From Paracoccaceae bacterium (lineage in GTDB: Bacteria > Pseudomonadota > Alphaproteobacteria > Rhodobacterales > Rhodobacteraceae): 64,000 bases of DNA. The translations under genes and the position numbers were made by a program. Positions 1 through 64,000 of this stretch are shown here, piece by piece; the stretch's first letter is position 1; every line of letters starts with the position of its first letter. The stretch covers positions 62,001-126,000 of the forward strand of contig JAQWSE010000005.1 in NCBI GenBank assembly GCA_029243395.1, given 5' to 3'. Under the pieces are notes generated by a model. That model was given only the letters and a program-made list of their open reading frames with translations. It was not told where the DNA came from and made no database searches.

Positions 1-109
1 TGGGCTTTCGTAAAACCCTAGAGTCAACATTTTTTATCTTCTCTGGGTGTCTTTTCTTCTGAGCACCTAGAAAATTCATCTGATTTTTATTGTTCATAGT
101 TGTTTTCAT
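1..109 (-). CDS. lipA: Lipoyl synthase LipA, N-terminal fragment cut by the window edge
   Basis: About 36 N-terminal codons are visible on the minus strand, starting at the ATG at 107-109 and running off the left edge. A downstream ATG at 95-97 and an upstream in-frame GTG at 128-130 are alternative starts; the ATG at 109 has GGGGA a few bases upstream. The peptide contains KRHPEKIKN-DSRVLRKP, which matches the leader preceding the radical-SAM domain in alphaproteobacterial LipA (RHPEK...RKPxWIRVKAP). LipA inserts sulfur into octanoyl-carrier domains to make lipoyl groups, the cofactor re-oxidised by the dihydrolipoamide dehydrogenase encoded 46 bp upstream in the same direction. The lpd-lipA pairing is usual in alphaproteobacteria and supports the call. 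The catalytic cysteines lie outside the window. Confidence 0.75.
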   Translation of the reverse strand, partial: MKTTMNNKNQMNFLGAQKKRHPEKIKNVDSRVLRKP

Positions 110-155
110 TTTTCCCCAGCTTTGACTCACGATAAAATGTTCATCTAAGAATTAA

Positions 156-1556
156 CTAGAGATGAATTACTTTATCTTCAGAGCTTAATACACTTTCATG
201 TAACATCTCTGACATTGTTGGATGGGGAAATATCGTATTAATAAATTCTTCTGATGTGGACTCAAGTTCCTTTCCAACCAAAAAAGTTGCAATAAGTTCT
301 GTCACCTCAGAGCCCACCATATGGGCTCCTAACAATTCCCCAGTATCTTTATCGAATATGGTTTTGATAAAACCCTCATCCTCCCCCATAGCCAAAGCTT
401 TCCCATTGGCCAAGAAAGGGAACGTACCGGTCTTTATTTCGTACCCAAGTTCCAAAGCCTTATCTTCAGTTAAACCTACAGATGCAATTTGAGGATTAGA
501 ATATGTGCAACCAGGTATATTTCCCCTTTTAAGTGGCCTAAGATTATCTTGACCAGCTATGATTTCAGCTACCATAACTCCTTCATGGCTTGCCTTGTGA
601 GCCAACCAAGGCGGAGAGGCTATGTCACCTATTGCAAAGATATTTTCCACATTTGTTTTGCAAAAGTCATTAGTCGTAATCACACCGGATCTTGTATTAA
701 CACCTATCTTTTCTAATCCTAGACCCTCCAAATTTCCCACTATTCCTGCAGCAACAAGAACAGCATGAGCAGAAATTTTTTCTTTTTTCCCTTTTCTTTC
801 AATTTCCAAACTAATCATAGATTTTTCTTGTTTAACTACTTCAAAACAGGAATCTACAAAAAACCTGATCCCTTTCTGTTCGAAACTTTTCTTCGCAAAG
901 TTTGAAACATCCTTGTCTTCGGTGGGCAAAATTCTGTCCAGCATTTCCAATACAGTGACATCTGACCCCATTGAGTTATAGAAACTAGCAAATTCGATAC
1001 CAATAGCACCAGATCCGATAATTATTAACTTCTTAGGAATTTCCGTTGGTCTTAAGGCATGACGATAATCCCAAACAATTTTTCCATCAACTTTGAGATT
1101 AGAAATCTCTCTAGGTTTAGCACCGGTGGCTATAATGATATTTCGTGCACTAATTTCCTTCTTCTCTCCATTATCTGTCTGAATGACAATCTCAGTATTA
1201 CTTAATAAAGACCCTGTTCCTTTGATAGTTTGCACTTTGTTTTTGGTTAATAAAAACTTTACTCCACTGGATAATTTTTCAGCCACTTTTTTTGACCGCC
1301 CTACCACATTATCAATATTTGGAGTTTGGCCGGACGTTTCAATGCCAAAATCTTGTGATCTCTTAACTAATTCATAAACTTCTGCAGATCGTAAAAGTGC
1401 CTTGGTAGGTATACAACCCCAATTTAAACACACACCGCCAATTTCAGCCTTCTCTACTACAACAACATTTAGACCTAATTGCGACGCTCTAATAGCGGCA
1501 ACATATCCACCTGGTCCTGAACCAATTATTGCTACATCAAAATCTTTTTCTACCAT
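156..1556 (-). CDS. lpd: Dihydrolipoamide dehydrogenase (E3)
   Basis: FAD/NAD-dependent oxidoreductase that re-oxidises dihydrolipoyl groups of 2-oxoacid dehydrogenase complexes and/or the glycine cleavage system. The N-terminal FAD Rossmann motif GSGPGGY is followed by the redox-active disulfide motif CLNWGC. A second dinucleotide fold (IIGSGAIGIEFA) follows mid-protein, and the C-terminal dimerisation domain ends with the catalytic HPTxSE motif. Length (about 466 aa) is normal. I prefer the ATG at 1556: the in-frame TTG at 1577 would place its purine-rich AGAGGA directly against the start codon. No E1 or E2 genes lie upstream; queA is the next gene in the same direction, 172 bp away, so which complex it serves is not shown here. 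Confidence 0.95.
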   Translation of the reverse strand: MVEKDFDVAIIGSGPGGYVAAIRASQLGLNVVVVEKAEIGGVCLNWGCIPTKALLRSAEVYELVKRSQDFGIETSGQTPNIDNVVGRSKKVAEKLSSGVKFLLTKNKVQTIKGTGSLLSNTEIVIQTDNGEKKEISARNIIIATGAKPREISNLKVDGKIVWDYRHALRPTEIPKKLIIIGSGAIGIEFASFYNSMGSDVTVLEMLDRILPTEDKDVSNFAKKSFEQKGIRFFVDSCFEVVKQEKSMISLEIERKGKKEKISAHAVLVAAGIVGNLEGLGLEKIGVNTRSGVITTNDFCKTNVENIFAIGDIASPPWLAHKASHEGVMVAEIIAGQDNLRPLKRGNIPGCTYSNPQIASVGLTEDKALELGYEIKTGTFPFLANGKALAMGEDEGFIKTIFDKDTGELLGAHMVGSEVTELIATFLVGKELESTSEEFINTIFPHPTMSEMLHESVLSSEDKVIHL

Positions 1557-1728
1557 ATTAAACCTATCTAGAATCAATCCTCTACTTTAAAGAAATTAAT
1601 TATTAACTTCTTAAGGAACAACTAATGGGTATCTCAACTAAATCAAAAATTCCAGACAATCTTTACATACTATAATTATATTTTCCGCCCCGGCACCAAC
1701 ATTGGCCACCATTAATTTTCAATATGGA

Positions 1729-2775
1729 TTAAGGTATTAATAAAGAAGCATCACCATAAGAATAAAACCTATATTTATTTGTAATTGCATGAGTATAAAG
1801 TTTCTTTGCCGCCTCTAGGCCCACAAAAGAAGAAATCAAAATGAAAAGAGAAGATTTGGGTAAATGAAAATTTGTTATTAATGCTGAAGTTACCCTAAAT
1901 TTGAATCCTGGCGTAATGAAAATGTTCGTAAAACCTTTAAAATTCTCAATCTGACCACTTTTTGTGGTAGATGACTCAAGTATTCTTAAACTTGTTGTTC
2001 CGACTGGAATTACCCTTCTTCCTGAAGTTAATGCATCATTGATAATGTCACTGGTGGTCAGATCAATTTCACCAAACTCTTCATGCATTATATGATCACA
2101 AATGTATTCAGTTCGAATTGGTGAAAATGTACCAATGCCCACATGCAATGTAACAAAACAAGTCTTAATACCTTTTGCTTCAATTCTTTCCATCAAATTA
2201 TTGTCAAAATGTAATGCAGCAGTGGGTGATGCTATGGATCCAATTGTAGTTGAAAAAATAGTTTGATAATCATCTTTATCCTGCGCATCTGCAGGTCGAA
2301 ATTTTCTGATATACGGGGGCAAAGGCATTTGTCCACTCTTTGCAAGCAGTGAAAAAAAATCTCCAAAGTACTGAAATTCTACAATCACTCCATCCTTCCG
2401 CCTATCAACTATCTTACCGCTCAAGTCATTGGAAAATATAATGTGATTACCTAGCTTCAGTTTCTTGATTGGCTTACATAGACAAAGCCACTGATTCGCA
2501 GACAATCTTTTAGTTAATAAGAACTCTAGTCGATTCCATTTTTCTTTAGGTTTATCAGTTTCTTCAATCACTCCATGGAGAAGTGCAGGAATGACCTTGG
2601 TATTATTAAAAACTAATAGGTCACCAGCCTTTAATTGGTCAGGCAAATCAAAAAAAGAAAGGTCCCTTAGGATATTTTGATTATAATAAAGTAACCTAGA
2701 ACTAGATCTAGGAACCTTTGGTCTTGTAGCAATTAGCTCTTTTGGTAAGAAAAAATCAAATTCGGTTAATCGCAT
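1729..2775 (-). CDS. queA: S-adenosylmethionine:tRNA ribosyltransferase-isomerase QueA
   Basis: Catalyses transfer and isomerisation of the AdoMet ribosyl moiety onto 7-aminomethyl-7-deazaguanine in tRNA, giving epoxyqueuosine at the wobble position of GUN anticodons. The protein is full length (348 aa). It starts with MRLTEFDFFLPKELIA, close to the family's DFDYxLPxELIA, and carries the LLVFNNTKVIPA-like strand, SPTAALHF, and HVGIGTFxPI near the middle. The family companion tgt, commonly downstream, is not here; lpd follows instead. The start codon abuts the first codon of the decayed frame on the opposite strand (CATATG), so no separate upstream promoter segment exists between them. Confidence 0.95.
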   Translation of the reverse strand: MRLTEFDFFLPKELIATRPKVPRSSSRLLYYNQNILRDLSFFDLPDQLKAGDLLVFNNTKVIPALLHGVIEETDKPKEKWNRLEFLLTKRLSANQWLCLCKPIKKLKLGNHIIFSNDLSGKIVDRRKDGVIVEFQYFGDFFSLLAKSGQMPLPPYIRKFRPADAQDKDDYQTIFSTTIGSIASPTAALHFDNNLMERIEAKGIKTCFVTLHVGIGTFSPIRTEYICDHIMHEEFGEIDLTTSDIINDALTSGRRVIPVGTTSLRILESSTTKSGQIENFKGFTNIFITPGFKFRVTSALITNFHLPKSSLFILISSFVGLEAAKKLYTHAITNKYRFYSYGDASLLIP

Positions 2776-3375
2776 ATGCGTAATATTACAATGTTGTTAA
2801 AGTTATTGGGCAAGAAAATAGGCATGATAATTCATTCTTTTAGGTATCTAGGCACTTACCCTGTTCGAATATACAATGTCAAAAAAGTTAATTGTCGGCA
2901 AACAGTTTCCAAATTTAATTTAAATATTAATAGAGATGAAAGAATTAGTAAGAAATCACTTTCAAAACGAAAGCCAATTATTTTTATCTATCGAAAAATA
3001 ATACTAGAGACTGCACCCAAGTAATGTGTTGATTTATCAAAACTTGTTAAAGATTTTCAGAAAATTAATTTCTCAATATATGATCCGTCCAAAGGCTATA
3101 CTGAGCGCTAAAAAATTCGGTTAAAGTATGACCTTAGAATAAAACTCATTTTAGATCTTTCTACTGAACTGTTACTCCGAGCAGGCGCCTGGATAAAAAA
3201 GCTATGTATTACAAAACATATATGGAATCCAAGCGGACAACTTAGTTTTGAACAAAACAATCAGGTTACCTATATGTGAACGAAAGTTCGTTTAAATAGC
3301 AATGCTGAGGAGGTATTGAAAGCTTGCCAAAACCTAATTAAAGAGGATAATAAGTCTGCAACAATAAAATCTTAG
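2776..3375 (+). pseudogene. Decayed tyrosine-recombinase/integrase-like reading frame
   Basis: A single reading frame runs from 2776 to the TAG at 3373-3375, interrupted by TAA at 3022, TAA at 3109 and TGA at 3277. The third segment reads LLLRAGAWIKKL and later GQLSFEQNNQ, then after the TGA TKVRLNSNAEEVLKACQ. This resembles the core of tyrosine recombinases (LLLRTGARISEL ... G-hydrophobic strand ... VPLN-alpha helix). On that alignment the first catalytic Arg is Trp, encoded by TGG at 3190-3192, one transition from CGG. The HxxR box and nucleophilic Tyr are not seen, so the 3' end is also truncated. The nominal ATG is back-to-back with the queA start and is probably not the ancestral start. 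In-frame decay is what I see; the family is my inference. Confidence 0.45.
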
Positions 3376-3450
3376 TATTTACTAAGTAAAATAAAGTTTG
3401 AGACGTAAATAAATCAATGCCTCTTACTGATTACAAGCGGGGAATAATTA

Positions 3451-3948
3451 ATGTTTGCTAAACAAAAACAATCAGTTGATAAACAAAAATCCAATCAATC
3501 TGAAAAGATTCTATCCAATGATCCTAATCTCAATACTATTCTTGAGGAAACAAATGGGTCAAATGATGAAATCATGATACCACCTCGAGTAAAATCTCCG
3601 CCTTCGCTTCTTTCTACTGACCTATTTATCAAAGGTAATTTAACTACAGCAGGTGACATACAAATAGAGGGATCTGTAGAAGGAAATATTAAAGCTAATC
3701 TACTGACAATTGGACAAAATGCCGAAATCAAGGGTGAGATAATAGCTGAAGAGGTGGTTATTAATGGGGCAATCTCTGGAACCATTAAGGGAAACAGAGT
3801 GCATTTAACAGCGTCAGCAAAGGTGAATGGTGACATCATCCACAATAGCATAGCAATTGAAAGTGGGGCGCATTTTGAAGGCTCTATCGAAAAATCAGAA
3901 GATCCTTTAAATAAACCAATTCCTAAAGGTGCTGCAGCTGTAAGTTAG
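3451..3948 (+). CDS. Bactofilin family polymer-forming cytoskeletal protein
   Basis: Bactofilins polymerise without nucleotide into membrane-associated filaments that position cell-wall enzymes. Residues from about 50 to 150 form the beta-helical core: regularly spaced short strands rich in G, I and V (LFIKGNLTTAGDIQIEGSVEGNIKA, then further G-[DEN]-I repeats). The flanking N-terminal arm is polar and low complexity, and the C-terminal tail is short and proline containing, as usual. Many alphaproteobacterial bactofilins sit beside an M23 peptidase; here the upstream neighbour is only the decayed frame. The gene is convergent with prfB. A GCGGGGAAT stretch about 12 nt upstream of the ATG may serve as ribosome binding site. 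Confidence 0.9.
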   Translation: MFAKQKQSVDKQKSNQSEKILSNDPNLNTILEETNGSNDEIMIPPRVKSPPSLLSTDLFIKGNLTTAGDIQIEGSVEGNIKANLLTIGQNAEIKGEIIAEEVVINGAISGTIKGNRVHLTASAKVNGDIIHNSIAIESGAHFEGSIEKSEDPLNKPIPKGAAAVS

Positions 3949-3990
3949 TCCTTGCCAAACTAGAAAACACAACCAAAAACTGACTATATC

Positions 3991-5088
3991 CTATGCATTG
4001 ATATTTTTAGCTAGCGCTCCTAGCAAGAAATCATCGAGATTTCCATCGAGCACACTCTGAGAATCAGAAGTTTCAACTTCAGTTCTAAGATCTTTCACCA
4101 ACTGATATGGTTGCAGTACGTACGACCGTATTTGATTACCCCATCCCGCTTCACCCTTTGAATCATGTGCGTCTTGGATATCTTTGTTAATCTTTTTGAT
4201 TTCCAAATCATATAACCTTGATTTAAGAGCTGCCATGCAATTGGATCTATTTTGGTGCTGAGACTTTTCCGAACTGGTCACAACAATTCCTGTTGGCAAA
4301 TGGGTAATTCTTACGGCAGAATCTGTAGTATTTACATGTTGACCACCTGCCCCAGAAGATCGAAAGGTATCAATTCTCATCTCTGATGGGTTTAAATCCA
4401 CAGCAAAGTTATCATCAATTACAGGATAAACCCAAACAGAACAAAAAGAGGTATGTCTACGAGCGGAACTATCAAACGGGGAAATTCTGACCAATCTATG
4501 GACACCGCTTTCCACCTTCAACCATCCATAAGCATTTGTCCCTTTGATTTTGTAAGAAATTGATTTGAATCCAGCCTCATCTCCAGGATTTTGTGAAATT
4601 ATTTCGATCTGAAACCCTTTTCTTTCTGCCCACCTAACATACATTCTAGCTAGCATCATTGCCCAATCACAACTTTCTGTGCCCCCAGCTCCAGCATTAA
4701 TTTCCAAAAATGTGTCATTCGAGTCTGTTTCCCCATCCATTAAGGCCGATCTTTCGGCATTAAAAACATCTTTCCTTAATTGGAACAGATCGTCTTCAGC
4801 TTCCTCCACCACTTCCTGTTCTTTTTCCTGAATTCCAAGCTGTATTAATGTAACACTTTCATCTAATCTTTTTTCAATCTCAGAGTATTGTTGCACAAAA
4901 TTTTCTAACCACTGCCTCTCTTTCATCAATGCACGAGCACTTTTGGGATCTTCCCAAAAGCTACTATCATTTGTAATTGAATGGAGTTCATCAAGCCTTT
5001 CTATGGATTGAGCGAGGTTTCTCCTCTTCGCCAGAATATCTAAAGATTTCCTTATTTCTTCAATCGTTTCCAGAACTTCAGCTCTCAA
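3991..5088 (-). CDS. prfB: Peptide chain release factor 2
   Basis: Class I release factor recognising UAA and UGA. Residues 203-205 are SPF, the RF2 codon-recognition tripeptide (RF1 has PxT), and residues 248-250 are GGQ, which triggers peptidyl-tRNA hydrolysis. The N-terminal coiled-coil domain spans roughly 1-110. The reading frame is continuous from MRAEVLETIEEI, so the programmed +1 frameshift with an early in-frame UGA known from many prfB genes is absent. Length (365 aa) is normal. It is the gene downstream of the class A PBP gene on the same strand, an order found in other alphaproteobacteria, with a 120 bp gap. Confidence 0.97.
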   Translation of the reverse strand: MRAEVLETIEEIRKSLDILAKRRNLAQSIERLDELHSITNDSSFWEDPKSARALMKERQWLENFVQQYSEIEKRLDESVTLIQLGIQEKEQEVVEEAEDDLFQLRKDVFNAERSALMDGETDSNDTFLEINAGAGGTESCDWAMMLARMYVRWAERKGFQIEIISQNPGDEAGFKSISYKIKGTNAYGWLKVESGVHRLVRISPFDSSARRHTSFCSVWVYPVIDDNFAVDLNPSEMRIDTFRSSGAGGQHVNTTDSAVRITHLPTGIVVTSSEKSQHQNRSNCMAALKSRLYDLEIKKINKDIQDAHDSKGEAGWGNQIRSYVLQPYQLVKDLRTEVETSDSQSVLDGNLDDFLLGALAKNINA

Positions 5089-5208
5089 AATGGTACTCCA
5101 AATTTTGATAATTATTTTGATAATATTTCTAAATTTACTCTTATCCCGATTTTTTTATCTAGAAATAGACTCTAAAGGATTTTCAAACGTTAATTCTCCA
5201 ATATTTAT

Positions 5209-7305
5209 TCACTTAAATCTTGACTTATGCCTGTCCTGAACCACAATTCGTTGGATTAGGGAAAGACATGAACCAGAAAATGTGTCAGGAGAAATCTGTA
5301 AATTCGATTTCTTTGCCTCTATATGACAGCCAAACATTTTATCAGAAATTATTCCTATAACTGAATCAAAATTTAATTCTCCATCAGTATGATGTTTACC
5401 CAATAGTGTTATTTCATCATTCCCATCTAATCCTACAATCACATCAAAATGCACTAGTGGAAAAAGTTCAAAACCGTTTTCTTTAGCTTTTCGCACAAAA
5501 TATTGAGTGCCCACTTCATCAGTTATGTGATGGAGTACGGCCTTCCTATCGTTTTGACACTGTTCACATTTCTGAATTCCTATTTTCTTAGGATAAACCT
5601 TTTGTTCTCCTTTAGAAACTTCGAGTAATACATGTTCCTTTTTTTCTGTTTCCCCAATAACTAGCATATTATAAGCGGATATTACATCAATAATAGTAGT
5701 CTGGCTATCGACTCTGAAGTATTTTTGTGATTCTGAAATTTCTTCAATGAGACCATAATTCATAAGAATTTTGATGCTAGCATCATCTAATAAATCTTTC
5801 TGAATCTCTCTATTTGAATATGCAAATATATCTACAACACTGGCTAGAGCGTTTAAATTAGGATCATTCCAATCAAAAAACCGCTTAGAAACAACCGTTA
5901 AGATAATAGAATTTAAAAATTCTAGTCTAGGTCTTCTAACTTCAGTTACTTTGTTTATACTACTCAATTGATGGTCATAACCGCCCTCAAGAGCTAAAAT
6001 ATCTCCTGTTCCTAAATCTGATATTATGACACCTCCATCAAATAATGACATCTGCTTATAAAGCCAAATTGGTGCTCGATCTTTTAAATCGCTTTCATCT
6101 TGAACATATACAACACTTCCTATCTTTAAATTTGACTTTACCCCTGCCATAAAATGTAATTGTTGTATTTCTGGAGAACGGTCTGTCACAACTAATGTGT
6201 TTTCACCCTGAATATCTACTACCACTGCTAAATTCCATCCATAATGTGGCTTAGGTAAATTTTCATTTTTAAGTGCTTCAAACCATTTAAATTTTTCGTT
6301 TTTGTGGTCAGCTTCAATGTGAGCTACAGGTAATCCATATTCTGTAACTGCATGATTTAAATCTTGAATTTCAAACTTCAAAGCATTTCTTGCAATTTGT
6401 TGCAAATTAGAATCGATAGAAGTTTTGATCGATAAACCTCCCTGATTAACGTACCTTTCTCCTAATTCAGTATTTACCTGTGCTCTTATCTTCTCACCCA
6501 AAAATCCTTTAAATAGCTCTAGTCCCTCGCCCCCTACAATCTCTCCAGTCAAAACCGTTTGCAGTTTGGAATTTTTCTCTGAACTTAACTTACCTTTAGA
6601 GAGATACCCATTTTCCACCATCTCATCTAAAACAAAATTCCTTCTTTGAATCGCATTTTCAGGATTGCTTAATGGATTATATGCCTGAGGTGATTTAGGC
6701 AAGGCGGCCAAATAAGCGGCCTCACGTGGTAACAAGTTCTCCAAACTCTTGGCAAAATATGTTTTCGCGGCCGCTGAAACTCCAAAAGCTCCCTCGCCCA
6801 AATAAACCTCATTAAGGTAAATTTCCAATATCTCACTTTTGGTCAGAATTTTTTCCAGTTGTATAGCAAGAATTAGTTCTCTAATTTTTCTTTCAAAACT
6901 TCTTTCTCCTGAAAGAAGCAATCCTTTTGTGACCTGTTGAGTAATGGTTGAAGCTCCCCTTAACTTTGCTCCTTTGGAAAAATCAATAATGGCCTTTAGA
7001 AGGCTAATAACATCATACCCAGAGTGCTTATAAAAGTTCTTATCTTCAGCACTTATGAATGCATGTATTACCAACTCCGGAATTTTTTTAATTGGAATAA
7101 ATTCTCTTTTCTCTGAATAAAAGAAACCTAGGATCTGTTCATTTCGATCCAAAACTTTATTAATAGTTTTTGGCTTGTATTCAATGATCTCAGCAATACT
7201 TGGGAGTTGATTACTGTAAAATTCAACTAAAGATCGAACAACCAGAAAGGCTATAAGGCCAGACAATAAGAAATATATTATGATCTTCTTCAATTTATCT
7301 ATCAC
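5209..7305 (-). CDS. mrcA: Class A penicillin-binding protein 1A with degenerate transpeptidase domain
   Basis: Bitopic inner-membrane protein with one N-terminal transmembrane helix (about 8-24). The GT51 glycosyltransferase domain (about 45-230) looks complete: EDKNFYKHSGYD with the catalytic Glu near 87, GASTITQQ (117-124), EIYLNEVYLGEGAFG (161-175), and a later SPQAYNP. It should polymerise lipid II. The rest still aligns with PBP1A (GGVIISDLGTGDILALEGGYD at 424-444; a C-x2-C pair at 580-583), but where relatives have QPGSxFKP it reads RPRLEFLN (459-465). The active Ser and Lys are both Leu, the SxN segment is diverged, and the KTG segment is gone, with ENGFELFPLVHFDVIVG at about 609-625. 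At 698 aa it is shorter than usual PBP1A (about 780-850). I infer a polymerase-only enzyme. Confidence 0.9.
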   Translation of the reverse strand: MIDKLKKIIIYFLLSGLIAFLVVRSLVEFYSNQLPSIAEIIEYKPKTINKVLDRNEQILGFFYSEKREFIPIKKIPELVIHAFISAEDKNFYKHSGYDVISLLKAIIDFSKGAKLRGASTITQQVTKGLLLSGERSFERKIRELILAIQLEKILTKSEILEIYLNEVYLGEGAFGVSAAAKTYFAKSLENLLPREAAYLAALPKSPQAYNPLSNPENAIQRRNFVLDEMVENGYLSKGKLSSEKNSKLQTVLTGEIVGGEGLELFKGFLGEKIRAQVNTELGERYVNQGGLSIKTSIDSNLQQIARNALKFEIQDLNHAVTEYGLPVAHIEADHKNEKFKWFEALKNENLPKPHYGWNLAVVVDIQGENTLVVTDRSPEIQQLHFMAGVKSNLKIGSVVYVQDESDLKDRAPIWLYKQMSLFDGGVIISDLGTGDILALEGGYDHQLSSINKVTEVRRPRLEFLNSIILTVVSKRFFDWNDPNLNALASVVDIFAYSNREIQKDLLDDASIKILMNYGLIEEISESQKYFRVDSQTTIIDVISAYNMLVIGETEKKEHVLLEVSKGEQKVYPKKIGIQKCEQCQNDRKAVLHHITDEVGTQYFVRKAKENGFELFPLVHFDVIVGLDGNDEITLLGKHHTDGELNFDSVIGIISDKMFGCHIEAKKSNLQISPDTFSGSCLSLIQRIVVQDRHKSRFK

Positions 7306-7782
7306 TTAATAAGTAATTAGTATAAGATTTAAGGTTGATCGATATACCGCTTCAAATCTAATGGCAAGTCACTCATAATTCAACGGATCATACCATATTT
7401 TTTAACCTCAACTTGATATGGAATTTGACATTGCAAAATAATTTGATAATTAGGTACTGTAACTTAAACTGAAAGCTACTTATTATACTAGTAAGATAAG
7501 TATAACGTTTATAATAAGAAAAGGAATTCTAGCGGGGACAAGAAGTTATTTTCCGCATTTATAAAGTGATAACGTCTTATTACTTTAACCAACTCATCTG
7601 AGTTAACTCAGATTTAATTGTAACAACTTTGAGACTGACGACGATAAATATTTAAAATTTGTCAAGAACTGCATTTAAGAAAATTAAGTTTGTGTTCTCA
7701 ACATCAGTCACAAATCAGGAAGTGAATACTAATGATAATATCTTCAAGGAATAAATCATGAAGCATTCACAGGTGGTATTTT
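7306..7782. other. Divergent intergenic region between the class A PBP gene and rne
   Basis: This 477 bp gap separates divergently transcribed mrcA and rne. No protein-like ORF is visible on either strand. In many alphaproteobacteria an N-acetylmuramoyl-L-alanine amidase gene occupies the place between rne and mrcA; no trace is recognisable here. It holds an 18-bp palindrome (7596-7613) and probably the long 5' leader of rne, a gene that is autoregulated through its leader in better studied bacteria. The sequence is strongly AT rich with several candidate -10 hexamers, so no single promoter can be chosen by eye. Confidence 0.5.
7596..7613. promoter_or_regulatory. Perfect 18-bp palindrome upstream of rne
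   Basis: The sequence ATCTGAGTTAACTCAGAT is an exact dyad with no spacer. It lies 169 bp upstream of the rne start and about 290 bp upstream of mrcA. It could be an operator for a dimeric repressor shared by the two divergent genes or an RNA hairpin in the rne leader. It overlaps a TTAA-N7-TTAA arrangement (7603-7617), the CtrA consensus spacing, but that pattern is expected often by chance in DNA this AT rich. Confidence 0.35.
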
Positions 7783-10293
7783 ATGCAAAAAAAATTGCTA
7801 ATAGATGCGTCGCATCAAGAAGAAACAAGAATTGTTTTGCTGGATCGCGATCAAGTAGAGGAATTTGATTTTGAATCCGGACAAAAAAAGCAACAGGCCG
7901 GCAACATTTTTCTGGCTAAAGTAACAAGAGTTGAGCCGTCACTACAAGCTGCTTTTTTAGACTATGGTGGAAACAGACATGGATTTCTTGCCTTTTCTGA
8001 AATTCATCCGGATTATTATCAAATTCCCGTGGCTGATAGAGAGGCCCTTATCGCTGAAGAAAGGGAACTTGAGAATCAATCTGATGATTACCTGGAAAAT
8101 GATATTGACAATGAAGTAATCGACAACAGATTACCAGCATATGCAGAGCTTAAACAGAATTCCAGTGAGCTTGTTAAGTCAGACCCACTGGATTTAGAAG
8201 AAAAAAATCTAGATTTAGATAGTTTTCCTCCTGAGAAAAAAGAGGAATTAAAAGAATCCAATACTGCTCCAGTTGGGGAAAAACCGAGAAATGGAGATAC
8301 CTTTATAAGTGGTGAAGAAACTGATCAATCATTAGGTTCAGATTCAAAAGAAAAAAATACTAAATCACTCAAACCCAAAAAGAAGTTCCGAAAAAACCGC
8401 TACAAAATTCAAGAAGTAATAAAAGTAAGACAGGTACTTTTAATTCAAGTTGTTAAGGACGAAAGAGGGAACAAAGGGGCAGCTCTAACAACTTACATAT
8501 CTTTAGCTGGAAGATATTGCGTCCTTATGCCAAATACTGCCAGGGGCGGAGGTATATCACGAAAAATAACAAATATAGGAGATCGAAAAAAACTGAAAGA
8601 AACGGCCAGTGAATTCTCGATACCCGATAAGATGGGGTTAATAATTAGAACCGCTGGAGCTAAAAGAACTAAAACTGAAATAAAAAGAGATTTCGAATAC
8701 CTACTAAGACAATGGGAACAGATTCGTGATTTAACCCTAAAGTCAATCGCACCTTGTCCAATTTATGAAGAGGGCAGTGTCATAAAAAGATCCATACGAG
8801 ATCTTTATACAAAAGAAATTAATGAAATCATTGTAGAGGGTGAAATAGGTTTTAAAGAGGCCAAGGATTATATGAAAATGCTTATGCCCTCACATGCAAA
8901 AAAAATTAAAAATCATGAAAAAGCTCAACCAATTTTTTCTTACTATGGGGTAGAAAACTACCTTTCAGCGATGTTTAATCCAACCGTTCAATTAAAATCA
9001 GGTGGATATATTGTTATCGGTATTACCGAAGCCCTTGTGGCAATTGATGTAAATTCAGGAAGATCTACAAAAGAAAGTGGTATTGAAGCTACAGCCCTCA
9101 GAACAAATTTAGAGGCTGCTGATGAAATCGCCAGGCAATTGAGAATGAGAGATCTAGCTGGATTAATTGTAATAGATTTTATAGACATGGAAGAGAAAAA
9201 GAATAACATTTCTGTAGAACGAAAGATGAGAGATAGCCTCAAATTGGATCGGGCCCGCATACAAGTAGGAAGAATATCCTCTTTTGGATTGTTAGAAATG
9301 TCTCGGCAACGGCTACGCTATGGCATGGTTGAAGCCACTACGAAACCCTGTTCAAATTGTTATGGCACAGGACTTACGCGATCAAATGAAAACCTGGCCT
9401 TGGAAATTCTAAGGGCTTTAGAGGCTAAAAAGCCACTTAGTGATGCTACAGAAGCCGTTGTTAAAGCTCCAGTAGAAGTGGCTAACTACTTGTTAAACCA
9501 AAAAAGACGCAACCTTGAAATAATTGAAAAAAGGTTAAAAATCAATATAGCAATCCACGCGGATATCAGTATCAGCAATCCAAATTTTGTTTTTGAAATA
9601 ATTAAATCACCTGGAACCCTTGACGAGAATCATTTAGGAAAAGTTATCACAATAGATGGAGCTAAGAATAGTCCAAAAGAAGAAAATGAATCAGCTAGCA
9701 ACAATGAGTCTGCTCAAGGAAATCCAACTGAACAGGTTGGAAGAAAGCAAAAAAGACGCCGAAGACGTAATAATAAGAGCAGGCAAATCGATTCAGACGT
9801 GACTTCAAGTACAAGTTTAGAGCAAAATAATTCAAAAAACTTAGAAAAAATTAGTAAAGTTGCGGAACCTTTAAAGAATGATAGCTCGTTAGAAAAAGAA
9901 CACAAGTCAGATAACAGGAAAGTTTCAGAAGACAAGAAAACTGGCGCAGAAAAAGTAAATGCTCAAAATGCAAATGAAGATCACACACAAGAAGTTTCCA
10001 CCGATACACCAATGAAACAGCCCAAAAGAAGATCTACTCAGAGACACCAAGTTAAAGAAAAACCAAAAAAAGTATCTGATGAAAAAATATCTACTATAGT
10101 AAAGGCTGTAGACGAATCTGTTAAAACGACGTCCAAGAAAAGAATTGCTAAACCAGTCAAAGAAGTCTTAAAAGAAAATGAAATACAATCAGACCCAAAA
10201 GGTAAAAAAGGTGAGGAAAAACCTCTAACTAAAAATGAAAAAGAATCAAGAACAGGCTGGTGGTCAAGAAATAAATCGCTAGATGATAAGTAA
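7783..10293 (+). CDS. rne: Ribonuclease E/G family endoribonuclease
   Basis: Endoribonuclease of mRNA decay and rRNA/tRNA processing. It starts MQKKLLIDASHQEETRIVLL, matching the family (MLIDAxHxEExRVxxx). The S1 RNA-binding domain is split: its first strands (about 36-90) are separated from the rest (about 208-240) by an acidic, low-complexity insert (about 95-205), as in alphaproteobacterial RNase E. The magnesium-binding catalytic aspartates fall in AIDVNSGR (D422) and VIDFIDME (D465), and the zinc-link CSNC is at 523-526. The C-terminal part (about 640-836) is charged and disordered, with a KRRRRRNN patch near 660-675 that may bind RNA or degradosome partners. AGGTGG 6 nt before the ATG supports the start. 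Confidence 0.95.
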   Translation: MQKKLLIDASHQEETRIVLLDRDQVEEFDFESGQKKQQAGNIFLAKVTRVEPSLQAAFLDYGGNRHGFLAFSEIHPDYYQIPVADREALIAEERELENQSDDYLENDIDNEVIDNRLPAYAELKQNSSELVKSDPLDLEEKNLDLDSFPPEKKEELKESNTAPVGEKPRNGDTFISGEETDQSLGSDSKEKNTKSLKPKKKFRKNRYKIQEVIKVRQVLLIQVVKDERGNKGAALTTYISLAGRYCVLMPNTARGGGISRKITNIGDRKKLKETASEFSIPDKMGLIIRTAGAKRTKTEIKRDFEYLLRQWEQIRDLTLKSIAPCPIYEEGSVIKRSIRDLYTKEINEIIVEGEIGFKEAKDYMKMLMPSHAKKIKNHEKAQPIFSYYGVENYLSAMFNPTVQLKSGGYIVIGITEALVAIDVNSGRSTKESGIEATALRTNLEAADEIARQLRMRDLAGLIVIDFIDMEEKKNNISVERKMRDSLKLDRARIQVGRISSFGLLEMSRQRLRYGMVEATTKPCSNCYGTGLTRSNENLALEILRALEAKKPLSDATEAVVKAPVEVANYLLNQKRRNLEIIEKRLKINIAIHADISISNPNFVFEIIKSPGTLDENHLGKVITIDGAKNSPKEENESASNNESAQGNPTEQVGRKQKRRRRRNNKSRQIDSDVTSSTSLEQNNSKNLEKISKVAEPLKNDSSLEKEHKSDNRKVSEDKKTGAEKVNAQNANEDHTQEVSTDTPMKQPKRRSTQRHQVKEKPKKVSDEKISTIVKAVDESVKTTSKKRIAKPVKEVLKENEIQSDPKGKKGEEKPLTKNEKESRTGWWSRNKSLDDK

Positions 10294-10331
10294 GTTTATT
10301 TTACAGCAAGCCAATTCCTATAACGTAATGC

Positions 10332-11123
10332 GTGCAAAGTAAGGTCAGAAATTTGAAATTATTTGTAGCAACAATGACTTTTATTTCTGCGCTATTTGTC
10401 TCACAAGCAAGCTTTTCTAAAAACGTTTTCACCCAGAATTCTTTTTTTGAAACGAACGAAGAAAAAGATTTGTTTCAAATGGAGATACAGCGGTTTATTC
10501 TTGAAAATCCTGAGATAATCATAGAGGCAATCCGACGTTATCAAAGAAATAAAGAAAAAGAAGCAGAAGCAGAAGAGCTTCAGATTCTGAATGATAAGAG
10601 TACAGAGTTATTTCAAGATGACCATTCTTTTGTCGGAGGCAATAACGATGGAAAAATAAGAATAGTGGAGTTTATTGATTACAAATGTGGCTATTGCAAG
10701 AAAAATCATGAAATAATCTGGTCTATTATAAAGGAAAATTCTGATGTTAAATACATTGTCAAAGAATTTCCAATCTTAGGATCTCAATCTATAATGGCTG
10801 CCCAAGCTTTGTTATCAGTACTGTTATATGATTCAAACAAAACCTATAAAAGATTTTCAGACCAGTTGATTGCACACTCAGGACCAATAAATATTAAAAC
10901 ATTAAAAGCTTTTGCAGAACTTTCTGGATCCAAAATTCTTGATTTGCAGACCACCATGAAATCTGAAAAAGTTAACCTAATAATATCTAAAAATGCCTCC
11001 CTAGCAAAGGAATTAAGAATAGAAGGCACACCAACATTCATTATTGAAGATCAAATAATTAGGGGCTTTATTTCTAAAAATCAAATGCAAGAATTAATTG
11101 AACTCACACGAAAAAAGCTTTAA
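10332..11123 (+). CDS. DsbA-family exported thiol-disulfide oxidoreductase
   Basis: Periplasmic thioredoxin-fold protein of the DsbA/Com1 type. An N-terminal hydrophobic stretch (about 10-28) ending near ASFSK is a probable signal peptide. A helical segment (about 43-90) precedes the thioredoxin fold, with active-site CGYC at 119-122 in the context FIDYKCGYCKKNHE and the cis-proline loop EGTPTFII near the C-terminus. It probably oxidises or isomerises disulfides in exported proteins; the partner is unknown. The GTG at 10332 is the longest start; the in-frame ATG at 10373 would shorten the signal sequence. Close relatives often sit beside aroQ-accB-accC, and here accB follows directly with aroQ missing. 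Confidence 0.85.
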   Translation: MQSKVRNLKLFVATMTFISALFVSQASFSKNVFTQNSFFETNEEKDLFQMEIQRFILENPEIIIEAIRRYQRNKEKEAEAEELQILNDKSTELFQDDHSFVGGNNDGKIRIVEFIDYKCGYCKKNHEIIWSIIKENSDVKYIVKEFPILGSQSIMAAQALLSVLLYDSNKTYKRFSDQLIAHSGPINIKTLKAFAELSGSKILDLQTTMKSEKVNLIISKNASLAKELRIEGTPTFIIEDQIIRGFISKNQMQELIELTRKKL

Positions 11124-11181
11124 CTGAATAGTGAAATAAATATATTGACCATATGAAAGCAGTCATAATTCTGAGGTAAAA

Positions 11182-11676
11182 ATGAAAAATAAAAATCATG
11201 ATGAGGAGATAAAACTTGTTGAAATGCTTGCTGATGTAGCAAACAAGAACCAATTATCCGAAATTGAATTTGAAAAAAACCTTAGCGCAGATTCAGGCTA
11301 TTTTATCCGCATTGTTTCAGCAAAAAACGGTGGGTCGAAATCCACCTCAACTCAAGATATTTCCCCCAAAGTTAATACACCTAAAGATATTCCACCTAAC
11401 CAAATTAAGGAATTAGAAGAATCTCCTGACTTTAAAGACCAACCTGGAATTGTATCTTCTCCCATGGTAGGCACGGTTTATTTGTCCCCAGAACCTGGTT
11501 CAAAACCTTTTATTGAAATCGGTCAAAGAGTTAAAACAGGTGACACTCTTTTCATTATTGAAGCAATGAAAACTATGAATCAAATTCCGTCACCCAAGTC
11601 TGGAAAAATTTCCCGCATACTTATAGACGATGCGACTCCTGTAGAGTTTGAAAGCCCCTTGGTCATAATAGAATAA
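11182..11676 (+). CDS. accB: Biotin carboxyl carrier protein of acetyl-CoA carboxylase
   Basis: Carries biotin between the biotin carboxylase and carboxyltransferase sites in the first step of fatty acid synthesis. The C-terminal biotinyl domain (about 88-164) has [11 protein letters not shown], with the biotin-accepting Lys at 130. The N-terminal helix (about 5-45) and a Pro/Ser/Thr-rich linker (about 50-88) are typical. AccC follows after 6 bp and is surely co-transcribed. Length (164 aa) is normal. Confidence 0.97.
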
Positions 11677-11682
11677 GCCCCA

Positions 11683-13035
11683 ATGTTAAAAAAAATTCTT
11701 ATAGCTAATAGAGGGGAAATTGCCCTAAGAGTCATAAGGGCTTGCCATGAATTGAATATTCCATCTGTAGCAGTGCATTCTACCGCAGACTCAGATTCTA
11801 TGCATGTAAAAATGGCTAACGAAAGCGTATGTATCGGACCACCTAAGGCTAGTGAGAGTTATCTCACCATACCCAATATAATTGCTGCTTGTGAAATAGC
11901 TGGTGCAGACTCAGTACACCCTGGATATGGTTTTCTTTCCGAAAACCCTGCTTTTGCAGAAATTTTAGACGACCATAAAATTGTCTTCATAGGTCCCTCT
12001 TCTAAGCATATAAGACTCATGGGTGATAAAATTACTGCAAAGAAAACTATGACTAACTTAGGGGTTCCCTGTGTGCCTGGTTCGACTGGAACAGTTGAAA
12101 CTGTGGCAAGTGCAAAAGAAATTGCACAAGAACTTGGCTATCCAGTACTTATTAAAGCTTCTGCAGGTGGTGGTGGTCGCGGCATGAAATTAGTCATGAG
12201 CTCCGATGAATTACTACAAGCTTTCCATGCAGCAAAAAAAGAATCGGCAGCAGCATTTAATAATGATGCTGTTTATATCGAAAAGTATTTGCTAAATCCG
12301 AAACATATAGAAATTCAAGTCTTTGGAGACGGCTTAGGTAATGCAGTGCATTTAGGAGAACGTGATTGTTCTATTCAAAGACGACATCAGAAGATTCTAG
12401 AAGAGGCGCCATCAACCGTACTTACCCCCAAAGCCCGTCAGCATATTGGAGAAATTTGTGCTAATGCAATTGCTAATCTAAAATATTCGGGTGCTGGAAC
12501 CATAGAATTTCTTTATTCGAATGGTAAATTTTATTTCATTGAGATGAATACAAGAATTCAAGTCGAACATCCTATTACTGAACAAATTTTTGGTGTGGAC
12601 CTAGTAAAAGAGCAGATACGGGTTGCTTCAAAAGAAAAACTGTCCTTCCAACAAGAAAAGATTCATTTAAAAGGTCATGCTATTGAATGTAGGATAAATG
12701 CTGAAAAAATTCCCGAATTTTCAGCTTCTCCTGGCTTAATAACTGCATACCATGCGCCTGGAGGACATGGTGTAAGGGTAGATAGTGCTATCTATGCTGG
12801 ATATAAAGTCCCCCCCTACTATGATAGTCTGATTTGCAAACTTATAGTCCATGGGGAAACTAGAATGGACGCAATCTTAAAGTTAAGAAGAGCTCTTAAA
12901 GAGTTGATAGTTGACGGAATTGATACGACAGCAGAAATATTTGATAAAATTCTTGTAAGTAAAGAGTTTGAAAGAGGTACTTACGATATTTCCTGGCTTG
13001 AGGATTTCTTGATAGAGCAGCAAAGAGCTAAATAG
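11683..13035 (+). CDS. accC: Biotin carboxylase subunit of acetyl-CoA carboxylase
   Basis: ATP-grasp enzyme that carboxylates biotin on AccB with bicarbonate and ATP. It begins MLKKILIANRGEIALRVIRA (family signature), has HPGYGFLSEN, the glycine-rich ATP loop KASAGGGGRGMK, catalytic EERDCSIQRRHQK-like residues (GERDCSIQRRHQK) and the EMNTRIQVEHPITE motif. Length (450 aa) matches single-domain AccC rather than the longer acyl-CoA carboxylase fusions. It lies between accB and aat with very short gaps. The carboxyltransferase genes accA and accD are not in the window. Confidence 0.98.
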   Translation: MLKKILIANRGEIALRVIRACHELNIPSVAVHSTADSDSMHVKMANESVCIGPPKASESYLTIPNIIAACEIAGADSVHPGYGFLSENPAFAEILDDHKIVFIGPSSKHIRLMGDKITAKKTMTNLGVPCVPGSTGTVETVASAKEIAQELGYPVLIKASAGGGGRGMKLVMSSDELLQAFHAAKKESAAAFNNDAVYIEKYLLNPKHIEIQVFGDGLGNAVHLGERDCSIQRRHQKILEEAPSTVLTPKARQHIGEICANAIANLKYSGAGTIEFLYSNGKFYFIEMNTRIQVEHPITEQIFGVDLVKEQIRVASKEKLSFQQEKIHLKGHAIECRINAEKIPEFSASPGLITAYHAPGGHGVRVDSAIYAGYKVPPYYDSLICKLIVHGETRMDAILKLRRALKELIVDGIDTTAEIFDKILVSKEFERGTYDISWLEDFLIEQQRAK

Positions 13036-13047
13036 ACACTCGTCCAA

Positions 13048-13680
13048 ATGGATATTTCCCTTACTCAACAAATAATTTTAGCCTATTCACAGGGATCATT
13101 CCCAATGGGAACAAATAAAACGAGTTCCAAAATTGAATGGGTGACACCTATTGAAAGAGGCCTGATCCCTGTTGGAAACATTCACTGTTCAAAGAGTTTG
13201 CGGAAAGAAATTAATCGAAGCAAATTTGTTGTCTCCTTTGATACTTCATTTGCTGAAGTAGTGGCTAATTGTGCAGACCGAGAAGAAAGCTGGATAAATC
13301 GAACTATTCTCGATCAATACCTAATCTTACACTCAAACGGCTTTGCTCACTCTGTTGAAATTAGACAAAACAATACCCTAGTTGGAGGTTTATACGGTTT
13401 GGAACTTGGTGCTGTTTTTTTTGCAGAAAGCATGTTTTCGAAAGTCTCTAATACTTCCAAGTTGGCTATGATTGCAATGATGGCCAGGGTTCATTATGGT
13501 GGGTTTAAGATTTTTGATACACAATTCCCATCCGCTCATTTAACTACCCTTGGTGGAATCACTGTGGACCAACTGAGTTTTCTGAAAATGTTATCTCCAG
13601 CAATAAAGCAACAATCTAATTTTAATCGATCTCCCAAACTATCTACATGGGAGGATTTTCTTAACTATGGATGTAAATAA
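13048..13680 (+). CDS. aat: Leucyl/phenylalanyl-tRNA--protein transferase
   Basis: Adds Leu or Phe from aminoacyl-tRNA to proteins with N-terminal Lys or Arg, creating an N-degron for the ClpS/ClpAP pathway. Family hallmarks are visible: AYSQGSFPMG near the N-terminus, ESWINRTILDQYLILHSNGFAHSVE, GGLYGLELGAVFFAESMFS, and DTQFPSAHLTTLGG. Length (210 aa) is normal. The gene sits 12 bp after accC, an alphaproteobacterial neighbourhood, and converges with mlaD. The signature Trp-rich WWSP stretch is replaced by EWVTP. Confidence 0.93.
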   Translation: MDISLTQQIILAYSQGSFPMGTNKTSSKIEWVTPIERGLIPVGNIHCSKSLRKEINRSKFVVSFDTSFAEVVANCADREESWINRTILDQYLILHSNGFAHSVEIRQNNTLVGGLYGLELGAVFFAESMFSKVSNTSKLAMIAMMARVHYGGFKIFDTQFPSAHLTTLGGITVDQLSFLKMLSPAIKQQSNFNRSPKLSTWEDFLNYGCK

Positions 13681-13722
13681 ATTAGCCCATAATTGATATA
13701 CAGTGCTTGACTGTCTCTATTT

Positions 13723-14163
13723 TTAACTTCCAGAAAATTTTTGTAGCAAATTGTTCAAGTTTATAGCCCCTTGAGTGTAGATAAACTGGTCATTAGGTTC
13801 GAGAAAATCTTCTGATCCTCCTGGTGTAATGGAAACAAAATTTGACCCCAAAAGACCCTCTGAAGTAATTACTATTTCTGAATCTTCAGGAATTTTAACT
13901 TTATTGTCTATGGCCAGCACCATATCTGCCATATATCTGTCAGTATCTAAAGACACAGCCACAACTTTTCCAATATTTACCCCCGCTAACCGAATATGAC
14001 TTCCAATTTTGATTCCAGAAATATTAGTAAAAGATGCATGGTATGTAGTTTCATTTTTTGCAGGAAAAATATCTTCAGACTTACTTACAACCGAATATAC
14101 AAACCATCCTGCTATTATGAGGACAAAAGCACCAATTATTGTCTCTAATACTTGCCCCTTCAT
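13723..14163 (-). CDS. mlaD: MlaD-like lipid-transport periplasmic subunit (MCE domain)
   Basis: Periplasmic MCE-domain subunit of the Mla phospholipid transport system between the inner and outer membranes. An N-terminal transmembrane anchor (ETIIGAFVLIIAGWFVYSV) precedes the MCE beta-barrel with SGIKIGSHIRLAGVNIGKV and SEGLLGSNFVSITPGG. The C-terminal NLNNLLQKF helix would form the hexamer's central pore. I place the start at the ATG at 14163 (MKGQVLETIIG), preceded by GGTGG; a longer in-frame reading to 14217 would overlap the upstream gene's stop. Permease and ATPase genes (mlaE, mlaF) are not adjacent. Confidence 0.88.
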   Translation of the reverse strand: MKGQVLETIIGAFVLIIAGWFVYSVVSKSEDIFPAKNETTYHASFTNISGIKIGSHIRLAGVNIGKVVAVSLDTDRYMADMVLAIDNKVKIPEDSEIVITSEGLLGSNFVSITPGGSEDFLEPNDQFIYTQGAINLNNLLQKFSGS

Positions 14164-14185
14164 TTCCACCAACAATAATAAAAAT

Positions 14186-14575
14186 TCAATTTTTAGGTTT
14201 CCACGCAACGTACTCAACAGTTTTTACAGAGGAGTATCTTTTAGGATGATAGGCATCAATCGTGCCCGTCATATTCTTATAGAACAACGGATTTGAACTT
14301 GTCACTACAGCATTATTTTCTAATGTAGGAAGTTTCTTTCCTTTCCCATGTATCCATCCATGCCAACTTGGACTAATAGAAGAAGCATCACAATCTTTAT
14401 GATAAAGAACCCAGCGCCTATCATCTTTTTTTGATTGAAAATATCTATTTCCCCAATTGTCAGATCCAACATAAACGCCATTTCTCAAGGTAAATATGTA
14501 AGTCCCTATACTGTGGCCTCTCCACCAGATAAACAAACTATCAAAAAATGTGCGCATTGCATAAACCAAATTCAC
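14186..14575 (-). CDS. NDUFA12-family accessory subunit of NADH:ubiquinone oxidoreductase
   Basis: Homologue of the mitochondrial 17.2-kDa complex I accessory subunit, found among bacteria essentially in alphaproteobacteria. Conserved elements are visible: GTYIFTLRNGVYVGSDNWGNRYFQ, the RRWVLYHK strand, and PSWHGWIHG. It probably docks on the peripheral arm and stabilises complex I. Length (129 aa) is normal. The ATG at 14575 lies 24 bp after the clpX stop and mlaD follows 22 bp later, so all may share one transcript. The DUF2155 gene often beside it is absent. Confidence 0.92.
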   Translation of the reverse strand: MNLVYAMRTFFDSLFIWWRGHSIGTYIFTLRNGVYVGSDNWGNRYFQSKKDDRRWVLYHKDCDASSISPSWHGWIHGKGKKLPTLENNAVVTSSNPLFYKNMTGTIDAYHPKRYSSVKTVEYVAWKPKN

Positions 14576-14599
14576 ATAACATGTATTATTCGTATCTTT

Positions 14600-15853
14600 T
14601 TAAGCCGGCTTTTCCTTTAAATCTTCATAGATAAGCAAAGGGTCAGCATTGCCTAAAACCGCTTCTTCATTTACTACTATTTCAGAAACTCCTGACATAG
14701 CCGGTAGATCAAACATTGAGTCTAGGAGAATTTCTTCAAGAATTGATCGTAATCCTCTTGCACCAGTCTTTCTGTCTATTGCTTTCTGAGCTATTACTTT
14801 GAGTGCTTCATTGCTAAAAGATAGCTCTATGTTTTCCATTTCAAAAAGCCTCTGGTATTGTTTAACAAGGGCATTCTTTGGGGAAGTCAATATAGAAATC
14901 AAAGATTTCACGTCTAAATCTTCTAAAGTTGAAATGACCGGCAACCGCCCTACAAATTCTGGAATTAAACCAAATTTAAGAAGATCCTCTGGTTCAACTT
15001 CTTTAAAAATCTCTCCAACTTTTCTTTCATCAGAATCTTTCACATCTGCTCCAAAACCTACTGCAGAACCTTTTCCTCTCCTACTTATGACTTTATCTAA
15101 ACCAGCAAAGGCTCCACCGCACATAAATAGAATATTAGTTGTATCTACCTGAAGGAATTCTTGCTGTGGATGTTTTCTTCCTCCCTGTGGTGGTACACTT
15201 GCAATAGTTCCCTCCATTATTTTCAATAAAGCTTGTTGAACCCCCTCGCCAGAGACATCTCTTGTAATAGAGGGATTATCTGATTTACGACTAATCTTGT
15301 CTACTTCATCAATATAAACAATTCCACGTTGAGCCCTTTCAACATTATATTCTGCAGCTTGTAATAGTTTAAGAATTATGTTTTCAACATCCTCCCCAAC
15401 ATATCCTGCTTCTGTCAAAGTAGTAGCATCTGCCATAGTAAAAGGCACGTCTAGTATTCTAGCTAAGGTTTGAGCTAGAAGTGTTTTTCCACACCCAGTA
15501 GGCCCAATTAAAAGAATATTGGACTTTTGTAATTCAACATCCCCTGATTTAGTCGGATAGTTCAATCGCTTGTAATGATTATGAACTGCAACAGAAAGCA
15601 CCTTTTTAGCCAATGCTTGGCCAATGACATAATCATCAAGAACATCACATATTTCTCTTGGCGGAGGTACTCCAATTTTTGATTTTACAACATTATTCTT
15701 CGTCTCTTCACGTATGATATCCATGCATAGTTCCACACACTCATCACAAATGAAAACCGTGGGCCCAGCAATTAATTTTTTTACTTCATGCTGACTTTTC
15801 CCACAAAAAGAACAATATAGCTCCGTCTTATCGGATCCATCCGGACTTTTCAT
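14600..15853 (-). CDS. clpX: ATP-dependent Clp protease ATP-binding subunit ClpX
   Basis: AAA+ unfoldase that recognises tagged or degron-bearing proteins and feeds them to ClpP. The N-terminal zinc-binding domain has C14, C17, C36 and C39 (YCSFCGK ... ICDEC). Walker A is GPTGCGKT at 117-124, the pore loop is GYVGEDVE, and Walker B is [10 protein letters not shown]. The RKHP substrate loop and the IGF-like ClpP-docking loop (AVGFGAD) follow. Length (417 aa) is normal. It follows clpP by 109 bp in a tig-clpP-clpX run; lon, usually next, is replaced by the NDUFA12 gene. Confidence 0.98.
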
Positions 15854-15962
15854 AAATGCCTCGCCTTTTTTATACGATTTTTTTATTATGTACTAAACAT
15901 TGAATCATCACGTGAGAGAAAATACAAGAGTAAAACAAACCAAATTCTAATTTATTCCTGAA

Positions 15963-16616
15963 TTAACCTGGAATATCTTCTTGGTCATTAGCTCCTGTGT
16001 CCTTTCTACTTTCGACAATTTCATCAATTATTCCCCAGTTTTTTGCACTATCTGCTGTTAGGAAATTATCTCTATCTAAGGCTGTCTCGACCTTTGAAAG
16101 CTTTTGCTTGCAGTGTTTCACATAAATAACATTTAATCTTTTCTTCAAATTCAATATTTCTTCAGCATGTAAAGCAATATCTGACGCTTGGCCTTGAAAA
16201 CCTCCAGATGGTTGATGAAGCATTATTCGGCTATTCGGTAATGAGAACCTTTTGCCTGGATGACCCGCTGCTAACAACAAAGAGCCCATTGAAGCCGCTT
16301 GCCCAATACAAAGAGTACTTATATTTGGTCTTATATACTGCATAGTATCGTAAATAGACAGACCTGAAGTAACAACTCCCCCAGGACTGTTAATATACAT
16401 TGAAATTTCCTTTTTTGGATTTTCTGCCTCCAAAAACAATAGTTGTGCTACTACCAATGTAGCAACTGGATCATTAATTGGACCTGAAATAAATATTATT
16501 CTCTCTTTTAGTAGCCTAGAATAGATATCATACGCCCGTTCGCCTCTGGCTGACTGTTCTACTACCATTGGTACTAACGTGTTCATATGTTGTGCCCTTT
16601 CCTTCGTATCTTTCAC
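15963..16616 (-). CDS. clpP: ATP-dependent Clp protease proteolytic subunit
   Basis: Serine protease that forms the tetradecameric chamber partnering ClpX (and ClpA). The catalytic triad is visible: Ser109 in [14 protein letters not shown], His134 in [13 protein letters not shown], and Asp183 in [11 protein letters not shown]. Start is either the ATG at 16616 or the ATG ten codons later ([20 protein letters not shown]), the latter giving the more usual N-terminus. It lies 62 bp downstream of tig on the same strand. Confidence 0.98.
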
Positions 16617-16678
16617 AGAGTAAGTGTTTTCATACCATATATCATCTTATTTAGTTTAGTTTATATTTGATATGACAG

Positions 16679-18013
16679 TTATTTGTCACCAATAGTCTTG
16701 TCAAATTTCTTCTTAAATTCATCAAATGAAATATTTTTTTCATTAGGATTGATTAACTTGATCATAAAATCAAAAACCTTTTCCTCAAATATTGGAGCAC
16801 GGATTTGTTCTTTGGCACTAGGATTTCCATCCAAAAATTTAAAGAAATCATTTTCTTTACCTGGATATTGAGATGCTTCTTGTAGTACTGCATCCTTATA
16901 TTCCTTCTCAGATACTTGAATACCATTTCGACTACCTTCTTCAGCAAAAAATAAGCCAAGTGTGACTCTTCTTTTTGCCAACTTTTTTTGATCTGCTGAA
17001 GCTTTTATCTCTTTATCTGTATTCTTCGTGTCCTTCTCATTAGTATTTTTTGAGTCAGCTGTGATAATTTGTGTAATCTCTGCATCAACTAGAGCTTGTG
17101 GTAGCTCAAATTCAACATTTTTTTCAAGTGCGTCCATCAAATCTTTTTTCAGTAAAGACCTTGAGAAGGCTGCATATTCATTGGCCAAACGCTCTCTAAT
17201 ATTATCTTTCAGTTCAGAAAGATCCTTAGATGAAAATTTCTTAGCTAATTCGTCATCAATTTTGGCTGGTTTGGGAGCATTAATAGTTTTTATTTTACAT
17301 GCGAAAATAGAATCTTTTCCTGCCAAATTTTTGCTCCCATAATCTTTGGGGAATTTCACCTTAACCGCAACTTCTTCACTTTCTTTGCATCCAAGGAGCT
17401 GTTCTTCAAATCCTGGTATAAAACTATTGGATCCTAGAACCAATGGGTAATCTTGAGCAGCTCCACCCTCAAATTCTTCGCCTTCAATAGAGCCAACAAA
17501 ATCTATGATAACTTGATCACCCTGCTCAGCCTTGGACTTCTTCCTTTTAGGATGAAAAATGCATGCTGAATTTGCTAACTCATCTAATGCTTTAGCCACA
17601 GATTTTTCATCAATCTGGACTTTAAATTTGTTTAAAGACAGTTTCTTATAATCGAATTCCGGAATTTCAGGCAACACTTCATACTTGAAGGTAAATATAA
17701 GGTCGTTTTCATTATTAATATCACCACTTTTCAAATCAACGCTAGGACGTGAAGCCGGTTTATGGTCTTTTTTTTCCAAATGACCTCTAATGCTACTATC
17801 AACTAATTCCTGGATGACTTCGCTCCTAGTAGAGTTCCCAAACATTTTTTTCATCATTGACAGTGGGGTTCGGCCTTTCCTAAAACCCTTCATCTGAAAG
17901 CTTGTTCTAGAAATCTCCAATTTTTGATCGACTTTTTTATTTAAATCATCTCTGGCTATGCAAAATTCGTAAGCTCTTGATAACTTCTTATTTTCGATCT
18001 CTTTAAACTTCAT
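16679..18013 (-). CDS. tig: Trigger factor, ribosome-associated chaperone
   Basis: Binds near ribosomal protein L23 at the exit tunnel and shields nascent chains. The ribosome-binding loop GFRKGRTP, one residue different from the classical GFRxGKxP, lies at about 43-50. The FKBP-like prolyl isomerase domain (about 160-245) has EQGDQVIIDFVGSIEGEEFEGGAAQDYPLVLGSNSFIPGFEEQLLG. A helical C-terminal chaperone domain follows, with a Lys/Asn/Thr-rich insert near 320-345. Length (444 aa) is normal. It is the first protein gene of the tig-clpP-clpX run, directly downstream of tRNA-Leu. Confidence 0.97.
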   Translation of the reverse strand: MKFKEIENKKLSRAYEFCIARDDLNKKVDQKLEISRTSFQMKGFRKGRTPLSMMKKMFGNSTRSEVIQELVDSSIRGHLEKKDHKPASRPSVDLKSGDINNENDLIFTFKYEVLPEIPEFDYKKLSLNKFKVQIDEKSVAKALDELANSACIFHPKRKKSKAEQGDQVIIDFVGSIEGEEFEGGAAQDYPLVLGSNSFIPGFEEQLLGCKESEEVAVKVKFPKDYGSKNLAGKDSIFACKIKTINAPKPAKIDDELAKKFSSKDLSELKDNIRERLANEYAAFSRSLLKKDLMDALEKNVEFELPQALVDAEITQIITADSKNTNEKDTKNTDKEIKASADQKKLAKRRVTLGLFFAEEGSRNGIQVSEKEYKDAVLQEASQYPGKENDFFKFLDGNPSAKEQIRAPIFEEKVFDFMIKLINPNEKNISFDEFKKKFDKTIGDK

Positions 18014-18040
18014 TTGTTCCTCTTATTGATAAACCAATTA

Positions 18041-18125
18041 TGGTGCGGGTGAAGGGACTTGAACCCCCACGCCGTAAGGCGCCAGAACCTAAATCTGGTG
18101 CGTCTACCAATTCCGCCACACCCGC
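18041..18125 (-). tRNA. tRNA-Leu (anticodon UAG)
   Basis: The minus strand folds as a class II tRNA. The acceptor stem pairs GCGGGTG with CACCCGC, followed by discriminator A and an encoded CCA. A D-arm lies at GGAATTGGTAGACGC. The anticodon stem CCAGA/TCTGG encloses the loop TTTAGGT with anticodon TAG, and a variable arm (GCGCCTTACGGCGT) and a T-arm GGGGGTTCAAGTCCC follow. The 85-nt length with long variable arm fits leucine. It lies 27 bp upstream of tig on the same strand. Confidence 0.98.
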
Positions 18126-18133
18126 ACAGTCAT

Positions 18134-18182
18134 AATCCAGTAGGTTGGATTCATATTCAATTTAGCAGCCAATACATTGGCT
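18134..18182. promoter_or_regulatory. Two adjacent inverted repeats upstream of tRNA-Leu
   Basis: AATCCA (18134-18139) pairs with TGGATT (18146-18151) across 6 nt. AGCCAAT (18167-18173) pairs with ATTGGCT (18176-18182) across 2 nt. Both lie just upstream of the tRNA-Leu gene in its direction of transcription and could be operator-like dyads. No protein or established motif can be named, and neither has a T-run that would make it a terminator. Confidence 0.25.
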
Positions 18183-18391
18183 AAATAATGACTTAAGAAA
18201 TCAAAGTAAAGAGTTAAAGTTTTTTATTGGCGTCTCAATTAATAAGTTCACTCTGTTTGCCTTTTCTGGTCAAAGCCAAGATCCTACAGATTTCTGCTTA
18301 ATAAATAGGCATAACCCTGTATGACACATTTTTTCAGTTATATATGCTTGATTTCATTTGCTTCATTTATTCCTACATGCTTTTCCTTAAC

Positions 18392-18774
<383 letters not shown>

Positions 18775-18866
18775 AAGACATGCTTAAAAAGACCTATCAT
18801 AACACTGAGAAACCATTAAATTTGTAGATATTCTCTCGGCAATACAAAAATTGAAAAGGAAACAAG

Positions 18867-20273
18867 ATGAATTCAAGCAAAATTATCGAAAAATTAAAGG
18901 TCGAAGAGATTGAGTATGTCGATCTAAGATTTACAGATCCAAGAGGAAAACTGCAGCACGTATCGATTTTAGGTGATACAATTGATCAAGAACTGCTGGA
19001 TGATGGCTGGATGTTTGACGGATCATCTATAGCAGGTTGGAAATCGATTGATCAATCAGATATGAAACTAGTACCAGACTGCTCATCAGCCTACATTGAC
19101 CCTTTCTATGCTGAAAAAACACTCTGCCTTCACTGTAATGTAGCTGAACCTGACACTGGTGAACTTTACGATAGGGACCCAAGATCAACTGCAGTTAAAG
19201 CTGAATCATATCTTAAATCATCTGGTATTGGAGAAACCTCTTTTTTTGGCCCCGAGGCAGAATTTTTCCTTTTTGACGACGTGAGATATTCAACTGATAT
19301 GAACAAGGTATCCTTCGAGGTTGACGCGATCGATGCCTCCTGGAACACTGGTACTGATTTCGAAATGGGTAACATGGGGCATCGACCAGGGGTCAAGGGG
19401 GGGTATTTCCCTGTAAATCCAGTTGACTCAGGTCAAGACATTCGCTCTGAAATGTTATCAACAATGAAACGCATGGGAATGAAAGTAGATAAACATCACC
19501 ATGAAGTTGCCTCTAGCCAACACGAATTAGGATTAATTTTCGATTCATTAACTAGACAAGGAGATGAACTCCAAAAATACAAATATGTCATACATAATGT
19601 TGCGCACGCATACGGTAAAAGTGCCACTTTCATGCCTAAACCAATTGCTGGCGATAATGGTACAGGTATGCACGTTAACATATCCATCTGGCAAAATGGA
19701 AAACCGCTATTTGCAGGAAATAGGTATGCTGACTTATCTGATGAAGCTCTTTATTTTATTGGTGGAATTTTAAATCATGCCAAGGCACTAAACGCGATAA
19801 CCAATCCGGCAACAAATTCCTACAAAAGATTAATCCCTGGTTTTGAAGCTCCCGTACTAAGGGCTTATTCAGCAAGAAATCGATCCGGCTGCGTACGAAT
19901 TCCCTGGACAGAAAGCCCAAATGGCAAGAGAGTAGAAGCACGCTTTCCGGACCCATCAGCCAACCCATATTTGGCATTCTCAGCTTTATTGATGGCTGGT
20001 CTCGATGGAATACAGAAAAAAACTGATCCTGGCGAGCCCTCGGATAAAGATCTGTATGACTTGCCAGCAGAGGAATTAGTATCTATTCCAACTGTATGCG
20101 GAAGCCTCCGTGAAGCTTTGGAATCACTAGAATCGGATCATGATTTTCTTCTATCTGGTGATGTTTTTACCAAAGGCCAATTAGAAGGATATATGGACCT
20201 AAAATGGGAAGAAATACACGAGTTTGAGCACACACCGCATCCTGTTGAATACAAACTCTATTACTCTTGTTGA
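18867..20273 (+). CDS. glnA: Glutamine synthetase, type I
   Basis: ATP-dependent ammonia assimilation into glutamine. The 468-aa length, the latch region MFDGSSIAGW, the metal/ATP-binding FGPEAEFFLFD and KPIAGDNGTGMHVN motifs, and NPSANPYLAFSALLMA-like residues (DPSANPYLAF) identify the dodecameric GSI-beta class. The adenylylation Tyr near 397 is in KDLYDLPAEE, so control by the GlnE/GlnB cascade is expected. A good AAAAGGAAAC ribosome binding site lies upstream of the ATG. It is convergent with the DUF3445 gene. Confidence 0.98.
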   Translation: MNSSKIIEKLKVEEIEYVDLRFTDPRGKLQHVSILGDTIDQELLDDGWMFDGSSIAGWKSIDQSDMKLVPDCSSAYIDPFYAEKTLCLHCNVAEPDTGELYDRDPRSTAVKAESYLKSSGIGETSFFGPEAEFFLFDDVRYSTDMNKVSFEVDAIDASWNTGTDFEMGNMGHRPGVKGGYFPVNPVDSGQDIRSEMLSTMKRMGMKVDKHHHEVASSQHELGLIFDSLTRQGDELQKYKYVIHNVAHAYGKSATFMPKPIAGDNGTGMHVNISIWQNGKPLFAGNRYADLSDEALYFIGGILNHAKALNAITNPATNSYKRLIPGFEAPVLRAYSARNRSGCVRIPWTESPNGKRVEARFPDPSANPYLAFSALLMAGLDGIQKKTDPGEPSDKDLYDLPAEELVSIPTVCGSLREALESLESDHDFLLSGDVFTKGQLEGYMDLKWEEIHEFEHTPHPVEYKLYYSC

Positions 20274-20292
20274 AAAAAAGATACAATGCATA

Positions 20293-20312
20293 TAGTTCTA
20301 TGTAGTTCTATG
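20293..20312. repeat. Tandem 10-bp direct repeat between glnA and the DUF3445 gene
   Basis: TAGTTCTATG occurs twice in direct succession (20293-20302 and 20303-20312). The second copy covers the TAG stop of the minus-strand DUF3445 gene (20308-20310). It looks like a small slippage duplication. No function is indicated. Confidence 0.6.
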
Positions 20313-21105
20313 ATTTAACTTTCTTAAGTGAGTCAATTTGAGCTTTTGTTAATTGAGACCTACCAACAATAAAGGTGTGAATGCCAAATACTATGGCATT
20401 AGATTTAGGCAACCTGAAGAGGGTCTGTTTTTCGACTCTTACCCAAAAATCACCTTCAAAAAATGATTTGCGAGTTGTCTGTGATAACTCTTCCTTTTGA
20501 GGAGAGAATAATTCAGGGTTATCATATAAATACCAATTGGCTCTCCATATTGGGGTCTCAACCTTCAAATTATTGAACATTCGTTGCACAAGATGAGAAA
20601 TTTTATCTGTATAATGTTGAACAGGTTTGTGAATCCTACTCATAGGTTTCCCCATTTTTTCTCCCAATGTCCATAAAGCCGGAAAGCATAAAATTCCACC
20701 ATTGAGTATGTGTTCTTTCATTTCTGAATCCCACTGCAAAATCAGCAAATCTTCTTGCACCAATCTACCAGCGATGACCAATGGGTTATCAGACTCTAAT
20801 GAAACTTTTTCCCCATCAGGTCGCGTTACTTTTGAATCTGTTACATGATAATTGCTGTTACCATTCAATTTAACTAAAACCAACTTCAACAATTCTTTGA
20901 CAGCATTTTTAGCTTCTTCATTCAATTGAAAAACTTTTTCTCTATTTTGCAAAATTAATTCATCGCGATAGCCCATTTGCCCATCAAACGCGTCATCTTG
21001 CAGGAATAAGCCATCTGTTCTTAGTGGTTGAACACCTGGCAACCTAGCTGTGACTGCACTGTCCCAAGGTGACAGAGGTAAACTTTTCTGGCAGATTTCT
21101 TTCAT
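20308..21105 (-). CDS. DUF3445 / heme-dependent oxidative N-demethylase family protein
   Basis: Matches the DUF3445 family, of which some members are heme-dependent oxidative N-demethylases. Visible family features are LPLSPWD near the N-terminus; the RLVQEDLLIL strand; FPALWTLGEKMGKPMSRIHKPV; PIWRANWYLYD; and RVEKQTLFRLPKSNAIVFGIHTFI near the C-terminus. Length (265 aa) fits. No signal peptide is seen, so it is probably cytoplasmic. Substrate is unknown; methylamine-type compounds from osmolyte breakdown are a guess from the family. It is a single gene between glnA and parE, convergent with the former and divergent from the latter, and its neighbours do not indicate a pathway. Confidence 0.8.
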   Translation of the reverse strand: MKEICQKSLPLSPWDSAVTARLPGVQPLRTDGLFLQDDAFDGQMGYRDELILQNREKVFQLNEEAKNAVKELLKLVLVKLNGNSNYHVTDSKVTRPDGEKVSLESDNPLVIAGRLVQEDLLILQWDSEMKEHILNGGILCFPALWTLGEKMGKPMSRIHKPVQHYTDKISHLVQRMFNNLKVETPIWRANWYLYDNPELFSPQKEELSQTTRKSFFEGDFWVRVEKQTLFRLPKSNAIVFGIHTFIVGRSQLTKAQIDSLKKVKS

Positions 21106-23425
<2,320 letters not shown>

Positions 23426-23569
23426 AAATTACATCTCAAAAAAGATATCATCAGCAAAAGACTACAATAAGGATGTTAAGATCTCGTCTATTTTGACTTG
23501 AATAGTCTTATCAATCCTGTATTAACTCCTGGTGCTAATGTTATTTGAAAGTTGGCTTTGGTAACCGAA

Positions 23570-25432
23570 ATGAAATCTAAAATAAATAAATTTTTTGCTT
23601 GGATTATAGTTTTTTTATTGGTCATTGGTCTGGCTGGATTTGGTTTACAGGATGTTTTATCTAGATGGGGAACCTCGCGGGTAGCCAGTGTCGGAGACAT
23701 AACAATATCTACTGAAGATTTTAGAAGAGAATTTATTCAAGAATTGAATTACCTTTCAAAAGTGCTGGGCAAACCAATTACAATTGAAGAATCAAAATCA
23801 ATGGGACTTCACCTCAGGACGCTAGAGAGACTTCTAAACAAATCAGTATTAGATCAAATTCTTAATGACTTACATTTATCAACAGGGGATACATTCTTAA
23901 TCAAAAAGCTTAAACGTGACCAAAATTTCCAGAATCCTTCTGGAAATTTTAGCAGACAAAATTATAACCTTTATCTAGATCGAATAAATCTTTCCGAAAA
24001 TGAATTCGAAGCCATCCTAAGAAAAGATATAACCAGAGATTTTATTTTACGCATTGTCGATGGCCAATTTCCAGTAAATACTAATATAGGCACATTGATA
24101 GTTGATCATGCTGGCGAAGAACGGCTGGTCTCTATATATAAGGCGAATGATGAAATAGTTCATGTAGAGCGAAATTCAAATTATAAGGAGCAGGAAGAAT
24201 TTTTTGAACTTAATAAGGAAATTTACAAATCAGCAAACATTAAGAAGGTATCCTTTTTAAGGTTGGACCCCCTAAATATGGCTGAGCAAATAGAAATTAC
24301 TGATGAAGAGTTGATGAAAGCCTTCCAATTAAGAAAAGAAAATTATCGCAAACCTGTCAGAAAGACACTTAATAGAATTGTTTTTTCTAATAAGGAGAAC
24401 GCTGAATTTTTATTTGATCAAATAGTGAATGGTAATCAAACATTCGGTGGGGTTGCAAATACTAGAGGACTGAGTCCTGAAGAAGTAACATATGGAACTT
24501 TTTCAAAAAACCAACTAACAAAAACTGTCAGTGACTTAATTTTTTCCAATGATTTTCAAATCGGTGATGTGGTTGGCCCTGTCTTAGGTGAATTAGGTTA
24601 TGAAATTTTCGAAATCACTGACGTCTTGCCTGCTGAAGAATTAAATTTTGGAAAGGTAAAAAAGTTCCTCCAAACAGAATTAACCCAAATTAAATCACGA
24701 GAAATCCTATCATCTGCATTACCAGAAATAGAAGACATGATAGCTGCAGGCGAAAGCTTAGAAGCAATTTCAAAACAATTTTCTATTCAAGTTGAATTTT
24801 TTGATTGGGAAACAGGCATTAAGCCACCGGAACCATTTGCTAGTGAAGAATTTGGTAGATTAGCAAACGCCGCCACAGCAGAAACGTCTGATCTAATGGA
24901 AATGACATCCGGTATTCTTGTGACTATGCGATTGGATGAAGAAATCGCTCCAAAAATTCCAAGATTAGAAGACATTTCGAACAAAGTGTCTAATGATTTC
25001 TACAAAATGAAAAGAATAGAAGCTTTAACAGAAAAGGTAACTCATATTTTAACCAAAAATGAACCTACTGCTCCCTTAGATGGAAAATATTTTGATCTTC
25101 TTCTAGAGCAAAAACTAAATAGGCAAAGTAATTTAGAGTATATTGAACCAGACACCTTACAAGAAATTTTTCAAGCAAAGATAGGTGATTTGATTGTGAA
25201 ACCAGTAAGCAAAGGATCAATTCCTTACATACTCATAATTAAGATGGAAAAAATAATTCCTACATCAGAAAATGCTACACAATACAAGAAATTTAAGACC
25301 GCGATTCAAGAGCAAATGACTGAAGAGATAAACAATGACTTAATATTCTCTATGATAAACAGTCTTAGAGAGACATACAAACCTTCAGTGAATGTCAAAA
25401 TGCTCAATCGAATAATTTCAAACCTGCAGTGA
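23570..25432 (+). CDS. ppiD: PpiD-like membrane-anchored peptidyl-prolyl isomerase (SurA_N / parvulin type)
   Basis: Inner-membrane periplasmic chaperone expected to assist outer-membrane and secreted protein folding. A single N-terminal transmembrane helix (KFFAWIIVFLLVIGLAGFGLQ) precedes a SurA_N-like chaperone region with SVGDITISTEDFRREFIQEL. A weakly conserved parvulin-type stretch follows (about 270-360, TLNRIVF ... GELGYEIFEI). The parvulin domain looks divergent, so isomerase activity is uncertain. I prefer the ATG at 23570 over the upstream in-frame TTG at 23552. The stop overlaps the GTG start proposed for trpE. This ppiD-trpE order is typical of alphaproteobacteria. Confidence 0.85.
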   Translation: MKSKINKFFAWIIVFLLVIGLAGFGLQDVLSRWGTSRVASVGDITISTEDFRREFIQELNYLSKVLGKPITIEESKSMGLHLRTLERLLNKSVLDQILNDLHLSTGDTFLIKKLKRDQNFQNPSGNFSRQNYNLYLDRINLSENEFEAILRKDITRDFILRIVDGQFPVNTNIGTLIVDHAGEERLVSIYKANDEIVHVERNSNYKEQEEFFELNKEIYKSANIKKVSFLRLDPLNMAEQIEITDEELMKAFQLRKENYRKPVRKTLNRIVFSNKENAEFLFDQIVNGNQTFGGVANTRGLSPEEVTYGTFSKNQLTKTVSDLIFSNDFQIGDVVGPVLGELGYEIFEITDVLPAEELNFGKVKKFLQTELTQIKSREILSSALPEIEDMIAAGESLEAISKQFSIQVEFFDWETGIKPPEPFASEEFGRLANAATAETSDLMEMTSGILVTMRLDEEIAPKIPRLEDISNKVSNDFYKMKRIEALTEKVTHILTKNEPTAPLDGKYFDLLLEQKLNRQSNLEYIEPDTLQEIFQAKIGDLIVKPVSKGSIPYILIIKMEKIIPTSENATQYKKFKTAIQEQMTEEINNDLIFSMINSLRETYKPSVNVKMLNRIISNLQ

Positions 25433-26961
25433 TTACCATGGAGTTTTTTCCTCATTTCAAGGAATTTGAAGAAAATATTCACCTAAAAAAAAATCAAGTC
25501 ATTCACACCAAATTTTCGGCAGATCTTGATACCCCAGTATCTCTTATGGTTAAGTTAGATAGCCAGAAGAGCAATTCCTTTCTTCTTGAATCTGTCACAG
25601 GTGGAAAAATAAAAGGGCGTTATTCAATTATAGGAATTAAACCTGATCTAATCTGGAGATATTCCCAAGATTTTCCAGAAATTAACAGACAAGCACTTTA
25701 TAATAAAAATTCATTTAAAAAAGCTGGTACTTCAGTACTTTCTTCGTTGCGGGAGATAATAAAGGAGAGCTCTATAGACCTACCAGACAATCTGCCCACC
25801 ATGTGTGCAGGGCTTTTTGGGTACCTAGGATATGAAATGATACAGTTGACCGAGAAAATCCCTGCGGCTAAATCTAATGCTTTAAATTTACCAGAGTCAA
25901 TCTTTTTTAGACCCTCAATAATCATTATAATGGATAATGTTAAAGGAGAAGTTACCGTTGTAACCCCTATTTGGTGTAAATCCAATGCGGTTACTTCCTG
26001 TTCACCAAGGGAATGTTATAACAATGCTACTAATTCTCTTAGTTCGATCTTGAAAATTATTTTCTCTCATTCTAGTCCCTATAAATTCCCTATAAATTCA
26101 GATCAACCAAATACACTGAGTAGAAAACCACAAAGTAATGTGACAAAAAGTGAATTCTTAACAAAAGTTAAAAAAGCCATTAACTATGTTAGGTCAGGTG
26201 ATATACTACAAGTAGTTTTAAGTCAGAGGTGGAAACTGCAATTTGATAATGATCCATTTTCCTTTTACCGAGCTTTGAGAAAGACAAATCCATCCCCGTA
26301 TATGTTTTTTTTCAATTTTGAGGATTTTCAAGTTGTTGGAGCAAGTCCTGAAATTTTAGTAAAAGTTACAGAGGGCAAAGTAACCATAAGGCCGATAGCA
26401 GGAACTAGACCACGAGGCAAAAACTTAGCGGAAGATTTAATTTTGGAAAAAGATTTGCTGGCGGATCCAAAAGAGCAAGCTGAACACCTTATGTTATTGG
26501 ATCTAGGAAGGAATGATGTAGGTAAAGTTAGTAAGATAGGAACCGTAAAACCAACCGAAAAATTCGTGGTCGAAAAATATAGCCATGTTATGCATATCGT
26601 TTCGAACGTAGAAGGTATGTTAAGATCTGACAAAGACAATATCGCAGCCTTATTTTCGGGATTACCTGCTGGCACTGTATCAGGTGCACCCAAAATTCGA
26701 GCTATGGAAATTATAAGCGAGCTTGAAAAAGAAAAAAGAGGTGTCTATGCAGGCGGAGTCGGTTATTTTGGAGCTTCTGGGGAAATGGACATCTGTATTG
26801 CATTAAGAACAGCAGTAATCAAAGAAAAACAAATATATATTCAGGCAGGAGCCGGTATTGTTTATGACAGTATTCCAGAAAATGAATTTATGGAAACGAT
26901 CAATAAAGCTAAAGCCCTTTTTGAGGCTGTTGAAATTGCACAGAATCAGTTTAGAAATTAA
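25429..26961 (+). CDS. trpE: Anthranilate synthase component I
   Basis: Converts chorismate and ammonia to anthranilate, the first step of tryptophan synthesis. The feedback-binding motif LLES is in SFLLESVTGGKIKGRYSIIG, and the chorismate-binding domain has RPIAGTRPRG, LMLLDLGRNDVGKV and LPAGTVSGAPKIRAMEII. Length is about 510 aa. The GTG at 25429 overlaps the ppiD stop (GTGA); the ATG at 25438 is an equally possible start. The trpG partner lies 243 bp downstream, an unusually wide gap for this operon, holding a small antisense ORF. Confidence 0.96.
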   Translation: MITMEFFPHFKEFEENIHLKKNQVIHTKFSADLDTPVSLMVKLDSQKSNSFLLESVTGGKIKGRYSIIGIKPDLIWRYSQDFPEINRQALYNKNSFKKAGTSVLSSLREIIKESSIDLPDNLPTMCAGLFGYLGYEMIQLTEKIPAAKSNALNLPESIFFRPSIIIIMDNVKGEVTVVTPIWCKSNAVTSCSPRECYNNATNSLSSILKIIFSHSSPYKFPINSDQPNTLSRKPQSNVTKSEFLTKVKKAINYVRSGDILQVVLSQRWKLQFDNDPFSFYRALRKTNPSPYMFFFNFEDFQVVGASPEILVKVTEGKVTIRPIAGTRPRGKNLAEDLILEKDLLADPKEQAEHLMLLDLGRNDVGKVSKIGTVKPTEKFVVEKYSHVMHIVSNVEGMLRSDKDNIAALFSGLPAGTVSGAPKIRAMEIISELEKEKRGVYAGGVGYFGASGEMDICIALRTAVIKEKQIYIQAGAGIVYDSIPENEFMETINKAKALFEAVEIAQNQFRN

Positions 26962-26988
26962 CCGCCAACTTAACCCAAGTTTCGAAAT

Positions 26989-27126
26989 TTAGCTTTCCAT
27001 AAAGAGAGGCAGCGAATTTAAATTCAAATCCATAAAAATGATTGTTATCAATAAAAAAAGCCAGAAAACTAACCCAAAAAAGATTCCTTTAGCTATACTT
27101 CCATCTGGTTTATTTTTATTTTTCAT
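26989..27126 (-). CDS. Small one-helix membrane protein candidate (45 aa)
   Basis: On the minus strand an ATG at 27126 opens a 45-codon frame ending with TAA at 26989-26991. The peptide has a short basic start (MKNKNKPDGS), then one strongly hydrophobic segment (about 11-32, IAKGIFFGLVFWLFLLITII) and a short polar tail. This is a single-pass membrane topology with the positive end inside. It almost fills the trpE-trpG gap and is antisense to the trp transcript. Only a weak GAG lies next to the ATG as ribosome binding site. I recognise no family; chance is possible, but the hydrophobic block and the need to explain the gap favour a real gene. Confidence 0.4.
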   Translation of the reverse strand: MKNKNKPDGSIAKGIFFGLVFWLFLLITIIFMDLNLNSLPLFMES

Positions 27127-27204
27127 CTCAATCTTTCTAAATATCTGTTTTACTCTTAAGTAATTTTTTATAGCATTGATTCAGACAATGAGAACTAGTT
27201 AAAA

Positions 27205-27789
27205 ATGTTAATATTACTAGACAATTATGATAGCTTTACATTTAATTTGGTTCAATATTTTGGCGAACTCGGATCTCCCGTAAAAGTATACAGAAATGAT
27301 GAAAAAGACCCAGAGAGTATTTTGACTGAAAATCCTTCGGGAATTGTCATTTCACCTGGGCCATGTAATCCAATTAAGGCTGGCATATCATTAGATCTCA
27401 CAAAAAAGGCAGCACAGTATCAGTTGCCTCTTTTGGGCGTGTGTCTCGGACATCAAACTATTGGACAAGCCTTCGGAGGAGAAGTATCGTCAGCAAAAGA
27501 AGTACTACATGGGAAAACGGACAAAATTTATCATGATTCAAGTGACTTATTTAATGGAATCCCCTCTCCATTTCAAGCAACTCGATATCACTCACTTGCT
27601 GTAATGAGAAAGAACTTTCCCAAGAGACTGAAGATTACCGCTGAGGCAAAGTGTGGGGAAATTATGGCTTTAAAGCATAGAGATTTGCCCATCTATGGGG
27701 TGCAGTTTCATCCGGAGTCTATATCAAGTGAATATGGTCATAAGATTTTGGAAAACTTTATAAATATTGTGAAGAATACAAATGGATGA
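27205..27789 (+). CDS. trpG: Anthranilate synthase component II (glutamine amidotransferase)
   Basis: Class I glutamine amidotransferase supplying ammonia to TrpE; it may also serve para-aminobenzoate synthesis (PabA). The nucleophile is Cys80 in LLGVCLGHQ, and the remaining triad is in GVQFHPES near the C-terminus. The oxyanion segment SPGPCNP is present. Length (194 aa) fits. Its 3' end overlaps the trpD start by 8 bp, implying translational coupling. Confidence 0.95.
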   Translation: MLILLDNYDSFTFNLVQYFGELGSPVKVYRNDEKDPESILTENPSGIVISPGPCNPIKAGISLDLTKKAAQYQLPLLGVCLGHQTIGQAFGGEVSSAKEVLHGKTDKIYHDSSDLFNGIPSPFQATRYHSLAVMRKNFPKRLKITAEAKCGEIMALKHRDLPIYGVQFHPESISSEYGHKILENFINIVKNTNG

Positions 27790-28804
27790 AAAATTGAGAA
27801 ACATACTAAAGGATTCACTTACACAGAATCTAACCAAAGAAAAATCTGAGATTCTCTTCAGTAAGATCATGGATGGATCCTTTTCTGACATCCATCTTAG
27901 TGCAATTTTGGCTTCAATGAGTGCAAGAGGGGAAACAATTGAGGAATTAATTGGTGCAACTAAGGCTATGAGAGAACACAGTACAAAAATTGCTGGAGGG
28001 GCGGATGTTATTGACATTGTAGGGACCGGCGGCGACGGGAAAGGAACTTTAAATATATCAACAGCAAGTGCAATTGTGGTTTCTGGGTCTGGTGTAAGGG
28101 TAGCAAAGCATGGAAACAGAAATATATCTTCCCGTTCAGGAGCGGCTAATATTTTAGAAGCCCTAGGTATTAATATCATGATGAATCCAGAGGTGGCCCA
28201 AAAATGTCTTGATGAGATTGGAATATGCTTCATGATGGCACCTGTTTTCCACCCAGCCATGAAGAATGTGATGCCAGTACGCAATGAATTAGGAATCAGA
28301 ACTATTTTTAATGTCTTAGGGCCATTGACAAATCCTGCTGGAGTAAAAAAACAACTCACTGGAGCCTTCAGTAAAGAGCTATTGGAACCGATGGCACATA
28401 CATTACTAGCCCTTGAAACTGAAACGGCTTGGCTCGTGCACGGCAATGACGGGACCGATGAGATTGCCATATCTGATTTCACTAATGTAGTAGAGCTGAA
28501 AGATCGTGCAATTAAGAAATTCACCCTCAATCCTGCGGATTATGGATTTAAATATCATAACTTCGAAGGATTAATTGGAGGTGACCCAGATTATAATGCT
28601 GAGCAATTAAAGGCTTTGTTAGCAGGGAAAACCGGGATCTATAGGGATTCAGTTCTACTAAACTCAGCAGCAGCTCTATATATAGCAGGTGCGGTAAAAG
28701 ATCTGAATGAAGGAATTATTATAGCAGCAAAATCGATCGATGAAGGAAAAGCCTTGAACAAATTGGCCGAGCTAAGGAAGATATCTTCTTCCAAAGGAAG
28801 ATAA
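27782..28804 (+). CDS. trpD: Anthranilate phosphoribosyltransferase
   Basis: Transfers phosphoribosyl from PRPP to anthranilate. The PRPP loop GTGGDGKGTLNIST, the KHGNRNISSRSGAA anthranilate-site motif and the NPA-containing GPLTNPAGV stretch are all intact. Length (340 aa) is normal. It overlaps trpG by 8 bp and its TAA shares one base with the trpC ATG, so trpG-trpD-trpC look tightly coupled. Confidence 0.97.
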   Translation: MDEKLRNILKDSLTQNLTKEKSEILFSKIMDGSFSDIHLSAILASMSARGETIEELIGATKAMREHSTKIAGGADVIDIVGTGGDGKGTLNISTASAIVVSGSGVRVAKHGNRNISSRSGAANILEALGINIMMNPEVAQKCLDEIGICFMMAPVFHPAMKNVMPVRNELGIRTIFNVLGPLTNPAGVKKQLTGAFSKELLEPMAHTLLALETETAWLVHGNDGTDEIAISDFTNVVELKDRAIKKFTLNPADYGFKYHNFEGLIGGDPDYNAEQLKALLAGKTGIYRDSVLLNSAAALYIAGAVKDLNEGIIIAAKSIDEGKALNKLAELRKISSSKGR

Positions 28805-29592
28805 TGTCACCCTCTATTCTTGAGCAAATAAAACAGTATAAATTAAAAGAGATTGATACTCTTAAAAAAAACAATGGTTTAGAGTTATTGGAAAAAAAGG
28901 CGTTAACAGCAATGCCTCCTAGAGACTTTTTTAATAAGCTAACTAAAATGAAAATTCCTAAAGTTAACATCATAGCTGAAATCAAGAAGGCCTCCCCTTC
29001 TAAAGGAATTATTAACAAAAACTTTGAGCCAGCAGTCATAGCTCAGATCTATCAAGAATCTGGAGCCTCATGCATCTCCGTACTAACAGATTCTCCTAGC
29101 TTTAAAGGAAAGCCAGAACATCTAAAAATTGCAAAAGAAAATTCAGATATCCCTATTTTGCGTAAGGATTTTATTTTTGATGAAATACAAGTGTTTGAGA
29201 GCCGATCCATGGGAGCTGATTGCATTTTAATTATTATGGCTGCATTATCTAATTCAGAAGCTCAGAGAATAGAAACACTAGCTTTTGATTTGAAAATGAG
29301 CGTAATCTTAGAAGTGCACAACAAGAAAGAACTCGATAGGGCTCTGAATCTCAAATCAAGATTGATAGGCATAAACAACCGGGATCTAAATACCTTTGAA
29401 ACAAATTTGGAAACTACTATCAATTTGAATGAATTTATACCTGAAGGATACCACGTAATTTCTGAAAGTGGCCTATCAAATAGTACCGATATTAAAAAAA
29501 TGTGTGAAAATGGTATCAACACATTTTTGATAGGAGAAACGTTTATGAAATCTAATAATATAAAAGATGAATTCAAGAAATTATTGGGATGA
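28804..29592 (+). CDS. trpC: Indole-3-glycerol phosphate synthase
   Basis: Ring closure of carboxyphenylamino-deoxyribulose phosphate to indole-glycerol phosphate. The TIM-barrel motifs EIKKASPSKGII, SVLTDSPSFKG, ILRKDFIFDEIQVFE and GINNRDLNTFE are visible, with the phosphate-binding SGLSNSTDI and FLIGETFM at the end. It is a single-domain enzyme (262 aa), not fused with TrpF. The later genes trpF, trpB and trpA are elsewhere; moaC follows after 9 bp. Confidence 0.97.
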   Translation: MSPSILEQIKQYKLKEIDTLKKNNGLELLEKKALTAMPPRDFFNKLTKMKIPKVNIIAEIKKASPSKGIINKNFEPAVIAQIYQESGASCISVLTDSPSFKGKPEHLKIAKENSDIPILRKDFIFDEIQVFESRSMGADCILIIMAALSNSEAQRIETLAFDLKMSVILEVHNKKELDRALNLKSRLIGINNRDLNTFETNLETTINLNEFIPEGYHVISESGLSNSTDIKKMCENGINTFLIGETFMKSNNIKDEFKKLLG

Positions 29593-29601
29593 TCACATCA
29601 A

Positions 29602-30108
29602 ATGTCTAAGCAAAAAAAACTAAGCCACCTTGATGAAACTGGTGATGCGACAATGGTAGACGTTTCCCAAAAGCAGGCCACTTCCCGAAGAGCAGAAGCA
29701 AGTTGCACAATACTATTGAATGCTACTTCGTATGACATAGTCCAAAACAATAAAGCCAAAAAAGGTAATGTTCTAGAAGTTGCACGAATTGCTGGAATAA
29801 TGGCCGCAAAAAAAACTGCTGAATTGATACCGCTTTGTCATCAAATAAATCTTTCTAATGTAGCTATAGATTTCAAACTTTCTGAGAGTGAAAAATCCAT
29901 ACATGTTAGCGCTAGCACTGCAACCACTGATAAAACTGGAGTAGAAATGGAGTCTTTAGTGGCAACTTCTATAGCTAGTTTAACTGTTTATGACATGCTT
30001 AAGGCAGTTGATAAGAATATCAGAATCACAAACATAGTACTGAATTTCAAAGATGGAGGTAGATCTGGGACATTCATCAGAAAAAAATCATCATCTCACA
30101 AGCTATAG
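29602..30108 (+). CDS. moaC: Cyclic pyranopterin monophosphate synthase MoaC
   Basis: Acts with MoaA to form cyclic pyranopterin monophosphate in molybdenum cofactor synthesis. Motifs LSHLDETGDATMVDVSQK, IAGIMAAKKTAELIPLCHQINLS, and TGVEMESLVATSIASLTVYDMLKAVDK are all family typical. Length (168 aa) fits. It lies 9 bp after trpC and its end overlaps the predicted moeA start by 56 bp. The trp-moaC-moeA-lexA order is an alphaproteobacterial arrangement. Confidence 0.97.
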   Translation: MSKQKKLSHLDETGDATMVDVSQKQATSRRAEASCTILLNATSYDIVQNNKAKKGNVLEVARIAGIMAAKKTAELIPLCHQINLSNVAIDFKLSESEKSIHVSASTATTDKTGVEMESLVATSIASLTVYDMLKAVDKNIRITNIVLNFKDGGRSGTFIRKKSSSHKL

Positions 30109-31300
30109 TGAGGCGCTGGAACTACTTTTTGGATTACAAAAATTTGTAACCCTTAATGATGACACTATTACTTTGGAAAATAGTAGGGGTAGAGTTCTCA
30201 GCGGTGAAGTTAAAGCTTTAATAGACAATCCTCCTGCCGATGTCTCATCAATGGACGGTTATGCAGTAAATTCATCTGATGAAAGATTAAATGGAATTTT
30301 AAGAGTAATAGACGTATCTGCAGCAGGAAACCCTGCTAGAGCACAAGTTAGTGCTGGAAGCGCTGTAAGAATTTTTACTGGTGCTAAATTACCAGAAGGA
30401 GCAAATTCAGTAATTATTCAAGAAGAAGTGACATCAATAAAAAAAAGTGAAATTTCTATTAATAACCCAGAAAAGATTTTACCCAATGAAAATGTCAGGA
30501 AAAAGGGCACAGATTTCATCGAAGGCACCTCAATAAAGCCAGGCAAAATCATAACTCCTAAAGAAATTATGCTATTTGCTGCAATGGGACACGACAAATT
30601 ACTTGTGAAACAAAAACCATTAATTTCTATTATTTCGATAGGTGATGAATTGACTAAACCAGGTAATCCGCACAAAAAAAACCAGATTTTTTCATCCAAT
30701 GCTTATGGGATTGCTTCTCTATTAAACAAATTATCTTGTAATCCTGTGATTTTCCCAATAGCTCGAGATAACATGGAATCAATAAAAAGAAACTTGGACA
30801 AAGCTAGTCAAAATTCCGACATAATTGTAACTACTGGGGGAGCTTCGGTTGGAGCTTATGACTTGGTTAAAAGTGCAGCAAAAGAATTAGGCTTGCACCT
30901 TTGTTTTGAAAAGGTAAATATAAGACCAGGAAAACCAACATTTGCTGGATATTTGAGGAATGTACCATTAATAGGCCTACCGGGAAACCCGGTATCCTCT
31001 TATGTATGTGCTCAATTATTTTTACTCCCATTAGTAATGAAAATAATTGGGTGCAAAGTTGATTATCCAATCATATCCAGTGCAAAGTTAAAATCTAAAA
31101 TGAACTCTAATGGCTTTAGAAAACATTTTGTGAGAGCTAATATGAGAAATGATGGAGGAATACGAATTGTATCACCAAAAAATAGACAAGACAGTTCTCT
31201 GATTAAAACACTCCAAGAATCAAATTGCCTTATTATCCGTCCCTCAAACGACAACATCAAAGATGTCGATGACTTAGTTGATATTATCGAATTAATCTAA
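30053..31300 (+). CDS. moeA: Molybdopterin molybdenumtransferase MoeA
   Basis: Inserts molybdate into adenylylated molybdopterin. The N-terminal SSMDGYAV motif, GNPARAQVSAGSAVRIFTGAKLPEGA, and TTGGASVGAYDLVK (the MPT-binding TGGxSxGxxD) are intact, followed by RPGKPTFAG and GLPGNPVSS. Length (415 aa) fits. The ATG at 30053 gives a 56-bp overlap with moaC. No other ATG, GTG or TTG precedes the conserved SYSEALELL region; an in-frame CTG at 30065, just after GGAGGT, is a less likely alternative. Confidence 0.95.
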   Translation: MEVDLGHSSEKNHHLTSYSEALELLFGLQKFVTLNDDTITLENSRGRVLSGEVKALIDNPPADVSSMDGYAVNSSDERLNGILRVIDVSAAGNPARAQVSAGSAVRIFTGAKLPEGANSVIIQEEVTSIKKSEISINNPEKILPNENVRKKGTDFIEGTSIKPGKIITPKEIMLFAAMGHDKLLVKQKPLISIISIGDELTKPGNPHKKNQIFSSNAYGIASLLNKLSCNPVIFPIARDNMESIKRNLDKASQNSDIIVTTGGASVGAYDLVKSAAKELGLHLCFEKVNIRPGKPTFAGYLRNVPLIGLPGNPVSSYVCAQLFLLPLVMKIIGCKVDYPIISSAKLKSKMNSNGFRKHFVRANMRNDGGIRIVSPKNRQDSSLIKTLQESNCLIIRPSNDNIKDVDDLVDIIELI

Positions 31301-31317
31301 CTATAAATTTAAAATCA

Positions 31318-31346
31318 TTGACAAAAAAATAGAACAATAGTAGAAC
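31318..31346 (+). promoter_or_regulatory. lexA promoter with alphaproteobacterial LexA (SOS) box
   Basis: TTGACA (31318-31323) is a consensus -35. The -10 region, 17 nt downstream (31341-31346), lies inside GAAC-N7-GAAC at 31332-31346 (GAACAATAGTAGAAC), which read on the other strand is GTTC-N7-GTTC, the established LexA operator of alphaproteobacteria. LexA binding would therefore cover the -10 and autoregulate lexA, whose ATG lies 16 nt further on. Confidence 0.85.
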
Positions 31347-31362
31347 AAATACGGGATATCGC

Positions 31363-32037
31363 ATGCTAACAAAGAAACAATTAGAACTTCTAAGATTTTT
31401 AGAGAAAAAAATTAGCTCATCTGGGGTGTCTCCATCTTTTGAGGAAATGAAGTTTGCCTTAGGGTTGAGATCAAAGTCTGGAATCCACCGACTAATATGT
31501 GCTCTTGAAGAGAGAGGCTTCTTAAGAAAATTGCCTCATAGGGCTAGGTCCATTGAAATACTAAGATCAACCTCTTCACTTATTGAATCCAAACACACAG
31601 AAAAAGAATCCTTACCACCCAAAAATGAATTTCCTGACTTAAAATTTAACGAGGTGCGATCTATACCAATGGTAGGACAGATAGCCGCTGGATCACCCAC
31701 TGAAGCAATAAAAGAATCGTCTGATCTAATTTCTGTTCCAGAATCACTTTTGGGTCTTGGTAACTTTTTTGCTCTAAATGTTGTTGGTGATTCCATGACC
31801 GAAATTGGAATCAATGAAGGCGATATTGCCATTGTGGAGCAAAAAAATGATGCAAAAACTGGTGATCTTGTAGTTGCACTGGTTAATGAAAATGAAGCAA
31901 CCTTGAAAAGGTTTAAAAAGGTCAAAGGAAAAATTATCTTAGAACCAGAAAATAAAAATTATTCTCCACAAGTATACGAAAAAGGCACACAAGTAAGGAT
32001 TCAAGGCATTTTATCCGGAATCATTAGAAAATATTAA
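31363..32037 (+). CDS. lexA: LexA repressor
   Basis: SOS-response repressor and self-cleaving protease. The N-terminal winged helix (1-68) begins MLTKKQLELLRFLEKKI. The Ala-Gly cleavage site is A109-G110 (QIAAGSP); the catalytic Ser144 is in VVGDSMTE and Lys182 in TLKRFKK. The 224-aa length is usual for the alphaproteobacterial form. A GTTC-N7-GTTC operator lies in its own promoter. The comEC gene commonly between lexA and gltX in alphaproteobacteria is absent. Confidence 0.97.
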   Translation: MLTKKQLELLRFLEKKISSSGVSPSFEEMKFALGLRSKSGIHRLICALEERGFLRKLPHRARSIEILRSTSSLIESKHTEKESLPPKNEFPDLKFNEVRSIPMVGQIAAGSPTEAIKESSDLISVPESLLGLGNFFALNVVGDSMTEIGINEGDIAIVEQKNDAKTGDLVVALVNENEATLKRFKKVKGKIILEPENKNYSPQVYEKGTQVRIQGILSGIIRKY

Positions 32038-32118
32038 TTATTTATTTTTGTCTTGTGCCACCACTCCTAATTAAGCTATCAAGGCAACCTTAGTCTTTAT
32101 GATTGGCTGATCAATCCT

Positions 32119-33549
32119 ATGAAATATAAGCCTGATCTAAATGTTGTAACCAGATTTGCTCCCTCTCCTACAGGATATCTGCATCTTGGTGGTGCCAGGA
32201 CAGCATTATTTAATTGGATGTATGCAAGAAAAAATTCTGGTAAGTTCTTACTTAGAATTGAGAATACTGACCAAACCCGATCTAACCCTAAAGCAGAATC
32301 AGCTATTTTAAAGGGCTTAAAGTGGCTAGGATTGCTCTGGGACGATGATGTAAGTTATCAATTTGACAGAAAAGAAAGACATTTAGAAATTGCAAAACTT
32401 TTGCTCCTAAAAAACTTTGCTTATAAATGTTACTGTACTAAGAATGAAATTACTGCTTTCAAAGAAAAGGCCTTTAAATTGGGGCAATCGACCAAATTCA
32501 TTTCTCCTTGGAGAAATGAACAGTCTGCCCACTTCTCCTCAAAGGAATATGTGGTACGTTTGCGTGTCCCAGAATCTGGAAGGACAACAATCATAGACCG
32601 TGTACAAGGCGAAATCGTCTGGGATAATGAGAACCTGGATGACTTGATCCTTGTACGCTCAGATGGATCAGTAACATATAATCTAGCAGTAGTGGTAGAT
32701 GATTTTGACAGTAATGTTACCCATATCATTAGGGGAGATGACCACTTAACAAATGCAGCCAAGCAATACTTAATCTATAAAGCATTGGATTGGGATGTGC
32801 CAAATTTTTCTCATATACCACTTATTCACGGGTTTGATGGTAAGAAGCTTTCTAAAAGACATGGAGCGGTTGGTCTCGAGTATTATCAAAAGCAAGGAAT
32901 AATAGCTTCAGCAATGATAAGGTACCTTTCACAATTAGGATGGCACCCTGGAAACAATGATCTAATTTCGATTGAGGAATCAATTCAAAATTTTAACTTA
33001 GAAAAAATTGTGAAAAGTCCAGCTAGGTTTGATCCAATTAAGCTTAATGACATATGCAGCAAACTTATTCGGAACGCTAGTAATGATACAATAATAAAAG
33101 AGTTCGATGTCTTTCTAAAAATTTCTGGAATTAAGACCCTCACTCAATCTGAAAAAAATATTTTTACTTATTGTCTCCCATTTCTCAAACCAAGGATAAA
33201 AAACTTTAATGAATTGTATAACCAAGCAAGTTTTTTAATAGTAGGAAAATCTTTTAAAATTGATTCAGATTGTTTGGAATTGATTACTAAGGCATCATTC
33301 TCTTTGTTAAGAGAATTGACTAATAGATTGAACAACGTTATTTGGGAACGAGAAATAATAAATGAGACCATCAAATTATTGGCTAAAGAACAGCAGATCA
33401 CTTATAAAGAAGTGGCTCAAGTGGTGCGAATAGCAATAGTGGGTAAGTTGAGTTCGCCTGGCATTGTTGATATGATGCTAGCATTGGGGCGACCTGAAAT
33501 TATTAATAGATTTAATAACTTGTGTGATAAAAAGAATGACCTCATCTAA
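32119..33549 (+). CDS. gltX: Glutamyl-tRNA synthetase
   Basis: Class I aminoacyl-tRNA synthetase. The HIGH-equivalent is in [22 protein letters not shown] and the KMSKS-equivalent is [10 protein letters not shown]. Length (476 aa) is normal. Alphaproteobacteria often have two GltX copies, one of which charges tRNA-Gln for the amidotransferase route; which copy this is cannot be told by eye. Its last codons overlap the start of gltA by up to 26 bp. Confidence 0.96.
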
Positions 33550-34837
33550 ATCAAAAAAAAATGTATCAATCGATCTCGGCCACAAATGTATTGAACTCCC
33601 AAGGTTATCAGGGTCGATTGGCCCTGATGTCATTGATATCAGAAAGTTATACAATAACAGCGACCTATTCACTTTTGATCCAGGATTCACATCCACTGCC
33701 TCTTGTGAAAGCGCAATCACGTTCATAGATGGAGACAAAGGCACTCTCCTTTACAGAGGTTATAGCATTGAGGAATTGGCACAGAAATCTAATTACCTGG
33801 AAGTATGTTATTTACTTCTATATGGAGTATTACCAAAAAAAGATGAACTGCTAAATTTCACTCAAAGAGTCACCCGACATACGATGTTACATGAACAAAT
33901 GATCTATTTTTTCAGAGGTTTCCGTCGAGATGCCCATCCTATGGCAATCATTTGTGGGGTACAAGGAGCCATGTCATCTTTTTATCACGATAGTTTAGAT
34001 ATTAATGATCCATGGCAAAGGGAGGTAGCATCCATCAGAATGATTGCAAAACTACCAACTATAGTGGCCTATGCTTACAAATACTCCACTGGTCAGCCCT
34101 TTGTTTATCCAGACAATTCACTGGATTATGCTGAAAACTTTTTATACATGTGTTTCTCAGTTCCTTCAGAGAAATATGTACCAAATTCTATCCTAGCTAA
34201 AGCAATGGATAGAATATTTTTACTGCATGCTGACCATGAGCAAAACGCTTCTACCTCAACTGTACGGTTAGCAGGATCATCAGGCGCAAATCCTTTTGCA
34301 TGTATTGCGGCGGGTATAGCTTGCTTATGGGGACCAGCCCATGGAGGAGCAAATGAAGCTTGCCTAGACATGTTAAAGGAAATAGGCACCGTGGATAAAA
34401 TACCTAAATACATAAATCGTGCTAAAGACAAAAACGATCCGTTCAGGCTGATGGGCTTTGGGCACCGCGTTTATAAAAGTTTTGACCCAAGATCTAAAGT
34501 GATGAAAGAGAGTGCTGATGAGGTCCTCAATCTACTCGGAGTCGAGAATAATTCAATACTGAAGGTAGCAAAAGAATTAGAAAGAATTGCTTTAGAAGAC
34601 GACTATTTTATTGAAAAGAAACTTTATCCAAATGTTGATTTTTATTCCGGAATTATTCTTGAAGCTATGGGGTTTTCAACTTCAATGTTTACTCCAATAT
34701 TTGCTTTAGCCAGAACTGTTGGCTGGATTTCTCACTGGATGGAAATGCTTTCGGACCCTAACCAAAAAATAGGAAGACCACGTCAACTCTACACAGGTCC
34801 AGCCTATAACTCATATATAAAAATTGATGAACGCTAG
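33524..34837 (+). CDS. gltA: Citrate synthase
   Basis: Condenses oxaloacetate and acetyl-CoA in the TCA cycle. The type II hexameric form is indicated by the N-terminal beta-rich segment ([15 protein letters not shown]) and the 437-aa length. Catalytic residues are in [24 protein letters not shown] and NVDFYSG. The start is either the ATG at 33524 or the in-frame ATG at 33536, both inside the gltX end. It converges with lpxB across a 9-bp gap. Confidence 0.97.
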
Positions 34838-34846
34838 TTTTTTCAT

Positions 34847-36100
34847 TTATTTGGTAATATCAATTTCTTCATAATTAATGAACTGCAATGCAGATCTGGC
34901 TGCAGCCTCGCTTGACCTTCCTTGTCCTCCCGCCAAAGCCTTTATAACCTCTGATTGATAGCTTTTCTGCTCAAGGAGCAAATTTGAATCTGTAAGCAAC
35001 TGGGCGATAGACACAACCAAGTTACCAACAGTACATTTTTCAAAAAGAAATTCAGGAACTAAATTTTGATCTAAAATAATATTTATTAAGTTTGCATTTT
35101 TCACATTCACAAACCGCTTGAGAATCATTTTAAAAATCCAACCGCAACGATAGGCTGTAACCATCGGAGTCCCTGCTCGAGCAAGTTCTAATGACACACT
35201 ACCAGACGTCGCTAGAGCGACAGAAGATAATCCAAATAGTGAAAATTTAAATGTTTTAAACTCTTCATTAGTGAAATTTTCTTCAGCTAAGATCTTAACA
35301 TTTACTTTCTCTTTAGTAATCCGGTTTTCTATTAATTTAGAAACATGGGCAGGAGCTGGAATCACAAATTCTAAATCGTCAAATTTCATTCTTAACTTCC
35401 GAATAACCGAAATAAAAATTGGCAACATAAATAGAATTTCTGATTTTCTTGAACCAGGTAGAATTGCTATGACCCTCTTAGATATGTCTAAATTCATTTT
35501 TGATATGAAGGAATTTACCTGAATCTGATTAGGCAATTTTAACTTAGAAATCGGATGACCAACAAAGTCACAATTTATTCCATATTTTTCGAAAAAATCT
35601 GATTCAAACGGCAATAAGGCAAGAATATGGTCATAATACTTTGCCATCACTTTGGCTCTTGAAGGTCTCCATGCCCATACAGACGGTGCTACATAATGGA
35701 TGATAGGTACAAATTTATCAATCATCCTCAACCGCCTAACCAATTTCATGGAAAAATCGGGGCTATCAATTGTAATAATCAAGTCAGGTTTCCAGATATC
35801 AACATATCCCACAATTCCTTTCATGATCGAAAAAATCTTCGGCAACCTTGGTAAAACCTCTGTCAAACCCATTACCGCAAGGTCTTCCATTCTAAATAGG
35901 CTTATGAGGCCTTGTTGTTTCATTAAAGGTCCTCCAATTCCCTGAAATAGTATTTCCTCTTCAACAAAACTGGGGTGGTCCTGATTCATTTCTGCCCTAG
36001 AGGAACACTTTAATGAATGCTGAAAAACCATTTCTTTAATTAAGTCAGCACCAAGATTATCTCCAGATGACTCACCAGCAATGATCAATACCTTAACCAT
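34847..36100 (-). CDS. lpxB: Lipid-A-disaccharide synthase
   Basis: Peripheral inner-membrane GT19 glycosyltransferase joining UDP-diacylglucosamine and lipid X. It begins VKVLIIAGESSGDNLGADLIKEM, and has GIGGPLMKQQGL, APSVWAWRPSRAKVMAKYYDHILALLPFE, LLPGSRKSEI-like LPGSRKSE, and the ATSGSVSLELARAGTPMV motif. Length (417 aa) is slightly above average. It is the last gene of the rpsB-to-lpxB cluster, 19 bp after lpxI. Confidence 0.96.
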   Translation of the reverse strand: MVKVLIIAGESSGDNLGADLIKEMVFQHSLKCSSRAEMNQDHPSFVEEEILFQGIGGPLMKQQGLISLFRMEDLAVMGLTEVLPRLPKIFSIMKGIVGYVDIWKPDLIITIDSPDFSMKLVRRLRMIDKFVPIIHYVAPSVWAWRPSRAKVMAKYYDHILALLPFESDFFEKYGINCDFVGHPISKLKLPNQIQVNSFISKMNLDISKRVIAILPGSRKSEILFMLPIFISVIRKLRMKFDDLEFVIPAPAHVSKLIENRITKEKVNVKILAEENFTNEEFKTFKFSLFGLSSVALATSGSVSLELARAGTPMVTAYRCGWIFKMILKRFVNVKNANLINIILDQNLVPEFLFEKCTVGNLVVSIAQLLTDSNLLLEQKSYQSEVIKALAGGQGRSSEAAARSALQFINYEEIDITK

Positions 36101-36119
36101 TTTTACCTCAGAATCCTGA

Positions 36120-36980
36120 CTAAACCGTCACAATAAAAATACATAGCTCATTAGCTAATCGAATAATTTCTTCTTTTTTCAATAAAATTACAGCATTTTT
36201 CTTTAGAGCAATTCCCTTTAATTTGGCTTTCTTTACCTTCTCTATAGTAGTTTCCCCGATTACGGGTATATCAAATCTCATATCCTGGGAAGCCTTAGGG
36301 GCCTTATAAAAAATTCCAGTTTCGACACCGTGTGGACAATTCTTATATCGTACGTGTTTAGCAAAATCTAACATTGCATCTGTTCCCGGCATTGTTTCAA
36401 TGGCCAAGCACAACCCATCAGACACAATTAAAGACTGGCCAATATCTGATTTAGATAAAATGTTGTGATATTCTATTGCTTTTGTAATATCATTCTTGTC
36501 TTGCCGTGAAGGCACCTTCCTCGTCAAATTTCCTTTTGAGGCTAGAGTCCCAGGCAGCAACTCTGTGACGCTTTTAATATTAAATCCATGAGACTCAAAA
36601 ATTTCACCAATTCTTCGAAGAATCTGATCATCTGTTTGTTGCAGTATTGGATAAATCTCGTTGTAAAAGAGATTATCTAAATTTCTAGATCTAGCATACT
36701 TGGCAGTTTCCCTTGTAATTTTACCGGCAAAAACTATTTCTCTAATATTTCTCTTTTTTAATTCGAGAAATAAACCTTCTAAATCAAAAGGATCAAAGGA
36801 CACTTGATTTAAATTATTAGGATTCTCTACTTTAATATTAGCTGGAAAGAAAACCCAAGGTCTTAAACTAAACTTGTTCATTTCTGCATAAATGAGGTTG
36901 GGCAGTTTTCCACCACCAGCAATGACTGCAAGATCATTCATACGTAATGACTTATTATGAGGTTTGCTGGGTTCTGACAT
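36120..36980 (-). CDS. lpxI: UDP-2,3-diacylglucosamine pyrophosphatase LpxI
   Basis: Hydrolyses UDP-2,3-diacylglucosamine to lipid X, substituting for LpxH in alphaproteobacteria. The N-terminal AVIAGGGKLPNLIY, the GKITRETAKYARSRNLDN stretch, ELLPGTLASKGNLT, and DGLCLAIETMPGTDAML followed by MRFDIPVIGETTIEKVKKAKLKGIA match the DUF1009/LpxI family. Its position between lpxA and lpxB is diagnostic. Start at 36980 or at the in-frame ATG 13 codons later (MNDLAVIAGGG). Confidence 0.95.
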   Translation of the reverse strand: MSEPSKPHNKSLRMNDLAVIAGGGKLPNLIYAEMNKFSLRPWVFFPANIKVENPNNLNQVSFDPFDLEGLFLELKKRNIREIVFAGKITRETAKYARSRNLDNLFYNEIYPILQQTDDQILRRIGEIFESHGFNIKSVTELLPGTLASKGNLTRKVPSRQDKNDITKAIEYHNILSKSDIGQSLIVSDGLCLAIETMPGTDAMLDFAKHVRYKNCPHGVETGIFYKAPKASQDMRFDIPVIGETTIEKVKKAKLKGIALKKNAVILLKKEEIIRLANELCIFIVTV

Positions 36981-36989
36981 TATTAGCCT

Positions 36990-37781
36990 TCATGGACATA
37001 GCAATGAGCGATTATTCTCTCCACCGACAAAAGTTAACAATTTGTCAACTAATGGATTTCCTGTATCCTCTATAATCTCCAATCTTGATTGCAAGGTACC
37101 TGAGTCTGAAAAGATTTCTGTGTAAACCGTTTTTAAACCTTTGATCATTTCAGTTTCAAAACCTGTTCTCCTTAAGCCCACCAGATTAAGTCCCATAAGC
37201 CTTGCTCTCTCTCCATAGACCATTCCATAAGGAATAACATCCTTAGTAACCATAGATAGAGCTCCAACAAATGCACCTTCCCCTATTCTCACAAATTGAT
37301 GTATTCCGGACAAACCACCTATATGAACTCCGTCTCCTATAATTACATGCCCAGCCAAAGAGGCATTATTGGCCAAGACAATTTTGTTGCCTAGATTACA
37401 GTCATGCCCCACATGGCTTCCAAGCATAAACAAGCATTCATTCCCAACCTTAGTTACCCCACCTCCACCACTGGTGCCAGGGTTTATAGAAACGCTTTCC
37501 CTTATCTTATTTTCTGCTCCTATAATCACTTCGCTGTGTTCACCTGAAAATTTTAGATCTTGAGGTTGATGACCAATAGATGCAAATGGCCAAATTTTAG
37601 TTTTGTTTCCAATTGAAGTACTTCCCGCAATAGAAACATGACTCAATAATTCGACCTCATCCTCAAGTTGAGCATTTGACGAAATTGAGCAAAATGGACC
37701 TATTATACAGTTTTGACCAATTCTAACCCCTTCATCGACTTCTGAACTAGGGTGAATTTTACTACTCACATGAATAACCAT
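36990..37781 (-). CDS. lpxA: UDP-N-acetylglucosamine O-acyltransferase
   Basis: First enzyme of lipid A synthesis, a left-handed beta-helix acyltransferase. Hexapeptide repeats cover about 1-190 (for example IHPSSEVDEGVRIGQNCIIGPF, then NPGTSGGGGVTKVGNECLFMLGSHVGHDCNLG with the catalytic His). The C-terminal helical domain includes GLNLVGLRRTGFETEMIKGLKTVY. Length (263 aa) is typical. It lies 12 bp downstream of fabZ, as usual. Confidence 0.97.
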   Translation of the reverse strand: MVIHVSSKIHPSSEVDEGVRIGQNCIIGPFCSISSNAQLEDEVELLSHVSIAGSTSIGNKTKIWPFASIGHQPQDLKFSGEHSEVIIGAENKIRESVSINPGTSGGGGVTKVGNECLFMLGSHVGHDCNLGNKIVLANNASLAGHVIIGDGVHIGGLSGIHQFVRIGEGAFVGALSMVTKDVIPYGMVYGERARLMGLNLVGLRRTGFETEMIKGLKTVYTEIFSDSGTLQSRLEIIEDTGNPLVDKLLTFVGGENNRSLLCP

Positions 37782-37793
37782 ATAATCTCTTCT

Positions 37794-38258
37794 TTATTGT
37801 TCAACCATCATTGCTGTAAAGTCTGATTCCGTCACTAAATTCTTACCAACCATTGCTCTACCAGAAAACTTCCAAGTTTTGCCTCTATTCCTAACAACAT
37901 TTACGACCAAATTTAAGACATCACCAGGTTCAACAGGTTTTCTAAATTTTGCTCGATCTATACTTAAGAAATACACCAAAAAGTTATGATCAACTAACCC
38001 TAGAGACTTTGCTACCAGGACGGCTGCAGTTTGAGCCATGGCTTCAACAATAAGAACTCCTGGCATTATTGGTTGCTCTGGAAAATGTCCGGGAAAGTGA
38101 GGTTCATTGCATGTAACATTCTTAATCCCAGTTGCGGTGACACCCTCAGCCAAGTTAATGACCTTGTCAATCATAAGAAAAGGATACCTATGTGGGATCA
38201 TTCGCTTTATATCATTGAGGTTAATAATCACGTCACTCCTATCATCACTAGCTACCAT
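37794..38258 (-). CDS. fabZ: 3-hydroxyacyl-ACP dehydratase FabZ
   Basis: Hotdog-fold dehydratase of fatty acid elongation. The catalytic His is in HRYPFLMIDKV and the catalytic Glu in MPGVLIVEAMAQTAA. ITNVTCNEPHFPGHFP-like residues (NVTCNEPHFPGHFPEQPIMPG) are intact. Length (154 aa) is normal. It sits between skp and lpxA; lpxD, usually next to fabZ on the bamA side, is missing here. Confidence 0.97.
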   Translation of the reverse strand: MVASDDRSDVIINLNDIKRMIPHRYPFLMIDKVINLAEGVTATGIKNVTCNEPHFPGHFPEQPIMPGVLIVEAMAQTAAVLVAKSLGLVDHNFLVYFLSIDRAKFRKPVEPGDVLNLVVNVVRNRGKTWKFSGRAMVGKNLVTESDFTAMMVEQ

Positions 38259-38277
38259 TCATTTTCCTTCCAAAAAA

Positions 38278-38901
38278 CTATTGTAAAGTTATATTGTTCA
38301 ATAATTCTTCAATATTGTAATAGGAAGTATTCATCTGAGAAATCACTCTATCCGTAATATTTATTCTAGAGTCAACAATAACAGATCGAAAGGCTTGGCT
38401 ATCAATATCAATTACGATGGAAGCTCCATAAACCTGCATAAACTTCTCTACAACTGGAATTATATAAATGTCACGAAAATCTCTTTTCCATTTATTGAAT
38501 CTCTGTTTGATTACCTGCTCCTTTTGTCTTTGATTAAGGCGCTCTATTTCTACTCTCCTATCAAAATCTTCCGACAATTTAACAAACTCTTCTGATGACA
38601 TACTCAAACGATCTTTTGTCAGCTTTTGTTCTTCCTCAACAAAATAACTTTCAACTTGATCTGCCTCTATTCGTAGTATCTCCTCACTCTCTTGCAGTTT
38701 TTTAATTAAAGCTTTACCCAATTCAGTTGAATAAAAAATTTTGTCGTTTGAAATCACTAGGATGCTTCGTCTTAAGTTTTCTTGAAAGTTATTACTTTCA
38801 ACCGGAACAGTCTTAGTCTGTGCTATAATCTTACCTGATCCCAAGAGTAAAACAGAGAAACCAGTCAGCACAACCAAAAAAATCTTAAAAAATGAACTCA
38901 C
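38278..38901 (-). CDS. skp: OmpH/Skp-family periplasmic chaperone
   Basis: Periplasmic holdase for unfolded outer-membrane proteins delivered to BamA. A signal peptide covers about 1-28 (FKIFLVVLTGFSVLLLGSGKIIAQ). A central Glu/Lys/Gln-rich helical region (about 68-145) would form the tentacle arms, followed by a beta-rich trimer body. It lies 8 bp downstream of bamA, the standard position. Length (207 aa) is slightly long for Skp. Confidence 0.85.
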   Translation of the reverse strand: MSSFFKIFLVVLTGFSVLLLGSGKIIAQTKTVPVESNNFQENLRRSILVISNDKIFYSTELGKALIKKLQESEEILRIEADQVESYFVEEEQKLTKDRLSMSSEEFVKLSEDFDRRVEIERLNQRQKEQVIKQRFNKWKRDFRDIYIIPVVEKFMQVYGASIVIDIDSQAFRSVIVDSRINITDRVISQMNTSYYNIEELLNNITLQ

Positions 38902-38909
38902 TTCCAGAC

Positions 38910-41216
38910 CTAAAACTGCGATGCAAGGTTAAAGCTGAAGTTCTCTGTTTTGTCTATACCTGACAAATATTGTTGAGGTTTAGCCCAATTAAATTGTAAT
39001 GGGCCTATAGGCGTGGACCAATATAGAGTAAAACCAATAGAGCTCCTAATGTGGCTGTCCATACTCTTTAGATTGGATTCATCTATCACTAATTTTTTAT
39101 CATCATAATTTAAACCCCATAAAGAACCAGCCTCCGCAAACAAACCACCATAAAATCCCAATTCCTCAGGTAAACCAATTGGAAAATTTGCCTCTAGGCG
39201 ACTAACTGCATATTTCTCTCCCCCAAGTGGCTCACTTCCTTCTCTTGGACCTATTTCACCGTATTGAAAGCCTCTAAGTCGCTGCCCACCTAATGAAAAT
39301 CTATCGATAGTTCTAGAAAAGCCCTTTTGCATCTGAATTAACCCACCTTCTAACTCACCCGTGATAGTTAATTTGTCATTTAAGAAGGAGTTATAAAACT
39401 TTCCTCTTGCCGATCCTTTTACAAATGTATGGTTGCCCCCCAGCCCAGAAAGGGACAAATCAGACATAAATAAATACCCACTAGATGGTTTGATAATAGA
39501 ATTTCTCTTGTCATTAATATAATTTAGGGTGATTCCAGCATTTGAGAGAGTTCCGGCATCATCTTTCAAAATTAATGAGGTGGTATCATCTGGCACCAGA
39601 ATTTTCTCTTCTGACAACTTAAAAGAAGTTGTCAGCCGACTATCTGGTCCAAGACTGAAGCCAAATCCTGTCCTAACTGAACTCTCGTTAGCGGTATAAG
39701 AAGACTGCTTAGGTTCAACATCTAAATACATAAAATCGATGCTAGCAGATAAATCTCGGTTCAAAACTGCTGGTTCTGTAAAACCGAACTTCACACGCTT
39801 ATTACTTGGCGAGGTTAAGACTTCGAACAAAAGCCGCTGTCCTTTACCAAGGAAGTTTCTTTCAGACAATGATATAGTGCCAGACACTTCTGTATCTGTA
39901 GAATACCCAGCACCAAAATTTAAAGATCCTGTTGGAGCTTCCTCAACTTCGACAGTTACTATTGCTTTTTCTGAACTACTTCCCGGAGAAACAGAAACTT
40001 CTAGTTCTTTAAAAAATCCTAGTGCCCTAAGTTTTTCCTCGGTTTTACGTATTAAGACTGGATTGAAAGCATCACCTTCAGAAATTGAAAACTCTCTTCT
40101 AATCACCCGATCTAATGTTTGATTATTACCTTTAATATCAATCCTTTCGACAAATAAGCTAGGACCATTTTCAATCACAAATACAATATTTAAAGAAGTT
40201 GGATCTTCTGTTTTCTTCTTTTCAATAGTTACTTGAGCAAAAGAAAATCCCTGATTATTGGCTTTTTTTTCCAATTTTTTTAATAATCGCTCTATTTTGG
40301 AACCAATATAAAGATCACCTTCTTTAATGGATATTAGTGGATAAAAGAGCTTGGGGTCTAAGCCAGCTATATTGCTAATTATTTCAAAGCCAGAAATCGT
40401 AACTCTACTTCCTTCAAAAATACTATATGTTAAATTAAAGTTCTTCCAATCATTTGAAAGGGAACCAACAGAACTGGTTACCTTAGCGCTAGCAAAACCC
40501 CTATCACGATAAAATTCTTCTATAGCATTTCTATCTTCCTCCTGCCTATGTTCAGAATAATCATCCGAAGTGGATATAAATGAAAATAAATTCTTCTGTG
40601 ATGAAGCGATCACTGACCTCAATCTAGCATCAGTAAAATAATTGTTACCGATAAAGCTTATTGATTTGATTTCTGTTCTTGGTCCTTCATCAATCTCAAA
40701 TAACAAACCAAGTCCTTTTCCTTCTAGGAGAACTTTTTTTGGAGAAACTTTAGCATTGAATCTACCCTTTTCTCTATATAACTGTAGTAATTGTCTAACA
40801 TCCTCATCAACTATTCCCGCACTATACGTACTGCGAGCCTTGCTTTTTACTATCTGACTCAAGAATGATGTTTTAAATATCTTGTTTCCTTCAAAGCCGA
40901 CTACATCAAGAAAAGGATTCTCTAAAACAGTAATTACCAGGCGATTACCAACTGGATTAATTTGAACATCTTGAAACAACCCTGAATCACTTAATCGCCT
41001 AAACCCGTCATTTATGTCTCGAGCCGAAAGATTTTTTTTTGTCGAAAGTCCCGAAAGAGCCTTAACAGTGTCTGCTGAAATCTCTGAATTACCTGATACT
41101 ACTATTTGATTAACCTTGAATTGGCTGAATGCATTCCCAGAAAAAATCAAAAAGAAAGCAATAATAAAAACGATTTTTCGTTTATAATAATAGAATGAAG
41201 GCCTGCTCATTTTCAA
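38910..41216 (-). CDS. bamA: Outer membrane protein assembly factor BamA
   Basis: Essential Omp85 insertase. A signal peptide (about 10-31, IVFIIAFFLIFSGNAFSQ) is followed by five POTRA domains (about 32-430, beginning FKVNQIVVSGN and ending EEAPTGSLNFGAGYS). The barrel contains the FSLGGQRLRGFQYGEIGPR motif (VRGF/Y equivalent in L6) and ends in Phe (FNLASQF), the outer-membrane sorting signal. Length (768 aa) is normal. It lies between rseP and skp. Confidence 0.97.
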   Translation of the reverse strand: MKMSRPSFYYYKRKIVFIIAFFLIFSGNAFSQFKVNQIVVSGNSEISADTVKALSGLSTKKNLSARDINDGFRRLSDSGLFQDVQINPVGNRLVITVLENPFLDVVGFEGNKIFKTSFLSQIVKSKARSTYSAGIVDEDVRQLLQLYREKGRFNAKVSPKKVLLEGKGLGLLFEIDEGPRTEIKSISFIGNNYFTDARLRSVIASSQKNLFSFISTSDDYSEHRQEEDRNAIEEFYRDRGFASAKVTSSVGSLSNDWKNFNLTYSIFEGSRVTISGFEIISNIAGLDPKLFYPLISIKEGDLYIGSKIERLLKKLEKKANNQGFSFAQVTIEKKKTEDPTSLNIVFVIENGPSLFVERIDIKGNNQTLDRVIRREFSISEGDAFNPVLIRKTEEKLRALGFFKELEVSVSPGSSSEKAIVTVEVEEAPTGSLNFGAGYSTDTEVSGTISLSERNFLGKGQRLLFEVLTSPSNKRVKFGFTEPAVLNRDLSASIDFMYLDVEPKQSSYTANESSVRTGFGFSLGPDSRLTTSFKLSEEKILVPDDTTSLILKDDAGTLSNAGITLNYINDKRNSIIKPSSGYLFMSDLSLSGLGGNHTFVKGSARGKFYNSFLNDKLTITGELEGGLIQMQKGFSRTIDRFSLGGQRLRGFQYGEIGPREGSEPLGGEKYAVSRLEANFPIGLPEELGFYGGLFAEAGSLWGLNYDDKKLVIDESNLKSMDSHIRSSIGFTLYWSTPIGPLQFNWAKPQQYLSGIDKTENFSFNLASQF

Positions 41217-41260
41217 TATACCTCAGAATTAATCGATCAAAATAACTATACCAACAATTG

Positions 41261-42592
41261 TCATAAAATTATACGCATTAAATCATTGTATGTTGCAAAT
41301 AACATTAAACTCAACAATAAGGCTAGCCCAAACATCATGAATACTTGCATAAATCCCTCTGAAGGGGCGGAACCAGACAACTTTTCATAAATTAGAAGAA
41401 TTAGATGCCCTCCGTCCAAAATGGGTAAAGGAAATAGGTTAATAACAGCAATTCCAGTAGAGATTAAAGCAACAAGGCTAAAGAATGGCACAAGACCGCC
41501 TTTTGATACATCTGTAATTGCATGCGCTATGCCGACAGGGCCGGTGAGATTTGCCGCACTTATTGAGCCCTTTACCATTTCAATTAACCCTTTTATGGAA
41601 CCATAAATTACTCTCCAAGTAGTAAATAATCCCCATTTAAAACACGTTACTATATCTGGTGTAATTCGTTCTGGTTCTAACGCAAATCCACCAATGATCC
41701 CAATTCTAACTGTTTCCTTTAAACTACCGTCTTCCATTTCTATAGGTCGATTTTGAGGAGTAAGAGTTTTTTGAATTTCAATTCCATCTCTCCAAATATC
41801 CAAAACGAGTGGTTCTCCTGCTGAGCTTTCCACAAAGGCTTTAATTTCTGAAAATGAAGAAATTCTAGTTTTATTAATTCTTAGAATTAAATCTCCAATC
41901 TCAATACCGGCCCGAGAAGATGGCGATAGCATTTCTATATCTTTAACTATTGGTGGAAAAAGATTCAGAGCTGTGACTATTAAATTTCTATCACCTCTCT
42001 TGAGCTTCACTTCAAAAGCTTCATCAGTTCTCTTTTTTCCATACTGGAGTAAAATGTCCGAAAAACTATTTGTTGGGACCCCATTCACAGATAAGATTAT
42101 ATCTCCCTTCTTTATATTCAAATTTTGATTAGGTGTGGTTTTTACCTCACCTATGACAGGTTGATCATTTATTATGCCACTAAAATATACCAGTATTGAA
42201 AAAACTAATATTGAAAAAATCATGTTTGTAAAAGGTCCGGCTAAAACTGTTAGTGCTCTTGCTTTAATTGATGCATTATAAAATTGCTTGGCTGACGAAT
42301 CTTCCTTATTAGAACTCTTTCTAATGGAGGCAGGATCAGAATCTCCAGTAAATTTAACAAAGCCACCTAGAGGAATAGCACACAGTTTCCAAATCACACC
42401 GGACCCGTCTTGAAACCAAATGATTTTTGGTCCAAAACCTATACTAAACTCTTTAACTCCTATTCCACATTTTTTGCCTATGTAGAAATGTCCAAATTCA
42501 TGTACGAAAATGACTAATGAAAAGGCGCCCACAACAGACAACACACTAATCACTGAAAATCCTAAAAATTCAAACAGAATAATTCTCCTCAA
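41261..42592 (-). CDS. rseP: Site-2 intramembrane zinc metalloprotease RseP
   Basis: Multi-pass protease of regulated intramembrane proteolysis. The zinc-binding HEFGH lies in the first transmembrane helix (VIFVHEFGHFYIGKKCGIGVKEFSIGFGPK). PDZ-like segments occupy about 140-290, and the LDG motif is in NLFPLPILDGGHL near the C-terminus. Its start overlaps the dxr stop by 4 bp. The usual E. coli substrate (anti-sigma RseA) is not in the window, so the target is unknown. Confidence 0.95.
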   Translation of the reverse strand: MRRIILFEFLGFSVISVLSVVGAFSLVIFVHEFGHFYIGKKCGIGVKEFSIGFGPKIIWFQDGSGVIWKLCAIPLGGFVKFTGDSDPASIRKSSNKEDSSAKQFYNASIKARALTVLAGPFTNMIFSILVFSILVYFSGIINDQPVIGEVKTTPNQNLNIKKGDIILSVNGVPTNSFSDILLQYGKKRTDEAFEVKLKRGDRNLIVTALNLFPPIVKDIEMLSPSSRAGIEIGDLILRINKTRISSFSEIKAFVESSAGEPLVLDIWRDGIEIQKTLTPQNRPIEMEDGSLKETVRIGIIGGFALEPERITPDIVTCFKWGLFTTWRVIYGSIKGLIEMVKGSISAANLTGPVGIAHAITDVSKGGLVPFFSLVALISTGIAVINLFPLPILDGGHLILLIYEKLSGSAPSEGFMQVFMMFGLALLLSLMLFATYNDLMRIIL

Positions 42593-43761
42593 TTGCTATT
42601 TAACTTTATTTCATTCGTTATCTGTCTGGTCCAGCTATTTATGTTCTTAACCTCGTCCAGAGATTCTGGAATTTTATGCTCTAATTTGTTTATATCTGGC
42701 ATCATCAAGACTTTTTCTACCAACCTAGTCATATCTAAAAAGCCTATTTCTCCTGAAATAAACCGATCCAGGGCTACTTCCTTAGCTGCATTAAAAACCG
42801 CTCCTAAGCTACCATCGGTTTTTAATATCCACCTTGCCAACCTTAATGCAGGAAATTTACTATGATCTACTGCTTGAAATGTTAGTTTTGCTTGAGCAGC
42901 AAAGTCAATTTCACTTAAAGGCATTGTTTTCCTATCAGGATAATTCATAGTATATGCGATAGCATATTTCATATCATGAGGGCCAAGCTGAGCTAAAGTA
43001 GCATTGTCATGGAAAGAAACCATTGAATGAATAATTGATTCTGGATGAATAATAACGTCTAGCTGGTTGCCATTTAAATTGAAAAAATATTTAGCTTCAA
43101 TAAGTTCTAGGGCTTTATTAAACATGGTAGCGCTATCGATAGAAATTCTCTTTCCCATACTCCAAGTAGGATGTACCAGAGCTTGATCCAAAGTTGCATT
43201 TTCCATATCTCTTAATGAGCAATTTAGGAAAGGGCCACCGCTGGCGGTTAAAGTTACTTTTCTGACCGTACTAATATCTTCACCCTTCAAACACTGAAAT
43301 ATGGCATTATGCTCGCTATCAACGGGTAGCAAAGTCGTTCCATACATCTTGGCTGTATCATTTACAATTTTTCCAGCACATACTAGTGACTCTTTATTTG
43401 CTATCGCAACTGTTTTACAATATTTAATAGACTCTAAGGTAGGGGGTACACCATGAAAGCCTATAATGGCTGATAAAACCCAATCCGATTTCATCTGGGC
43501 TGTTTCCAATATTGCATCTGCACCCGCACAAACTTCAATCCCATGAGATGAAAGTCTATCCTTTAATTCAGGCATGTGTTTATGATTGGCTGTCACAACT
43601 CGTTCAACTTTAAATTCGATAGCATCCTTACATAATTGATCAATATTATCGTTTCCTGTAATTGCTTTAACTTGTAAAGAGTGGCTTTCACTTCGGCTCC
43701 TTATTACCTCTAAGGCATTCTGTCCTATAGAGCCGGTTGCTCCAAAAATAATTATGTCCAT
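42589..43761 (-). CDS. dxr: 1-deoxy-D-xylulose 5-phosphate reductoisomerase
   Basis: Second step of the MEP isoprenoid pathway. The NADPH motif GATGSIGQNALEVI is at the N-terminus. IANKESLVCAG, the metal-binding VDSEHNAIFQCL, LTASGGPF and HPTWSMGKRISIDSATMFNKALE-type active-site residues are intact. Length (390 aa) is normal. It is 21 bp after cdsA and overlaps rseP by 4 bp. Confidence 0.97.
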   Translation of the reverse strand: MDIIIFGATGSIGQNALEVIRSRSESHSLQVKAITGNDNIDQLCKDAIEFKVERVVTANHKHMPELKDRLSSHGIEVCAGADAILETAQMKSDWVLSAIIGFHGVPPTLESIKYCKTVAIANKESLVCAGKIVNDTAKMYGTTLLPVDSEHNAIFQCLKGEDISTVRKVTLTASGGPFLNCSLRDMENATLDQALVHPTWSMGKRISIDSATMFNKALELIEAKYFFNLNGNQLDVIIHPESIIHSMVSFHDNATLAQLGPHDMKYAIAYTMNYPDRKTMPLSEIDFAAQAKLTFQAVDHSKFPALRLARWILKTDGSLGAVFNAAKEVALDRFISGEIGFLDMTRLVEKVLMMPDINKLEHKIPESLDEVKNINSWTRQITNEIKLNSN

Positions 43762-43782
43762 AAACTTTGCTAACTATCTAAC

Positions 43783-44553
43783 CTAAATTCCAAAACCAAG
43801 AGCAATCATCAAACTATAGCCGAAAGTCGCTCCTAAAATAGAGTCTAATCTATCGAATATTCCTCCATGACCTGGGATAAGTGTGCCACTATCATTCATA
43901 GCCAACCTTCGCTTAGCATAACTTTCTAATAAATCACCTATTTGAGCACAAGCGCATACCAGTATAACTAATATAAACTCTAGAATCAAATTTTCAGAAA
44001 AGCCTCTAAAGAATAAAAACCAACCAAATGTTGCTAAAATAAATGCACCTAAAGAGCCTTCCAAAGTTTTATTGGGTGAAAATTTAGGAGCTAGTTTATT
44101 TCTACCAAAAATCTTCCCAAAGATATAACCACCAGTATCTGAAGCAATAACTACCATTAAAAGAAAAGCGGGTTGATGAGTATTTAAACCCTCCGGTATC
44201 TCACATATAATTTTTAGGAAAAGATATTGAGACACAAAAATATAAGAAACTGTTGTCAGTCGAAACCATCTGAGTTCCTTAGGATGAAGACTAATAATCG
44301 ATACTACGGCTAAAAACAATATAGTTACTACCATGTTATCCAAAAAAAAAGGACAGGCTAGACCAATTAATGGCAGAGCCAACAGGGCTTTGTTATTTCT
44401 ATATCCCCCAATTCCCTTTAAAGTTTCCAGATAAAGCAGTAAACCAACTAGACCCGAAAGAACAGAAACTGCCTTAGGGCCAATATAAAACGCTAGAAAC
44501 ACTATTAATAATAAAATAGACGCAGAAATTAATCTCAGAGAAAAATTTGACAA
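43783..44553 (-). CDS. cdsA: Phosphatidate cytidylyltransferase
   Basis: Makes CDP-diacylglycerol for all phospholipids. Several transmembrane helices span the protein, and the C-terminal signature NDSGTLIPGHGGIFDRLDS is nearly canonical (Asn replaces the usual Lys before DSG). DTGGYIFGKIFGRNKLAPKFSPNKTLEGSLGA is also family typical. Length (256 aa) fits. It begins 5 bp after the frr stop; the uppS gene normally between frr and cdsA is absent. Confidence 0.95.
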   Translation of the reverse strand: MSNFSLRLISASILLLIVFLAFYIGPKAVSVLSGLVGLLLYLETLKGIGGYRNNKALLALPLIGLACPFFLDNMVVTILFLAVVSIISLHPKELRWFRLTTVSYIFVSQYLFLKIICEIPEGLNTHQPAFLLMVVIASDTGGYIFGKIFGRNKLAPKFSPNKTLEGSLGAFILATFGWFLFFRGFSENLILEFILVILVCACAQIGDLLESYAKRRLAMNDSGTLIPGHGGIFDRLDSILGATFGYSLMIALGFGI

Positions 44554-44558
44554 TCTTG

Positions 44559-45119
44559 CTATACTTTCAATATGTCTTCCTGCTTTAGTCTCAATAGTTC
44601 GTCAATTTGGGCGATAAATGTGTCTGTAAGTTTTTGAACTTCATCGGCCCAGAATTTTTCATCATCTTCCGATATGCCGTCTTGTTTAAGCCTTTTAATC
44701 TTATCCATACCGTCTTTTCGAACATTCCTTACAGCTACTTTACCTTGCTCTGCAAATTGAGCTGCTAACTTTGACAATTCTTTTCTTCTCTCCTCATTTA
44801 ATTCAGGGATTGGCAGCCTCATTAATGTACCTTCCGTGACAGGATTTATCCCAAGACCAGATGTCATTATAGCTTTTTCCACCGCTTCAACATTGCCCTT
44901 ATCCCAAACATTGATAGTAAGCAATCTAGGTTCAGGAACATTGATTGTTGCACATTGATTGACCGGCATTTTTGATCCATAAACTTCTAGATATATATTA
45001 TCCAAAATTGACGCTGATGCCCTTCCCGTGCGAAGAGTTTGGAAATCTCCCCGAACAGATTCCAAAGCTCCACCCATCCGTTTTGTTATATTAGCTATGT
45101 CAAATTCCGATTCACTCAT
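44559..45119 (-). CDS. frr: Ribosome recycling factor
   Basis: Splits post-termination ribosomes with EF-G. The family core is present: LRTGRASASILDNIYLEVYGSKMPVNQCATINVPEPRLLTI, GINPVTEGTLMRLPIPELNEERRKEL, and AVRNVRKDGMDKIKRL. Length (186 aa) is exact for the family. It is 7 bp after pyrH and 5 bp before cdsA, in the normal rpsB-tsf-pyrH-frr order. Confidence 0.98.
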   Translation of the reverse strand: MSESEFDIANITKRMGGALESVRGDFQTLRTGRASASILDNIYLEVYGSKMPVNQCATINVPEPRLLTINVWDKGNVEAVEKAIMTSGLGINPVTEGTLMRLPIPELNEERRKELSKLAAQFAEQGKVAVRNVRKDGMDKIKRLKQDGISEDDEKFWADEVQKLTDTFIAQIDELLRLKQEDILKV

Positions 45120-45126
45120 TTAGACC

Positions 45127-45861
45127 TCACTGATTTGGAGAAGGTTTAACCAATGTAAATTTACCCTCACCTTGAACTACTTCTTTCATTCCCCCCTCCT
45201 TCTTGAGTGAAAAAACAACAATGGGTATCTTGTTGTCTCTAGCCAAAGCAATAGCAGATGCATCCATTACCTTTAAATTTTTTTGCAAAATTAAATCATA
45301 TGATACATTATCATATCTAACAGCATTTGCATGTTTTTTAGGATCTTTATCATAAATTCCATCTACTTGTGTTCCCTTAAATATGGCTTGACACTGCATT
45401 TCTGTAGCCCTGAGAGTAGCAGCAGTGTCAGTTGTAAAATAAGGATTACCTGTTCCAGCAGCAAAAATGCACACACGTTTTTTTTCAAGATGCCTTACTG
45501 CTCGTCTCCTAATGTAAGGTTCACAAATCTGGTCAACTGAGATAGCTGACATTACCCTTGTATATACACCATGCCTTTCCAATGCAGACTGCATAGCCAA
45601 TGCATTCATAATAGTTGCCAACATGCCCATATAATCTGCTGTTGTTCTTTCCATCCCCTTAGCACTACCTTGAAGGCCTCTAAAAATGTTCCCCCCCCCA
45701 ATAACTAGACAAACCTCTACTCCTAGTTTGTGAACTCCTATAATTTCTTGAGCAACACGCTCAACTGTAGGTGGATCTAGGCCAAATTGAGATTCTCCCA
45801 TTAAGGCTTCGCCAGAAATTTTGATAAGTACTCTGGAATATTTGCCTTCGATAGTATTGAT
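45127..45861 (-). CDS. pyrH: Uridylate kinase, probably initiated at a non-canonical ATC codon
   Basis: UMP kinase of pyrimidine nucleotide synthesis, a hexameric amino-acid-kinase-fold enzyme. The first strand and phosphate loop, [17 protein letters not shown], are encoded from about 45831 down to 45793. Later motifs are [45 protein letters not shown] and YDKDPKKH. The first ATG in frame (45801) falls inside the phosphate loop and would delete the first strand. The frame is open back to a TAG at 45873-45871, with no ATG, GTG or TTG. An ATC at 45861 lies 6 nt after AGGAG and gives 244 aa, the family length. Initiation at ATC is my inference; a base error turning ATG to ATC is the alternative. 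Confidence 0.9.
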
Positions 45862-45867
45862 TTTATT

Positions 45868-45872
45868 CTCCT
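45868..45872 (-). promoter_or_regulatory. Ribosome binding site that decides the pyrH start
   Basis: AGGAG on the minus strand, followed by AATAAA and then ATC at 45861. It is one of the clearest Shine-Dalgarno sequences in the window and has ideal spacing to a codon that is not a standard initiator. No other start codon lies within reach in the pyrH frame. Confidence 0.7.
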
Positions 45873-45914
45873 AACGAGCAAAGTGTTTTTTACTGGCTCG
45901 GATTATGCCAGATA

Positions 45915-46790
45915 CTAACTTAAAGCAGTCTTCTTAACTTCTTCCGCAAAATCCTCGATCGGTTTATCAATGCCCTCGCCTACTTCAAACCTAACATAAT
46001 CTAAGATTTCAACACCATTCTTTTTTACTACCTCTGAAATTTTGTTGTCCGGTTCTAAGACAAAATTCTGGTTAAGTAAGGTTACTTCGTTTACGAATTT
46101 CTTTAGTTTTCCCTTTACCATATTTTCGACTATTTCAGGTGGCTTACCACTATCTTTAGCCTGCTCCAAAAAGACATGTTTCTCCTTTTCCAATATACTG
46201 GAAGGTAGATCTTCTTCATTTAAACCCAAAGGATTGCACGCCGCAATATGCATGGCTATCTGCTTTCCCAATTCATCATTTTTAGCTGAAAGTGCGACAA
46301 GCACACCAATGTTACCCAAATTTTCAGCAACACTATTATGCACATATGAACTAATGAAATCAGAATTTATTTTCTGATAACGTCTTAGGCTTATTTTTTC
46401 CCCGATTGAAGCAACTTTCTCAGTCAATATTTCTTCCACTCTTCTACCCTGAATATCATTGTTTAAAACTTTGTCCAGAGTATCAAGATTCTTACTAGCA
46501 ATAAGAATAGAGGTTACCATGTTTTGGAATTCATCATTCTTAGCAACAAAATCGGTCTCACAATTTGCTTCGATTATTGACGCACTGTTTTTATCAATTT
46601 TTACGCCTACTAAACCTTCAGCTGCAATTCTGCCAGATTTTTTTTGAGCCTTAGCTAAACCTTTTTGTTTTAACCAGTCAGATGCTGTCTCAAAATCACC
46701 AGAAGTTTCCACCAAAGCCCTTTTTGCATCCATCATTCCCGCACCGGTGGCGTCTCTCAGGTCTTTTACCATTTTTGCGGTTACTGTCAT
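45915..46790 (-). CDS. tsf: Elongation factor Ts
   Basis: Guanine nucleotide exchange factor for EF-Tu. The N-terminal UBA-like domain has VKDLRDATGAGMMDAKRALVETSGDFETASDWLKQKGLAKA, and the core includes IEANCETDFVAKNDEFQNM, the EF-Tu contact region. Length (291 aa) is normal. It lies 90 bp after rpsB and 53 bp before the proposed pyrH start. Confidence 0.98.
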   Translation of the reverse strand: MTVTAKMVKDLRDATGAGMMDAKRALVETSGDFETASDWLKQKGLAKAQKKSGRIAAEGLVGVKIDKNSASIIEANCETDFVAKNDEFQNMVTSILIASKNLDTLDKVLNNDIQGRRVEEILTEKVASIGEKISLRRYQKINSDFISSYVHNSVAENLGNIGVLVALSAKNDELGKQIAMHIAACNPLGLNEEDLPSSILEKEKHVFLEQAKDSGKPPEIVENMVKGKLKKFVNEVTLLNQNFVLEPDNKISEVVKKNGVEILDYVRFEVGEGIDKPIEDFAEEVKKTALS

Positions 46791-46880
46791 ATCTGTATTA
46801 TTCTCCCTACTTTTTCAAAGATTAAAAGCATTCAAATTAAAAAACTTTCAGTCTTTTTCTTAACAAAAAACTTTTGTAAC

Positions 46881-48164
46881 TTATACGTCTTTTGTACTGG
46901 TTTTATTTGATTTGTCTCCCGAATTTTCTGTCTTTTTCACTAAGGCCGGCTTCTTTACAGATTTTTTTGTAATGCCCTTGGTAAGGTCTTTCGGGTCCGC
47001 TTTCTTACTTTTTGCCTCCTTCGGCTTCTTCGAATCCACGGTGAGATCCTTAGTTTTATTTAAATTCTTGGTTTCTGAAGCCTTTGATTTAGGGGTGCTA
47101 ACTTTTTTCTTACCATTTTTTTCTTCCAAACCTTTGCTACTCTTTTCTAAAGTTTCAAACGCTGAATCATCATCTGTTTTTTGTTTGACTTCCTTCAGAT
47201 TTTCTTTGATTTCCTCCTTCTTGTTATCTTGGGATTTTATAGTCTCGAGCTCACCAGATCTATCTATTTTACTGTTATTTTCTAAATGTACGTTATTTTT
47301 TCCTTCATGAGTTTTTTCTGATATTGGGATGCCATCTCCTTCAGTATCTTTAGCAATTACACCCGACCTAGATTCTGCCTCCTTATTTTTTTTATCTTCA
47401 AGTTCTGGATCTCCTAAGATCGCATCCTCAATTGGTCCTTCTGCAGATTCTCCAATATCCACTCCAGCTTCTGCAAGCTGGTTAGTCATGCCTTCTAAGG
47501 CTGCCTTCGCGACAAGATCACAATACAAACTAATTGACCTTGCAGCATCATCATTACCAGGTATTGGGAAATCAATATTTGTTGGGTCAGAATTTGTGTC
47601 AAGTATAGCTATAACTGGAATTTTAAGATTTTTTGCCTCCTGAATTGCCAAAGACTCTCTATTTGAATCTACTACGAAAAGTAAGTCAGGCAACCCCCCC
47701 ATTTCTCTTATTCCACCCAACGAAGCATTTAGTTTAGTCTGCTCTTTCTCAAGATTAAGCCTCTCCTTTTTGGTCAATCCAGTAGCACCATCTGACAGTT
47801 GTTCATCCAATTTCTTCAACCTAGATATTGAATTTGATACAGTCTTCCAATTTGTTAAGGTACCACCTAACCATCTGTGATTCATATAATACTGAGCACT
47901 TCGTTCAGCTGCTTCTGCAATGGGTCTTTGGGCCTGGCGCTTAGTTCCAACGAAAAGAACGGAGCCTCCTTTTGAAACAGTCTTGTGAACAGCATTAAGG
48001 GCAGCATCAAGTAATGAAAAAGTCTGAGTTAAATCAATTATGTGTATGCCATTTCTAACACCATAGATATAATCCTCCATTAAAGGATTCCAACGATGGG
48101 TCTGATGTCCAAAATGAACACCTGACTCCAATAACAGTTTTAAAGAATAGTCTGGTAAAGCCAT
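46881..48164 (-). CDS. rpsB: Ribosomal protein S2 with long charged C-terminal extension
   Basis: Small-subunit protein at the head-body junction. Residues 1 to about 230 are canonical S2: [68 protein letters not shown], and [25 protein letters not shown]. The last roughly 190 residues (about 240-427) are Lys/Glu/Ser/Thr rich and look disordered, with repeated lysine-containing stretches near the end. Typical S2 is about 240-270 aa; alphaproteobacterial S2 can be longer, but 427 aa is large. The frame is open throughout and keeps the local composition, so this is not a readthrough artefact. Confidence 0.96.
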
Positions 48165-48177
48165 AATTATTTCCTTT

Positions 48178-48243
48178 CCGGTTTTTACCTCAATGAGACA
48201 CTGTTTAACAACCGGGAGACATTACTAACGCCTCAAGTCTCAT
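48178..48243 (-). promoter_or_regulatory. rpsB leader with a possible H-type pseudoknot
   Basis: In the transcribed minus-strand order, ATGAGAC (48243-48237) can pair with GTCTCAT (48199-48193). CCGGTT (48215-48210), inside that loop, can pair with AACCGG (48183-48178). The interleaved order defines an H-type pseudoknot ending a few bases before the rpsB ribosome binding site (AAGGAA). S2 autoregulates through its leader in E. coli; a related role here is inference. Confidence 0.35.
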
Positions 48244-48407
48244 CTGTGATTTTGTGGGAGGGATAACCCATTTACTGTCAACTTTCAAGTTACATCTTCT
48301 TTATTTAATAAATTACTTTCAGTACTCATTAAAAGTGATCTATAGTGGGGTAATAGTGTATATACGAAACTGAAAATAATAATGTAACCGAGGAATGTGC
48401 AAAAATT

Positions 48408-49058
48408 GTGAAAAAGAACCTAAAACTCAAGCCAAATATTTTTCAACGTATCCGATCAAACTTTTTAACTGGGCTAGTATTGGTTGCTCCTATTGTTTTA
48501 ACGCTTTACCTCGTATGGGGAACTATCAATTTTATTGATGAAAAAGTAGTACCCTGGTTACCAATCAAATATAATCCATCAACTTACCTTGGTAAGGACC
48601 TTCCGGGCTTAGGTGTACTTACATTTTTAGTTTTTACAACGTTTGTAGGCATGATTGCAAAAGGTTTTTTAGGACGTCAATTAATTAGATTCTGGGAAAC
48701 TGTAGTTGATAGAACACCGATATTTAGATCTATCTACAACGCTGTTAAACAAATAGCAGAAACAGTTTTCACAAAATCTGATAAAACCTTTCAGAGTGCT
48801 TGTTTAATAGAATATCCTAGAAAAGGCATTTGGGTTGTCGCGTTCGTCTCAACACAATCTAAAGGGGAAATCAAGAACTCCATAGGCAAAAAGGATTTAT
48901 TAACGATTTTTGTACCAACAACACCAAATCCAACCTCTGGGTTCCTCCTTTTCATACCAAAAAATGATGTTATCATGCTTAAAATGTCTGTTGAAGATGC
49001 AGCTAAGTTAGTAATTTCAGCAGGTCTCGTGGTTCCAGATTATCCTAATTCCAAATAA
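48408..49058 (+). CDS. DUF502 family inner-membrane protein
   Basis: Conserved membrane protein of unknown function. Two transmembrane segments are visible (about 18-42, FLTGLVLVAPIVLTLYLVWGTINFI, and about 68-90, GVLTFLVFTTFVGMIAKGFLG). Family motifs DRTPIFRSIYNAVKQIAETVF, PRKGIWVVAFVS, and FVPTTPNPTSGFLLFIPKNDVIMLKMSVEDAAKLVISAGLV follow in the soluble part. Length (216 aa) fits. The start is a GTG at 48408. In alphaproteobacteria it is often near recG and mfd; here it converges with mfd, and recG is absent. Confidence 0.88.
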   Translation: MKKNLKLKPNIFQRIRSNFLTGLVLVAPIVLTLYLVWGTINFIDEKVVPWLPIKYNPSTYLGKDLPGLGVLTFLVFTTFVGMIAKGFLGRQLIRFWETVVDRTPIFRSIYNAVKQIAETVFTKSDKTFQSACLIEYPRKGIWVVAFVSTQSKGEIKNSIGKKDLLTIFVPTTPNPTSGFLLFIPKNDVIMLKMSVEDAAKLVISAGLVVPDYPNSK

Positions 49059-49357
49059 CAATGATAGAGTAATTGTCATCCAAATTTCATATAGAAATAT
49101 GATAACTTTACTAGACTAGTCCGACTAAGACCCATTAGAATCAATTGGGAGTTGCTTACTTTCCTTAGACTGCACACCTTAATAAAAGTTTAACGACTTC
49201 ATTATCAATATTATGTACATCAGGATTCAATTAATAATATATCTTGTATTATAACACTCCGTGTTCCGAAAAAACAAAAATCTCCTTTACATTTCGACAA
49301 TTCCAAGTTATGAATTATGCACTGCTCGATAGGTTTCTTGCCTGTATGAAACCTGCC

Positions 49358-52300
49358 TCAATAACTAGCGCCCTCTTTTGAGGGCGTTTTTTTTTGAACC
49401 ATTGTTGCAAGCCTTTTTACAACTTTTTTGATAACTTGCATCTTGCTATCATCATCATTCCATACTGCCGAGATAATTATCTTGTTTTCCTTTATTTTAA
49501 TCTTGGACTTATTACTTTCAATAAATTTTATTAATCCATCTGGATCAGAAAACTTATTCTCATAAAAGCTCAAAGACAACCCTATAGCTCCAGCTTTCAA
49601 AGCATCAATACCAGCCAAAATACAAGCATTCTTAATGCTCATAACATCTATCAAAGTATTTATTTCCCGTGGAACTGGTCCAAACCTATCTCGGAGCCTT
49701 TCACAGAATTCATCTAATTCGTCATCACTTTTTAAGAATGCTAATTCCCTATAGAGAGTCAATCGGACACTTAAATCCGTAACATAATTTTCAGGAATTA
49801 AAACTGGAACATTTAAATCTATTTGAGGACTTAAAGTTTCATGTTCATAATCAGAATTCACTCCATCAGCTTTTAACTTCTCAATGGCTCTCCTAAGCAT
49901 ACTCTGGTACAATTCATAACCGACTTCTCTGATATCTCCTGACTGTTCCTCTCCCAAAAGATTCCCTGCTCCACGGATATCAAGATCTTGACTGGCTAAA
50001 GAAAATCCTTGACCTAAAGAATTGATGCTAGCCAAGATTTTTAACCTTTTTTCACCTTGAGGAGTCATCTTTTTTTCACGATCGTAGGTTAAATAACAAT
50101 AAGCTCTTGTTTTTGAGCGACCTACCCTGCCCCGTATCTGATATAACTGTGAAAGCCCAAACATATCAGCTCTAAAAACTATCAACGTATTTGCATTGGG
50201 AAAATCTAATCCACTCTCTACTATAGAAGTAGACAGGAGCAAATCTATTTTTCTTGACAAGAAATCATTGATAACCTCATCTAATTTGGGACCAGGAAGC
50301 TTCCCGTGTGCAATATTAAAGGAAACATCAGGAACTTCAGAGATTAGAAAATCTGCGATCGAGGTGATATCAGAAATCCTGGGCACAACAAAAAAGCTCT
50401 GACCTCCTCTACTTTTTTCACGAAGCAAAGCCTCTCTTAAAATTATGCTGTCAAACTCTGTCACAAACGTTCTGACTAAAAGCCTATCTACGGGTGGAGT
50501 AGAAATTAAAGAAAGGTCTCTCACTCCTGTCAAAGAAAGTTGTAATGTTCTTGGTATAGGTGTTGCTGTGAGTGTTAAAACATGAACATTTGCCCTGAAT
50601 TTTTTCAAGACTTCCTTATGGGCAACTCCAAAATGTTGTTCCTCATCTACTATTAAAAGGCCAAGTTTATTAAACTTAACATTTTCCGATAATAGAGCAT
50701 GTGTACCAATCACTATATCTACTAAGCCAGACTTCATTTTATCATACACGGTTGATTTATCCTTCGTACTTTCAAATCGCGTTAGCCTTTCAATGTTAAT
50801 TGGGGTATCTTTAAAGCGTTCAAGAAATGTATAGTAATGCTGCCGGGCAAGCAAAGTAGTGGGAGCCAACACTGCCACTTGAAATCCATCTAATGCAACA
50901 ACTAGTGCTGCTCTTAAAGCAATTTCTGTCTTCCCAAAACCTACATCACCACAAATTAATCGATCCATAGGAAAACCAGATCCAATATCTTGCAGAACAT
51001 CCCTAATAGCAGAATCTTGATCTTCCGTTTCCTCAAACTGAAAGCCTGAACAGAACTTATCCCATAAAGAAGGATCAGGAGTATGAATGACCCCCTTGCT
51101 GATCAGGCGTTTAGCCGCAATTTCAATTAAATTTTTAGCTAACTCATTAATACGTTTTTTGGTTTTAGCCCTTCGGTCCTGCCAACCGACGCTCCCTAAT
51201 TTATCCAAAACTCCAACTTCTTGTCCATATTTTGAAAGCAAGTTAAGATTTTCAACTGGTAAGAATAACTTGTCTTGACCTAAATATTGGATGATCAAAC
51301 AATCGTGTGGGACCCCAGCTGCCAAAATTGTTTTGAAACCGATGTATTTTCCAACACCATGATCTATGTGAACAACTAACTCTCCGACACCAATTTCAGA
51401 CAAATCATGAAGTGGGTCTTTTATTTTTTTTTCGTAACGTCTCTTTCGGAATAATCTTTTACCTAAAATATCTTGCTCTGAAATGACAAGTAGACCAGGG
51501 ACTACAAAGCCACTTTCAATAGGTAAAATCCCAATGCCGATTCGTTTGGGAGAAATCTGATTTTGATGTAAAAAGACATACGTTTTAGAGGATGAATCCC
51601 AAGTACAAGAATCAAAAATTTCCAATTCATTCAAACTTTGATCTTTAAGTAATTTCTGCAATCGCTCCAAGGAACCTATCGAATAGGCTGCTATTGCAAT
51701 CAAATTCCCGTTTCTCTCCATGTTGAGCAAATGATCTGCAGTAGACTTAAATAGATCCACACCCTCTGTTTGCCTTTCCTGGCTAAAATCTTTGCCAATA
51801 TGTCCTCCAAGATCTAAGTCTTGGTCACTCATTTCTCCTTTAAACTGTGAAAAATAGACCTTTCTGAAATCAGTGGTGAGTTTTTGCCATTCAGTCTTAT
51901 TTATATATAGATCCATAGGATTGATAGGATTAAAAACCGAAGTAAACTTGGTGTGTTTTGTGCTATTAGATTTTCTCAACTCAAAGTACTCAGATATTTG
52001 TTCCGATCTTTGCTGTAAATGCAGGTTAGAATCTGAGTCAAATGAAACAATAGGATCTTCAATGAAATCAAATAAACTATTCATTTTGTCATAAAAATAG
52101 GGAATCCAGTGTTCATATCCTGGAAAAATTTGCCCCGAGAGAACCGAGTGATAAAGATAGTCTAGCTTACTTGGAATACCAAAGTTCTTGAGGTAATTTT
52201 TCTTAAATAAAGAAATATGCTCTGAGCCTAAACATACTTCCCTTACCGGAGTTAGAAAAATGACTTCGGTTATTGATCCTGCACTCTTTTGATCATTGAC

Positions 52301-52897
52301 AGAAAAAAAACGTGCATTTTCTAAATTATCACCAAAAAAATCACATCTAATAGGGTGCAAAGCGAGAGGAGGGAAAACATCAATAATTCCTCCTCTAATT
52401 GAGTACTCCCCCACATCCAATACTTTTGCAGTTTCCAGATAACCGGAATAATTCAAAAATGCCTTTAATTTTGATAAATCGGTATTTTTTCCTACTCTTA
52501 ATTCATAGGTTAGATTCTTAACATGTGATATTGGTAACACCCTTTGCGTGATAGCATTCACAGTTGTTATCACCAATCTCTTCTGCACATCGAAATTGCT
52601 AAGCGACGATAACGTAGCTAATCGCTCTGCTTGAATAGAAAGTCTCGGACCCGACCTATCAAAAGGAAGACAGTCCCAAGCTGGAAAGTAAAGCGTTTCA
52701 ATACTTGGGTAGAAAAAATTAATTGCAGCCTTAAGCAGATTTGCCCTTCTATCATCACGAGCAATATGCAAAATGTTGCAATGGCCATTGCTGAATAAGT
52801 TGCTCAACAAAAATCCATCATAGCCCTCTGGAACACTGGAAACCGTGAGTTCATTAGTTTTATCAAAGCAAGATATTTCTATTCTTTTACCAATCAT
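49358..52897 (-). CDS. mfd: Transcription-repair coupling factor Mfd
   Basis: ATP-dependent translocase that removes stalled RNA polymerase at lesions and recruits UvrA. The N-terminal UvrB-like region (about 1-350) is followed by the RNA polymerase interaction domain with VGELVVHIDHGVGKYIGFK (about 500-520). The helicase motor has Walker A GDVGFGKTE, motif II DEEQHFG, TLTATPIPRTLQLSLTGVRDLS and QIRGRVGRSKTRAYCYL, and a C-terminal D7 domain. Length (1179 aa) is normal. Its 3' end forms the stem of the opposing terminator. No LexA box was found upstream. Confidence 0.97.
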   Translation of the reverse strand: MIGKRIEISCFDKTNELTVSSVPEGYDGFLLSNLFSNGHCNILHIARDDRRANLLKAAINFFYPSIETLYFPAWDCLPFDRSGPRLSIQAERLATLSSLSNFDVQKRLVITTVNAITQRVLPISHVKNLTYELRVGKNTDLSKLKAFLNYSGYLETAKVLDVGEYSIRGGIIDVFPPLALHPIRCDFFGDNLENARFFSVNDQKSAGSITEVIFLTPVREVCLGSEHISLFKKNYLKNFGIPSKLDYLYHSVLSGQIFPGYEHWIPYFYDKMNSLFDFIEDPIVSFDSDSNLHLQQRSEQISEYFELRKSNSTKHTKFTSVFNPINPMDLYINKTEWQKLTTDFRKVYFSQFKGEMSDQDLDLGGHIGKDFSQERQTEGVDLFKSTADHLLNMERNGNLIAIAAYSIGSLERLQKLLKDQSLNELEIFDSCTWDSSSKTYVFLHQNQISPKRIGIGILPIESGFVVPGLLVISEQDILGKRLFRKRRYEKKIKDPLHDLSEIGVGELVVHIDHGVGKYIGFKTILAAGVPHDCLIIQYLGQDKLFLPVENLNLLSKYGQEVGVLDKLGSVGWQDRRAKTKKRINELAKNLIEIAAKRLISKGVIHTPDPSLWDKFCSGFQFEETEDQDSAIRDVLQDIGSGFPMDRLICGDVGFGKTEIALRAALVVALDGFQVAVLAPTTLLARQHYYTFLERFKDTPINIERLTRFESTKDKSTVYDKMKSGLVDIVIGTHALLSENVKFNKLGLLIVDEEQHFGVAHKEVLKKFRANVHVLTLTATPIPRTLQLSLTGVRDLSLISTPPVDRLLVRTFVTEFDSIILREALLREKSRGGQSFFVVPRISDITSIADFLISEVPDVSFNIAHGKLPGPKLDEVINDFLSRKIDLLLSTSIVESGLDFPNANTLIVFRADMFGLSQLYQIRGRVGRSKTRAYCYLTYDREKKMTPQGEKRLKILASINSLGQGFSLASQDLDIRGAGNLLGEEQSGDIREVGYELYQSMLRRAIEKLKADGVNSDYEHETLSPQIDLNVPVLIPENYVTDLSVRLTLYRELAFLKSDDELDEFCERLRDRFGPVPREINTLIDVMSIKNACILAGIDALKAGAIGLSLSFYENKFSDPDGLIKFIESNKSKIKIKENKIIISAVWNDDDSKMQVIKKVVKRLATMVQKKTPSKEGASY
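49369..49395 (+). terminator. Rho-independent terminator downstream of DUF502, inside the 3' end of mfd
   Basis: CGCCCTC (49369-49375), a TTTT loop, GAGGGCG (49380-49386) and nine T (49387-49395) form a textbook intrinsic terminator on the plus strand. The hairpin lies within the last codons of mfd on the opposite strand. A second inverted repeat, AGGTTTC (49331-49337) with GAAACCT (49348-49354), lies just upstream. Confidence 0.85.
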
Positions 52898-53091
52898 AAT
52901 TTTAAAATTATCCTATACTGCTCTTAAAAGTCCCTAGTTTTTTTGTTAAAAACATAGTTCTTATTTCTTAAGTTCTAAGTCTTTTCCATCATAGAATTTA
53001 CTCCGATTCTAAGATGTTTTCCTTGAAATAGATATTGAAACTCTTTAGCATTCTAATGTCCTGTTAGTACATATGATGTGAGATTTTTTAT

Positions 53092-54093
53092 ATGAATAGT
53101 TGTGTTACAAATTTTCCTTCACGTCGAGGAAGAAGACTTCGAAGTAATCCTTGGATAAGAAGTCTTGTTGCAGAAAACCATGTCACACTAGATGATTTGA
53201 TATGGCCAGTTTTTGTAAGAGAAGGAACCAATATAACAGAGCCCGTGCCTGAATTACCCGGTGTAAACCGGTATAGTATAGACACACTTGTTGAGCAAGT
53301 CATTAAAGCGTCAGACTTAGGAATTCGATGTATCGCAGTTTTTCCATGCACCCCTAGTAACTTAAAAAATGAAACTTGTGAGGAGTCTTGGAATCCAGGA
53401 AATTTGGTTAACAAAGCAACTCAATCAATAAAGAAAAAGATACCAGAAATGGGGGTAATGCTAGATGTGGCTTTAGATCCTTATAACTCTTTGGGCCATG
53501 ATGGTCTTGTAAGAAATGACCAAGTCTTAAATGATGAAACCCTAGAAGCATTAATAAAACAAGCTCTTGTTCAAGCTGAATCGGGCGCAGACATTCTAGG
53601 ACCATCAGACATGATGGATGGAAGAGTAAAAGCAATTAGAGAATCTTTAGAGAAAAATTTCTATCAAAACACTTTGATATTGAGTTATTCAGCGAAATTT
53701 GCATCTTCTTTTTACGGCCCATTTAGGTCTGCAATTGGCTCTTCAGGAAATTTAGTTGGTGATAAAAAAACATATCAACTAGATTACCGTAATTCAGAGG
53801 AGGCTTTACGGGATGTAGCTGCAGATATTAAAGAAGGTGCAGACATGGTAATGGTTAAACCTGGCATGCCATATCTTGATCTATGCCAGCAAATAAAGGA
53901 AAAATTCAAAATTCCAACTTTTGCATACCAAGTTTCAGGAGAGTATGCCATGATTGCTTCTGGCATTGAAAAAGGTTTTTTTGATAAAAATCAAGTTATC
54001 ATTGAGAGTATTTCTTGCTTTAAACGAGCCGGATGTGATGGAGTCCTAACATACTTTGCCCCAGAATTAGCCAAGATTCTCTATTCAAACTAG
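53092..54093 (+). CDS. hemB: Delta-aminolevulinic acid dehydratase (porphobilinogen synthase), magnesium type
   Basis: Condenses two 5-aminolevulinates to porphobilinogen for heme and related tetrapyrroles. The two Schiff-base lysines are K202 (SYSAKFASSFYGPFR) and K256 (MVKPGMPYLD). The metal-site segment at 127-137 reads ALDPYNSLGHD, lacking the three cysteines of the zinc enzyme and matching the Mg/K-dependent class known from alphaproteobacteria. Length (333 aa) is normal. It is divergent from mfd with a 194 bp gap. Confidence 0.96.
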   Translation: MNSCVTNFPSRRGRRLRSNPWIRSLVAENHVTLDDLIWPVFVREGTNITEPVPELPGVNRYSIDTLVEQVIKASDLGIRCIAVFPCTPSNLKNETCEESWNPGNLVNKATQSIKKKIPEMGVMLDVALDPYNSLGHDGLVRNDQVLNDETLEALIKQALVQAESGADILGPSDMMDGRVKAIRESLEKNFYQNTLILSYSAKFASSFYGPFRSAIGSSGNLVGDKKTYQLDYRNSEEALRDVAADIKEGADMVMVKPGMPYLDLCQQIKEKFKIPTFAYQVSGEYAMIASGIEKGFFDKNQVIIESISCFKRAGCDGVLTYFAPELAKILYSN

Positions 54094-54199
54094 GCGTAAA
54101 AAACGTATCTAAGTTCAACATAGGAGGCCAAAAGAGGATTCAAATTTCTTTAGACTTGTATATCAATATTTAAACTAATGGAGACAGGAGTATTTATCC

Positions 54200-54766
54200 A
54201 TGAATTTCCTAAAACGCAGAAAACTATTAACTGGAGGTTTGGCTTTAGTATCATCAGGAATTATGCTGGGATGTAATGCCAAGAATGCTGAATATGCCGG
54301 CAACGACATTTTGACTGAGGCTGAAGAATCTTTAGAAATGCTATTTGAAGTGGCTCCTGATTCTCGCGACATCTACAATAAATCTGCAGGAACACTTGTC
54401 ATGCCCCGAGTCACAAAAGCAAGTTTTGTATTCGGCGGAGCGTATGGTGAAGGTGTTTTAAAGATTGGGGGAGCTCCTGTTGATTTCTATTCAGTTGCTG
54501 CTGCATCATTTGGCTATCAACTAGGAGCAATTCAGTATCGACATGTAATTTTCTTTATGACTGAAGATGCTCTAAGAACTTTTCGATTGACTGATGGTTG
54601 GGAGATAGGAGCAGATGCAGAAGTATTTTTCAGAAAGCAAGGTGCTTCTGTTGGAGTAACAAATAACACTCTAACGAAACCAATCTATGCAATTGTTTTT
54701 GGCCAACGGGGAGTAATTGCTGGAGCATCGCTAGAAGGAGCAAAATACTCAAGATTAATAAGGTAA
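54200..54766 (+). CDS. SYLF (YSC84-like) domain lipoprotein
   Basis: Exported lipid-binding-type protein of the SYLF/YSC84 family; bacterial function is poorly known. The N-terminus carries a twin-arginine-like sequence (KRRKLLTGGLAL) and a lipobox with Cys25 (IMLGC), suggesting a Tat-exported lipoprotein. The SYLF domain covers about 40-188, with AGTLVMPRVTKASFVFGGAYGEGVL, SVAAASFGYQLGAIQYRHVIFFMT, and a glycine-containing C-terminus (FGQRGVIAGASLEGAKYSRL). It lies 106 bp after hemB and may be an independent unit. Confidence 0.85.
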   Translation: MNFLKRRKLLTGGLALVSSGIMLGCNAKNAEYAGNDILTEAEESLEMLFEVAPDSRDIYNKSAGTLVMPRVTKASFVFGGAYGEGVLKIGGAPVDFYSVAAASFGYQLGAIQYRHVIFFMTEDALRTFRLTDGWEIGADAEVFFRKQGASVGVTNNTLTKPIYAIVFGQRGVIAGASLEGAKYSRLIR

Positions 54767-54774
54767 ACAGTTCT

Positions 54775-55635
54775 TTAGGTTAATCGCTTAATCAAACTTG
54801 AAGTATCAAATCTACCACCATCCATGTCTTGAATATCAGAATAAAATTGATTCACCAGGGCCGTGATTGGTAATTTAGCTTTATTAAGATTGGCCTCTTC
54901 TAGACAAATATTGAGATCTTTTTTCATCCAATCAACAGCAAAACCAAAATCAAATTTGTCATCAAGCATAGTAATACCCCTATTTTCCATTTGCCAACTT
55001 CCAGCTGCACCCTTTGAAATAACATCAAGCACTTTTTTTCCGTCTAACTTGGCTTTCTTAGAAAAGCTCAATCCTTCAGCCAATGCTTGCAACAAGCCAG
55101 CTATACAGATTTGATTCACCATTTTTGTCAATTGCCCTGAACCTGATGGACCCATTAAGCACGAAAACTTGGCATAGTTTGCAATTATTGGTTTAACCTT
55201 TGCATAATGTTCCTGCTTACCTCCACACATTATAGTTAACTGGCCATTTTCAGCACCAGCCTGACCACCTGAAACTGGGGCATCAATAAAACCCACGCCT
55301 CTTTTTTCTGAGTAAGTTACTAACTCTTCAGTTATTCTCGCAGAGCAAGTAGTATGATCTATCAGCAATGAGTCCTCTTTCATTGAACCAAGCGCACCCA
55401 CATCTCCCAACAAAACCGATTTCAAATCGTGATCATTCCCTACACAGCAAAATACAAAATCTGCATCCTTTGCTGCCTCTGAAGGATTTACAGCTAAATT
55501 CCCCCGGTACTGATTTATCCAATTTTCAGCTTTTTTAATAGTACGATTATATACAGTGACATCATAAGTCGATGAAAGATGACCAGCCATGGGGAACCCC
55601 ATTACTCCGAGACCCAAAAAAGCAACCTTTGACAT
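54775..55635 (-). CDS. NAD(P)-dependent beta-hydroxyacid dehydrogenase
   Basis: Member of the 3-hydroxyisobutyrate / tartronate semialdehyde / glyoxylate-succinic semialdehyde reductase family. The N-terminal Rossmann motif GLGVMGFPMAGHL, the substrate-binding DAPVSGGQAGAENGQLTIMCGG, and the catalytic Lys in SGQLTKMVNQ are intact. Length (286 aa) fits. The cofactor-selecting residue following the second strand is Asn-Arg (VYNRT), common in NADP-using members. Neighbours give no pathway, so the substrate is not assigned. Confidence 0.85.
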   Translation of the reverse strand: MSKVAFLGLGVMGFPMAGHLSSTYDVTVYNRTIKKAENWINQYRGNLAVNPSEAAKDADFVFCCVGNDHDLKSVLLGDVGALGSMKEDSLLIDHTTCSARITEELVTYSEKRGVGFIDAPVSGGQAGAENGQLTIMCGGKQEHYAKVKPIIANYAKFSCLMGPSGSGQLTKMVNQICIAGLLQALAEGLSFSKKAKLDGKKVLDVISKGAAGSWQMENRGITMLDDKFDFGFAVDWMKKDLNICLEEANLNKAKLPITALVNQFYSDIQDMDGGRFDTSSLIKRLT

Positions 55636-55709
55636 ATGCTCCTCCCAAAATTAAAAGAATAATCGTTAAGTTAATTTAAAATTACTCTAGGTCAAGTAGG
55701 ACTTTATAA

Positions 55710-58193
55710 ATGCCAAAACTTTTCAAATCACTTGTGGTATTTTTTATTGCGATAATTTCACTTGCAACCTGTTTTACACTTTTCACTTTTTTTTTGGCTC
55801 AGAAATCTTTACCTGACTATAATAGAGTGGTCGAAAGTTCCCTCATAAAAAAAGAAATAAAAGTTATTAGAGATGAGTATGCAATACCTAATATCAAAGG
55901 AAAAGAAAGTGAGGATGTTTTCTTTGCCCTAGGATATGTTCACGCTCAAGATAGATTGTGGCAAATGCTTTTACTAAGGAAAACAGCACAAGGTAAACTT
56001 TCAGAATATTTTGGGACAGAGACCCTGGATACAGATATTTTCATGCGAACTTTAGACATATACAACAAAGCACACAAAAGCATTGGGTATATATCACCAG
56101 AAGTTCTTCAATTGATTACATCTTACTCTAACGGGGTTAACCAAAGACTTATGGATATTCGGCAAGAAGGTTTAGGGCGCGGCACACCTAACCTATTTCT
56201 CTTTCCACCACAAGTAGCACCCTGGACACCAACAGATAGTATCGCAATACTTAAACTCTTAGCTCTACAAAATAATGAAAGTGCACAAAAGGAGGTCATT
56301 AGATTGAACCTTTTGAAGGTAGGTGTTTCTTCAAAAAGGTTATCGGATCTATTTTCAGACATCCCAGATATTTCTAACTCTAAAACTTTGTCTAATCTCG
56401 ACATGCTATCAAATCTGGGAACTAACCCTGATCACGACAGAACGATCAATAATAGTTCGATATTTAAAAACCATTTCACAAATAATGATTTTGGAACTGC
56501 AAATGCTTCAAATATTTGGGTTTCATTACCATCCAGGACTGCTTCTGGAAGTACACTAGTCGGATACAACCTACACACCAAATTTGAAGCTCCAATAATC
56601 TGGATGATTGCAAAAATGACCTATGAAAAAAATACATTAATTGGAGCAACTATTCCTGGGATTCCAGCTATTTTAACAGGGCGATCAGATTTTATCTCTT
56701 GGGGTATATCAAGCTCTAATCTAGATAATCAGGACTTAATCATAGAAAATATTAATCCTAATAATCCAGACGAGTATCTTGATAATGGAGAATACAAGAA
56801 ATTCAAAAAAAGAACTGTTCTCATTGAAATACGTGACAAACCGGGATTGACTCATACAATTAAATCAACTGACCGAGGCCCCATCATTCCCCCAAAAGCC
56901 TACGGACTTCAAACTATAGTATCTACTAATCAGGCGGTGGCATTAAAATGGACTGGATTAGATCCTAAAGATAGGTCAATTGAGTCTCTGATCTTAGCGA
57001 TGACCGCCAGAGACATAATGACTGCTAAAGAGGCATTCAGATACCTAGTGGTCCCATCATACAATGTTTTGCTAGCCGACCCTAAGAGCGCCACAATAGT
57101 GAGCGCAGGAAAAATTCCGAATAGAACGGAGACATTAGGTGACAGTTTTGGGGTAATACCATCCCTGGGATGGGAAAATCCTATGGAGTGGGCTGGTTAT
57201 CTAGAGTATGATAAGAACCCATCAATCTCAGATACATTAACTGGAACTTTATTTAACACTAATAACAGATTAACGAAAAATAACTACCCTGAACACTTTA
57301 GTTATGATTATGAGGGAAGCCAAAGAAATCTGAGAATGCGAAACCTTTTTGAGAAGAGGAAATTTCATAGTTTGCAAAGTTTTAAGGAAATTCACTCAGA
57401 TATTGTTTCTTCTAGCGCGAGAACAATACTTCCATTATTAGCAAAAAATCTATGGTATTCTCAGACATTAACTATGGACAACGATTTGATTATTTTACGA
57501 AAAAAGGCTCTAGAATTACTGGGGGAATGGAATGGAGATATGTCAATTCATCTTGCCCAACCGCTTATTTATAATAGTTGGGTAAGCCAGTTTCAAAGAA
57601 TGGTTCTGCAAGACGAACTCGGATCAAAAATGTACTGGTTCAAATCAATCAAACCAGATTTCCTAGAGCGCGTGTTAAGAAATGTAGACGGAGCTGGAAT
57701 CTGGTGCGATATTATACAAACTCAAAAAATAGAAACCTGTGATGAATTAGCCCTGATGGCCCTTGACGACGCCCTGGTAACCAACGCTAAGTTGATTAAG
57801 TCAGAATTAGCTGAATGGCGTTGGGGGAACTATCATAAAGCTCGTTTCAAAGATAAGATCATCGGTGGTTATCCAATTATTTCTTACTTGACTAATATAG
57901 TTTTTGAAACACCCGGTGGTGATAACACATTATCTATGGCTAGATCATTAAGGTCTTCGAGCAATATTCATGACGTGAGATATGGTAGCACGCTAAGAAT
58001 TATTTTTGATTTATCTAACCCAGATTATTCTTTTGTGTCTATGCCAACTGGACAAAGTGGACACTTGTTTTCTAGGCATTATGATGACTTTTCAGTACTT
58101 TGGAAGAAAAATGAATACCATCAAATTTATTTTGATGATGCAAAGCAAAAAACTAGTCATTCTAGTATAATGAATTTTAAACCTCTAAATTAA
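55710..58193 (+). CDS. Penicillin acylase family (S45) Ntn-hydrolase
   Basis: Self-processing N-terminal-nucleophile amidase, exported or membrane anchored. An N-terminal hydrophobic segment (about 7-30) is followed by the alpha-chain motif VIRDEYAIPNIKGKESEDVFFALGYVHAQDRLWQM (about 52-86), characteristic of the family. The predicted nucleophile, Ser267 in ANASNIWVSLPSRTASG, would become the beta-chain N-terminus after autocleavage. Length (827 aa) is normal for the precursor. The substrate (acyl-homoserine lactone, beta-lactam side chain or another amide) cannot be told. It converges on sufS with a 4-bp overlap. Confidence 0.9.
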   Translation: MPKLFKSLVVFFIAIISLATCFTLFTFFLAQKSLPDYNRVVESSLIKKEIKVIRDEYAIPNIKGKESEDVFFALGYVHAQDRLWQMLLLRKTAQGKLSEYFGTETLDTDIFMRTLDIYNKAHKSIGYISPEVLQLITSYSNGVNQRLMDIRQEGLGRGTPNLFLFPPQVAPWTPTDSIAILKLLALQNNESAQKEVIRLNLLKVGVSSKRLSDLFSDIPDISNSKTLSNLDMLSNLGTNPDHDRTINNSSIFKNHFTNNDFGTANASNIWVSLPSRTASGSTLVGYNLHTKFEAPIIWMIAKMTYEKNTLIGATIPGIPAILTGRSDFISWGISSSNLDNQDLIIENINPNNPDEYLDNGEYKKFKKRTVLIEIRDKPGLTHTIKSTDRGPIIPPKAYGLQTIVSTNQAVALKWTGLDPKDRSIESLILAMTARDIMTAKEAFRYLVVPSYNVLLADPKSATIVSAGKIPNRTETLGDSFGVIPSLGWENPMEWAGYLEYDKNPSISDTLTGTLFNTNNRLTKNNYPEHFSYDYEGSQRNLRMRNLFEKRKFHSLQSFKEIHSDIVSSSARTILPLLAKNLWYSQTLTMDNDLIILRKKALELLGEWNGDMSIHLAQPLIYNSWVSQFQRMVLQDELGSKMYWFKSIKPDFLERVLRNVDGAGIWCDIIQTQKIETCDELALMALDDALVTNAKLIKSELAEWRWGNYHKARFKDKIIGGYPIISYLTNIVFETPGGDNTLSMARSLRSSSNIHDVRYGSTLRIIFDLSNPDYSFVSMPTGQSGHLFSRHYDDFSVLWKKNEYHQIYFDDAKQKTSHSSIMNFKPLN

Positions 58194-59413
58194 CCGGTCA
58201 GCTCAATAGCAAATTTAAGGGCTTCAACCAATTTCTCTATATCTTCCTCAGTATTATACATTGCCAGTGAGGCCCGACAAGTAGCGGAAATACCAAGATA
58301 ATCAAGTAAGGGTTGCGCACAATGGTGTCCCGCCCGAACTGCAACACCTTTCTGATCTACTATGGTTGCTACATCGTGAGGATGCAGTTTATTATCTCGA
58401 ATAATGAAAGAAAAAATTCCTCCTTTATCACTGCTAGTTCCTTGTAGATTTAGAAAATCAAGTTCCGATAGCCTAATATTCGTATATTCGACCAATCTAC
58501 TTTCATACTCTAAGATATTTTCTCTCCCCAACATTTCAATAAAATCTATTGCAGCACCTAAACCTATCATTGGAATTATAGCTGGTGTGCCTGCTTCAAA
58601 TTTGTGAGGGGGAATATTATACGAGACACTTTCTCTGCTCACATGATTAATCATGGATCCACCACCTAAAAATGGCCGCATCTCTTCAAACCGTGTTCTC
58701 TTAACATATAGGGCCCCAGAAGCTGAAGGTCCGTAAAGTTTGTGACCGGTAAATACATAGAAATCACAGCCTAAATCTTGCATACTTACTGGCAAGTGGA
58801 CTATTGCCTGAGAACCATCAACTACAGAAATAATATTTCTATCTCTTGCTGCACTGCAAATAGACTTCACATCTACTATACTCCCCAGCACATTTGACAT
58901 TTGTGTTATTGAAACTAATTTAGTTTTCTCATTCATTGCGGAGATAACATCTTCTGCTAGCAAAGAGCCATCTTCTCGGGTTTCAACCCATTTCAATTGA
59001 ACACCCATTCTCTCTCTTAGGAAATGCCAGGGAATTATATTTGAATGATGTTCCGCTATTGATAAGATTATCTGATCATCCTCAACAAGATTTTTTTCGG
59101 CCCATGCATAAGCAATAAGATTCAAGCCTTCCGTTGATCCAGAAGTGAATATTACCTCTTCGGCATTATCCGCATCAATAAATCTCCGAATCTTTTCCCG
59201 TACTGATTCAAACTTCTCAGTAGCAATATTAGACAAATAATGAAGTCCACGATGCACATTTGCATATTCAAATTCGTAGCCTTTTGTTACAGCCTCTATT
59301 ACACATCTTGGTTTCTGTGCTGATGCTCCATTATCAAGATAACACAAAGACTCTCCTCTTACTTTAGTGTTTAAAATAGGAAACTCTTTTCTTACTGACT
59401 CTATATCAAGCAC
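58190..59413 (-). CDS. sufS: Cysteine desulfurase SufS
   Basis: PLP-dependent enzyme delivering persulfide sulfur to the Suf scaffold. The class II family features are present: LDNGASAQKP near the N-terminus, AEHHSNIIPWHFL, the PLP lysine in FTGHKLYGPSASGALY, and RAGHHCAQPLLDYLG followed by the catalytic Cys in SATCRASLAMYNT. The GTG at 59413 overlaps the upstream gene's stop (GTGCTTGA); an in-frame ATG at 59440 is a longer alternative. It is the last visible gene of the sufBCD-yip1-yip1-sufS run. No sufE or sufA is seen downstream. Confidence 0.94.
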   Translation of the reverse strand: MLDIESVRKEFPILNTKVRGESLCYLDNGASAQKPRCVIEAVTKGYEFEYANVHRGLHYLSNIATEKFESVREKIRRFIDADNAEEVIFTSGSTEGLNLIAYAWAEKNLVEDDQIILSIAEHHSNIIPWHFLRERMGVQLKWVETREDGSLLAEDVISAMNEKTKLVSITQMSNVLGSIVDVKSICSAARDRNIISVVDGSQAIVHLPVSMQDLGCDFYVFTGHKLYGPSASGALYVKRTRFEEMRPFLGGGSMINHVSRESVSYNIPPHKFEAGTPAIIPMIGLGAAIDFIEMLGRENILEYESRLVEYTNIRLSELDFLNLQGTSSDKGGIFSFIIRDNKLHPHDVATIVDQKGVAVRAGHHCAQPLLDYLGISATCRASLAMYNTEEDIEKLVEALKFAIELTG

Positions 59414-60035
59414 CAAACCCTGCCCTTTCCAGGAAACCAAAACCTAAAGAATCCATTATCTGTATAAGTATGGCTATCACCAAAATAAACAGAATGAAGC
59501 CTACTGCAAAAACCATGAAAGTTGACCTAAAATTGTGGATCTTAACAGCGCATTCGGAAAGAACCCACATTATCCAAAAATTGGTTAAAATAATTAAATA
59601 CCCAGCCAAAGCAATATTTAACTGGATAGCTATAAACAACCCTAAATTAATAAAAATCAAAACAAAGTGAACCCAGACAACCACTTTTAGGGCATTGAAA
59701 AAAGATCCTGAACCAGAAAATAGTTTGCCTCCATAGGTTAAAAGGGTAGTTATGAAAAAAATCTTACCAAATTCAATTATGGACAGGAGAAATGGCCTAT
59801 TTAGCACTAAATCTATATACGGCCCCAATAACGTTTCTTCATTTCTGTTTGCTGAATAAGTCACTATATTAAAAAGATGAGTTAATAGCGTATTTAGTAC
59901 TGAAACAAACAAGGTTGCTTCAATTAATGTACGCCAATTAACGTCAATCTTTACGACATAACCTAAAACAGATTTTGGAGAAAAAAAACTTCGTAAAATT
60001 AAAATAGCTGGCGTCATAGAATTATTTCCCATCAA
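59406..60035 (-). CDS. Yip1-like multi-pass membrane protein, second of pair
   Basis: Hydrophobic protein of 209 aa with about five predicted helices. It begins after a short cytoplasmic start with RSFFSPKSVLGYVVKIDVNWRTLIEATLFVSVLNTLL, a layout typical of bacterial Yip1-domain proteins, and ends in a long helix (VFAVGFILFILVIAILIQIM). Bacterial Yip1 proteins have no settled role. It overlaps the first Yip1-like gene by 4 bp and sufS by 8 bp, so it is translated as part of the suf operon. The family assignment rests on topology and opening motif and is moderately sure. Confidence 0.65.
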   Translation of the reverse strand: MMGNNSMTPAILILRSFFSPKSVLGYVVKIDVNWRTLIEATLFVSVLNTLLTHLFNIVTYSANRNEETLLGPYIDLVLNRPFLLSIIEFGKIFFITTLLTYGGKLFSGSGSFFNALKVVVWVHFVLIFINLGLFIAIQLNIALAGYLIILTNFWIMWVLSECAVKIHNFRSTFMVFAVGFILFILVIAILIQIMDSLGFGFLERAGFGA

Positions 60036-60637
60036 ACCACTAAATAAGATAAAAGTAGATAACCGGATAAAAGCATAATAAATACTGGAAGATGAGAAAA
60101 AAATCTTTCAGCATCACAGAAAATTACGGAAAATATCCATGCATACGAGACCACTGAGGCACATTCGAAAAATTTAAATAAAACTCCATCAGGAAATAAG
60201 CCCTGTAGTAATCCGGCCACCAATAGCAATGGTGATGCGACAATAATTGACCAAAAAAAGGCTAGCCTTGCTTCAAAAAATGAGGCCTTCCCCTTGAATA
60301 GTGCAGCAAATAAGTGTGCTACAGTTGACAGAAAATAAAGAAAAATAGGTCCGAAAAATAGTGATGTAAATAGATCCATCCCGACATAATCAAAGAGAAT
60401 ACCTTTATTAGATTGGATATCGGAGTTGGTTACCTTTCCAGGTAATCTTTCCAAAAAAAGAACTACTGAAATGAAGAATGCGTAAGCCAGTAGTCTAGAC
60501 TCGGAAGTAAAATTATTTAACTGATTCCTAAATGATATCCTTAAATCAAGATATGCCTTAAATATATCAGCAATAAACCCACTTAGAAAAAATGTTATGA
60601 TCACACTTTTCGGAAAGACCCTTCTCATGTAAGCCAT
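60032..60637 (-). CDS. Yip1-like multi-pass membrane protein, first of pair
   Basis: Hydrophobic protein of 201 aa with about five membrane segments (for example LLAYAFFISVVLFLE, LFTSLFFGPIFLYFLSTVAHLFAALF, AFFWSIIVASPLLLVAGLLQG, and VFIMLLSGYLLLSYLVV). A GKASFFEARLAFFWSIIVASP stretch resembles the conserved core of Yip1-domain proteins, where a glycine-rich loop and an aromatic pair precede a helix. It follows sufD by 9 bp and overlaps the next gene by 4 bp. The function is unknown; its place suggests a link with membrane-associated Fe-S assembly or mere operon hitchhiking. Confidence 0.6.
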   Translation of the reverse strand: MAYMRRVFPKSVIITFFLSGFIADIFKAYLDLRISFRNQLNNFTSESRLLAYAFFISVVLFLERLPGKVTNSDIQSNKGILFDYVGMDLFTSLFFGPIFLYFLSTVAHLFAALFKGKASFFEARLAFFWSIIVASPLLLVAGLLQGLFPDGVLFKFFECASVVSYAWIFSVIFCDAERFFSHLPVFIMLLSGYLLLSYLVV

Positions 60638-60646
60638 TATCTTTCT

Positions 60647-61894
60647 TTAAATTAAAGTATCTTGGATTTCTTTTCTTACAAATTTGGCAAATTCAAGATC
60701 ACTTATTTCCTCAATTACTTCTTCAAGAAAAGCTTCCACAAGAATTTTTCGTGCTTCATTTGTGCTAATTCCTCTGGATTTAAGATAGAAAAGATGTTCC
60801 GTGTTAAGAGATCCAGAAGTCGATCCGTGTGAACAAATTACATCGTCAGCATATATTTCCAGCTCTGGCTTGACCAAAAAATTACTTTTCTCGTCCAAAA
60901 TCAATCCATTACTCATTTGATACCCATCAGTCTTTTGGGCTTTTGGGTCCACATAGATCTTTCCTTGAAAAACAGCCTTAGCTCCTTGGGTCAAAACATT
61001 TTTTATGATTTGACGACTTTTGCAAGAATTCTCCAAGTGCGCTACAAATACTGTATTGTCGCAAATAGAACTTTGGCTACACCCTAATCCCAATCCTGCT
61101 AAAGTCACATCGCATTGAGATCCCTCCAAATTCAAGAAAGTTTCATTCCGAACGGCACCATTATTCAGGGTTATCCCTATAGTTTTCACCACTGAAGATT
61201 CCATGCAATTAACAAACAAATGAGTTATGATTGAATTTTTTAGGAATCGACTTACTAACCGGTTATGGTTTAAAGTTGAATTAGGATCCAAAAAACCCTC
61301 CGTGACAACATTGTACTTGGCGTTCCCAGAAAAATGCTCAATAATGTGCAACTCTGTATCACAATTTATTTTGAGGAGGTGTCGTATATTAACCTTGTCT
61401 TCTATTTCACCAGAATAAAAAATATGGATTGGTTTTCTTGGCGATTCTTTGCAGTTAAGAAAAATTCCTTGAGAAGACTTACCACCATTCAACAAAGCAA
61501 AAGGTCTTTCATACGACTTCCTTGCCTTGGTTTCTGCTTTACCAAGCAGCTTATTAGCCCAGTGAAACTGATCACAGACAGATTCTTCAAAATCAGAAAT
61601 TTCACATTCTTTCAATTTCTTTTTCAAATTTTGCAAAGTAACAGGATCGATTATTCCATCAACGAACTCAACATAATATTCAGGCCTATTTTCAATATAT
61701 TGAGGATCATTTTCCAGGAAGTTTTTTTCACCCACCGAAATCAGATCAGTAGTTTCCCATAAATTAGGTGAAGTAAATTTCCAGTACTCAGCATTTCTTG
61801 AAGGCATACCTACTTTCTTGAGGTCCGCCTGGCACTGTTTCTGATAATTTAGTGCCCATTTAGAGCGCTTACGAGAGTTGTCTAAATTGTTCAT
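60647..61894 (-). CDS. sufD: Fe-S cluster assembly protein SufD
   Basis: Scaffold partner of SufB in the SufBC2D complex. The C-terminal half has the conserved beta-helix and DDVICSHGSTSGSLNTEHLFYLKSRGIS, equivalent to the SufB-D interface His segment, then NEARKILVEAFLEEVIEEI. The N-terminus (WALNYQKQCQADLKKVGMPSRNAEYWKFTSPN) is typical. Length (415 aa) is normal. It lies 32 bp after sufC. Confidence 0.94.
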   Translation of the reverse strand: MNNLDNSRKRSKWALNYQKQCQADLKKVGMPSRNAEYWKFTSPNLWETTDLISVGEKNFLENDPQYIENRPEYYVEFVDGIIDPVTLQNLKKKLKECEISDFEESVCDQFHWANKLLGKAETKARKSYERPFALLNGGKSSQGIFLNCKESPRKPIHIFYSGEIEDKVNIRHLLKINCDTELHIIEHFSGNAKYNVVTEGFLDPNSTLNHNRLVSRFLKNSIITHLFVNCMESSVVKTIGITLNNGAVRNETFLNLEGSQCDVTLAGLGLGCSQSSICDNTVFVAHLENSCKSRQIIKNVLTQGAKAVFQGKIYVDPKAQKTDGYQMSNGLILDEKSNFLVKPELEIYADDVICSHGSTSGSLNTEHLFYLKSRGISTNEARKILVEAFLEEVIEEISDLEFAKFVRKEIQDTLI

Positions 61895-61926
61895 CGAATG
61901 TTTCTCTTAATTTTTCATATAGTGCG

Positions 61927-62685
61927 CTAATTTTTCTGGTTAGCAATCAAATGCCCATAGCCTTTTTCCTCAACTTGCAAAGCTAGATCAGGACCACCCA
62001 TTTTGATGATCCTTCCACTAACCATAATGTGCACATAATCAGGCTTGATATGGGTTAAAAGACGTTGATAGTGCGTAATAATTAAAAAAGATCTATTTGG
62101 AGACCTCAGTGCATTCACTCCCTGAGAAACCTGTCTCATAGCATCTACATCAAGCCCGCTATCAGTTTCATCCAAAATACACAATTTTGGCTCTAAAAGA
62201 GCCATTTGAAGAATTTCATTTCTTTTTTTCTCACCACCTGAAAAACCTACATTCAAAGGTCGTTTAAGCATTTCCATATCGACACTAAGATCTGAAGCTT
62301 TATTTTTAACTAGTTTCAAGAATTCAGCTGGATTAAGTTCTTTTTCTTGTCGAGCCTTTTTTTGAGAATTCAGTGCAGTTCTCATAAAGGATAGGTTCCC
62401 TACGCCAGGGATCTCAAGTGGATATTGAAATGCTAGAAAAATTCCTTTTATTGCTCTATCTTGAGCCTCTAGTTCCAATATACTATTACCCTCTAAATTG
62501 ATATCTCCCCCAGTAATCTCATAACCCTCCTTTCCACATATAGCATGTGAAAGGGTGGATTTTCCTGAACCGTTGGGTCCCATGATAGCATGCACCTCAC
62601 CTGGATTTATCTTCAAATTAAATCCCTGAATTATCTCTTTATCAACTTCTGATATTTTTACCTTCAAATCTTTTATTTCTAACAT
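61927..62685 (-). CDS. sufC: Fe-S assembly ATPase SufC
   Basis: ABC-type ATPase driving conformational change in SufBC2D. Walker A is GPNGSGKST, the signature is GFSGGEKKRNEILQ, and Walker B is LCILDETDSGLDVD, with the switch His in LIITHYQRLL. Length (252 aa) is exact for the family. It starts 2 bp after the sufB stop. Confidence 0.98.
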   Translation of the reverse strand: MLEIKDLKVKISEVDKEIIQGFNLKINPGEVHAIMGPNGSGKSTLSHAICGKEGYEITGGDINLEGNSILELEAQDRAIKGIFLAFQYPLEIPGVGNLSFMRTALNSQKKARQEKELNPAEFLKLVKNKASDLSVDMEMLKRPLNVGFSGGEKKRNEILQMALLEPKLCILDETDSGLDVDAMRQVSQGVNALRSPNRSFLIITHYQRLLTHIKPDYVHIMVSGRIIKMGGPDLALQVEEKGYGHLIANQKN

Positions 62686-62687
62686 TA

Positions 62688-64000
62688 TTAACCTACTGAA
62701 CCTTCCAAACTAATTGCGACTAACTTCTGAGCTTCTAATGCAAACTCCATTGGCAGAGCTTGTAATACTTCTTTGCAAAAACCATTAACAATCAAAGCCA
62801 CGGCATCCTCCTCACCAATACCTCTTTGCAAACAATAGAATAATTGATCATCATCTATCTTTGAGGTGGTTGCTTCATGCTCAGTTCTTGAAGAACTATT
62901 CTTGTTCTCAATATAAGGAACTGTGTGAGCTCCACATTTGTTTCCGATTAAAAGGCTGTCACATTGAGTGAAATTCCTACTATCTAATGCTTTAGGATGT
63001 ATGTTAACTAATCCTCTATATGTATTTTGAGCCTTACCAGCAGATATACCTTTCGAAACAATTCTACTTCTAGTGCCTCTGCCTAAATGAGTCATTTTTG
63101 TTCCCGTATCGGCCTGCTGATAGTTATTAGCGATCGCAACAGAATAAAATTCCCCCTGACTATAATCTCCTCTTAGAATGCAGGATGGGTATTTCCATGT
63201 GACGGCAGAGCCCGTTTCAATTTGTGTCCACATCACCTTAGACCTAACACCTCGGCAATCAGCCCTTTTCGTAACAAAATTATAGATTCCGCCGTTCCCA
63301 TTCTTGTCGCCAGGATACCAATTCTGAACAGTAGAATATTTAATATCGGCATTATCGAGAGCAACTAATTCTACTACTGCCGCATGAAGCTGATTAGTGT
63401 CACGCATTGGAGCTGTGCAACCCTCTAAATAACTTACCTGTGAGTCTTTATCAGCGATAATCAGTGTGCGTTCAAACTGACCTGTGTTTTCCGCATTAAT
63501 CCTAAAATAAGTACTTAACTCCATAGGACATTTAACCCCTTCAGGAATATAAACAAATGATCCATCAGAGAAAACTGCCGAATTCAAGGTAGCAAAATAA
63601 TTGTCAGATCTTGGGACAACAGTTCCAATATATTTCCTCACAAGTTCAGGGTAAGAGTGTATGGCTTCAGAAATTGAGCAAAAAATGATCCCCAACTTGG
63701 CTAACTCATCCTTAAAGGTGGTTCCTACTGAAACGCTATCAAAAACAGCATCCACTGCCACCTTTGGTTTTACGTCAGCACTAGCGTATTCTGCCCCAAC
63801 AACGCCAGCCAAAAATTCTTGCTCTTTAAGAGGGATCCCTAGCTTGGCATAGGTCTCAAGTAAAGCTGGTTCAACATCCGCTAAAGATTTTGGCCTTTCT
63901 TTGAGAGATTTAGGTTTAGCATAATAATATTGATCCTGGTAATCAATTTTTTTGTATTTCAACATTGGCCAGTTTGGTTCAAACATTTTTGTCCATCGCT
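62688..64000 (-). CDS. sufB: Fe-S cluster assembly protein SufB, 5' end beyond the window
   Basis: Scaffold subunit on which the Fe-S cluster is built. The visible 437 codons include [60 protein letters not shown] and the [20 protein letters not shown] region with conserved cysteines. The in-frame ATG at 63986 is not the start: upstream codons read RWTK, continuing the family's YRRWxxMxEPxW motif into the edge. About 60 N-terminal residues are therefore missing. It is the first visible gene of this suf operon. Confidence 0.96.

Follow-up and report, generated by a model that had tools for sequence, protein, structure and literature searches.

By its sequence, the protein encoded by mrcA in the window (the whole 64,000-nucleotide stretch of DNA that was analysed) appears to be a class A penicillin-binding protein (PBP) that has been reduced to a glycan polymerase and carries a pseudo-transpeptidase domain. 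Our preferred reading, to which we assign a probability of about 75%, is that a PBP1A orthologue has turned into a glycan polymerase whose transpeptidase (TP) domain cannot catalyse, the cross-links being made by other enzymes. The features on which this reading is based are listed here, where A2 denotes an alignment of 63 rows, including 61 live relatives, most of which carry Rhodobacteraceae titles.

5209..7305, minus strand: mrcA (PBP1A) orthologue with a dead TP domain (open reading frame, prfB synteny, GT51 tree)
7216..7299, minus strand: N-terminal transmembrane helix, residues about 3-30 (hydrophobic stretch read by eye; modelled as a helix at 2-31)
6619..7131, minus strand: GT51 glycosyltransferase domain, residues 59-229, with E87 and E143 retained (PF00912, E 2.8e-60)
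6106..6618, minus strand: linker and OB-like region, residues 230-400, diverged (PCB_OB matches)
5212..6105, minus strand: degenerate TP domain, residues 401-698 (absence of PF00905; dN/dS)
5911..5934, minus strand: RPRLEFLN replacing QPGSxFKP, residues 458-465, SxxK lost (A2)
5386..5400, minus strand: GKHHT replacing GKTGT, KTG lost (A2)
5266..5328, minus strand: C660 and C680, conserved cysteines of the retained sheet core (63/63 rows of A2; 6/6 dead members)
3991..5088, minus strand: prfB, syntenic marker downstream of mrcA

The mrcA frame starts with GTG and encodes 698 amino acids with no internal stop. In 66 of the 80 named loci that were fetched, prfB lies at most 4 kb downstream of mrcA on the same strand, and this neighbourhood together with the GT51 tree described below identifies the window gene as a PBP1A orthologue. 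The protein has the N-terminal half of a class A PBP, a transmembrane helix followed by GT51, but not the C-terminal TP domain with SxxK, SxN and KTG (no PF00905 match; L461, L464, H638 and H639 at the motif positions). The NCBIfam PBP1A model TIGR02074 scored 292 bits against a cut-off of 508.75, with the match stopping at model position 294 of 535, the MtgA model TIGR02070 scored 140.8 bits, below its cut-off of 182.65, and the best sequence matches in the PDB covered the N-terminal half of the protein. On sequence grounds we classify the protein as a PBP1A by descent and locus and not by function, the latter being rejected because the defining TP motifs were looked for and are absent.

The glycosyltransferase half is well preserved, as had been claimed from the GT51 motifs in an earlier note on this DNA. 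Pfam placed GT51 at residues 59-229 and reported no other domain above cut-off. In A2, 78 of 101 highly conserved GT51 columns match the consensus of the live proteins, and both E87 and E143 are present in 63/63 rows. We take these glutamates to correspond to E83 and E140, the catalytic residues in the GT domain of Aquifex PBP1A, with which they align and with which the spacing in the PDB match agrees. From the conserved residues, the window protein is predicted to act at the membrane, where it would join lipid II units into glycan strands. In making glycan strands only, it would resemble MtgA, from which it differs in holding a 300-residue TP remnant and in lying at the PBP1A locus; frames of MtgA size (229-274 amino acids) are separate genes in 9 of the 12 genomes of the genus, and the genome of the window, G000, encodes one MtgA-size GT51 protein.

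The live rows of A2 were drawn from the 80 named loci. Four of these (L105, L128, L130 and L140) have no frame with TITQQ on the plus strand, and among the other 76 the SxxK pattern was matched in 74, the two misses being L075, itself a dead form, and L113, which is cut by the contig end. The 75 complete frames were thinned to 62, and removal of L075 left 61 live rows. The serine and the lysine of SxxK are present in 61/61 of them, and the window protein has L461 and L464 in their place, so the replacement of QPGSxFKP by RPRLEFLN proposed in the earlier note stands, in both residues and coordinates. The K, T and G of KTG are likewise present in 61/61 live rows, and the window reads G-K637-H638-H639-T; the motif is lost, as claimed, yet its lysine is retained. 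For SxN the situation is less clear-cut. Both S and N occur in 61/61 live rows, where the window reads S-N-R in A2, but in another alignment, read by eye, it has I-F-A. The placement depends on the alignment because 26 columns beside SxN are missing from the window protein, and since the two alignments disagree we term the motif 'not recognisable', the wording already used for it. The window protein also lacks roughly 100 residues that live PBP1As have at the C-terminal end. Alignment with live PBP1As thus bore out that the SxxK and KTG elements of the triad are missing, and because the SxxK serine and lysine and KTG are gone, the window protein would be expected to form no penicilloyl- or peptidyl-enzyme.

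Profile searches agreed with the alignment. PF00905 matched 12/12 controls, that is, 11 live PBP1As and the second class A PBP of the window's genome (L003), but found no match in the window protein at E up to 10 and none in six dead orthologues (0/6) at E up to 1. The PCB_OB profile matched 11 of the 12 control proteins, the exception being L003, and only one of six dead forms, at E 0.041. Compared with the bifunctional PBP1A (MrcA) of Rhodobacteraceae, the window protein shares the locus beside prfB, GT51, the membrane anchor, an alignable TP sheet core and a cysteine pair, and differs in lacking SxxK, KTG, a recognisable SxN and a PF00905 match, and in its length of 698 residues against 839 in the live homologue L154.

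The earlier note also held that the fold around the lost motifs is still alignable. An AlphaFold2 model of the window protein built on A2 had a mean pLDDT of 70.7 and a pTM of 0.51. Block-mean pLDDT values were 69-98 for residues 71-250, 32-57 for 261-300, 74-91 for 301-440, 28-63 for 441-630 and 74-88 for 631-690, the last block comprising strands of the TP sheet together with its final helix. The model of live L154 made from the same sequences reached a pLDDT of 82.1 and a pTM of 0.77, and its TP domain (about 440-740) had block means of 80-97 except for two dips of 56-67. The model suggests that the TP beta-sheet core is kept and the active-site half altered; the low pLDDT at residues about 441-630 may reflect few alignable sequences rather than disorder. 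Class A PBPs headed the hits of a structure search, but the eleven best superimposed with an rmsd of 17-20 Å and TM scores of 0.33-0.36 over the chain, so this search speaks for architecture only; chains consisting of GT alone fitted at about 3 Å.

A TP sheet core that is still predicted might be thought to harbour a shifted or unusual nucleophile. We consider a surviving transpeptidase of this kind very improbable, as the sequences near the old nucleophile, RPRLEFLN in the window, RPRREFLE in L007, QNLKKALYP in L008 and QNLKKALFP in L009, have no Ser/Lys pair in common, and alignment of the six orthologues revealed no such pair conserved near the old site. The C-x2-C pair (C580, C583) pointed out earlier is real, but it is kept in four of the six genus members and lost in two, and the pair retained in 6/6 is instead C660 and C680.

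The window's genome (2.49 Mb, 98% complete) belongs to a genus of uncultured relatives of Rhodobacter. The dead form is present in six of the 12 genomes of this genus, namely G000, G003, G007, G005, G001 and G002, and the TP domain is dead in all six; over the alignment, identity to the window protein is 85% for G003, 82% for G007, 47% for G005 and 36% each for G001 and G002. In the other six genomes the place beside prfB is unassembled, so that the TP is dead in 6/6 judgeable members, and we do not read these gaps as gene loss. The contig of G009 ends 176 bases upstream of prfB and that of G010 inside prfB, and prfB was not found in G004, G006, G008 and G011, where matches at 40-44% were taken as prfA. 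The expectation that close relatives would carry the same motif loss was hence confirmed wherever the gene is assembled, as was the statement that the loss occurred without a frameshift: the frame is open and in the same state in 6/6 genus members. A sequencing, frameshift or assembly artefact has a negligible probability, since six separate assemblies agree, which rules out chance or sequencing error. One of the genes, that of G002, is identical letter for letter to that of the single-cell genome AG-911-F16; excerpts of PMC12416821 assign other AG-911 cells, F16 not among them, to the GORG-tropics ocean set.

A GT51 tree of 49 rows (28 TITQQ-bearing rows of one alignment and 21 named-locus rows) grouped the six dead forms in one clade with support 100/100, sister to 29 live family rows under a midpoint root, with a long stem of 1.07. 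On this tree the TP loss has a single origin, with the exact placement of the clade unsure because two of the dead rows are unusual in composition. Profile A3, built from the remnant, was compared with 394 family genomes, two of them in the genus. This profile detects copies of the present dead form, not independent TP losses elsewhere. It matched strongly only in G000 and G003 (E < 1e-140), and no further copies were found in the 394 genomes; the best match among the other 392 had an E of 8.7e-18, and 19 of the 394 had none at 1e-6. The frames were displayed for part of the matches, two of them short (478 and 457 amino acids) and located at contig starts. QPGSxFKP is present in all 28 further loci that were fetched (L186-L213). 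In the literature searched, partly with narrow phrases and with subscription papers outside the scope, we recognised no report of a class A PBP whose TP domain is dead by nature.

We compared selection on the two halves of the gene in pairs of G000, G003 and G007, among which dS was 0.27-0.46 in the compared regions. The dN/dS ratio was 0.07-0.11 for GT51 and 0.37-0.45 for residues 401-698, and in 2000 bootstraps for each of the three pairs neither region reached 1. For residues 444-627 alone, 0, 1 and 1 of 2000 bootstraps reached 1, and for the last 71 residues alone (628-698) the numbers were 38, 31 and 0. The live transpeptidases of the same genomes had ratios of 0.07-0.14 (FtsI) and 0.17-0.18 (MrdA). 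GT51 is thus under strong purifying selection, the purifying selection on the remnant is real but weaker than on a working transpeptidase, and the gene is not simply decaying. In the three species the protein is exactly 698 amino acids long without a gap, and 25 columns of the remnant, including G425, G441, G442, G651, G659, C660 and C680, are invariant across the six members, whose identity falls to 36%. The domain has the two marks of a pseudoenzyme, catalytic residues lost (in 6/6) and selection on the domain itself (the ratio of 0.37-0.45). The earlier suggestion of selection for glycan polymerisation alone agrees with the low ratio of GT51, but the dead domain is also kept, and therefore, strictly speaking, polymerisation is not all that the protein is maintained for.

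From this selection and the predicted sheet core we infer that the remnant may be a platform in the periplasm with no catalysis of its own, on which the polymerase is stabilised or docked, a role to which we give about even odds. This step is contested by a possible, though clearly less favoured, reading that is otherwise compatible with a live GT and a dead TP, in which the TP half is a slowly decaying relic kept only as folded backing for GT51, with no role of its own. The remnant's dN/dS is indeed higher than in GT51 by a factor of roughly three to six and higher than in the live FtsI and MrdA by a factor of two to five, the C-terminal tail and the 26 columns beside SxN are gone, and C-x2-C is absent in two of six members. 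A relic would not, however, readily account for a ratio well below 1, also in residues 444-627, for the ungapped length in three species or for the invariant columns.

If the preferred reading of a polymerase with an inactive TP domain is correct, cross-links would be made by the second class A PBP, PBP2, FtsI and L,D-transpeptidases. The earlier proposal that cross-linking is left to another enzyme was followed up in G000, and candidates of the kinds it named were found. L003, at 1234-3228 (minus strand) on contig C3 of G000 and adjoining an mlaC-looking gene, has QPGSAFKP, S-I-N and KTG intact; it passes the TIGR02074 cut-off, and its best NCBIfam match, the PbpC model NF051885, is below cut-off. 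L001 (PBP2), which sits beside a RodA-like gene, and L002 (FtsI) match PF00905; the names PBP2, FtsI and second class A PBP are putative and represent our own reading. Three YkuD (L,D-transpeptidase) proteins are also encoded, one of them of the YcbB type (SHGCVR; Scaffold, PG-binding and YkuD domains), as are two Peptidase_S11 (DacA family) proteins. Because genes for PBP2, FtsI, L003 and YkuD proteins are present, the proposed division of labour is possible, and the gene set is consistent with it. The second class A PBP turned up in four of the 12 genus genomes, its motifs being read in G000 only; we did not infer its absence elsewhere, as the contig of G003 ends in the neighbouring gene and this neighbour was not found in seven genomes.

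The class A PBP reaction might even be split over two chains in this genus, the remnant docking or activating a partner cross-linker, perhaps the YcbB-type L,D-transpeptidase, and passing it the nascent glycan, which would couple polymerisation by one protein to cross-linking by another. Such an arrangement would parallel in nature the E. coli wall built by the PBP1b GT and YcbB: in a mutant described in excerpts of PMC5089857, the PBP1b GT with YcbB and DacA is enough for polymerisation under beta-lactams, also when PBP1b is in its S510A form. The enzyme with Scaffold, PG-binding and YkuD domains and the two Peptidase_S11 genes occur in the same genome as the window gene. We nevertheless regard docking of this kind as rather unlikely, because YkuD enzymes were found in only 8 of the 12 genus genomes, whose assemblies are incomplete, and not in G005, which carries the dead form, and because the YcbB-type protein scores 240 bits against PRK10594, below the cut-off of 425.

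Like the window protein as we interpret it, engineered PBP1b S510A is a class A PBP that polymerises lipid II without transpeptidation (PMC5089857, in part), but it carries a single substitution in an intact fold, whereas the loss reported here is natural and common to the genus. Structural or regulatory roles with dispensable catalysis are described (PMC12713402, PMC12539705) for B. subtilis PBP2b, C. difficile SpoVD and PBP3; these are class B PBPs with engineered catalytic mutations, and the window protein combines a natural loss with a GT in the same chain. For the class A PBP1 of C. difficile, both activities are required for growth according to a portion of PMC12539705. The need of a class A PBP for its own TP has so far been studied with engineered mutants, and this lineage appears to have dispensed with it naturally while keeping the polymerase. 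Its orthologues raise the question of what a TP fold that no longer catalyses contributes to a GT51 enzyme, and annotation by GT51 or PBP1A similarity would over-count penicillin targets.

Three further observations concern the rest of the window. In 62 of the 80 fetched loci an amiC relative lies less than 1 kb before mrcA on the same strand, but amiC is missing from this place in the window (7306-7782): the best tblastn match of the relatives' amiC within 7201-7900 had an E of 0.37. Amidase_3 was found in none of the 12 genus genomes and in 89 of 100 family genomes; the 11 misses include G000. A tie between the losses of amiC and of the TP was considered and dropped: among the ten other genera that lack Amidase_3, those of G090 and G093 have PBP1A frames of 848 and 841 amino acids, and judged by these lengths amiC loss need not accompany TP loss. 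At 20308-21105 (minus strand), next to a glnA-looking gene, lies a gene for a haem-dependent oxidative N-demethylase alpha-like protein (PF11927). Finally, 55710-58193 (plus strand) encodes an 827-residue protein of the penicillin-amidase family (PF01804, E 1.8e-164) with a weak match to PvdQ, below cut-off, which is possibly a signal-molecule acylase.
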